From positions 1-35,520 of the forward strand of contig NZ_AUHY01000028.1 of the NCBI RefSeq assembly GCF_000423425.1: a DNA stretch of 35,520 nucleotides. Direction: 5' to 3'. Shown here one piece after another: positions 1 to 35,520 of the stretch; within the stretch, counting starts at the first letter, position 1, and the number at the start of each line of letters is the position of its first letter. A program made the position numbers and the translations under genes. The DNA comes from Meiothermus rufus DSM 22234. Lineage in GTDB: Bacteria; Deinococcota; Deinococci; Deinococcales; Thermaceae. The notes under the pieces were generated by a model. That model saw nothing but the letters and a program-made list of their open reading frames with translations, was not told the DNA's origin and did no database searches.

Positions 1-55
1 CCTCCTTTCTTGGTTGGTTCCCCTCTTTTTATCCCAGCTTAGAGTCTCACATGTG
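1..55 (-). repeat. Inner end of left insertion-sequence copy
   Basis: These 55 bases are a perfect inverted copy of 35221-35275. On the minus strand they read from a TGTGAGACTC end towards an AGGAGG ribosome binding site, exactly as in the right copy where that site precedes a transposase start. The transposase of this left copy should therefore begin just beyond the left edge and read outward. Identity stops at base 55, which marks the likely end of the element; four to six bases either way are uncertain because the flanks of the two copies are also partly alike. Confidence 0.8.
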
Positions 56-66
56 TCCGTCCAGGT

Positions 67-192
67 TCATGCAGCGTTCAAAACCCCAACTTTATTGAGG
101 TTGGCGGCTATGGCCATATTCAGCCGCGCAGCCTCAGCCCGCTGTTCGCACAGCGCCGCGACGAGCTGTTCAATCCTCTCATCAGGTTGATG
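67..192 (-). pseudogene. 3' remnant, possibly type I DNA methyltransferase (HsdM)
   Basis: The minus strand is open from about base 260 to a stop at 67-69. The last 42 codons look coding: a charged, alanine-rich helix ends in a segment reading RLNMAIAANLNKVGV. This resembles the C-terminal tail of N6-adenine methyltransferase subunits of type I restriction systems, which often end in a helix followed by IxxNLxxLG. No start, ribosome binding site or catalytic NPPY motif is present, so at best this is a broken 3' end left beside the insertion sequence. The family assignment rests on a short pattern and is weak. Confidence 0.3.
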
Positions 193-233
193 AAGGGTTG
201 TTCTTGCGTATGGACCTGTTGGACAACTCCAGG

Positions 234-263
234 TTGATCCGGCTTTATGCTCCTGCCTTTATA
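234..263 (+). promoter_or_regulatory. Candidate promoter of the efflux operon
   Basis: TTGATC (234-239) and TTTATA (258-263) are separated by 18 bases and lie upstream of the macA-like start at 378. The match to the sigma-A consensus is moderate. The rest of 193-377 shows no convincing gene: the reading frame is open but lacks a ribosome binding site and coding character. Confidence 0.3.
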
Positions 264-377
264 GGGCCATCTTATGGGCTATTCCCGGCAAACCAAGCAC
301 AGGTGCCCATCTTCATCAAACCTTCGCATTCCATACACCGAACGTTGGGTATCCTGGTAGAAGATCGAGGGGTGAAC

Positions 378-1727
378 ATGACTGGTTCCCGTACCCGAAC
401 GCGCGTTCCGTGGTTTTGGTGGGTGGGCCTGGTCGCCCTGGCCGCTCTGGGGGTCGGGGCTTATCTCTGGCTGCGGCCCAAGCCTAGCACAAGCCCCACC
501 AGCACGGTGGAAACCGCCACAGTGCAGCGGGGGATGTTCCGGGTCTCGGCCTCGGGGCCGGGTACCCTCGAGCCCGTCCAGAGCCTCTCGATCAAACCGG
601 CGGTCAACGGCACCGTGCTGAAGTTGCCCAGCGTGGGTGAACGGGTGCAAAAAGGAGAGCTCCTGGTAGAGCTAGACCCCACCAACTACACCCGCGCCCT
701 GGAAAACGCCCGCTTAGCCCTGCAAAAAGCCCAGGCCAACCTGGACAAGCTGCGGGCCGATCAGGCCAGCGCCCTGGCCACCAGCCGGCAGAACGTGGCC
801 AGCGCCGAGGTCGCCCTGGCCAACGCCCAGCGCGACCTCGAGGCCGCCCGGGCCAACCTCGAGGCCACCCAGAAGCTCTACGCGCTGGGCGGGGCCAGCG
901 CCCAGAGCCTGCAAAGCGCCCGCGACACCTATGCCAAGGCCCAGGCCGCGCTGGAGGTGGCCCAGGTCAACCTCAACACTGCCCGCCAGGCCCTCACCCT
1001 GCGCAGTAGCGCCAACGCCCAGGACCTGCGCAACGCCCAGATTGCCTTAGAACAGGCCCGGCTCGAGGTCAAAAACGCTGAGGAAAACCTGGCCAGCACC
1101 AAAATCTACGCCCCCTTCGACGGGGTGGTGGCCGAGGTGAACGCCCAGGTGGGCAGCATCGGGGTAGGGGCCACGGTCAGCAACGCCACCGCTTTGCTCA
1201 CCCTGATCGACGATAGCCGCCTCAACCTGCCGGTGCAGATCGACGAGAGCGAGATCGCCAAGGTTAGGGTGGGGCAGAGGGTCGAGGTCACCCTGGACGC
1301 CTTCAGCAATGAGCGCTTCGAAGGGGTGGTAACGGCCATCTCGCCTGTGGCTCGCATCCAGCAAAATATCGCGGTCTTCTACGTTACGGTGAACATACCC
1401 AACCCCGAGCGCAAACTCAGACCCGGCATGACCGCCGAGGGCGAGATTATCGCCGAGGAGATGCCCCAGGCCCTGATCATCCCCAAGCGGGCGGTGCAGA
1501 CCGTACGTAACCGGGCCTATGTGGATGTGCTCCAGCCCGACGGCAGCAGGGAGACCGTGCGGGTGGTGCTGGGGCCCGACGACGGGGTCAACCAGGTGGT
1601 GCTAGAGGGCCTCGAGGCCGGTCAGCGGGTGGTGCTGCCTAGCCGGGTGCGCAGCAGCCAGAGCCAGGGGCAAAGCCAGGGCGGCTTCAGGCTGCCCATC
1701 GGCACTCCTCCAGGAGGCGGGCGATGA
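378..1727 (+). CDS. MacA-like periplasmic adaptor of an efflux ABC system (HlyD/MFP family)
   Basis: This 449-aa adaptor should link the inner-membrane ABC pump encoded next to it with an outer-membrane exit duct. An N-terminal membrane anchor (about residues 11-31) is followed by the first half of a biotinyl-lipoyl-like domain, a long alanine- and glutamine-rich coiled-coil hairpin (about 95-230), the second lipoyl half (YAPFDGVVAEV), a beta-barrel domain and a membrane-proximal domain. The C-terminus is a Ser/Gln/Gly-rich tail. ATG 378 is chosen because GAGGGG stands just before it and the anchor begins about ten residues later; the frame is open further upstream but does not look coding there. 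The stop overlaps the next start by 4 bases, so the genes are translationally coupled. The substrate is unknown; MacAB relatives carry lipopeptides, macrolides or peptides. Confidence 0.88.
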   Translation: MTGSRTRTRVPWFWWVGLVALAALGVGAYLWLRPKPSTSPTSTVETATVQRGMFRVSASGPGTLEPVQSLSIKPAVNGTVLKLPSVGERVQKGELLVELDPTNYTRALENARLALQKAQANLDKLRADQASALATSRQNVASAEVALANAQRDLEAARANLEATQKLYALGGASAQSLQSARDTYAKAQAALEVAQVNLNTARQALTLRSSANAQDLRNAQIALEQARLEVKNAEENLASTKIYAPFDGVVAEVNAQVGSIGVGATVSNATALLTLIDDSRLNLPVQIDESEIAKVRVGQRVEVTLDAFSNERFEGVVTAISPVARIQQNIAVFYVTVNIPNPERKLRPGMTAEGEIIAEEMPQALIIPKRAVQTVRNRAYVDVLQPDGSRETVRVVLGPDDGVNQVVLEGLEAGQRVVLPSRVRSSQSQGQSQGGFRLPIGTPPGGGR

Positions 1728-2437
1728 CGGTAGTGGCCTTGGAGGGTATCCGCAAGGTCTACAAAAGCGGGGCCCTCGAGTTCGAGGCCCTCAAGGGGAT
1801 CTCGCTGGAGATTCGCCAGGGCGAGATGGTGGCCCTGATGGGGCCTTCGGGCTCGGGCAAAACCACCCTGATGCAGATTATCGGGCTGCTCGACCGGCCC
1901 ACCCAGGGCACCTACCACCTGGCCGGCCAGGACGTCACCACCCTGAGCGAAAACCAGCGGGCCGAGGTGCGCAACCAGGAGATCGGTTTTGTCTTCCAGG
2001 CTTTCCACCTGCTGCCCCGGCTCAACGTGCTGGAAAATGTGGAAGTGCCTATGATCTATGCCGGCGTCCCCGCCGAGGAACGGCGCCAGCGGGCTATGGA
2101 GGTGCTGCAAAAGGTAGGGCTGGGGGATAAGTGGCGCAACCTGCCCTCCCAGCTCTCCGGGGGACAGAAGCAGCGGGTGGCGGTGGCCCGGGCCCTTTCC
2201 ATGCGCCCTTCCATCCTGCTGGCCGACGAGCCGACCGGCAACCTCGACTCCAAAACCGCCGCCGAGGTGATGCGGCTGTTTCAGGAACTCAACGACGAGG
2301 GCACCTGTGTGATTGTGGTGACCCACGAACACGACATCGCCGATTACTGCGGCCGGATTGTGCGCATCCGCGACGGCCAGATCGAGGCCGACGGCCCCAA
2401 CCCGGGGCGCAAGCGGGCCGTAGGAGGTTTGGCATGA
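1724..2437 (+). CDS. ABC transporter ATP-binding protein (MacB/LolD type)
   Basis: This 237-aa nucleotide-binding subunit powers the pump formed with the adjacent FtsX-like permease. It shows Walker A GPSGSGKT (40-47), the Q-loop in FVFQAF, signature LSGGQ (144-148), Walker B ILLADEP (164-170) with the following D-loop NLDS, and a switch histidine in VVTHEH. It belongs to the LolD/MacB-N/FtsE group, where the ATPase is often separate from the permease as here. Start and stop overlap both neighbours (ATGA junctions), which indicates one transcript. Confidence 0.92.
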
Positions 2438-3726
2438 GCGCCCCAGCGGTCTTGAAGACCCCTAAGAAAGTGCGTTCGCGCCTGGCCGGCATCAGCCCCT
2501 GGCTGGTTTTCCAGGTGGCCTGGCGGGCCATTCTGGGCAACCCCCTACGCTCGGTGCTGACCACCCTAGGTGTGATCATCGGGGTAGCCGCGGTGGTGGC
2601 CCTGACCATGGTGGGGCGGGGCTCGACCGCCAACATCACCCGCACCCTGCAAAGCCTGGGCACCAACCTGCTCACCATTGGCAGCGCTGCCGGTCCTCGG
2701 GGCGGGGGGTTTGGCCTGGTGCGCTTCGGCGGCCCCCAAACCGTCACCCTGGCCGATGCCGAAGCCATCCGGCTCGAGTTCGAGGGGCGCATCGTGGGCA
2801 TCGCCCCCACCCTACAAGGCAACCAGCAGATCAAGGTGGGCGCCGCCAACATGAACGCCACCGTCATCGGCACCTGGCCCGACTATGCCAGCGTGCGCAA
2901 CGCCCAGCCCGCCCAGGGCAGCTTCTTCAGCGAAGCCGACCTGCAGGCCCGCCGGCGGGTGGCGGTCATTGGGTATGGCATCGCCCAGGACCTCTTCGGC
3001 GGCCAGGACCCCATCGGCCAGACCCTGCGCATCGCTGGCCTCTCCTTCACCGTGGTAGGCGTGCTCCCCGACAAAGGCGACAGCGGCTTTGCCAGCCCCA
3101 ACTACCAGGTGATGGTGCCGCTTTCCACCTATCTGCAGCGCCTTGCCCGCAGCAGCACCGGCGAGCCTCGGGTCAACGCCATCTACATCCAGGGCCCCGA
3201 CAAGGACAGCCTGCCCCAGCTCCAAGAAGCGCTCACCGAGTTCATGGCTGCCCGCCGCAAGATGACCGACCCCAGCCAGTATGATTTCAGCGTGCAGAAC
3301 CAGGCCGATGCGCTGGCCTCGGTCAACCAGGTGACCCAGACCATGACCCTGTTCCTGGGGGGAGTGGCCGGGATTAGCCTGCTGGTGGGGGGGATCGGCA
3401 TTATGAACATCATGCTGGTCTCGGTAACCGAGCGCACCCGCGAGATCGGCATCCGCAAAGCCCTGGGGGCCAAGCCCCGCGACATCCTAACCCAGTTTTT
3501 GGTGGAGTCGGTGGTGCTCTCGGTAGGCGGGGGTATTTTGGGCATCTTCCTGGGGCTGGCCCTGGCCGGCAGCGTGGGCCAGTTCCTGCGGATAACCCCC
3601 ATCTTCGACCCCTTCAGCGTGGTGCTGGCCTTCGTTTTCTCGGTGGCGGTGGGGGTCTTCTTCGGCTACTATCCCGCCGCCCGGGCCGCCCGCCTCGACC
3701 CGGTAGAGTCGCTGCGCTACGAGTAG
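2434..3726 (+). CDS. MacB-like FtsX-family ABC permease
   Basis: This 430-aa permease has the topology of the MacB permease domain: a cytoplasmic N-terminus, a first membrane helix at about 38-60, a large extracytoplasmic domain (about 65-305), then three C-terminal helices. The segment GGIGIMNIMLVSVTERTREI and the following IGIRKALGAK are the typical cytoplasmic coupling region of the FtsX family. The start ATG 2434 overlaps the stop of the ATPase gene and is preceded by GGAGG. MacB-type pumps act as mechanotransmitters that expel substrates from the periplasmic side through the MacA adaptor; this is inferred from the family and the operon. Confidence 0.9.
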   Translation: MSAPAVLKTPKKVRSRLAGISPWLVFQVAWRAILGNPLRSVLTTLGVIIGVAAVVALTMVGRGSTANITRTLQSLGTNLLTIGSAAGPRGGGFGLVRFGGPQTVTLADAEAIRLEFEGRIVGIAPTLQGNQQIKVGAANMNATVIGTWPDYASVRNAQPAQGSFFSEADLQARRRVAVIGYGIAQDLFGGQDPIGQTLRIAGLSFTVVGVLPDKGDSGFASPNYQVMVPLSTYLQRLARSSTGEPRVNAIYIQGPDKDSLPQLQEALTEFMAARRKMTDPSQYDFSVQNQADALASVNQVTQTMTLFLGGVAGISLLVGGIGIMNIMLVSVTERTREIGIRKALGAKPRDILTQFLVESVVLSVGGGILGIFLGLALAGSVGQFLRITPIFDPFSVVLAFVFSVAVGVFFGYYPAARAARLDPVESLRYE

Positions 3727-3792
3727 GCAGAGTGGCTTCTTTACTGCTTCTACACAAAGCCGTTGCAGACTAGGGGCGTTGGAGGAAAGCAC

Positions 3793-4323
3793 ATGAGAGG
3801 CATCGGCTTATTAGCAGCGCTGGTTCTGGGGCTGGCCCTAGCCCAAGGGGGGCCGCCCAACCTGACCCCCGAGATGCGACAAAGGCTCGAGGCCTACCGC
3901 CCGGTCTTCGACCTGGTGGCCACCATAGGGCTTTTAGACGAGCTGGACAAGCAGCGTGGCCTGGCCCTGAGCAAGGCCCAGGCCCAACGGCTTCTGCCCA
4001 TTCTGCGCGATTTGCAAACCCGTGCCGATTTAAAACCTGCCGAGGCCAGCAAAATCCTAAGCACCATCGAGGACAGCATTCTGACTCCAGCCCAGCTCAA
4101 GTGGATGGACCAGACCCTCTTGCAGCGCCAGGAGGAAGCCCGGCGGCGGCGCGAGCAGGCCCAGGGGGGGCAGGGGCCCCCGGCGGGGGCCAGCCCGCGG
4201 CAGCCGGGGCAGGGTGGACTTTTCCAGGCCATCGCCCAGGGTAGGCCCTATAACCCCTTCAAGGAGCAGCCCCGCGCTGCGGAGAACCTCAAAAACCTGA
4301 TTGCCCTGCTGAGCAAGAAGTAG
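3793..4323 (+). CDS. Small secreted helical protein of the efflux operon
   Basis: A 176-aa protein with a signal peptide (GLLAALVLGLALAQG), so it should be exported. The mature part is mostly helical, with LTPEMRQRLEAYRP at the start and a later LTPAQLKWMDQTLLQRQEEA, followed by a Gly/Gln/Pro-rich linker and a short C-terminal helix. The pattern of LT-P starts before helices recalls Spy/CpxP-type periplasmic proteins, but no firm family is seen. The start follows GGAGGAAAGCAC. It lies 66 bases after the permease and probably shares its job, for example sensing or chaperoning substrate; this is inference from position. Confidence 0.75.
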   Translation: MRGIGLLAALVLGLALAQGGPPNLTPEMRQRLEAYRPVFDLVATIGLLDELDKQRGLALSKAQAQRLLPILRDLQTRADLKPAEASKILSTIEDSILTPAQLKWMDQTLLQRQEEARRRREQAQGGQGPPAGASPRQPGQGGLFQAIAQGRPYNPFKEQPRAAENLKNLIALLSKK

Positions 4324-4324
4324 T

Positions 4325-4858
4325 TTAGCCCCGGGGAAGGCAGGCCAGGAAGGCTTCCAGCTCTTCCAGGGAGGCAATCGGGGTGAGCAGCCCTAGGGCC
4401 TCGGGGGTGACCTCGAGGCCCGGCCGGATGACCTCGAGCCAGCCCAGATGCACCCCCAGCGGCTTCCCTGGCCGGCCCTGCAGCCAAGCGAGGTAGTTCA
4501 GGTTCCAGGCCGCCAGAATCTCGGCTAGGGTGCCCACTCCACCCGGCAGGGCTAGACAGGCCACCCCCACATCCATCAGCCGCTCGATGCGCGTAAGCAG
4601 CGAGGCCGAGGGCAGTTCTAGGTCCACATGCAGGTTGGGGCCGTTGCGCTGAGGAAACAAGGCTGGTGCAGTGATGCCCACCACCAACCCCCCCGCTTCC
4701 TTGACCCCCCGCGAGACCGCTTCCATAGCCCCGTCGTAGCCTCCCGTGGCCACGCCAAACCCCGCTCGGGCCACCACCTGTCCCCAGGCCAGGGCCTCGG
4801 CGTAGGCTGGGGTACCGGGCTTTACCCGCGATGAACCAAAGACTGTGATCAGGCGCAT
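4325..4858 (-). CDS. LOG/TIGR00725-like Rossmann protein
   Basis: This 177-aa protein has the SLOG fold: GSSRV near the N-terminus, GGYDGAMEAVSRG and the diagnostic LPGGVGTLAEI. In the LOG family the PGGxGTxxE motif binds the phosphate of AMP-type nucleotides, and true LOG enzymes hydrolyse cytokinin riboside 5'-monophosphate or related nucleotides. The protein is closer to the uncharacterised TIGR00725 group, whose substrate is not established. It ends one base from the secreted efflux protein gene on the other strand. There is no Shine-Dalgarno sequence; instead TAGGCT lies six bases before the ATG, which points to a leaderless mRNA. Confidence 0.85.
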   Translation of the reverse strand: MRLITVFGSSRVKPGTPAYAEALAWGQVVARAGFGVATGGYDGAMEAVSRGVKEAGGLVVGITAPALFPQRNGPNLHVDLELPSASLLTRIERLMDVGVACLALPGGVGTLAEILAAWNLNYLAWLQGRPGKPLGVHLGWLEVIRPGLEVTPEALGLLTPIASLEELEAFLACLPRG

Positions 4859-4864
4859 GGCCCC

Positions 4865-4870
4865 AGCCTA
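4865..4870 (-). promoter_or_regulatory. -10 element for leaderless LOG-family gene
   Basis: TAGGCT on the minus strand is followed by GGGGCC and then the ATG at 4858. A TANNNT box six to seven bases ahead of the start codon is the known hallmark of leaderless transcription in Deinococcus-Thermus bacteria. No clear -35 box is visible. Confidence 0.5.
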
Positions 4871-4878
4871 CCAAAGGG

Positions 4879-5718
4879 CTAGCCCGCGGCGATCAGGGCA
4901 ATGGCCACGAGCGAGAGCAGGACTCCTTTGGTCTGGCTCTGGCTTAGGCGCTCGCGCAGCAGGCCCCAGGCCAAGAGGACGGTGAAGGCCGGATACAAAG
5001 AGGAGAGCACCGCCGCCACATCCAGCCGGCCCGTCTGGGCAGCCACCAGAAAAAGCAGGTTACCCCCCGCGTCTAAAAGCCCAGCCAGGCCCACCAGCCC
5101 CAGGTGGCCTGTTAGCCCCCTGGCTCTTGGCCACAACCCCACCCGCCAAACCAGCCCCAGCATCAGGCCAGTGGCCACCAGCTTGGCCAAGGCCGAGGGC
5201 CAGAACAAGCCCTCGACCCGGTCGATCAGGGTGAAGTACCCCCCAAAGCCCAGCCCAGCCAGAACAGCATAGCCCAGGCCCCGCCCAAAGCCCGCGGCCT
5301 CCTTGGGGCGGGCAGCCAGCCAAACCCCCAGCAGACCTACGGCAAAACCCAGTTGCTGCAAAGGGGCCGGCAGCCCCTCCAAAAAGACCCCCACCAAAGC
5401 CGCCAAAGCCGCCCCCACCACCCCGGCAATGGGCGCGGCCAGGCCCATCTGCCCGGCCTGGAAGGCCCGGTAGAGAAAAACCAGACCCATACAGCCGGCC
5501 AGGCCAGCGGCCAGGCTCCAAGGGAGATCCTGTGGCACAAAGGCCTCGGCCCGCAGCAAGGCCATTAGGCAGAAGAAAAGCAGGCCCGTAGTGTGGACTA
5601 GCCCGGCCACCAGGTAGGGGTTGAGCCGGCGGGCCGCCACCCCCCCGCTGAAGTCGCCCGCACCCCAGGACAAGGCTGAGAGCAAGGCAAAGCCCACCGC
5701 TGCCAGCTCGAGGCTCAT
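4879..5718 (-). CDS. EamA-family (DMT) membrane exporter
   Basis: A 279-aa hydrophobic protein with about ten membrane helices arranged as two repeats, typical of drug/metabolite transporters. The N-terminal repeat includes LLSALSWGAGDF, and the second repeat ends with LLAWGLLRERLSQSQTKGVLLSLVAIALI, where the AWxxLxERLS segment is common in the family. Its substrate cannot be read from the sequence. The gap to the downstream LOG gene is 20 bases. The start is preceded by TAAGAT at a six-base distance rather than by a ribosome binding site, so it is probably transcribed leaderless and divergently from recF. Confidence 0.88.
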   Translation of the reverse strand: MSLELAAVGFALLSALSWGAGDFSGGVAARRLNPYLVAGLVHTTGLLFFCLMALLRAEAFVPQDLPWSLAAGLAGCMGLVFLYRAFQAGQMGLAAPIAGVVGAALAALVGVFLEGLPAPLQQLGFAVGLLGVWLAARPKEAAGFGRGLGYAVLAGLGFGGYFTLIDRVEGLFWPSALAKLVATGLMLGLVWRVGLWPRARGLTGHLGLVGLAGLLDAGGNLLFLVAAQTGRLDVAAVLSSLYPAFTVLLAWGLLRERLSQSQTKGVLLSLVAIALIAAG

Positions 5719-5724
5719 GGGGCC

Positions 5725-5730
5725 ATCTTA
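5725..5730 (-). promoter_or_regulatory. -10 element for leaderless EamA gene
   Basis: TAAGAT on the minus strand is followed by GGCCCC and ATG 5718. The arrangement matches the leaderless signal seen at several other genes in the window. Confidence 0.5.
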
Positions 5731-5782
5731 CCCGAGGCCCCCACCTTGAGCCTGCGAAGCAAGGGGTTTAGCCTAGAAGCCA

Positions 5783-6859
5783 GTGCGTCTTCTGCGGCTG
5801 CGGCAACAACACTTTCGCAACCTGGCCACCCCGCTCTTCGTCCCGGCGGCAGGGCTGACCACCATCGTGGGCGGCAACGCCCAGGGCAAGACCAACCTCC
5901 TCGAGGCCATCGAGCTGGTGCTGGGCGGGGAGTTACAGGGCAGCCTGGCCGAGCGCATCGCCTTTGGCCAGCGCGAGGCCTGGATCCACGCCGAGGTGGA
6001 GACCCAGTTTGGCCCAAGCCGCCTGGAGGTGCGGCTAAGCCGCGAGGGCCGTGAACACCGGCTCAACGAGGCGCCGGCCTCGCTGCGCGAACTGGCCCAG
6101 CTTCCGGGGGCGGTGCGCCTGGGGCCCGACGACCTCGAACTGATCCTGGGGCCACCGGAAGAACGCCGCCGCTTTGTGGATGGGCTGCTCTCGCGCTTCT
6201 CGGCCCGCTATCGTTCGATGCTCGCCCAATACAACCGGGCCTTGCAGCAGCGCAACGCACTGCTGAAAACGGCCCAGGCGGGCCGGGCCAAAACCGCTGG
6301 CGAAGCTCCCTCGCTGCGGGCCTCCATAGGGATATGGAACCAAGAGCTGGTACGGTTTGGCCGCGAGATTCTAAGCCTGCGTCGCCGGATGCTATCCAGA
6401 CTGGCCCCCCTGGCCCAGGAAAGTTACCGTGAGCTGGCTACGGGTTCGCTCGAGCTAAGCCTGTGCGAAAGCGTAGAACCCGAACGCTTCCTAGAAGCCC
6501 TAGACGAGCACCTACAAAGCGACCTAGAGCGCGGGGCCACCAGCCTGGGCCCCCACCGCGACGACCTACGCATCCTGCTTTCGGGGCGGGAAGCCGCCCG
6601 CTTTGCCAGCCGGGGCGAGTGCCGCAGCATCGCCCTGGCCCTGCGCCTGGCCGAACACCGGCTGCTCTGGCGACACTACGAGGAAGCCCCCTTGTTGTTG
6701 GTCGACGAGTGGAACAGCGAGCTCGACGCCCGGCGGCAGGGTGCCCTGCTGGCCTATGCCCAGAGCCTACCGCAGGCCATCCTGGCTGGGCTGGAACGGC
6801 CCGGCGTGGGGGCGGTAGTGACCATCGAAGCGGGGGTATGGTCCGGCCCCTGGGACTAG
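5783..6859 (+). CDS. recF: DNA replication and repair protein RecF
   Basis: RecF is an SMC-like ATPase that binds single/double-strand DNA junctions with RecO and RecR and helps load RecA at gaps. The 358-aa protein shows Walker A GGNAQGKT (30-37), the family segment LGPHRDDL, a signature-like region (ASRGECRSIALALRLAEHRLL) and Walker B LLLVDEWNSELD. The length fits RecF (about 340-370 aa). The start is GTG 5783, which gives the usual MxLxxLxLxxFRN opening; TAGCCT stands eight bases upstream and could be a leaderless -10. It is followed 32 bases later by the dciA-like gene. In many bacteria recF sits between dnaN and gyrB; here it is some 20 kb away from dnaN. Confidence 0.93.
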   Translation: MRLLRLRQQHFRNLATPLFVPAAGLTTIVGGNAQGKTNLLEAIELVLGGELQGSLAERIAFGQREAWIHAEVETQFGPSRLEVRLSREGREHRLNEAPASLRELAQLPGAVRLGPDDLELILGPPEERRRFVDGLLSRFSARYRSMLAQYNRALQQRNALLKTAQAGRAKTAGEAPSLRASIGIWNQELVRFGREILSLRRRMLSRLAPLAQESYRELATGSLELSLCESVEPERFLEALDEHLQSDLERGATSLGPHRDDLRILLSGREAARFASRGECRSIALALRLAEHRLLWRHYEEAPLLLVDEWNSELDARRQGALLAYAQSLPQAILAGLERPGVGAVVTIEAGVWSGPWD

Positions 6860-6879
6860 CCAGGAAGCCCCCCATCGCC

Positions 6880-6885
6880 TAGCCT
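6880..6885 (+). promoter_or_regulatory. -10 element for leaderless dciA-like gene
   Basis: TAGCCT is followed by TTAAGC and the GTG at 6892, again a six-base gap. The gene could also be read from the recF transcript, so this may be an internal promoter. Confidence 0.4.
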
Positions 6886-6891
6886 TTAAGC

Positions 6892-7692
6892 GTGGCGCGA
6901 ACCCAGGCGGCAGCAGAGGTCATCGGGCAAATCCTGCAGCGAAAAGGGCTGCAGGCCGGGCTGCGCCGGGGTCAGGCCCTGGCGTTGTGGCCCCAGATTG
7001 CCGGCCCCGCCCTAAGCGGGCTAAGCCAGGCTGAGCGGCTGGAGGACGGGGTGCTGTTCGTGCGGGTAACCGATGCGGTGGTGGCTCACCAGCTCACCTA
7101 CCTGCGCGAGACTTTTGTCCAACGCTACCAGGAGAAGCTGCCTGGGGTGGTGCGCGAACTACGCTTCCAGGTGGGCTTAGAAAAGAAACCCCGCACCCAA
7201 CCCCAGCCCAGCCCCCGCCCCCCCCTCAGCCCCGAGGAGGAGGCCCGGCTGTGGGCGCTAGCCGAGCAGGCCCCACTCGAGCTGCGGGAGGCTATCCTGC
7301 GGGCCGGAAAAGCCGTTTTACAGCGGCAAAAGGAAAACCCCCACCCCCCCTGCCCCATCTGCCACCTGCCCAGTCCAGAACACCCCTGCCCCTCCTGCCA
7401 GAAGCTGCTGCGCGAACCCATTGTGCTGCGGGAAGCAGCGCGTCTGAGCCGCTTTCCTCTGAAGCCCTGCCTCGAGGGTCACCCCCTGGAGGCGGCCCGC
7501 TACCTGGCCCGAAGCCGGCTCGAGGCCCAGTTACGCGAGCTTTTGCCCCAGGTAATCCAGCAGCCCGACCTTATCCCCATTCTGCAGGACACCGCCCGGC
7601 GCTACCTGCAGCTTTGCACCGGCCAGCCAGAGGTGCGAACCCACCGCCACCTCCTCCCTCCCTCGCTGCAATCCCTCCTCAAAGAGGTATGA
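6892..7692 (+). CDS. DciA-like (DUF721) helicase-loader protein with zinc-ribbon motif
   Basis: The N-terminal part (about 1-95) fits DUF721/DciA: an opening helix with IGQILQRKGL, then LWPQIAGPALSGLSQAERL, GVLFVRVTDAVVAHQLTYLR and an ending VRELRFQVG. DciA is the ancestral bacterial factor that delivers the replicative helicase DnaB to DNA where DnaC/DnaI are lacking, and it often neighbours recF or gyrB. After a Pro-rich linker the protein (266 aa) carries a second helical region and four cysteines as C154-x2-C157 and C166-x2-C169, a zinc-ribbon pattern not part of the basic DciA fold. The GTG 6892 start has no ribosome binding site but a TAGCCT box six bases upstream. The domain call is by pattern recognition and would need a profile search. 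Confidence 0.75.
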   Translation: MARTQAAAEVIGQILQRKGLQAGLRRGQALALWPQIAGPALSGLSQAERLEDGVLFVRVTDAVVAHQLTYLRETFVQRYQEKLPGVVRELRFQVGLEKKPRTQPQPSPRPPLSPEEEARLWALAEQAPLELREAILRAGKAVLQRQKENPHPPCPICHLPSPEHPCPSCQKLLREPIVLREAARLSRFPLKPCLEGHPLEAARYLARSRLEAQLRELLPQVIQQPDLIPILQDTARRYLQLCTGQPEVRTHRHLLPPSLQSLLKEV

Positions 7693-7693
7693 T
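7688..7693 (+). promoter_or_regulatory. Candidate -10 of ilvE
   Basis: TATGAT overlaps the stop of the dciA-like gene. Transcription from about 7700 would give a leader of roughly 40 bases that contains a GC-rich inverted sequence (7709-7723) and the GGAGGG ribosome binding site of ilvE. No good -35 hexamer is seen. Confidence 0.35.
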
Positions 7694-7738
7694 GGGGCAT
7701 CTTAGCACCGGCCCCGGGGGCCGCTTTTGGAGGGATTA

Positions 7739-8698
7739 ATGTCAAGTGAAACCAAACCCAAGCCCGCTGCGGGCGAGAGCAGGATGAAGGCCGGGCGTAT
7801 CTGGTTCAACGGGCAGATGGTGCCCCAGGAAGAGGCCAAGGTCTCGGTACTGACCCACGCCCTGCACTACGGCACCAGCATCTTCGAGGGTATCCGGGCC
7901 TATGAAACCCCCAAAGGCCCTGCTGTTTTCCGCCTGCAAGAGCATACCGAACGCTTCTTCCACAGCGCCAAGGTGATGATGTTCGAGATGCCCTTTACCC
8001 CCGAACAGATCAACCAGGCCATCCTGCAGGTTATCCGCGAAAACGGCTATAAAAGCTGCTACATCCGCCCACTGGCCTGGATGGGGGCCCACACCCTAGG
8101 GGTAAATCCCCTGCCCAACAACCCCGCCGAGGTGATGGTCGCCGCCTGGGAGTGGGGCACCTACCTGGGCGAGGAGGCGGTGCGCAAAGGGGCACGGCTG
8201 ATCACCTCCTCCTGGGCTCGCTTTCCGGCCAACGTCATGCCGGGTAAGGCCAAGGTGGGGGGCAACTACGTCAATAGTGCCCTGGCCCGCATGGAAGCCC
8301 AGCAGTCCGGGGCCGACGAGGCTTTGCTACTGGACAAAGAGGGGTTTGTCGCCGAGGGTTCGGGGGAAAACATCTTCTTCCTGCAGGGGGGCGTCCTCTA
8401 CGTTATCGAGCACTCGGTCAACCTGATGGGTATCACCCGCGACAGCGTGATCACCCTAGCCCGGGAGATGGGCTACGAAGTGCGTGAGGTACGGGCCACC
8501 CGCGACCAGCTCTACATGGCCGACGAGATGTTCATGGTCGGTACCGCCGCCGAGGTAACCCCGGTCTCCTACCTCGACCACCGGCCCATCGGCACCGGCC
8601 AGGCCGGTGAGCACACCATGCGCATCCGGGCCGCCTATATGGACGTGGTGCAGGGGCGAAACCCCCGGTACGAATCCTGGCTGACCTACGTCAGCTAG
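7739..8698 (+). CDS. ilvE: Branched-chain amino acid aminotransferase
   Basis: IlvE is a PLP enzyme that moves the amino group between glutamate and the 2-oxo acids of leucine, isoleucine and valine, the last step of their synthesis. The 319-aa protein has the fold-type IV signature: [16 protein letters not shown] near the N-terminus, the PLP lysine region [26 protein letters not shown] and the phosphate-binding GTAAEVTPV. Length and motifs fit the IlvE group rather than D-amino acid transaminase. ATG 7739 is chosen because GGAGGG lies six bases upstream; a TTG twelve bases earlier would overlap that site. The end overlaps the opposite acetyltransferase gene by 8 bases. Confidence 0.95.
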
Positions 8699-9308
8699 CG
8701 GGGCTCCCAGGGCACAGCTTCATGCCGTACTCAAACCCCCAGGGATGGGCCTCCAGCAGGGTAAAGCCCATCCTCTGGTAAAAGGCAATGGCCCTTTGGT
8801 TGCGCTGGCCTACCCCCAGGTGAACCCCGGGCACCCCAAGCTGGCGCAGGCGCTCGAGGAAGGTTTGCATCAGACGGCGGCCCTGGCCTTGGCCCTGGGC
8901 CCGGGGTAGCAGGTCGATGTGCAGGTGGGCTGGGTATTCCTGGGCCCACCTCGAGGGAAGGTACCACTGGTGAATCAGGCGGATCAAGGCTGCATCCCTC
9001 GAGGTGTCGTCGGGGGAGGGTAGCGGATATTGGCGCCGCAGCGGCGGCAGCCACACACCCTCCATCCAATCGGCAAAGCGCTGCGAGTCACGGCAGCCCA
9101 GCACATAGCCGCACACCCCCTGGGCGTCGCTGAGCACCAAGGCCAGGTCGGGCTCAAACCGCACATAGGGCGCGGCGTAGAAGTGGCCCAGTAGGTCGGG
9201 GTCGCGGTAGAGCGCCCGGGCATCGGCCCCGCTATCGCCGGTGAGCAAGCAGATGTAGTAGAGCTGGGGCAGGTCCTGTGGGGCATAGGGGCGGATGACA
9301 AAGGTCAT
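8691..9308 (-). CDS. GNAT-family N-acetyltransferase
   Basis: A 205-aa acetyl-CoA-dependent acetyltransferase. The N-terminus [16 protein letters not shown] and the acetyl-CoA loop [22 protein letters not shown] (Q/RxxGxG/A pattern) are typical, as is the later [21 protein letters not shown]. The segment [22 protein letters not shown] and the insert with many Pro residues resemble the GNAT domains related to O-GlcNAcase-associated acetyltransferases. The substrate is unknown. The ATG has no Shine-Dalgarno site but TATGAT six bases upstream, so it is probably leaderless. Confidence 0.85.
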
Positions 9309-9314
9309 GGCCCC

Positions 9315-9320
9315 ATCATA
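9315..9320 (-). promoter_or_regulatory. -10 element for leaderless GNAT gene
   Basis: TATGAT on the minus strand, then GGGGCC, then the ATG at 9308. It is nearly consensus and is one of the clearest leaderless signals of the window. Confidence 0.6.
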
Positions 9321-9396
9321 GAAAGCCCTCGGCCCAGCCCAGGAGGCCTACCATGCCAATTCCCTGGCAACCATCGGACTGAGGGCACCGAAGGGG

Positions 9397-9402
9397 TATG
9401 CT
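9397..9402 (+). promoter_or_regulatory. -10 element for small membrane peptide gene
   Basis: TATGCT is followed by TAGGGG and ATG 9409, a six-base gap. The AGGGG could alternatively act as a short ribosome binding site, but it touches the start codon and is too close for that. Confidence 0.5.
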
Positions 9403-9408
9403 TAGGGG

Positions 9409-9528
9409 ATGAAGCAAACCCTGGTCCAGGGGCTTTGGCAAGCCTACCGGGGGGCCACCTGGCTGTTTGTGGCCGGGGTGGGGCTGGTGTTGTACCTGGT
9501 CTGGGGCTATAAACAGAAAAAGGCCTAG
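9409..9528 (+). CDS. 39-residue single-pass membrane peptide
   Basis: A short gene of 39 codons. It encodes an N-terminal amphipathic stretch (KQTLVQGLWQAYRG), one membrane helix (about residues 17-33, ATWLFVAGVGLVLYLVW) and a basic tail ending YKQKKA. By the positive-inside rule the C-terminus probably faces the cytoplasm. The stop is only three bases before the ATG of the glycosidase gene, so the two are cotranscribed. Its support is the coding-like composition, the sensible topology, the promoter box and the tight coupling. It matches no family that I recognise. Confidence 0.6.
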   Translation: MKQTLVQGLWQAYRGATWLFVAGVGLVLYLVWGYKQKKA

Positions 9529-9531
9529 CCT

Positions 9532-11235
9532 ATGACGCTCATGACCCCTGCCCCCATCCTGGAGGTTCCGCTTGCCCACCGGCCCACCGGAAACCTGGAG
9601 GTTCACCTCGAGGCCAGTCCGGTAGCCCCCTCGGTTCTTCGCCTTGGGGTGGCCTCCCTGGCGCTGAACGGGCTGTTGGACTGGGTGGGCGAGCCGCTGC
9701 TGGAGGTCTTTGGCCAGGGCTGGCGGGCCTCGCTTCTGTCGGACTGGATTCCCGTCTGGGAGAACGCGCACCTCACCGCCACGCTTCTGGCCCCCTTTGG
9801 CGAGCGGGGGCTGGCGCTGCGCCTCGAGCCCCGCATGCCTGGACCGATTCAAGTAGCAGGGAATCTGGCATACCTGGGACTGCGGCGCTTCCGGGAGGAA
9901 AAACTAGAGGCAACCTTCCACGCTTCGCACGACACCTGGACCGGCAGCTACGTGCTCGAGGCCCGCAGCGGGCGCACCCTGCTGGCCCTGGGCTGGCAGG
10001 CCGACCCGGCCCCCAGCAAGGCCCAATGGGGGGAACGGTTCGTGCTGGAGTGGGAGGGCGGCCCGGTCACGCTCTACCTGGGACTGGCCCCCGAGGCCGA
10101 CGGGGCCCGCACCACTGCGCTGCACCTGCGGCGGCTGGGCTGGGAGGCTTTACTTAGCAAAACCCAGCACAAGCTGGCCCTGCTGACCAGCGGTTACAGC
10201 GGCCCCCTTCCCCAGGTCTACCGGCGGCACCTGATCTTCAGCTACTTCTACGCCCAGGCCGAGGCCCTGGAAGGGGAAGCCGTGCTGCTCACCTCGAGGA
10301 GCCCCCACTACTACGTCTCGGGGGCCTACTGGGCCCGCGATGCCTTGCTGTGGTTCTTCCCGGCGTTGCTCAAGGCCGACCCCAGCCGGGCACGGGAGGT
10401 GCTCCGGGCGGCCTTTCGGCGCTACGCCCGCTGGCCGGGGGAGCACGCCCAGTACCTGGGCGGGCCGCCGCTGTACCCCGGCTTTGAGCTGGACCAGGCC
10501 GCAGCCTACCCCCTGGCCCTGGCCCGCTATCTGGAAGCCACCGGCCCCAACCCCGAGCTGCTGGCCGAGTTGCGCGAACCGCTGGAAGGGGTGTTGGCCC
10601 GGGTGGCGGAGGAAAAACACCCCTCACTAAGCCTCTACCGCACCTTCCTCTCCCCCACCGACGACCCCGTGCCCGAGCCCTACCTGACCTACGACAACGC
10701 CCTGTGGTGCGTGGCCCTGGAGCGGCTGGCCTCGCTTTGGCCCAAGCCCGAGGCGCTGAGGCAGGAGGCCCGGGCCCTGCGCGAAACCCTCTACCGCCAG
10801 GCGGTGCGCAACGGACGCTTCGTGTTTAGCCTCGAGCCCGGCAGCCGCCACACCTTCGCCGATGAACCGGCAGGCAGCCTGCTATTGCTGCCCCACCTGG
10901 GCTTTTGCAGCCGCCAGGACCCCGTCTGGCAGGCCACCGCGCTGTGGGTTCTGGGCGAGGACAACCCCCACCACTACAAAGGGCCCTTCCCCGGCGAGGG
11001 CTCGGCCCACTTTCCCTTCCCCTCGGGCTTTGGATTGGCCAACCGGATTTTATCGGGGTTAATGCGGCCCGCTGAGGAGGCTTTGCGGGTCCTCGAGCAG
11101 GCCCCCCTCGACCAGGGCTACGCCTGTGAGTCCTTTGACCCCCAAAGCGGCCAGGCCCGCACCGGCATCGGCTTTGCTGCGCTGGCGGGCTTTATCGCTT
11201 ACGCGATGGCGGCCAGTAAAGAGGGCTCTAGATAG
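9532..11235 (+). CDS. GH125-like (alpha/alpha)6-barrel glycosidase
   Basis: A 567-aa protein without signal peptide, so cytosolic. The N-terminal ~210 residues look beta-rich; the rest is a helical barrel. Features of GH125 exo-alpha-1,6-mannosidases are visible in order: YWARDALLWF, then FADEPAGSLLLLPHLGF (compare the DxAxxPSLLxLPYLG of GH125), NPHHYKGPFPGEGSAHFP, and near the end YACESFDPQSGQARTGIGF, matching the HESFxxxxxxxYTRxWF region. The family's usual W..NSLF ending is replaced by FAALAGFI, so this is a distant or divergent member; a GH15/GH63-like activity cannot be excluded. It is translated right behind the small membrane peptide and its 3' end overlaps the opposite PepSY gene by 8 bases. 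Confidence 0.65.
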   Translation: MTLMTPAPILEVPLAHRPTGNLEVHLEASPVAPSVLRLGVASLALNGLLDWVGEPLLEVFGQGWRASLLSDWIPVWENAHLTATLLAPFGERGLALRLEPRMPGPIQVAGNLAYLGLRRFREEKLEATFHASHDTWTGSYVLEARSGRTLLALGWQADPAPSKAQWGERFVLEWEGGPVTLYLGLAPEADGARTTALHLRRLGWEALLSKTQHKLALLTSGYSGPLPQVYRRHLIFSYFYAQAEALEGEAVLLTSRSPHYYVSGAYWARDALLWFFPALLKADPSRAREVLRAAFRRYARWPGEHAQYLGGPPLYPGFELDQAAAYPLALARYLEATGPNPELLAELREPLEGVLARVAEEKHPSLSLYRTFLSPTDDPVPEPYLTYDNALWCVALERLASLWPKPEALRQEARALRETLYRQAVRNGRFVFSLEPGSRHTFADEPAGSLLLLPHLGFCSRQDPVWQATALWVLGEDNPHHYKGPFPGEGSAHFPFPSGFGLANRILSGLMRPAEEALRVLEQAPLDQGYACESFDPQSGQARTGIGFAALAGFIAYAMAASKEGSR

Positions 11236-11848
11236 CCAGCCAGGCCAGCCCCAGGGCCAGCAGGGTTCCGACCAGCAGGGTCAGCAAAGCCGCCTTGCGG
11301 GTCTTGCGCAGGTAGAGGGAGAGGCCAAGGCCGGTCAGGGCCACCAGCAGCAAGAACCCTCCCGAGAGGTCGATGACCCAGGCCCAGGCCGAACCGGCGT
11401 CGCGGCCCTTATGCAGGTCGTTGAGCACCGCCACCGGGCCTTGTAGCGTCACCTTGAGGGTGTACTGGCCGTCGGGCTGGATGAAGGCATCAGCGGCATA
11501 GCCCGGCCCACGGAAGCTGATGGAGGCCTCGTCGCCTTCGGCGAAGGTGTCGCTCACCCGCCCCCGCAGGCCGTGGGCTGCCCGCAGGCTCTCGGCCACC
11601 TCGAGCCAGTTCACCTGGTCGCCCACCTTCCAGCCAGCCGGCAGGGTGCCGGTGTAGGTGTGGCTTTTGGCGGTGTTGCCAAAGGCCCAATCGGGGTGGT
11701 TGAGGGTGATGCCGGTGGCGGCAAAGAAGAGCACCACCAGCAGGCTGGCCATCGAGGCGTAGAGGTGCAGCGAGCGGATAAGCTGGTAACTTTGCACGCG
11801 AACGGCAGACCGGGGTCTTTGCATGGGCAGTTCAGCCTTGTTTAGCAT
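11228..11848 (-). CDS. PepSY-associated transmembrane protein
   Basis: A 206-aa membrane protein of the PepSY-TM type. A first helix with SLLVVLFFAATGITLNHPDW is followed by a periplasmic domain (about 50-150), then VLNDLHKGRDAGSAWAWVIDLSGGFLLLVALTGLGLSLYLR and a last helix. The xDLHxGRxxGxxW...IDLxGxxLLxxxLTG pattern is characteristic of the family, whose members pass electrons across the membrane or anchor such systems. The start overlaps the stop of the DUF2271 gene by 17 bases; ATG 11824 is an alternative start. Together with ApbE and DUF2271 it forms a recurring exported flavin redox set. Confidence 0.82.
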   Translation of the reverse strand: MLNKAELPMQRPRSAVRVQSYQLIRSLHLYASMASLLVVLFFAATGITLNHPDWAFGNTAKSHTYTGTLPAGWKVGDQVNWLEVAESLRAAHGLRGRVSDTFAEGDEASISFRGPGYAADAFIQPDGQYTLKVTLQGPVAVLNDLHKGRDAGSAWAWVIDLSGGFLLLVALTGLGLSLYLRKTRKAALLTLLVGTLLALGLAWLAI

Positions 11849-12371
11849 AGGTGAGCTTCACCTCCTTCAAATCGCTGCCGGGCGAGAAGCTGCGGCTAAA
11901 GGGCGCCGTAGCGAAGGTGAACTTCTCGCGGAACAGCTCGTAGGGGCCGTGTTCCCGCACCAGCTCGAGGCAGACATAGTACTCGCCCTGGGGCAGCAGG
12001 TTGCCCTTGTCGTCCTTGCCGTCCCAGACCAGGGTATAGCGACCGGGGGGGCGGGTGGGGCCGGAGGTGGTGTTCTCCAGGCTGCCGCTGCGGTACCAGC
12101 GGCGCAGGTCGGGTAGCCAGCGGGTGCCCTTGGGGCTTTGCTGGAACCACAGGGCCAGGGTGCGCACCATCAGGCCCTGGGCGTTTTCGATCCAGACCGC
12201 GATGTAGGGCCGACGGTAGCTGGCGCTGGTCGGGGCCACAAACTCAAACACAACCTCGAGCTGCATCCCGGTGGGCCAGCCCTGGGCTCTGCCTCGACCC
12301 ATCCAAAGGGTGAGGGCCAGGGCCATGCCTTGGTACAAGAGACTGCGGCGGCTCAAGACATTCTTTTTCAT
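11832..12371 (-). CDS. Tat-exported DUF2271 protein, likely flavin carrier
   Basis: A 179-aa protein with a twin-arginine signal (LSRRSLLYQGMALALTLW) and a DUF2271 domain: LEVVFEFVAP, PYIAVWIENAQG, RPPGRYTLVWDGKDDKGNLLPQGEYYVCLELVREHG. At residues 100-106 the sequence NTTSGPT stands where ApbE-modified proteins have [DN]xx[ST]GA[ST], whose last residue receives FMN; alanine is replaced by proline. A periplasmic flavin carrier is therefore plausible but not assured. ATG 12371 is chosen over an ATG 15 bases earlier because GGAGGA lies in between. The gene overlaps the apbE stop by 4 bases. Confidence 0.8.
   Translation of the reverse strand: MKKNVLSRRSLLYQGMALALTLWMGRGRAQGWPTGMQLEVVFEFVAPTSASYRRPYIAVWIENAQGLMVRTLALWFQQSPKGTRWLPDLRRWYRSGSLENTTSGPTRPPGRYTLVWDGKDDKGNLLPQGEYYVCLELVREHGPYELFREKFTFATAPFSRSFSPGSDLKEVKLTYAKQG
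12054..12074 (-). other. Variant ApbE flavinylation motif in DUF2271 protein
   Basis: These seven codons encode N-T-T-S-G-P-T. The known acceptor consensus of ApbE is [DN]xx[ST]GA[ST] with FMN on the final Thr or Ser. Six of the seven positions fit; Ala is Pro. Position within the DUF2271 domain, just before RPPGRYTLVWDG, agrees with a functional acceptor loop. Confidence 0.45.
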
Positions 12372-13294
12372 ACAGTCCTCCTCCATGGGGTTTCCATTAG
12401 CCTCTCAAAATAGCCGTTGGTCAGGACTTGCCCATCCGACCGTACCACCAGACAACCTGCGCCCAGGGCATCGGCCAGGGCCTGGGTCTTGGGCCAGGGA
12501 AGCACACAAAAGGCCGTGGCCAGCACGTCTGCCGTTGCCGCATCGGAAGCCACCACGGTGGCCTGAACCACCTCGGTTACGGGCTGGGCCGTACGGGGGT
12601 CAAAAAGATGCGGGCCGCGCTGCGCAAGACCGCTGGTCGCCAGGCCCTGGTTGCACAGCCGCACGGCGGTCAGGGGCGGAAGGTTGTCGGCGTTGGCGAA
12701 GGGATGGGCAATAGAGACCAAGAGGGGTGCGGTGCCAAGGTGACGCAGATCGCCCCCGAGGTTGACCAGAACCTCCTGGGCGCCAGCCTGGCGTGCGGCG
12801 GTGGCCGCCTGATCGGCGATACGCCCCTTGGCCAGGGCGTTGAAGCCAAGGCGAAGAGCGGTGCGCTTACGCGGCTGGCCCATTGGCCAGTCCCACAGCG
12901 GCGCTTGCAGTTCTTGCCGGAGGGCTTCCAGCCGCTCGGGGTCGGGTTGGGGCGTTTGCTCAAAGAGGGCTTTGAGCGCCTCCGCAGCCGGGTTGAAAGC
13001 CCCCTCGGTACGCTGTTGCCAGAGCTCGGCATGACGCAGGAGCCAGAGCAGGTCGGCAGACACCCTGTCCGGCGCGCCCGCCTGCCAGCGCATCAGTTCG
13101 CTGTTGGGATGGAACACGCTGTAGATGCCCTCGAGGCGATCTATCTCCAGCAAGAGCTGGGCTTCGGCCTGGCGGGCCTGGGCCTGGGTGTGGGTCAGAA
13201 GCTGAAGCTCGAGGGCAGTCCCCAGCACCCCTTCGTACTGGGCGCGGTAACGATAGCGGGGTCTACTCGAGCAAAGCCGCAAGGTCTTGAGCAC
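12368..13294 (-). CDS. apbE: FAD:protein FMN transferase
   Basis: ApbE attaches FMN covalently to a Thr or Ser of exported redox proteins, using FAD and a divalent metal. Seen in order: VLGTALELQL, the segment IYSVFHPNSELMRW, FNALAKGRIADQAA, VNLGGDLR, ATSGLAQRGPHLFDPRTAQP and the metal-binding VASDAATADVLATAF. The start is taken as GTG 13294 because GGAGGG precedes it by five bases, giving 308 aa; an ATG at 13414 in the same frame would add 40 residues without a ribosome binding site or signal sequence. No clear lipoprotein signal is present, so its location is uncertain. It is coupled to the DUF2271 gene by a 4-base overlap. Confidence 0.9.
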   Translation of the reverse strand: MLKTLRLCSSRPRYRYRAQYEGVLGTALELQLLTHTQAQARQAEAQLLLEIDRLEGIYSVFHPNSELMRWQAGAPDRVSADLLWLLRHAELWQQRTEGAFNPAAEALKALFEQTPQPDPERLEALRQELQAPLWDWPMGQPRKRTALRLGFNALAKGRIADQAATAARQAGAQEVLVNLGGDLRHLGTAPLLVSIAHPFANADNLPPLTAVRLCNQGLATSGLAQRGPHLFDPRTAQPVTEVVQATVVASDAATADVLATAFCVLPWPKTQALADALGAGCLVVRSDGQVLTNGYFERLMETPWRRTV

Positions 13295-13430
13295 GGCATC
13301 CCTCCAGAACGGGTTTCCATCTAGCCGAAGGTGGGGTTGGTGTTGCGTATCCGTAAACGTCCGGGCGCTCAATGGCCACCCATCCTCCACCCCACTCAAG
13401 GGATTGGAAGCCATCGGAAGAGCCCTTGGC

Positions 13431-14129
13431 TTACAGGTTCAGGCCAATGTCAAAGGTGGCGGCGTAGCCCTGGCCCAAAGGGGTCAGCTCGAGCAAGAGC
13501 TGCTGGCCTCCGTTGCGGAAGATGGCGTCGTTGGCGTTGCGGGTACGGGTACCCGGTTTGGCGTAGGGGGGCTGGGCCAGGATGCGGTCGCTCAGGGCAT
13601 CGTCGAAGAAGAGCTGGGAGGTGAAGTCGCGGTTCTGGTAGCGCACCTTGAAGTGGATGTGCACGGTGCGGCCCGGATACCAGCCGGGGTAGATGGTGGT
13701 GAACTGGGCTATACCCTGATCGTTGGTGAGATGCTGACCGCGCAGCCAGACCTGGCCCCGGGTATCGGCGAAGCGATCCACTACCCCGGAGTAGATGCCC
13801 TGGGCATCGCACTGCCAGATGTCCACCAGCGCCCCGGCCAGCGGGGTGCAGGTCCCAGGGGCCACCCGCGAGACCACAAAGCGCAGCTGCAACGGCACCC
13901 CAGGCTTGACCACCCCCGTCTGGGGGTCGCTGCGGATGTCCGAACGGTTCAGGCGCACGTCCACAAAGTAGGGGCCTTCGGTCAGGGCCGGGCGCACGAT
14001 GCAGGCCGGCAGGCTATTTGGCTGGGCCGCACCCCGGGAGGCCAGCAGGCTCCCCACCCCTAGGCCCAGGGCGGCCAGGGCTTCGCGGCGGTTCAGAATC
14101 TTCCCTATGGGCTTATCATCGTTGTCCAT
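13431..14129 (-). CDS. Tat-exported intradiol ring-cleavage dioxygenase
   Basis: A 232-aa non-haem iron dioxygenase of the protocatechuate 3,4-/catechol dioxygenase fold. The twin-arginine signal (NRREALAALGLGVGSLLAS, from residue 13) predicts export folded with its iron. The core shows LTEGPYFVD (50-57), LVDIWQCDAQGIYS (101-114), and YPGWYPGRTVHIHF (147-160), supplying the usual two Tyr and two His iron ligands (Tyr113, a Tyr of the YPGWYPG segment, His157, His159). Family members of this exported type are poorly characterised; cleavage of catechol-like compounds, including quinones or lignin fragments, is inferred. AAGGAG stands before ATG 14129. It lies upstream of apbE with a 136-base gap. 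Confidence 0.88.
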   Translation of the reverse strand: MDNDDKPIGKILNRREALAALGLGVGSLLASRGAAQPNSLPACIVRPALTEGPYFVDVRLNRSDIRSDPQTGVVKPGVPLQLRFVVSRVAPGTCTPLAGALVDIWQCDAQGIYSGVVDRFADTRGQVWLRGQHLTNDQGIAQFTTIYPGWYPGRTVHIHFKVRYQNRDFTSQLFFDDALSDRILAQPPYAKPGTRTRNANDAIFRNGGQQLLLELTPLGQGYAATFDIGLNL

Positions 14130-14168
14130 GATTGGTCTCCTTTTTGGCCCAAATAGATGGGCTGGCGC

Positions 14169-14402
14169 TTAGCTCCTCAGGTTGCGCTTCAGGTTTTCGA
14201 ACTCCTCCTGGCTGATCTCACCCCTAGCATAGCGCTCACGGGCAATCTCCAAAGCCCGATCGGAGCCTGGGGTAGGGCTGCGCAACAGGCGCACTAGTAC
14301 AACCCCTATCAGAGCGATCAGCCCCAGCATGAGTAGAAGCCACAGCAGGTCGTCCAGCGGGCCCCAACCCCGGGGGCCCAAACGATCGTGTACGTACCAC
14401 AT
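14169..14402 (-). CDS. Small membrane protein with C-terminal SHOCT domain
   Basis: A 77-aa protein: a short N-terminal part with WGPLDDL, one membrane helix (LLWLLLMLGLIALIGVVLVRLL) and a C-terminal SHOCT segment (ALEIARERYARGEISQEEFENLKRNL), a short oligomerisation motif found at the ends of many unrelated proteins. GTGAGG lies before ATG 14402. It is 40 bases upstream of the dioxygenase gene and probably cotranscribed. A terminator-like hairpin ends only 15 bases upstream of its start. Confidence 0.78.
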   Translation of the reverse strand: MWYVHDRLGPRGWGPLDDLLWLLLMLGLIALIGVVLVRLLRSPTPGSDRALEIARERYARGEISQEEFENLKRNLRS

Positions 14403-14416
14403 ACCAGCCTCACCAC

Positions 14417-14452
14417 AAAAAAAGCCTGTGAACGGTAAAACCCCGCTCACAG
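14417..14452 (-). terminator. Rho-independent terminator
   Basis: On the minus strand CTGTGAGCGG pairs with CCGTTCACAG around a loop of about seven bases, then GC and a run of seven T. It follows the 155-aa secreted protein gene by 12 bases. It also lies just before the SHOCT gene, so read-through or a hidden promoter must serve that gene. Confidence 0.75.
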
Positions 14453-14463
14453 ACCCGCTCTAC

Positions 14464-14931
14464 CTAGCGACCCCAGCCCCTAGGCCCCCATCCCCGGCCC
14501 TCCCGGCCCACAGGGGCCATCCGCAGGGCTACCGGCTGGTTGACCAGGGCCTTGGCCACCGCAGCGCTGCTGGCTTTGAGCGTATTGGCCTGCTCGGTGG
14601 TCAGGCGCTGGGCCTGCACGGCCTGGTCGATGGCCTGGTTGCGGGCCGTGACCAGCGCGGCCTCGAGCGCCGCTGGGGTCTTACCCAGCTCGGTAGCCAG
14701 TTGGGCCAGGGTCTTGCTACCCCCACTCAGCAAAGCTAGCTCGCCGGGGGTCACCCCCAAAAACTGAGCAGCTGCAAAGTACAGGTTCCCCACGCCCAGA
14801 CCGCGCTCCATTCGCATTGGGCGCTGTTGCGGGGTCTGGGCAGGGGCTTGGGGAGTTGGGGCCTGCTGGGCAAAAGCACCCACCAGGGCCAGGCTCGAGA
14901 GCACCACCAGGGTTTTCAAGGTCTTGTTCAT
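14464..14931 (-). CDS. Small secreted alpha-helical protein
   Basis: A 155-aa protein with a signal peptide (TLKTLVVLSSLALVGAFAQQ), a Pro/Gln-rich linker, and a helical domain with FLGVTPGELALLSGG, TLAQLATELGKTPAALEAAL and RLTTEQANTL. The LGxTxxEL repeats resemble the small exported DUF2680-like proteins, but no firm family is recognised. The C-terminus is Arg/Gly/Trp rich (GREGRGWGPRGWGR). AAGGAG lies before ATG 14931. The 5' leader forms a perfect hairpin (14948-14968). It is divergent from a response regulator gene, which may control it. Confidence 0.7.
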   Translation of the reverse strand: MNKTLKTLVVLSSLALVGAFAQQAPTPQAPAQTPQQRPMRMERGLGVGNLYFAAAQFLGVTPGELALLSGGSKTLAQLATELGKTPAALEAALVTARNQAIDQAVQAQRLTTEQANTLKASSAAVAKALVNQPVALRMAPVGREGRGWGPRGWGR

Positions 14932-14947
14932 GTCTTCATCTCCTTTC

Positions 14948-14968
14948 GGAAAGCAGCGTCTGCTTTCC
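14948..14968. promoter_or_regulatory. Perfect hairpin/palindrome ahead of a ribosome binding site
   Basis: GGAAAGCAG and CTGCTTTCC form nine-base arms around three bases. On the minus strand the stem ends four bases before the AAGGAG of the 155-aa secreted protein gene. It could be an operator for a dimeric regulator or a leader hairpin that affects translation or mRNA stability; the sequence cannot decide. Confidence 0.5.
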
Positions 14969-15082
14969 TGGGCAGGAGTCTGTCCTATGGCGGTTACCAC
15001 GCAGTTACGAGTCGCTGAGAGGGTTTCTCATCTATACCAAGCCAACCTAAACCCTCCTGGTTTGTGCCCTGCGAGCAGGGCT

Positions 15083-15107
15083 ATAACCTGTTCATAACCC
15101 CTAGAAT
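15083..15107 (+). promoter_or_regulatory. Promoter with 11-bp direct repeat, candidate regulator box
   Basis: ATAACC occurs at 15083-15088 and 15094-15099, one helical turn apart, directly before a TAGAAT -10 box at 15102-15107. A pair of direct repeats in place of a -35 box is the usual arrangement for activation by OmpR/PhoB-type regulators, and the next gene encodes one, so autoregulation is plausible. Confidence 0.45.
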
Positions 15108-15120
15108 GCAAGCTGGAATC

Positions 15121-15783
15121 ATGCGGCTCTTGCTGGTAGAGGACGAACCCAACATCGCCCGCCCGGTCCTTCGGGCTTTAGAGGCCCAGGGGCACCAGGT
15201 ACGCCATGCCCCGGATCTGGAAACGGCCCGTAGCCTCCTGGTGGAGGCCGAGCCCGACCTGATGCTGCTGGACGTGCGCCTGCCGGAGTCGGAGGATGGA
15301 GGTTTCATTCTGGCCCGCGAGGCCCGCTCGGCTGGCTACAAGGGCCCCATTCTGTTCATGACCGCTCGCGACGCCCTGGCCGACCGGGTGATGGGGCTGG
15401 ATGAGGGGGGCGACGACTACGTGGTCAAGCCCTTCGACCTGCCGGAGTTGCTGGCCCGTGTGCGGGCCTTGCTCAGGCGGGTGAGCGAGGTCAAGCAGAG
15501 CCGGGTGCAGTACGGCCCCCTCGAGCTCGACCTGGCCAACCGCAGTGTGCGCTGGGAAGGGCAGGTAGTCGAGCTCAGCGCACGGGAGTACGCCCTACTG
15601 GAGCGCCTGGCGCTATTTCCCCAGCGGGTCTACAGCCCCGAGGAGCTGCTGGACCTCATCTGGGGGGAGGAGGCCTCGGATACCGGCGTGGTCAAGGTCT
15701 GCGTGCACCACCTGCGCAGCAAGCTGGACAGCCGGGTGGTGCGTACCGTGCCGGGAGGCTACAAGCTGGGATTGGTGCCATGA
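15121..15783 (+). CDS. OmpR-family response regulator
   Basis: A 220-aa two-component regulator. The receiver domain shows acidic residues E7-D8, phospho-acceptor Asp51 (LMLLDVRLPE), Thr81 and Lys103 (GGDDYVVKPF). The winged-helix domain covers about 130-220 with LSAREYALLERLALFPQRVYSPEELLDLIW and a final HHLRSKL..VRTVPGGYKLG. ATG 15121 gives the standard MRLLLVEDE opening; a GTG 57 bases upstream is not supported. Its stop overlaps the kinase start (ATGA). It belongs to the QseB/TctD-like group by appearance. Confidence 0.93.
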   Translation: MRLLLVEDEPNIARPVLRALEAQGHQVRHAPDLETARSLLVEAEPDLMLLDVRLPESEDGGFILAREARSAGYKGPILFMTARDALADRVMGLDEGGDDYVVKPFDLPELLARVRALLRRVSEVKQSRVQYGPLELDLANRSVRWEGQVVELSAREYALLERLALFPQRVYSPEELLDLIWGEEASDTGVVKVCVHHLRSKLDSRVVRTVPGGYKLGLVP

Positions 15784-17075
15784 GCCTGCGCTTACGGCTG
15801 GCCCTTTTTATCGCTTCAGCCATCGCTTTGGCCCTGCTGGTACAGGGGTTTTTGGGCTACGCCAGCTTCGAGCGCTTGCAGATGGGCAACCTTGAGCGCG
15901 AACTCAACGCCTACCTGAGCCGGGTGCTGCTTCAGCTCGAGGGCCGCCGGGGGCTACGGGGCCGCGAGGGGCTGCTTAGCCTGGAAGGGCCGCTCCTCCT
16001 TCCCAACCCTGCCCCCCCAGGCACCATCGCCCACGCCCGGCTGGTCTGGCAGGGGCAGGTGGTGCGGGAGTGGGGGAGCTTCCCCAACGAACTGCCCCTC
16101 AGCCCCCACCCCCACCCCCGCCTCCAGAACAACTGGCTGTACCGCAGCCTTCGCCTTGGGCCCCAGGCCTATCTGCAAGGCGCGGTGGAGGCCAGCCAGG
16201 CCCAAGCCAGCCTGCAAAGCTACCGCCAGACGGTACTGCTCAGCGCCCTGGCGGTGGCCTTGCTGGGAGCACTGGTGGCCTGGGTGCTAAGCGGGCCGGC
16301 CCTAAGGCCCTTACGGCACCTTCTACAGACCGCCCAGCAGGTGGCCGACTCCGGTGACCTGAGCCTGCGGGTACCTACCGAGGGTAGCGGCGAGCTACGC
16401 CACCTAAGCCAGACCTTCAACCAGATGCTAGAGCGGCTGGCCGCCTTCCGCCAGCGGGAGACCGAGTTCACCCGCAGCGCTGCCCACGAGCTGCGCACCC
16501 CCCTGGCCGCTTTGCGCCTACAACTCGATGCCCACCGCCAAGGTCTGGCCTCGAGCCAGGAGACCCTCGAGGTGGTAGCGCAGGAGGTCGAGCGCATGAG
16601 CCGCCTAAGCGAGTCGCTGCTGACCTTGGCCCGCGAGGGCCGGGGGCAGAAGGTAGGCCTCGACCTGGCCCAGCTAGCCCGAAGCCAGGCGCAGCAGGCT
16701 GGGGTGCCTTACCGGGGTCCAGAGCGGCTCGAGGTGCTGGGCGATCCCATCCTCCTGCAACAGGCGCTAGGGAACCTGCTGAACAACGCCCAAAAATATG
16801 CCGCCGGCAGCGAGGTATGGGTGGAGCTATCCCTAAAGCCTCCCTTTGCTGTGCTGGGCGTCCACGACCGTGGCCCTGGCCTGCCCCCCGAGGCCCTGCG
16901 CCGCGCCGGTGAACCCTTCTACCGCCCCCCGGGAACCCGCCCCTCCGGCAACGGGCTGGGGCTGAGCGTGGTGGCCCGGGTGGCCGAGGCCCACGGGGGG
17001 CGGCTGGTGCTGGAAAACCAGACCCCCCAGGGGCTGAAAGCCGAGCTGTGGCTCAGGCTTCCTCCTTCGGGCTGA
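15780..17075 (+). CDS. Sensor histidine kinase
   Basis: A 431-aa membrane kinase partnered with the preceding regulator. Helix 1 is at about 6-26, a periplasmic sensor at about 30-150, helix 2 at about 152-170, then HAMP, the H-box SAAHELRTPLAALRLQL with His236, N-box NLLNNAQKYA, and the ATP lid DRGPGLPPEALRR and GNGLGLSVVARVAEAHGG. The sensor loop contains a His/Pro-rich stretch (LSPHPHPRLQNN, 107-118), which could bind metal, though this is speculation. The 3' end overlaps the opposite kinase gene by 23 bases. Confidence 0.92.
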   Translation: MSLRLRLALFIASAIALALLVQGFLGYASFERLQMGNLERELNAYLSRVLLQLEGRRGLRGREGLLSLEGPLLLPNPAPPGTIAHARLVWQGQVVREWGSFPNELPLSPHPHPRLQNNWLYRSLRLGPQAYLQGAVEASQAQASLQSYRQTVLLSALAVALLGALVAWVLSGPALRPLRHLLQTAQQVADSGDLSLRVPTEGSGELRHLSQTFNQMLERLAAFRQRETEFTRSAAHELRTPLAALRLQLDAHRQGLASSQETLEVVAQEVERMSRLSESLLTLAREGRGQKVGLDLAQLARSQAQQAGVPYRGPERLEVLGDPILLQQALGNLLNNAQKYAAGSEVWVELSLKPPFAVLGVHDRGPGLPPEALRRAGEPFYRPPGTRPSGNGLGLSVVARVAEAHGGRLVLENQTPQGLKAELWLRLPPSG

Positions 17076-18330
17076 GGGGTAGCCGCACCGCAAAAACCGC
17101 CCCTCCTTCGGGGTGATTGCTGGCCCGAACCTCGCCCCCATGCAGCCCCACCAGGGTTTTCACAATAGAAAGCCCCAGCCCACTCCCCCCAGTGGCCCTC
17201 GAGCGCGAACCTTCCACCCGGTAGAAGCGGTCGAAGACCCGTTCCAGAGCCTCAGGCGGCAGCCCGGGGCCTTGGTCGCGCACCTGGAGCAACACCCAGG
17301 GGCCTTCTGTCTGGGCGACAAGCATCACCTCCCCACCTGCGGGGGTGTGTTCCAGGGCGTTGGCCAAAAGGTTGCCCACGATCTGGCTTATACGGTCGGG
17401 GTCGGCCTGCAGCCACAGGGGCTCCTCCGCTAGATGCAGACTCAGGTGCATCGCCTTGGCCGCTAAAGCGGCCTGAAACCCCGCAGCGACCCTGCGCAAC
17501 AGCTCCCCCAGCTCGAAGCGGCGGGGCCGCAGGGTAAGCCGACCGGCATCGGCCAGGGAAAGCGTGCGCAGATCCTCCACCAGGCGAGAAAGCAGGGCCG
17601 TCTGGTGGTGCAGCCGGTCGATCTCACGCCTGTCCAAGGGGATGACCCCATCCTGAATCGCCTCCAGGCGGCCCTGCATCACCGTAAGCGGGGTGCGCAA
17701 CTCGTGGGCAATATCGGCAATCAGGGCCCGCCGCTCGGCCTCGAGCTTCTCCAGCGATGCGGCCATCTGGTTGAAGTTGCGGGCCAACCGGGCCACCTCG
17801 TCCTGCCCCTGGCCGTCGGCCACCCGGGCGGAAAGCTGGCCTTGGGCCAGTCGGCTAGCTGCCTGGGAGATGGCCTCGATGGGCTGAGCAATGCGCCGGG
17901 CAAACACCAAGGAGGCCAACACGCCCAACACTGTGGCCACCAGGCTGGCAATCAGCAGGTTCTGCTGCAAGCGGGCCTCGAGGTTGGGCCGCCGCCGGGG
18001 GGGTGGCTGAACGCGTAGGGGGGGCTGGTCGGGTTGGTCAGCGGGCCGGATGAGGTAGATGGGGCTGGGGTTATCGGGAGTATCCGAAGGCTGCACCTGA
18101 ACCCACAGGGCTCTCCCTTGCAAAGCCATCTCCCGCAGCTCGGGAGGGATGCTAACGGGGGGTAGGCGGCCCTCGTTGCGGCGGAATAGCTCGCGCAGCT
18201 CAGGGGGCAGCTCGCGGAAGAGCTGAACCCGTTGGTAGGTGGTCAGGGCCACCGTCACTAGGCTGGTCACCAGCACCACCAGCACCATCAGCAAGCTCAG
18301 GCGAACCTCAATGCGCTGCCAGAAGGGCAT
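17053..18330 (-). CDS. BaeS-like sensor histidine kinase
   Basis: A kinase of 425 aa from ATG 18330; GTG 18342, overlapping the regulator stop as GTGA, or GTG 18351 are alternatives. Helix 1 spans about 11-32, an external domain about 33-122 is Pro-rich with several PPEL repeats, helix 2 about 123-145, then HAMP. The H-box IADIAHELRTPLTVMQG carries His209, the N-box is NLLANALEHTP, and the G-boxes are DQGPGLPPEALERVFDRFYR and GGSGLGLSIVKTLVGLHGG. It resembles envelope-stress kinases of the BaeS group. It is coupled to the regulator gene directly upstream. Confidence 0.92.
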   Translation of the reverse strand: MPFWQRIEVRLSLLMVLVVLVTSLVTVALTTYQRVQLFRELPPELRELFRRNEGRLPPVSIPPELREMALQGRALWVQVQPSDTPDNPSPIYLIRPADQPDQPPLRVQPPPRRRPNLEARLQQNLLIASLVATVLGVLASLVFARRIAQPIEAISQAASRLAQGQLSARVADGQGQDEVARLARNFNQMAASLEKLEAERRALIADIAHELRTPLTVMQGRLEAIQDGVIPLDRREIDRLHHQTALLSRLVEDLRTLSLADAGRLTLRPRRFELGELLRRVAAGFQAALAAKAMHLSLHLAEEPLWLQADPDRISQIVGNLLANALEHTPAGGEVMLVAQTEGPWVLLQVRDQGPGLPPEALERVFDRFYRVEGSRSRATGGSGLGLSIVKTLVGLHGGEVRASNHPEGGAVFAVRLPLSPKEEA

Positions 18331-18338
18331 CTTAAGGC

Positions 18339-19013
18339 TCACTCTACCCACAAGCGGTACCCTACCCCCCGCACGGTCTCCAAGAGCCCTCCGGCCCCGG
18401 CCTGCTCGAGCTTCCTTCGCAGGTTTTTCAAGTGCACATCCACCACCCGCTCCAAGGCATCGGACTCCGGCAGGGCCGTTTCCAAAAGCTCAGCCCGGGT
18501 AAAGGCCTTGCCAGGAGTGCGGGCCAGGGCCTCCAGCAGGCGAAACTCGGTGGGGGTAAGATCGAGGCGCTCTGCCCCCACCCGGGCCACCACCTTTTGG
18601 CTATCGATCTCCAAAGGCCCTACCCGCAACAAGGTACGCGGGCCCTCGGGGGGCATGGCCCGGCGCAGCACCGCCTTCACCCGGGCCACTACCTCGCGGG
18701 GGCTGAAGGGCTTGGTCACGTAATCGTCGGCACCGAGCTCCAGGCCTAGCAGCTTGTCTAGGTCCTCGGTACGGGCGGTGACCAGGATGACCGGGGTGTT
18801 GCCGTTGCTGCGGATGCGGCGCAGAACCTCGAGGCCGTCCATCTCTGGCAGCATGATGTCCAAGAGCACCAGATCGGGCTGGGCGGCGCGCAACAGGTGC
18901 AAAGCCTGCCGCCCATCACTGGCCCGCTCGGTACGAAACCCCTCCCGGCGCAGGTACCCCTCCAGAATCTCGGCGATTTCCGGTTCGTCCTCCACTACCA
19001 GCACCAGCGGCAT
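18339..19013 (-). CDS. BaeR-like response regulator
   Basis: A 224-aa OmpR-family regulator: receiver with E8-D9, Asp52 (LVLLDIMLPEMDG), Thr79, Lys101 (GADDYVTKPF), then a winged-helix domain with LTPTEFRLLEALARTPGKAFTR and a final HLKNLRRKLE..LETVRGVGYRLW. ATG 19013 is preferred over ATG 19043 because the standard receiver opening begins there and TACACT lies seven bases upstream, which suggests a leaderless transcript. It is the first gene of a two-gene operon with the BaeS-like kinase, divergent from comEA. Confidence 0.92.
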   Translation of the reverse strand: MPLVLVVEDEPEIAEILEGYLRREGFRTERASDGRQALHLLRAAQPDLVLLDIMLPEMDGLEVLRRIRSNGNTPVILVTARTEDLDKLLGLELGADDYVTKPFSPREVVARVKAVLRRAMPPEGPRTLLRVGPLEIDSQKVVARVGAERLDLTPTEFRLLEALARTPGKAFTRAELLETALPESDALERVVDVHLKNLRRKLEQAGAGGLLETVRGVGYRLWVE

Positions 19014-19020
19014 GGTATCC

Positions 19021-19026
19021 AGTGTA
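19021..19026 (-). promoter_or_regulatory. -10 element for leaderless response-regulator gene
   Basis: TACACT on the minus strand is separated by GGATACC from ATG 19013. Further upstream, at 19082-19093, lies a CTACACAAAGCC element shared with two other upstream regions of the window. Confidence 0.45.
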
Positions 19027-19157
19027 TCGCCCTGGACGGACATAGGCCCAGTTTGGCCGCCAGGGGTGAAGAAGTAAGGTGGGCTTTGTGTAGGTTTGGC
19101 GAAGGAACACCCTAGATAACCCGCTGGGGCCTCACCCGCCCTTTAGACTTAGGGTCT

Positions 19158-19520
19158 ATGGAACGTTGGCTGAGCGTAGCCTACATCGCCGTGGTGCTGG
19201 GGCTTGGGCTGGTCAACCTCTGGCCCCAGCTAAGCGTTCGCTTCGCCCCGGTAGAGGTACAAAAAGCCTCGGCCCAGGGTTTTTTAATGCCCCCAAACCC
19301 ATCGGCGGCTTTGCAGCCAGGGCCCGTGCGGCCCGAGGTAGCCAGGGTCAACCTCAACACCGCCAGCCAGGCTGAGCTGGAAAGCCTGCCCGGCATCGGC
19401 CCGGCGCTGGCCCAGCACATCATCGAGGGGCGTCCCTACCGTTCGATAGAGGAACTAACCCGGGTTAAGGGCATCGGCCCTAAGCTGCTGGAACGCCTGC
19501 GGCCCCTGGTTACCCCATGA
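19158..19520 (+). CDS. comEA: ComEA-like helix-hairpin-helix DNA receptor
   Basis: A 120-aa protein with an N-terminal membrane anchor (about 5-24), a linker and two helix-hairpin-helix motifs: VNLNTASQAELESLPGIGPALAQHI and IEELTRVKGIGPKLLERL. ComEA binds incoming double-stranded DNA at the membrane during natural transformation and hands it to ComEC. The coupling to comEC (ATG overlapping the stop) supports the call. A TAGACT box eight bases before the ATG could serve a leaderless mRNA; there is no ribosome binding site. Confidence 0.9.
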   Translation: MERWLSVAYIAVVLGLGLVNLWPQLSVRFAPVEVQKASAQGFLMPPNPSAALQPGPVRPEVARVNLNTASQAELESLPGIGPALAQHIIEGRPYRSIEELTRVKGIGPKLLERLRPLVTP

Positions 19521-21556
19521 TGCCCTATGCCTTGGGCTTAGGCGCTCTGCTGGGGGCGCTGACCCAGCTTACCCCTTGGGCCTTTTTAGGTCTCTTGGGT
19601 GGTCTTTGGCTGCCTCAAGGTGTGCGTTGGTTGGGGCTAGGGGCCTATGGCCTGGTCTGGCTTCACCTAAACCTAGCCCCCGACCCCTGGGCAGGTCAGA
19701 TCGGCCAGTGGGTGCGGCTGGAAGGCCGCTTGCAGGAGGGGTTCTTGCACACCCCGCAAGGACGGGTGTACGTACGCTACTTTCCCCGCCTGCAGGAAGG
19801 CTTCTATGTGTTGGAGGGGCACCTGCTGCGCCCGGAGGGCCGGCGCAACCCCGGTGGCTTCGACCAGCGGGCCTGGCTACAGAGTCAGGGGGTGTCCGCA
19901 GTGCTGCAAGCCCGCCAGGTGGTACGCTTCGAGCCACCGCCGCCCAATATGCGCGACCATTTGCGGCGGCAGCTACAATCGGGGCTTTCCCCTTCCGCAG
20001 CCGCCCTGGTGGCCGCTTTGACCTTGGGTGAGCGTAGGGAGCTGAGCGAGACCTATACCGAGTTCCAACGGGCCGGACTGGCCCATGCCCTGGCCCTTTC
20101 CGGGCTGCACGTAGGTATTCTGGCGGGGTTCTTTCTGCTAGTGCTGTTTTGGTTGGGCCGGGGGCGCTATCTGGTGGCCTTGTTGCTGTTGCTGCTGTAC
20201 CTGTGGCTAGTGGGGCCCCACCCCTCTTTGGTACGGGCGGTAACGATGGCGGGAGTGGTGCTGTTGGGTTTGTTCTTGGGCAAGGGCCGGGCCGCGGTGC
20301 TGCCCACCCTGGCCCTGACCTTGTTCTTACACCTGGCCTTAGAGCCCCGGGCTATCCTGAGCCTCTCAGCCCAGCTTTCCTACCTGGCCGTGCTGGGCAT
20401 GGCCCTGGTGCTGCCCCAGCTACCTCGGCTTTCTGGCTGGCGAAACTGGCTTTGGGCCTCGGTGAGCGTTACCCTATCGGCCCAGCTTTTCATCCTCCCC
20501 CTGGTGCTGCACCACTTCCACCAACTCCCCTTGCTCTTTCCTCTTTCCAATCTGCTGGTACTGCCCCTTTTAAGCCTCCTGGTACCCCTGGGCTTCCTAA
20601 AGCTGCTCCTGGGCCCGCTCCTAGCCCTGCCGGTGGAGTGGCTCAGCCAGCTTACCCTGGGGCTGGTAAGCTGGCTTTCCCAGGGGCCCCAGCTACGCTG
20701 GGGGGAGATCATGCCCGCCGGTTTTGCCCTGTACTACCTGGGGCTTTTGCCCCTTCTAGCCGCCTTGTACGGTCGCACTCCCTGGCTGCGGGCCAGCACC
20801 CTCTCGGCTACTGCGGCCCTGGCTGCGCTTTTGCCTGGACTATGGCCCCGGGCCGAGCTGTGGCAGCTCGATGTGGGCCAGGGCGACGCCACCTTGGTGC
20901 GCCTACCCGGCAGGGTGGAAATCCTGATCGACGGGGGGCGGGACTGGGCCTACTCCAGGCTAGCGCGGGCCTTGCATGCCCTTGGGGTGGACGAGATAGA
21001 CCTGGTGATCGCCACCCATCCCGACGCCGACCACGTCCAGGCCCTCCTGCAGGTCTTGCGGGATTTCCCGGTGGGGCGGCTGATCACCGGCCCGCGCAAG
21101 CGGGGGGATTCCCTAGACGATGCTCTTCACCAAGCCGCCCGGAGGCACAGGGTACCCGTAACCCAGGCCCAGGCTGGGATGGTTGTGCAGGTAGGGGGTG
21201 CCCGGCTACGCTTCTTGGGGCCGTGGGGAGACGAACTCGAGGACAACGCCCGCAGCTTGGTGTTTGTGCTGGAATACAAGGGGTTCAAAGCCCTCTTCAC
21301 CGGGGACGCCCCCGTCCTGGCCGAGGCCGCCTGGCCAGCAGAAAAGGTGCATCTGCTTAAGGTGGGGCACCATGGTTCCGAAACCAGCACCAGTCCCTCA
21401 CTGCTGCAAAACTTCCAGCCCCAGATGGCCCTGATCGGGGTAGGCAACAACCCCTACGGCCATCCCAGCCGTGCCGTGTTGGAACGGCTGGCCCAGTATG
21501 GGGTGACAATCCACCGCACCGACCTTGAGGGGGCTATCCGGGTAAGGTTGCCCTAG
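19517..21556 (+). CDS. comEC: ComEC/Rec2 DNA uptake channel
   Basis: A 679-aa inner-membrane protein that conducts single-stranded DNA into the cell. It has N-terminal helices, an OB-like region (GRLQEGFLHTPQGRVYVRYF), the competence core with GLAHALALSGLHVGILAGF, many membrane helices (about 190-440) and a C-terminal metallo-beta-lactamase domain beginning LWQLDVGQGDATLVRLPG with ATHPDADH and KVGHHGSETSTS. The lactamase domain may act as the nuclease that degrades one strand. All parts of a full-length ComEC are present. The gene ends three bases from the opposite parB stop. Confidence 0.93.
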   Translation: MMPYALGLGALLGALTQLTPWAFLGLLGGLWLPQGVRWLGLGAYGLVWLHLNLAPDPWAGQIGQWVRLEGRLQEGFLHTPQGRVYVRYFPRLQEGFYVLEGHLLRPEGRRNPGGFDQRAWLQSQGVSAVLQARQVVRFEPPPPNMRDHLRRQLQSGLSPSAAALVAALTLGERRELSETYTEFQRAGLAHALALSGLHVGILAGFFLLVLFWLGRGRYLVALLLLLLYLWLVGPHPSLVRAVTMAGVVLLGLFLGKGRAAVLPTLALTLFLHLALEPRAILSLSAQLSYLAVLGMALVLPQLPRLSGWRNWLWASVSVTLSAQLFILPLVLHHFHQLPLLFPLSNLLVLPLLSLLVPLGFLKLLLGPLLALPVEWLSQLTLGLVSWLSQGPQLRWGEIMPAGFALYYLGLLPLLAALYGRTPWLRASTLSATAALAALLPGLWPRAELWQLDVGQGDATLVRLPGRVEILIDGGRDWAYSRLARALHALGVDEIDLVIATHPDADHVQALLQVLRDFPVGRLITGPRKRGDSLDDALHQAARRHRVPVTQAQAGMVVQVGGARLRFLGPWGDELEDNARSLVFVLEYKGFKALFTGDAPVLAEAAWPAEKVHLLKVGHHGSETSTSPSLLQNFQPQMALIGVGNNPYGHPSRAVLERLAQYGVTIHRTDLEGAIRVRLP

Positions 21557-21558
21557 GC

Positions 21559-22377
21559 TTACCCTTCGTAGCCGATGGCTTGCAAAATGGCGCTTAGCTC
21601 CTCTTCTGAGTGGTAGCTGATCTCGATTTTGCCTCGCTTGGGATGGGTAAAGCGTACCTTAGTCCCTAAGCGCCGCGAGAGGTCTAAGGCAATCTCGGGG
21701 TAGGCTTCCTCCTTGGTGGAGCGAGCCATGTTGCTGGTTAACTTATCCTTGAGCTTTTCCGTTTCCCGCACGCTCAGTTGTTTGCTCAATACTTCGGAGA
21801 GGCCCCAGTTCCGCCTGGACTCGGGGAGCATCAACAGGGCCCGGGCATGCCCGGCGCTGATCTTGTTCTCCTCCAAAGCACGCAGTATCTCTGGGGTAAG
21901 CTGCAAAAGCCGCAGGGCGTTGGTCACGGTCACCCGGGCTTTACCCACGGCACGAGCCACCTCCTCCTGGGTCATCCCCATCTCCACCAGGCGCTTGTAG
22001 CCTTCGGCCTCCTCCACCGGGTTGAGGTCCTCCCGCTGCAGGTTTTCAATCAGGGCCAGCTCGAGGGCTTCCCGCTCGCCGATGTCCTTGATAATTACTG
22101 GCACCTCGCGCAGCCCAGCCATCTGCGAGGCCTTGTAGCGTCGCTCCCCGGCCACCAGCTCGTACATGTCCCCTTTGGGCCGTACCAGGAGGGGCTGCAG
22201 CAGTCCCTTTTCCCGGATGGACTGCACCAGCTCTTCCAAGGCCACCGGGTCGAAAATACGGCGCGGCTGAGCGGGGTTGGGTTTGATAAGGGCTAGAGGT
22301 AGCTTGGTTATGGAGGCAGGTGCCTTGGGCAACAAGGCTTCCAGCCCCTTTCCCAGACCGCTAGGCTTCTTTGACAC
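21559..22377 (-). CDS. parB: Chromosome partitioning protein ParB
   Basis: ParB (Spo0J) is a CTP-dependent clamp that loads at parS sites near the origin and spreads. The 272-aa protein has the N-terminal arm ([10 protein letters not shown]), the CTPase motifs in QPLLVRPKG and [11 protein letters not shown] (GERRxRA type), the helix-turn-helix with [24 protein letters not shown] and a C-terminal dimerisation region. GTG 22377 is preceded by GGAGGTG. It overlaps parA by 17 bases. Confidence 0.95.
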
Positions 22378-23110
22378 GGCGCATCACCTCCTCGGCCAGG
22401 CGGCGGTAAGCGTGGGCCCCGCTGCTGGTAGGGGCATACTGGCCGATGTCCTGTCCATAACTGGGCGCTTCAGCTAACCGTACATTGCGGGGTATAACCG
22501 TCCAGAACACCTTTTCTCCCAGATGACTGCGGATGTTGGCCTCCACCTGTTGCGAGAGCAGGGTTCGCGGGTCATACATGGTGATAAGCACCCCCAGAAG
22601 CCGCAAGGCAGGGTTCAGGTTAGCCCGCACCTGGTCGATGGTTTCCATTAGTCCGGCGATCCCTTCCAGGGCATAGTACTCGGCCTGCACCGGTACGATC
22701 AGCCCCTCGGAGGCCGCCAGCACATTGAGGGTGATGGGCCCCAGGCTGGGAGGGGCATCCAGCAGGATAAGATCGTACACTGATCCCAGTGGGGCCAACA
22801 CCTGGGCCAGCCGGGCGGGTTCTTCAATCAGTTCTGCCGAAGCCCCCACCAGGTCGGGGCTCGAGGGCAGCAGGTCTAGCCCGGGCGCAACCTGGACAAT
22901 GGCCTCCTTGGGCGCATTCAGGCCCAGCAGGGTGGTGTATACGTTTCTTTCCCGCAAGCCCTGACCAACACCCGAGGTGGCGTTGACCTGAGGGTCGAGG
23001 TCCACCAGCAGCACCCTCTGGCCGGCTCGAGCCAGGTAAGCCGACAGGTTAACCGCAGTGGTGGTCTTCCCCACCCCCCCCTTCTGATTCACAATACCAA
23101 TTCGCTTCAC
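22361..23110 (-). CDS. parA: Chromosome partitioning ATPase ParA (Soj)
   Basis: A 249-aa Walker-type ATPase that moves ParB-parS complexes and in several bacteria regulates DnaA. The deviant Walker A KGGVGKTT lies at 10-17, followed by [14 protein letters not shown] and [13 protein letters not shown]. The start is set at GTG 23110, preceded by AGGGGGAAG, because family members begin directly with [10 protein letters not shown]; the frame is open 72 bases further up inside rsmG, but that part reads as overlap. The start lies seven bases after the rsmG stop. A TATCCT nine bases upstream of the GTG might be an extra internal promoter. Confidence 0.94.
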
Positions 23111-23117
23111 CTTCCCC

Positions 23118-23855
23118 CTAGGATAACGGATTTTTTTGAACCAATCCCGGGCGGCGCGGATACTTTGAGGGGGTCGGGCCAACTTTTTCGATAATCACCA
23201 GGCTTCTGTGTTCCCTTAGCGCTGGCAGCTCAAAGGTGATAACCTCCCTTACCCTTCCACCTAAAAGACCTATGGCGGCCTGGGCGTGCTCGAGTTCTGC
23301 CTCAACCCCGGGTCCTTTCTGAGCAATCATCACCCCTCCCGGCTTCAACAGCGGGAGACATAGCTCGCTTAGAACACTCAGGGAACCAACGGCGCGGCTC
23401 AACACTCGGTCGTAGGCCTCCCGATGATCCGGATGCTGCCCCAGTTCCTCGGCCCGCCCCCAGATGCACCGCACTGGGGCCAGCCCCAGCTCCTGACAGA
23501 CCGCCTCCACAAAAGCGATTTTCTTTTGGGTAGCGTCTAGGAAGGTCAGGTGTAGCGCTGGTCGAACTATCTTAATGGGCAAGCCAGGAAAACCAGCCCC
23601 AGTTCCCACATCGATGGCCCGCAGGCTCCCCTCTAACCCATCGCCTTTCAAACAGCTCAAAGAATCCACAAAGTGCTTCAGGATAATCCCTTTTTCATCC
23701 CGGATCGCCGTGAGATTGGTGGCTCGGTTGGCCTCGAGCAGGCGCCGGTATAGGAGCTGAAAACTGGGCAGAACCGGCCCAAGCTCGAGGCCCAACTCCC
23801 GGGCCGCCTCGTAAAGCAGGCGAACCCCTGGCTCACTCATCTGCATGCTCAACAT
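23118..23855 (-). CDS. rsmG: 16S rRNA (guanine527-N7)-methyltransferase RsmG
   Basis: RsmG (GidB) methylates G527 of 16S rRNA with S-adenosylmethionine. The 245-aa protein shows the SAM-binding [40 protein letters not shown] and [10 protein letters not shown]. Three close ATG codons (23855, 23846, 23840) could start it; all overlap the 3' end of the LAGLIDADG-type ORF, so translation is coupled to it. The C-terminus extends to just before parA. Its place in an mnmG-rsmG-parA-parB series is the standard origin-side arrangement of many bacteria. Confidence 0.94.
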
Positions 23856-24177
23856 TCAATCCGTACCTTTTTTTCATCCTCACGTAGCGTTCATAGCTAT
23901 GGTCGTCTATTCGCCACCAACCACAGGCGTCTAGAACTGGGATTAACTCTTCCCTGAGCACTTTCCCTCGTATCATCCACTGGTAGTAGTTCCTGCCACC
24001 GTGAGTATAAGGGCCGTACAGCTTAGAGCCCGGAAACCGCTCGGTCAGCCACTCAAAAACCCTTTTGTGCCGTACATGCATCCGAAGGGTCACCTGGGCC
24101 TGCTTGCCATCCCCACCAAAATGCCCCTCGCCAACGAGCAGTCCTAGTAGCACGCCTTTCTCAAAATCCGTCAGCAC
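23833..24177 (-). CDS. Solo LAGLIDADG-type protein within the mnmG-rsmG-parAB operon
   Basis: A 114-aa protein from GTG 24177, chosen because AGGGGG stands five bases upstream. It opens with VLTDFEKGVLLGLLVGEGHFGGDG, a LAGLIDADG helix with an acidic residue at the catalytic position, followed by VTLRMHVRHKRVFEWLTERFPGSKLYGPY and YYQWMIRGKVLREELIPVLDACGWW, the usual beta-beta-alpha layout of one LAGLIDADG half. Homing endonucleases of this size act as homodimers; others of this fold have become DNA-binding regulators. It is not inside an intron or intein. An in-frame ATG at 24252 would add 25 residues but would place the start codon in the parS-like cluster. Its role is unknown. Confidence 0.75.
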   Translation of the reverse strand: MLTDFEKGVLLGLLVGEGHFGGDGKQAQVTLRMHVRHKRVFEWLTERFPGSKLYGPYTHGGRNYYQWMIRGKVLREELIPVLDACGWWRIDDHSYERYVRMKKRYGLNVEHADE

Positions 24178-24189
24178 TCTAGACCCCCT

Positions 24190-24266
24190 GGTTTCACGAT
24201 AAACCTCTCGGTGAAACAACTTCCGTGATTTATCTCCTTGTTTCACCGTCATGTTTTCCGTAAAAC
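24190..24266. promoter_or_regulatory. Cluster of degenerate parS-like sites
   Basis: The bacterial ParB site parS is TGTTTCACGTGAAACA. On the plus strand this stretch has GGTTTCACGATAAACC (24190-24205, 12 of 16 positions), the half-site GTGAAACA (24211-24218), the half-site TTGTTTCAC (24238-24246) and TGTTTTCCGTAAAACC (24251-24266, 12 of 16). The two half-sites lie in an 11-bp perfect inverted repeat, CGGTGAAACAA and TTGTTTCACCG, at 24209-24219 and 24238-24248. Position between mnmG and parA-parB close to oriC fits a centromere-like region. Binding by ParB is inference. Confidence 0.5.
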
Positions 24267-24267
24267 C

Positions 24268-26070
24268 TTAGGCTGGAATTTTAGCGAGGTAGACCAGCAG
24301 CGCTGTTATGTCCGAGTCGCGAATCCCTGGTATCCTCGAGGCCTCGGCCACCGAGCGGGGGTGGCTTCGGCTAAGTTTTTCTATGGCTTCCTTAGAAAGA
24401 CTCGGTACTTTGTTGTAGTCAAGGCGGGAAGGCAGAAGGTAGGCCTCGAGCTCCCTTAACCTCTCCCGCAGCCGCGCCTGTCGCTCCATGTAGCCGGCAT
24501 ACTTAGCCCGCACCTCCACCTGGTAGGCTTCTGCCGGACTGAGCACCACAGACGCAGGGGGGATACGCTGCACTACCTGGGCGTAGCTCACCTCGGGCCG
24601 GCGTAGATACTGCAAAGCCGACACCCCTTCCACCCGCACCTTCCCTAGGCGGTTTAGTTCCTCCTGGATTCGGGCATACTTGGCCTGGGTCTCCTGTAAA
24701 TCCCGGGGCGGGCGAAGCCCCCAGGCCACGGCCAGCGGTACTAGGCGCTCGTCGGCGTTGTCGGCCCTACAAAGCAGACGCAGCTCCACCCTCGAGGTCA
24801 TCATACGGTAGGGTTCATCCACACCCCGATGTACCAGATCATCCACCATCACCCCAATGTACCCAGACTCGCGCGGCAGATACACCTCAGGCAGACCCAG
24901 AGCATACCGCGCGGCATTTACCCCTGCCAACAAGCCTTGAGCCGCCGCTTCCTCATATCCCGAGGTTCCATTGAGCTGGCCGGCTGTGAACAAGCCGGCC
25001 AGCTTACGCGATTGCAGGCCCAAGGTAAGCTCTGTGGGATCCACCGCATCGTACTCCACCGCGTAGGCGTAGCGCTGGATTACTGCGCGCTCAAAACCAG
25101 GTAGGGTCTGCACCATCTGCACCTGCAGCTCCGGGGGCAGGGAGGAACTGAACCCTTGTAAGTAAAGTTCGGTGGTATACAACCCATCCGGCTCAACAAA
25201 GAGCAAATGGGTGTCTTTATCGGCAAAACGAACGACCTTGTCCTCAATAGAGGGGCAGTAGCGAGGCCCTATTCCTTCGATGTCCCCTCCATATAAGGGC
25301 GATAGATGTAGGTTTTCCTGGATGAGGCGGTGGGTGGCTTCAGTGGTGCGGGTCTGCCAGGTAGGACGGGCAGTAGCGTGTGGGCCAGGAGTTCCGGAAA
25401 AACTCTCCGGGGGGTCGTCGGCGGGTACCACCTCCAGCCGGCTGTAATCTACGGATTCTGCCTGGATACGGGGAGGCGTACCAGTCTTGAAGCGGCGCAG
25501 GGTATGGCCCACCGCACGCAAACTCTCCGACAAAAACCGGGCTGGGGGCTCTCCCTGCCGCCCTGCTGCCCTAGAGCGCCGCCCGTACCAGACCACGCCC
25601 TGCAGGAAGGTGCCGCTAGCCACCACCACCGATCGAGCGGCTATCCTCCGCCCATCCACCGTTTCCACCCCACATAACTGGCCTTCTTCCAGCCAAAGGG
25701 CCTTAACCTCGGCGCGCACACTCTCAATATTTGGGTGGGCCAGCAACACCCGCTGAGCCTCCAAGGCATAGGCATCCCGATCCACCTGTACCCGCAGGCT
25801 CTGTACAGCCGGGCCTTTAGAGCGGTTGAGCACCCGGGTGTGGATAGCCGTAGCATCAGCCAAACGGCCCATCAAACCACCCAAGGCCGCAATCTCTGCC
25901 ACCAACTGGCTCTTCCCAGGGCCACCCACCGCCGGGTTACAAGGCATCAGCCCGATTCGCTCTGGGTTGGTCGTCACCAGGCCTACCTTGGCCCCTAGCT
26001 GGGCTACAGCCCAAGCGGCCTCAATCCCAGCATGCCCCCCACCAACCACTACCACGTCGTAGCCCTTCAT
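24268..26070 (-). CDS. mnmG: tRNA uridine-5-carboxymethylaminomethyl modification enzyme MnmG
   Basis: MnmG (GidA) with MnmE modifies the wobble uridine 34 of certain tRNAs using FAD, NADH and methylene-tetrahydrofolate. The 600-aa protein has the FAD-binding [16 protein letters not shown] (6-21), the conserved [37 protein letters not shown] and [20 protein letters not shown], and a helical C-terminal domain that contacts MnmE. Length is near the family norm (about 600-630). It is the first gene of the leftward operon, starting 160 bases from dnaA. Confidence 0.96.
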
Positions 26071-26091
26071 CTTTCCAACCCCCAGCCCTGC

Positions 26092-26097
26092 ATTCTA
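26092..26097 (-). promoter_or_regulatory. -10 element of the mnmG operon
   Basis: TAGAAT on the minus strand lies 21 bases before the mnmG ATG and is the same hexamer as at dnaA and dnaN. No convincing -35 is visible. The leader holds a G-rich GGGGGTTGGAAAG before the ATG. Confidence 0.45.
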
Positions 26098-26159
26098 GCA
26101 GATGGCTCCCCTGAGGATTGTTGCAGCCATTGGCCTGTATTTTTGGCTTCCGTGCGACA

Positions 26160-26204
26160 TTATCCACAGGGGCATTTTCAGCCTGTGGATAACTTCAGTA
26201 GAAT
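26160..26204 (+). promoter_or_regulatory. dnaA promoter with two DnaA boxes
   Basis: TTATCCACA at 26160-26168 and its inverted copy TGTGGATAA at 26184-26192 are perfect DnaA boxes facing each other, followed by TAGAAT (26199-26204) as a -10 box. DnaA bound here would cover the -35 region, the usual way in which DnaA represses its own gene. Confidence 0.7.
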
Positions 26205-26230
26205 AGGCCCACTACTCTGGAGGGCTAACC

Positions 26231-27550
26231 TTGACCCAGAACACCGTTTGGCAAAATGTACTCGAGTATGTGCGGCAAAATATTACCGAGGTGGAATACC
26301 ACACCTGGTTTGAGAAAATTCAACCCCTGGGCGTGGTGAATGGCTCCCTCGAGCTCGGCGTGCCCACCTCCTTTTTCAAGGGTTGGATTGAGGATCACTA
26401 TGCCGAGCTGCTCACCGAGGCCTTGACTCGCTTAGGAGCCCAGACCCCTCGCTTTGAACTCAAAGTAGTACCAGGAAAGCCCGTTCAAGAGGATATTTTT
26501 TCTGCTTCTTCCCAGAGCAGTGTTCAGGAACCCCGCTCTCGGCTAAACCCCAAATACATCTTTGAAAACTTCGTGGTAGGCCCGAACAACAACATGGCTC
26601 ATGCCGCCGCGGTGGCCGTGGCCGAGTCACCTGGGAATGCCTACAACCCCCTGTTCATCTACGGGGGCGTGGGTCTGGGCAAAACCCACCTGATGCACGC
26701 TGTAGGCCACTCGGTCGCTCAACGCTTCCCCGACAAGAAAATCGAGTACGTCTCCACGGAAACCTTCACCAACGAACTCATCAACGCCATCCGGGAAGAC
26801 CGAATGACCGAGTTCCGCGACCGCTACCGCTCAGTGGATCTGCTCCTGGTAGACGACATTCAGTTTATCGCTGGCAAGGAACGCACTCAGGAGGAGTTTT
26901 TTCACACCTTCAATGCCCTCTATGAGGCTCGCAAGCAGATTATCCTCTCCTCAGACCGTCCTCCCAAAGACATCCTCACCCTAGAGGCCCGTTTGCGCAG
27001 CCGCTTTGAGTGGGGTCTGATTACCGATATCCAACCCCCTGACCTCGAGACCCGGGTGGCCATCCTTAAGATGAACTCCGAGTACCGCAACATGCGGGTT
27101 CCTGAGGAGGTTCTGGAATATATTGCCCGCCAAATTACCTCCAACATCCGCGAGCTCGAGGGGGCCTTGATGCGGGTGATTGCCTACGCTTCGCTCAACG
27201 GCGTGCAGCTAAGCAAAACGGTTGCGGCCAAGGCTCTTTCCGATATCTTCTCGGCTAGTGAGAGTAGTCTGTCTGCCGAAGAGATTCTCAAAGCTGTGGC
27301 CGATCACTATGGCCTTAGGGTTGAAGAGCTTCGCGGAGCAGGTCGGCGTAAGGAGGTTGTTATTCCCCGCCAGATCGCCATGTACCTGATTCGGGAAATG
27401 ACCCATGCCTCCTTGCCAGAGATCGGGCAATTCTTCGATGGGCGAGATCACACCACTGTGCTTTACGCCATTCAAAAAATACAAGAGAGTCTAGAAAGCG
27501 ACAACGCTTTACGGCAAGCCCTCAAAAGCATCCAAGAACGCTTACACTAG
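26231..27550 (+). CDS. dnaA: Chromosomal replication initiator DnaA
   Basis: DnaA binds DnaA boxes, oligomerises with ATP and melts oriC. The 439-aa protein has domain I (about 1-85, [21 protein letters not shown]), a short linker, the AAA+ domain with Walker A GGVGLGKT (145-152) and Walker [10 protein letters not shown] (204-212), arginine finger region SRFEWG, and domain IV with the DnaA signature [15 protein letters not shown] near the C-terminus. The start is TTG 26231, preceded by GGAGGG. The linker domain II is short (about 86-105), as in Thermus relatives. Confidence 0.97.
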
Positions 27551-27830
27551 CTGGGCCGCGCAGAGCTGTGGATAGCTGGTATGGCCCTGTGGATAACTCT
27601 GTGGATAATCTGTGGATAACCCTGTGGATAGACTTGTGGATAAATGCCTTCTGGCCAGGCTTGTGGATAACCTCTCTCTTTATCCACAACTTATCCACAG
27701 GTTTTCCACAGTTTTCCCCACCTTTTATCCACAAGCCCAATTCGATACTTATGGGATTTCAGGCCCCTTATCCACATATCCACAGCCCCTACTACTACTA
27801 CTACTAATCTTTAAAATTTTTTTAGGAGTC
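27551..27830. other. oriC: Chromosomal replication origin oriC
   Basis: Between dnaA and dnaN lie 13 DnaA boxes. Seven are inverted (TGTGGATAA or TGTGGATAG at 27567, 27588, 27600, 27611, 27623, 27635, 27662), most spaced 11-12 bp apart. Six are direct (TTATCCACA or near variants at 27680, 27691, 27702, 27725, 27768, 27776). The last box is followed by GCCC, six CTA repeats (27789-27806) and an AT-rich stretch (27807-27827). This matches a bipartite origin with a DnaA-trio unwinding element. Thermus thermophilus is known to have 13 boxes in the same intergenic region. Confidence 0.95.
27789..27827 (+). other. DnaA-trio array and AT-rich unwinding element
   Basis: Six perfect CTA trinucleotides follow the last DnaA box after a short GC stretch, then AATCTTTAAAATTTTTTTAG. 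DnaA-trios, described in Bacillus subtilis as repeated 3'-GAT-5' on one strand, guide the DnaA filament from double-stranded boxes onto single-stranded DNA. Here the trinucleotides are uninterrupted. Confidence 0.8.
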
Positions 27831-27889
27831 GTAATTTAAAAAGGCCACTGCAAAAAAACAACGAAAAAGGTGTGATACGTGCCACGGGC

Positions 27890-27918
27890 TTACAGCGGGC
27901 TACGCTGGCTGTTAGAAT
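27890..27918 (+). promoter_or_regulatory. dnaN promoter
   Basis: TTACAG (27890-27895) and TAGAAT (27913-27918) with a 17-base spacer lie downstream of the unwinding element and 40 bases before the chosen dnaN start. The stretch 27828-27889 contains A-rich sequence and no gene. Confidence 0.6.
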
Positions 27919-27958
27919 ATCTGGGCTAGGGGGCGATTTGCCCAGCACGGAGGCCAGT

Positions 27959-29047
27959 GTGGAAGTTCGTATCCCCAAACGTACCCTTGCTGACGGGCTT
28001 TCCATCCTTGAACGGATTATTCCCAGCCGTAGCTCCAATCCCATCCTGAGCTATCTTCCCATTGGGCTTTCCGAGCAGGGTCTAGTTTTGCGGGGTACCA
28101 ATGGTGAAGTAGATATCGAGGTCAGGCTGCCCGCCGAGGTTCAAGGCCAGGGTCAGGTTTTGCTGCCAGCCCAAACCTTTTCCCAGATAGTTCGCAGCGC
28201 ACCTGGCGAGCTCATCGAGCTCATCTTTGCGGGGGAAGGTTCGCGCCTCGAGCTTCACTCAGGGGCTTTTAACACTCAACTGGCCACCACCAACCCAGAT
28301 GGCTATCCTGAGCTTTCCTTTGGCCAGCCTAGAGGGGAGAAAATCTCCGCTACAGGGCTAGCTCAGGCCATCACTCGGGTGCGCTACGCCGCAAGCAACG
28401 AAGAATACCGAGCCATCTTTCGGGGGGTGCAGCTGGAAATGTCCCCCAGTGGGTTGCGTTCAGTGGCTTCGGATGGCTTCCGCCTGGCCCGCTACGACCT
28501 ACCCATGCCGCTCGAGACCCGCAAGCTGGTGATCCCTGCCAAAAGCGCCGACGAGATTGTGCGGGTTTTCAAGGACGCCCCAGGGGAAATAGCCCTAGCC
28601 GTGGGAGAGGGTACCCTTACCCTCGTAGGGGAGTCGGTACGTATGTCGGTCAAGCTAATGGAGGGGGAGTTTCCTGACTACAACCGTGTTATTCCCCAAA
28701 ACTTCGTGTTGGAGGCCACCCTCCCCGCCGAGGCCCTGCGCGAGAGCCTCAAGCGGGTAGCGGTGCTTTCTGACCGCAACAACCACCGGGTCAACCTACT
28801 GTTCAACGCCGGCAAGCTAGACATCGACGCGGAAGGCGATTATGGCCGGGGCAGGGAAGAGCTGATCATCGAGGCCTCGGGTGAACCACAGCTGATGGTG
28901 GCCTACAACGCGCAGTATCTCATCGATGCCCTGACCCCCATCGAAGGGGCGGTGCGTATAAAACTTTCCGGTTCTACCAGCCCCAGCGTGTTGCAGGCGG
29001 TGGAGGATGCGGGGTATCTGGCGGTGGTGGTGCCGCTGCGGGTTTGA
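27959..29047 (+). CDS. dnaN: DNA polymerase III beta sliding clamp
   Basis: DnaN forms the ring clamp that tethers polymerase III. The 362-aa protein begins VEVRIPKRTLADGLSILERI and has SNPILSYLPIGL, three clamp domains, RGVQLEMSPSGLRSVASDGFRLA in the middle and the C-terminal hydrophobic-groove residues in YLAVVVPLRV. GTG 27959 is taken as the start since GGAGG precedes it by five bases and beta clamps begin at this point; the frame is open upstream, but those 29 codons overlap the promoter. Confidence 0.95.
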   Translation: MEVRIPKRTLADGLSILERIIPSRSSNPILSYLPIGLSEQGLVLRGTNGEVDIEVRLPAEVQGQGQVLLPAQTFSQIVRSAPGELIELIFAGEGSRLELHSGAFNTQLATTNPDGYPELSFGQPRGEKISATGLAQAITRVRYAASNEEYRAIFRGVQLEMSPSGLRSVASDGFRLARYDLPMPLETRKLVIPAKSADEIVRVFKDAPGEIALAVGEGTLTLVGESVRMSVKLMEGEFPDYNRVIPQNFVLEATLPAEALRESLKRVAVLSDRNNHRVNLLFNAGKLDIDAEGDYGRGREELIIEASGEPQLMVAYNAQYLIDALTPIEGAVRIKLSGSTSPSVLQAVEDAGYLAVVVPLRV

Positions 29048-29076
29048 GGTATTTCTGGGGCAACCGTGTAAGCTAA

Positions 29077-30399
<1,323 letters not shown>

Positions 30400-30406
30400 C
30401 TCTACT

Positions 30407-31827
<1,421 letters not shown>

Positions 31828-31831
<4 letters not shown>

Positions 31832-32598
31832 GGCAGCCCTGCTCCGTCTAGCAGAAAAGCGACGCTTCGCCGCACCCCTTCGGCCCCACCGGTGACCTCG
31901 AGGGCCGCACTTCCCGCGAATTCCCCCAACACCCCCCGTACCCAGGCCCAGTCCACTGCCCCTGTACCGCAAGGCAGATGCTCGTCTTTCTGACCGTAGT
32001 TATCGTGCAGGTGGAAGTGGATGAGGCGGTGTTGGAGCAGGTGGTGGTACTCCTGGGGGCCCTTTGGGCCGCGCTGGATTAGGGCATGGCCTACATCTAG
32101 GCAGTAGCTGTAGCGCGGGTGGGCCTCCAGCAGGGCTTTTAGCTCGGTAGGCTGTTCTAGTAAGTCGTCCGTGCCCAAGCCCAGGTTTTCTAGGGCCACC
32201 GGGATGGCCAGCTCTAGCCGCTCGAGGGCCTGGTGGAGCTGTTGATGGGCATGGGCCACCGCCTCGGGTAGCCGGAGAGGCACCAAGCCGGTATGCAATA
32301 CGCCGCAGACAGCGCCAATCTCGGCTCCAAACCAGAGGGCTCGTTGGGTTCGCTCGAGGGAAAGCCGCTGTACAGCAGGCACCAGCGAGGCGATGTTCCA
32401 ATCTACAAAGGGCAGATGCAGGCTGAAGCCTACCCCAGCCGCCTGGCCCATCTCGGCCAGTTCCTTGGCCCCAGGCAGCCGGGGGTCCATCTCGTGTTGG
32501 TCATAGGCGATTTCTAGAAAAAGGCCTAGTTCTGCGGCTAAATCGAGGGCCTGGCGGTAGCTCAGGCCGGCGGTTAGGGGGCTGAAACCCAGTTTCAT
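31828..32598 (-). CDS. Sugar phosphate isomerase/epimerase-like TIM barrel
   Basis: A 256-aa protein of the xylose isomerase-like/AP endonuclease 2 superfamily. The metal-site residues are all visible: Glu in LFLEIAYD, His in HLPF and LHTGL, Glu in VALENLGLG, Asp-x-x-His in CLDVGHAL, His in HFHLHDNYG and DEHLPCGTGAVDW, and a last Glu in ALEVTGG. Members isomerise or epimerise sugars and related compounds; the substrate here cannot be told. A TATAAT box lies 15 bases before ATG 32598. Confidence 0.85.
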
Positions 32599-32613
32599 AA
32601 AGAGGGCGGCCCG

Positions 32614-32619
32614 ATTATA
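32614..32619 (-). promoter_or_regulatory. -10 element of the isomerase-like gene
   Basis: A perfect TATAAT on the minus strand, preceded by GCGG, lies 15 bases before ATG 32598. No -35 match is evident at 17 bases, so the short leader and a strong -10 would have to suffice. Confidence 0.5.
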
Positions 32620-32673
32620 CCGCAGGGCACAAAAGGGCCTGGCGTTACATAGCGGAAAGTTGCTCTAGGAGGC

Positions 32674-34500
32674 TTAGAACTCCTCGTCCCACTCTACGGT
32701 GGTCTCGCTGGTTAGGCCAGGGTGGGGCTTGCTGCTGGCCAGGCCCGTAGCCCCTGCTGCGGCTGCAGACTGCGAGACGCTAGGGCCTTGCCGCAGCAGG
32801 GTACGCTGGGTCTGCAACAAGCCAAACTGGGCAGCAATACCGCGCAGCCCAATGGTGGCAAAAAGGATTACCAGGAAGACCGTGAGGCCCCAGAACAACT
32901 GGGCCACCAGGTTTTGTTGGATGGAAAGGTGAGTCAGAAAGCCGAAGAAGGCCAGCCGTCCGTAGCGGGGGTCGGACAGGATGGAGCCGATGTAGGAAAG
33001 GCCTTCCATCATGGCCGGGAGCAGCAGGAAAAAGAAGGCCAGCCCCAGGAAGCGCCAGTACAGGTTGCGTCCGCCAAAGGTGAGGTTAATCAGGTAGAGG
33101 GGGAAGAAGGCCAGCATGCCGGCCAGGATGAATAGAAAAGCCCGGGGAATGCCCAGGATGGTTTGCAAGAGCCAGACCTGGGCGGCATGGAAGCCGCCTA
33201 GGCTTTTGCCCTCGAGGGCCAGGCTGTTTTCGAGCAACTCCCCCGAGAGCACATTGAAGTCGCTGGTGCGCAGCCCTACCGCGTTCTCAGCTAGCGCAAA
33301 GACCCGGCTGGTGCGTTGGGCTAGTTCAGGCCGGAGGGCTTCGATCAGCGGTTGGATGGCGCTTTTGTAGCGGGCGCTAACCTGGGCCAAGGTGCGCTGG
33401 GCGGCCTCGCTCTGCCCGCTCTGGGCCTGGGCCTGGGCCTCCAGCAGCCGCCCGCGCACCTCGAGCAAGGCCCGCTTCCAGTCGTCGATGCTGTAGATGC
33501 CTGCTCCAGTAAGCACATCGGCAATCTGCTCGGCCTTACGAGGGTCCTTCACCAGGAAGCGCAGATCCCCCAGCAGCTGTTGGTAGGGGTCGTTGGCAGG
33601 AGGGGGGGGGGTCACTTGGACAGGGCGGGGCAGAGGGGTAGGGGGCTGGGTAGCCCTGGTGGGGGCTACCTCGACGGGTGCAGGAGGGGTGCGGGGGGCC
33701 TGTAGGCGAACCCCCCCAGAAGTGGGGGGGTTTTGGGCCGTGCTGGGGTTACTTCGTTGGCTTTGTGGGCTCGCGGCAGCCTGAAGGAAGTTTTGGGCTT
33801 GGTTGATTAGGCCCTGCAGGTCGTTTTTGAAGGCGTTTAGGTTGCCGCTGGAGAGTTTGCTAAGTGCGTCTATAAAGCCTTTGGCGCTCAACCCCCGGGC
33901 GCGGGGCGAGTCCTGTACGATCAGATAGAGCGCGTAGGCCCGGGTGGTCTCGAGGTAGGCCTGTACCGCGCTGGTTTGGGCCTGGGCCCGCCTTAGTGCG
34001 TTGGTAATCCCTTGAGCGAAGGTACGCTCAAAGAGGTTGCGTAGCCCATCCAGGTTGTTGGCTGCGGCCAGGGTTTGGGCCTGGGCCTGCAGGCTGTTGG
34101 GTAGAGCGGCAGCCGAAAGCACCCTAGGCAGCAGTTGGTTGGCGTCGGCATTGTTGCCGGCAGCGAGGGCGCTGAAATAGTTATCGTAAAGAGCCTTGCC
34201 CAGAATGGCCTTGACAATCTGAACGCGGGCCTCGAGGTCAGCGCTGCTACGACGGGCTAAGGCTTGGCGCGCATCGGCCAGCGACTGCAGCACCCCATCA
34301 CGCAACACCGGGGCTAGGTCGCCGGCCCCCTTGCGGAAATCATCTTCGGCCTTGGCCAGCAGCTCTAAGGCTCGGGCGGGGTTGTTGTTTTGCAGCGTGC
34401 GCACCTGGTCCAAGGTAGGCGCAAGCTGGTCGTACAAGGTCATGACCGGGGCAGCCCAGGCCAGGCTCATTAGGGCGAAAACGGCAAACCAACGCTTCAT
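32674..34500 (-). CDS. Uncharacterised membrane protein with large extracytoplasmic domain
   Basis: A protein of 608 aa from ATG 34500, preceded by AGGAGG at eight bases; ATG 34506 is too close to that site. After a signal peptide (RWFAVFALMSLAWA) comes a long helical region (about 20-250) with many Ala, Leu and Gln, a Pro/Thr-rich linker (about 255-310, with PPTPLPRPVQVTPPPP), a second helical region (about 312-440), then four or five membrane helices (about 445-570) and an acidic tail ending WDEEF. The N-terminal helical repeat recalls the periplasmic domain of FTR1-type iron permeases, but the REXXE motif is not seen. No function is assigned. It lies 12 bases after the 209-aa gene. Confidence 0.75.
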   Translation of the reverse strand: MKRWFAVFALMSLAWAAPVMTLYDQLAPTLDQVRTLQNNNPARALELLAKAEDDFRKGAGDLAPVLRDGVLQSLADARQALARRSSADLEARVQIVKAILGKALYDNYFSALAAGNNADANQLLPRVLSAAALPNSLQAQAQTLAAANNLDGLRNLFERTFAQGITNALRRAQAQTSAVQAYLETTRAYALYLIVQDSPRARGLSAKGFIDALSKLSSGNLNAFKNDLQGLINQAQNFLQAAASPQSQRSNPSTAQNPPTSGGVRLQAPRTPPAPVEVAPTRATQPPTPLPRPVQVTPPPPANDPYQQLLGDLRFLVKDPRKAEQIADVLTGAGIYSIDDWKRALLEVRGRLLEAQAQAQSGQSEAAQRTLAQVSARYKSAIQPLIEALRPELAQRTSRVFALAENAVGLRTSDFNVLSGELLENSLALEGKSLGGFHAAQVWLLQTILGIPRAFLFILAGMLAFFPLYLINLTFGGRNLYWRFLGLAFFFLLLPAMMEGLSYIGSILSDPRYGRLAFFGFLTHLSIQQNLVAQLFWGLTVFLVILFATIGLRGIAAQFGLLQTQRTLLRQGPSVSQSAAAAGATGLASSKPHPGLTSETTVEWDEEF

Positions 34501-34512
34501 TGACATAACCTC

Positions 34513-35142
34513 CTACTGCTCGGCTCCGTTCGGGATGGCTTCAATCCGGCTCATACGGTACAACAACTGCCCCAGGTTGGCCTCGTCACGCGTGAGCACA
34601 GCCAGATAGCCACGCTCCAGTGGGCGGAGTACCAGCTGCGCTTCCCTGAACACAGTGTAAAACACCCGGTAACGGCCCCTATGGTCAAGTAACCGGTGTA
34701 CCGTGGAAAGTAAGCGGGGTAAGTCGTTGCCGTGCCCTCCCAGAAGGTATTCTTTCCCACCGACACACTCTAGCACCACTGCGAGCACTCCCTCGCTCCG
34801 GGCCAGCCCCAGCACCAGGGCCTGGCGCTCCGAGGCTTTTTGCAGATCAACATACTCCCTTGAGTCGGTGGCCTCGAGGGTAGGCTCGAGCGCTATCGCC
34901 ACACTGGAGGCTTGGGCTGCTAGCTGCTGTGCCAGGCTCTGCAAAGAGGGGGGGAGCCCCTTGAGGGGAAGTATGGCGGAAAGCTCGTGCTGGAGGGGGC
35001 CGTGCAGGAGTTCTACCCAGTCGTGTGGCTGCAACGAGCCAGAGGCTCTTCCCCCCAGGGCCCGCCGGAGCAAGTTTTGTGCCGCCTGGGGGGAGACCAC
35101 CTGGGAGAGGGCCTCGATAATCTTTCGCTCCGTTTCGCTCAA
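34513..35142 (-). CDS. Uncharacterised cytosolic protein, possible roadblock-like domain
   Basis: A 209-aa protein starting at TTG 35142, set by GGAGGACGCG just upstream and by a promoter 50 bases away; the frame is open further up, but that would run through the promoter and the insertion sequence. It begins SETERKIIEALSQVVSPQAAQNLLRRAL (helical) and ends with a mixed alpha/beta region: LVLGLARSEGVLAVVLECVGG, VFYTVFREAQLVLRPL and GYLAVLTRDEANLGQLLYRMSRI. The last part has the feel of a roadblock/LC7 fold, which often accompanies small GTPases or polarity switches, but this is a guess from pattern. It is cotranscribed with the membrane protein gene. Confidence 0.7.
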   Translation of the reverse strand: MSETERKIIEALSQVVSPQAAQNLLRRALGGRASGSLQPHDWVELLHGPLQHELSAILPLKGLPPSLQSLAQQLAAQASSVAIALEPTLEATDSREYVDLQKASERQALVLGLARSEGVLAVVLECVGGKEYLLGGHGNDLPRLLSTVHRLLDHRGRYRVFYTVFREAQLVLRPLERGYLAVLTRDEANLGQLLYRMSRIEAIPNGAEQ

Positions 35143-35191
35143 ACGCGTCCTCCGAGGGTGAACTGGGGCCCGTGTACGGGGCCTTTCCGAG

Positions 35192-35219
35192 ATTATAGAG
35201 AGGCCCTGAACCCGGACAA
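35192..35219 (-). promoter_or_regulatory. Promoter of the 209-aa/membrane protein operon
   Basis: On the minus strand TTGTCC (35214-35219) and a perfect TATAAT (35192-35197) are separated by 16 bases. The -35 box ends one base from the region identical to the left insertion-sequence copy, so the element sits directly upstream of this promoter. Confidence 0.75.
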
Positions 35220-35220
35220 A

Positions 35221-35275
35221 CACATGTGAGACTCTAAGCTGGGATAAAAAGAGGGGAACCAACCAAGAAAGGAGG
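35221..35275 (+). repeat. Inner end of right insertion-sequence copy
   Basis: Perfect inverted copy of bases 1-55. It runs from TGTGAGACTC, the probable element tip near 35225, to the GGAGG that serves the transposase start at 35284. Outside the identical part both copies still share TGAACC, GGAC and ACACA at matching places, which suggests a preferred target. Confidence 0.8.
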
Positions 35276-35283
35276 TTCCCCAG

Positions 35284-35520
35284 GTGCAGTTTACCACCGT
35301 TGGCCGAGAGATATGGCAAGGCGCTAGACAAGCACAGAGGCTGGCCGAGGCCAAAGCAGGCGACCCAGAGGTCAAGGAACGTCTGCGCAAGCTCCGACTG
35401 GTCAAAGCCCTGCGTGAAAGTAAAAAGAGCTGGAAGGAGATCCAGGACCTGGTCGGGATCAGCCGGGCCACCTACCACCGCTGGAAAAAAGCCCTAAAAG
35501 AAAAGGGCCTGGCCGGACTC
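35284..35520 (+). CDS. Transposase, N-terminal part (runs off the edge)
   Basis: The first 79 codons from GTG 35284, with GGAGG eight bases upstream. The protein begins VQFTTVGREIWQGARQAQRL and has a clear helix-turn-helix around KSWKEIQDLVGISRATYHRWKKAL. This fits the DNA-binding head of IS481/IS3-type DDE transposases. The catalytic domain lies beyond the window. With the identical end sequence at 1-55 it shows that two copies of the element flank the window, both reading outward. Confidence 0.75.
   Translation, partial: MQFTTVGREIWQGARQAQRLAEAKAGDPEVKERLRKLRLVKALRESKKSWKEIQDLVGISRATYHRWKKALKEKGLAGL

Follow-up and report, generated by a model that had tools for sequence, protein, structure and literature searches.

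A predicted BUS-type chromosomal origin in Meiothermus rufus and a mirror-oriented trio-like tract beyond its unwinding element

The spacer between dnaA and dnaN on a 35,520-nt contig of Meiothermus rufus DSM 22234 (NZ_AUHY01000028.1; "the window" hereafter denotes this whole stretch of DNA) carries a dense group of DnaA boxes followed by six uninterrupted CTA repeats. This arrangement raises the question of whether the locus is an origin of an already known kind, and whether the perfection of its repeat or some other element sets it apart. The basal unwinding system (BUS) of Bacillus subtilis has been described for most bacteria. The features on which the analysis rests are given below, with DnaA boxes called at no more than one mismatch to TTATCCACA unless otherwise stated.

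6913-7167, plus strand: DciA domain (PF05258), scoring over the family cut-off, likely replicative-helicase operator, on the same contig as the origin
26160-26168, plus strand, and 26184-26192, minus strand: pair of perfect DnaA boxes, oppositely oriented and spaced 24 bp from each other, on the upstream side of dnaA
26231-27550, plus strand: dnaA (439 aa; PDB match to B. subtilis DnaA, 8btg/8bv3)
27567, 27588, 27600, 27611, 27623, 27635 and 27662 (span 27567-27670), minus strand: seven DnaA boxes
27680, 27691, 27702, 27725, 27768 and 27776 (span 27680-27784), plus strand: six DnaA boxes
27712-27720: degenerate DnaA box TTTTCCCCA, with two mismatches
27785-27788, plus strand: GC-rich spacer GCCC, leading from the last box to the trios (GCCC or GGCC in nearly all relatives)
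27789-27806, minus strand: DnaA-trio array 1, CTA x6 on the top strand, read on the bottom strand as 5'-(TAG)6-3' followed by GGGC and the box
27802-27841: AT-rich duplex unwinding element, the weakest 40-bp duplex of the window
27823-27834, plus strand: array 2, a mirror-oriented trio-like tract TAG GAG TCG TAA (shuffle p = 0.004 and 0.007)
27949-29047, plus strand: dnaN with its ribosome site GGAGG (27949-27953), placed from the sequence and from the alignments of relatives

Two marks of a chromosomal oriC coincide at this locus: dnaA and dnaN are linked, and the cumulative GC skew within the contig reaches its minimum in the intervals spanning the two genes. The locus also has the unstable AT-rich element that adjoins the trios in a BUS, as nearest-neighbour energies place the weakest 40-bp duplex of the 35.5-kb contig at 27802-27841, where the mean dG is -1.062 and lies about 5 sd from the average of the window (-1.559, sd 0.099). 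When the BUS definition of PMC8287927 is applied, the box at 27776-27784 is seen to have at least three NAN trios within 16 bp, on the correct strand, with a 4-nt spacer and six TAG units. This box (ATATCCACA) stands in tandem with, and overlaps by one base, the better and conserved box at 27768-27776 (TTATCCACA), which is located 12 bp from the first CTA and hence inside the 10-13 bp peak reported for the distance between box and first trio (PMC8287927). The initial annotation had described a last box followed by GCCC, six perfect CTA units and an AT-rich stretch, and had interpreted the repeat as a DnaA-trio array; the description is exact, and GCCC and CTA occupy the right place and the right strand of oriC for that interpretation. 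Judged by its sequence, the dnaA-dnaN spacer is a canonical, BUS-type chromosomal oriC. The origin is ordinary in kind, following the already known DnaA-box and DnaA-trio plan, and the earlier observation of it was correct.

The box clusters conform to the same picture. Counting both strands, the whole window contains 20 box matches where 2.46 would be expected, and this total of 20 was not attained in any of 100 shuffles. Within the spacer we recovered the 13 boxes, seven inverted and six direct, that had been reported, whereas the 11-12 bp spacing ascribed to the inverted set applies to four of its six intervals, the other two being 21 and 27; along the plus strand the boxes follow one another at intervals of 11, 11, 23, 43 and 8. 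Comparison of the dnaA-dnaN spacers of 48 Thermaceae and about 40 other genomes of the phylum identified this layout as the family norm: 25 of the 48 Thermaceae spacers have exactly seven and six boxes, nearly all others depart from it by one or two, and seven minus-strand boxes are present in most.

The proteins encoded by the window and its relatives are compatible with this type of origin. The window DnaA, a 76 percent match to that of Thermus igniterrae, aligns over its full length with B. subtilis DnaA and retains, as I184, I187 and R258, the ISM isoleucines that bind single-stranded DNA (I190 and I193) and the arginine finger (R264) associated with a BUS. DciA was detected in all 50 Thermaceae genomes searched and DnaD (PF07261) in none of the 50, with a positive control in B. 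subtilis, so that an origin of the type that pairs DnaD with its recognition element (DRE) is not indicated; a search of the window's genome for DnaC/DnaI-type loaders returned only DnaA itself above the cut-off. We consider, with a probability of roughly 0.93, that the locus as a whole is best explained as a Thermaceae oriC using the BUS mechanism, in which array 1 serves for loading, the AT-rich element for melting and a DciA-type path for the helicase. Its anatomy, position, conservation and duplex weakness, the conserved DnaA residues, the presence of DciA and the absence of DnaD are established, and filament loading, unwinding and helicase loading we infer from homologous systems. By this analogy, DnaA would occupy both oppositely oriented box clusters, and the plus-strand tandem pair beside GCCC would steer a DnaA oligomer onto the bottom strand, with one protomer for each TAG trio of array 1. 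The oligomer would melt the adjoining AT-rich element and keep it open, and the helicase would then be loaded through the DciA-type pathway. The central A of each trio (T on the top strand) would be the base that counts, and CTA x6 would be a six-unit array of the normal kind, if a highly regular one.

What does depart from the known plan is a second trio-like tract, of the form ([N]A[G/A])n, which Thermaceae origins carry on the strand opposite array 1 and beyond the AT-rich stretch. In Thermus it reads TAG TAR NAG CAG TAR, and in the window's genus it consists of AAG, GAG and TAG runs. Scored with a profile trained on array 1, the top strand beats dinucleotide shuffles (p<0.05) in 36 of 47 genomes and the bottom strand in 0 of 47; with an NAR profile, array 2 does so in 40 of the 47, drawn from all five genera, against 0 of 47 for the reverse strand, these counts being subject to the choice of the NAR profile after array 2 had been seen and to the relatedness, and hence non-independence, of the 47 genomes. 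Outside Thermaceae, the remaining families of the phylum showed no detectable tract (1 of 31 anchored sites), and the mirror test on non-Thermaceae loci yielded 5 of 80 top strands at p<0.05, about the level of chance, although this is a rough baseline in that the trio finder misplaced many sites. Array 2 also varies in the manner of trios, keeping the middle A and leaving the outer bases free with a period of three. Units 2 and 3 of the Thermus tract have a middle A in all 38 distinct cells (19 distinct arrays) while their outer bases vary, and on the dnaA tree the middle columns of these units are unchanged, against zero to seven changes in the flanking columns. The pattern is weaker in the window, where one unit is TCG. 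A trio array would further be expected to have a box on its 3' side, and in Thermaceae spacers no minus-strand box was found on the side of array 2 that faces dnaN, which means that a filament could not spread onto array 2 from an adjoining box.

Two other roles are the main rivals for array 2. It may belong to the leader of dnaN, as a purine-rich stretch before the Shine-Dalgarno site or as a promoter element, and not to the origin. The tract is indeed rich in purines, and in Thermus it lies 5-12 nt before the ribosome site. In the window, dnaN probably starts at GTG 27959 and not at the mechanical ORF start of 27872, which would be about 87 nt too early, because most relatives align from about residue 20-30 of the mechanical ORF and GGAGG precedes this GTG; the leader between the trios and dnaN is consequently longer than the list of ORFs suggests. 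Throughout the window's genus, array 2 lies mostly 13-27 nt from array 1, and the dnaN start follows at distances of about 110 to more than 900 nt further downstream. That array 2 keeps its place beside array 1 despite this shifting of dnaN indicates that it belongs with the origin and not with the gene. Moreover, when other Shine-Dalgarno leaders taken from the same DNA were put through this test, only 5 of 180 reached p<0.05, compared with 40 of 47 array 2 tracts; among tiles of the window the rate was 4.6 percent. A leader role is hence unlikely, if still worth bearing in mind.

The alternative that arrays 1 and 2 are the arms of an inverted repeat, forming a hairpin or cruciform, would attribute their likeness to base pairing, given that CTACTA and TAGTAG are reverse complements. 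Arms taken from the same genome pair slightly better than swapped arms (p = 0.039 in Thermus and p = 0.079 in the window's genus, with relatedness uncontrolled), but neither strand of the region in the window folds better than its shuffles, the CGR break in array 1 of Thermus has no consistent partner in array 2, and array 2 retains its middle A while the flanking letters change. Pairing arms thus appear a distinctly improbable origin for the resemblance.

Our preferred, if tentative, interpretation of array 2 is that it provides a landing site on the strand opposite array 1, the lineage being one with DciA and without DnaD. Its likeliest role, by analogy with the strand recruitment of Thermotoga maritima (PMC10316083), would be to let DnaA on the oppositely oriented boxes capture the top strand in trans, and it may help to open or load that strand. 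Put together, these elements would make up an origin with facing trio arrays on both strands across the unwinding element, in which each box cluster supplies a DnaA oligomer that captures one strand, in trans for array 2, and both strands are thereby marked, so that two helicases could be loaded in opposite directions with the help of DciA and no DnaD. We hold this combined scheme to be conceivable but on balance doubtful. We found no description of trio arrays on both strands in the literature within reach of our search, most subscription papers (the 2016 trio paper, for instance) lying outside that reach.

The perfection of array 1, in comparison, matters less than the observation of array 2. 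The (CTA)6 sequence occurs once in the 2.74-Mb genome. Six in-phase trio units are present in all 17 members of the genus with a readable spacer, and in all 17 every unit has T in the middle position of the top strand, positions 1 and 3 being variable. The initial annotation had presented the perfect regularity as a special property, and this view did not survive the comparison: exact CTA x6 is found in four of the 17, the rest having TTA, GTA, CTG or CTC units, and CTA x6 four bases from a box core is found in 7 of 111 genomes of the phylum, distant ones included, in a set where all genomes are labelled as the window's own order and none is recognisable as Deinococcus. It had also named a loss of the CTA run with retention of the boxes as a contrary outcome; no such loss was seen, as the array survives in degenerate form in relatives. 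In 78 dnaA loci from outside the phylum, perfect CTA runs near a box core extend to three units at most, which puts the window on the regular side, and the six units are not a high count, since 7-10 trios are cited as common in a review (PMC6727663). The perfection of CTA x6 is thus the regular end of a distribution, above average and not a conserved trait, the tidy end of normal variation, and to speak of a specially perfect trio is to describe no more than one species. Strand slippage can produce perfect trinucleotide runs, and the exact repeat is sporadic within the genus, but a microsatellite with no role beyond its AT content is highly implausible, because array 1 always follows a box and a 4-nt spacer and holds its number of units fixed while undergoing substitutions and not changes in length, which argues against simple repeat slippage.

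In Thermus, array 1 reads CTA CTA CTA CGR CTA, and its fourth unit is almost always CGA or CGG in this genus and its sister genus. On the trio strand that unit has a middle base other than A, which interrupts the array and constitutes a natural exception to the NAN rule; the three box-proximal units show no middle-base change on the dnaA tree. The existence of deviant trios had been suspected by Pelliciari et al. (PMC8287927). Thermus, with its naturally broken fourth unit, and the window, with the plainest array, offer natural variants for testing which trios count. These Thermus relatives share the mostly seven-and-six box layouts of the window and differ from it in the interruption at unit 4, and closely spaced, clustered boxes are attributed to the T. 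thermophilus oriC of Schaper et al. (2000) as cited in PMC6727663.

Among characterized systems, the BUS of B. subtilis (DnaA boxes 6/7, GC-rich spacer and DnaA-trios) has the same order, strand, spacer, trinucleotide and dnaA-dnaN site as the window. Its trios, CTACTATTACTTCTACTA (PMC10201434), are degenerate, as had been stated for Bacillus, in contrast with the six perfect CTA units of the window, which further differs in having no DnaD and an extra mirror tract on the top strand. DnaD acts in B. subtilis as the reader of the strand opposite the trios (PMC10201434), so that without DnaD the window has no known reader of that strand. The DRE, a paired TnnT, resembles array 2 as a signal opposite the trios that has been proposed to specify the second helicase; the DRE, however, is the complement of the trios themselves, whereas array 2 lies beyond the AT-rich stretch and itself reads as trios. 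In Deinococcus radiodurans, of the same phylum, 13 boxes are likewise reported at oriCI (PMC7988490), but they are arranged 4/9 over about 500 bp and not in a compact 7/6 over about 220 bp as in the window; unwinding in vitro by its DnaA requires its boxes, trios and I190 (PMC8287927). The eTrio of the thermophile Thermotoga maritima, TAG x3, offers a parallel in perfect TAG repeats bound as a single strand by DnaA oligomers. It is located between the annotated trios and a TTATT motif, away from the box, while the perfect run of the window adjoins its box, and the second tract of the window, unlike this arrangement, is on the other strand. Strand recruitment has been described for T. maritima, where the annotated trios played only a supporting part, the binding itself being due to the separate TAG x3 motif (PMC10316083), so the role of an array cannot be read from its sequence alone.

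The window origin has a practical value, in that it comes from a thermophile whose trio array is the plainest; the mirror tract is what merits further pursuit. According to PMC10721633 and PMC10201434, it is unknown how two helicases come to be placed on opposite strands, and for this question the conserved trio tract on the opposite strand, in a lineage with DciA but not DnaD, provides a specific sequence to mutate.

Two further observations concern boxes elsewhere. The perfect pair at 26160-26192, upstream of dnaA and outside the interval covered by the initial annotation (27551-27830), may serve dnaA autoregulation or be a second DnaA site. With at most one mismatch allowed, both boxes recur at a similar position in 10 other members of the genus and one box in 3 more, and the pair was not found in Thermus relatives. 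In Bacterium UASB270, the region about 290-350 nt after dnaA contains trios (CTACTACGACTACGA), an AT-rich stretch, TAGTAGAGAAAG and a reversed DnaA box (TGTGGATAA), an arrangement resembling, by its sequence, a mirrored BUS equipped with a box of its own.
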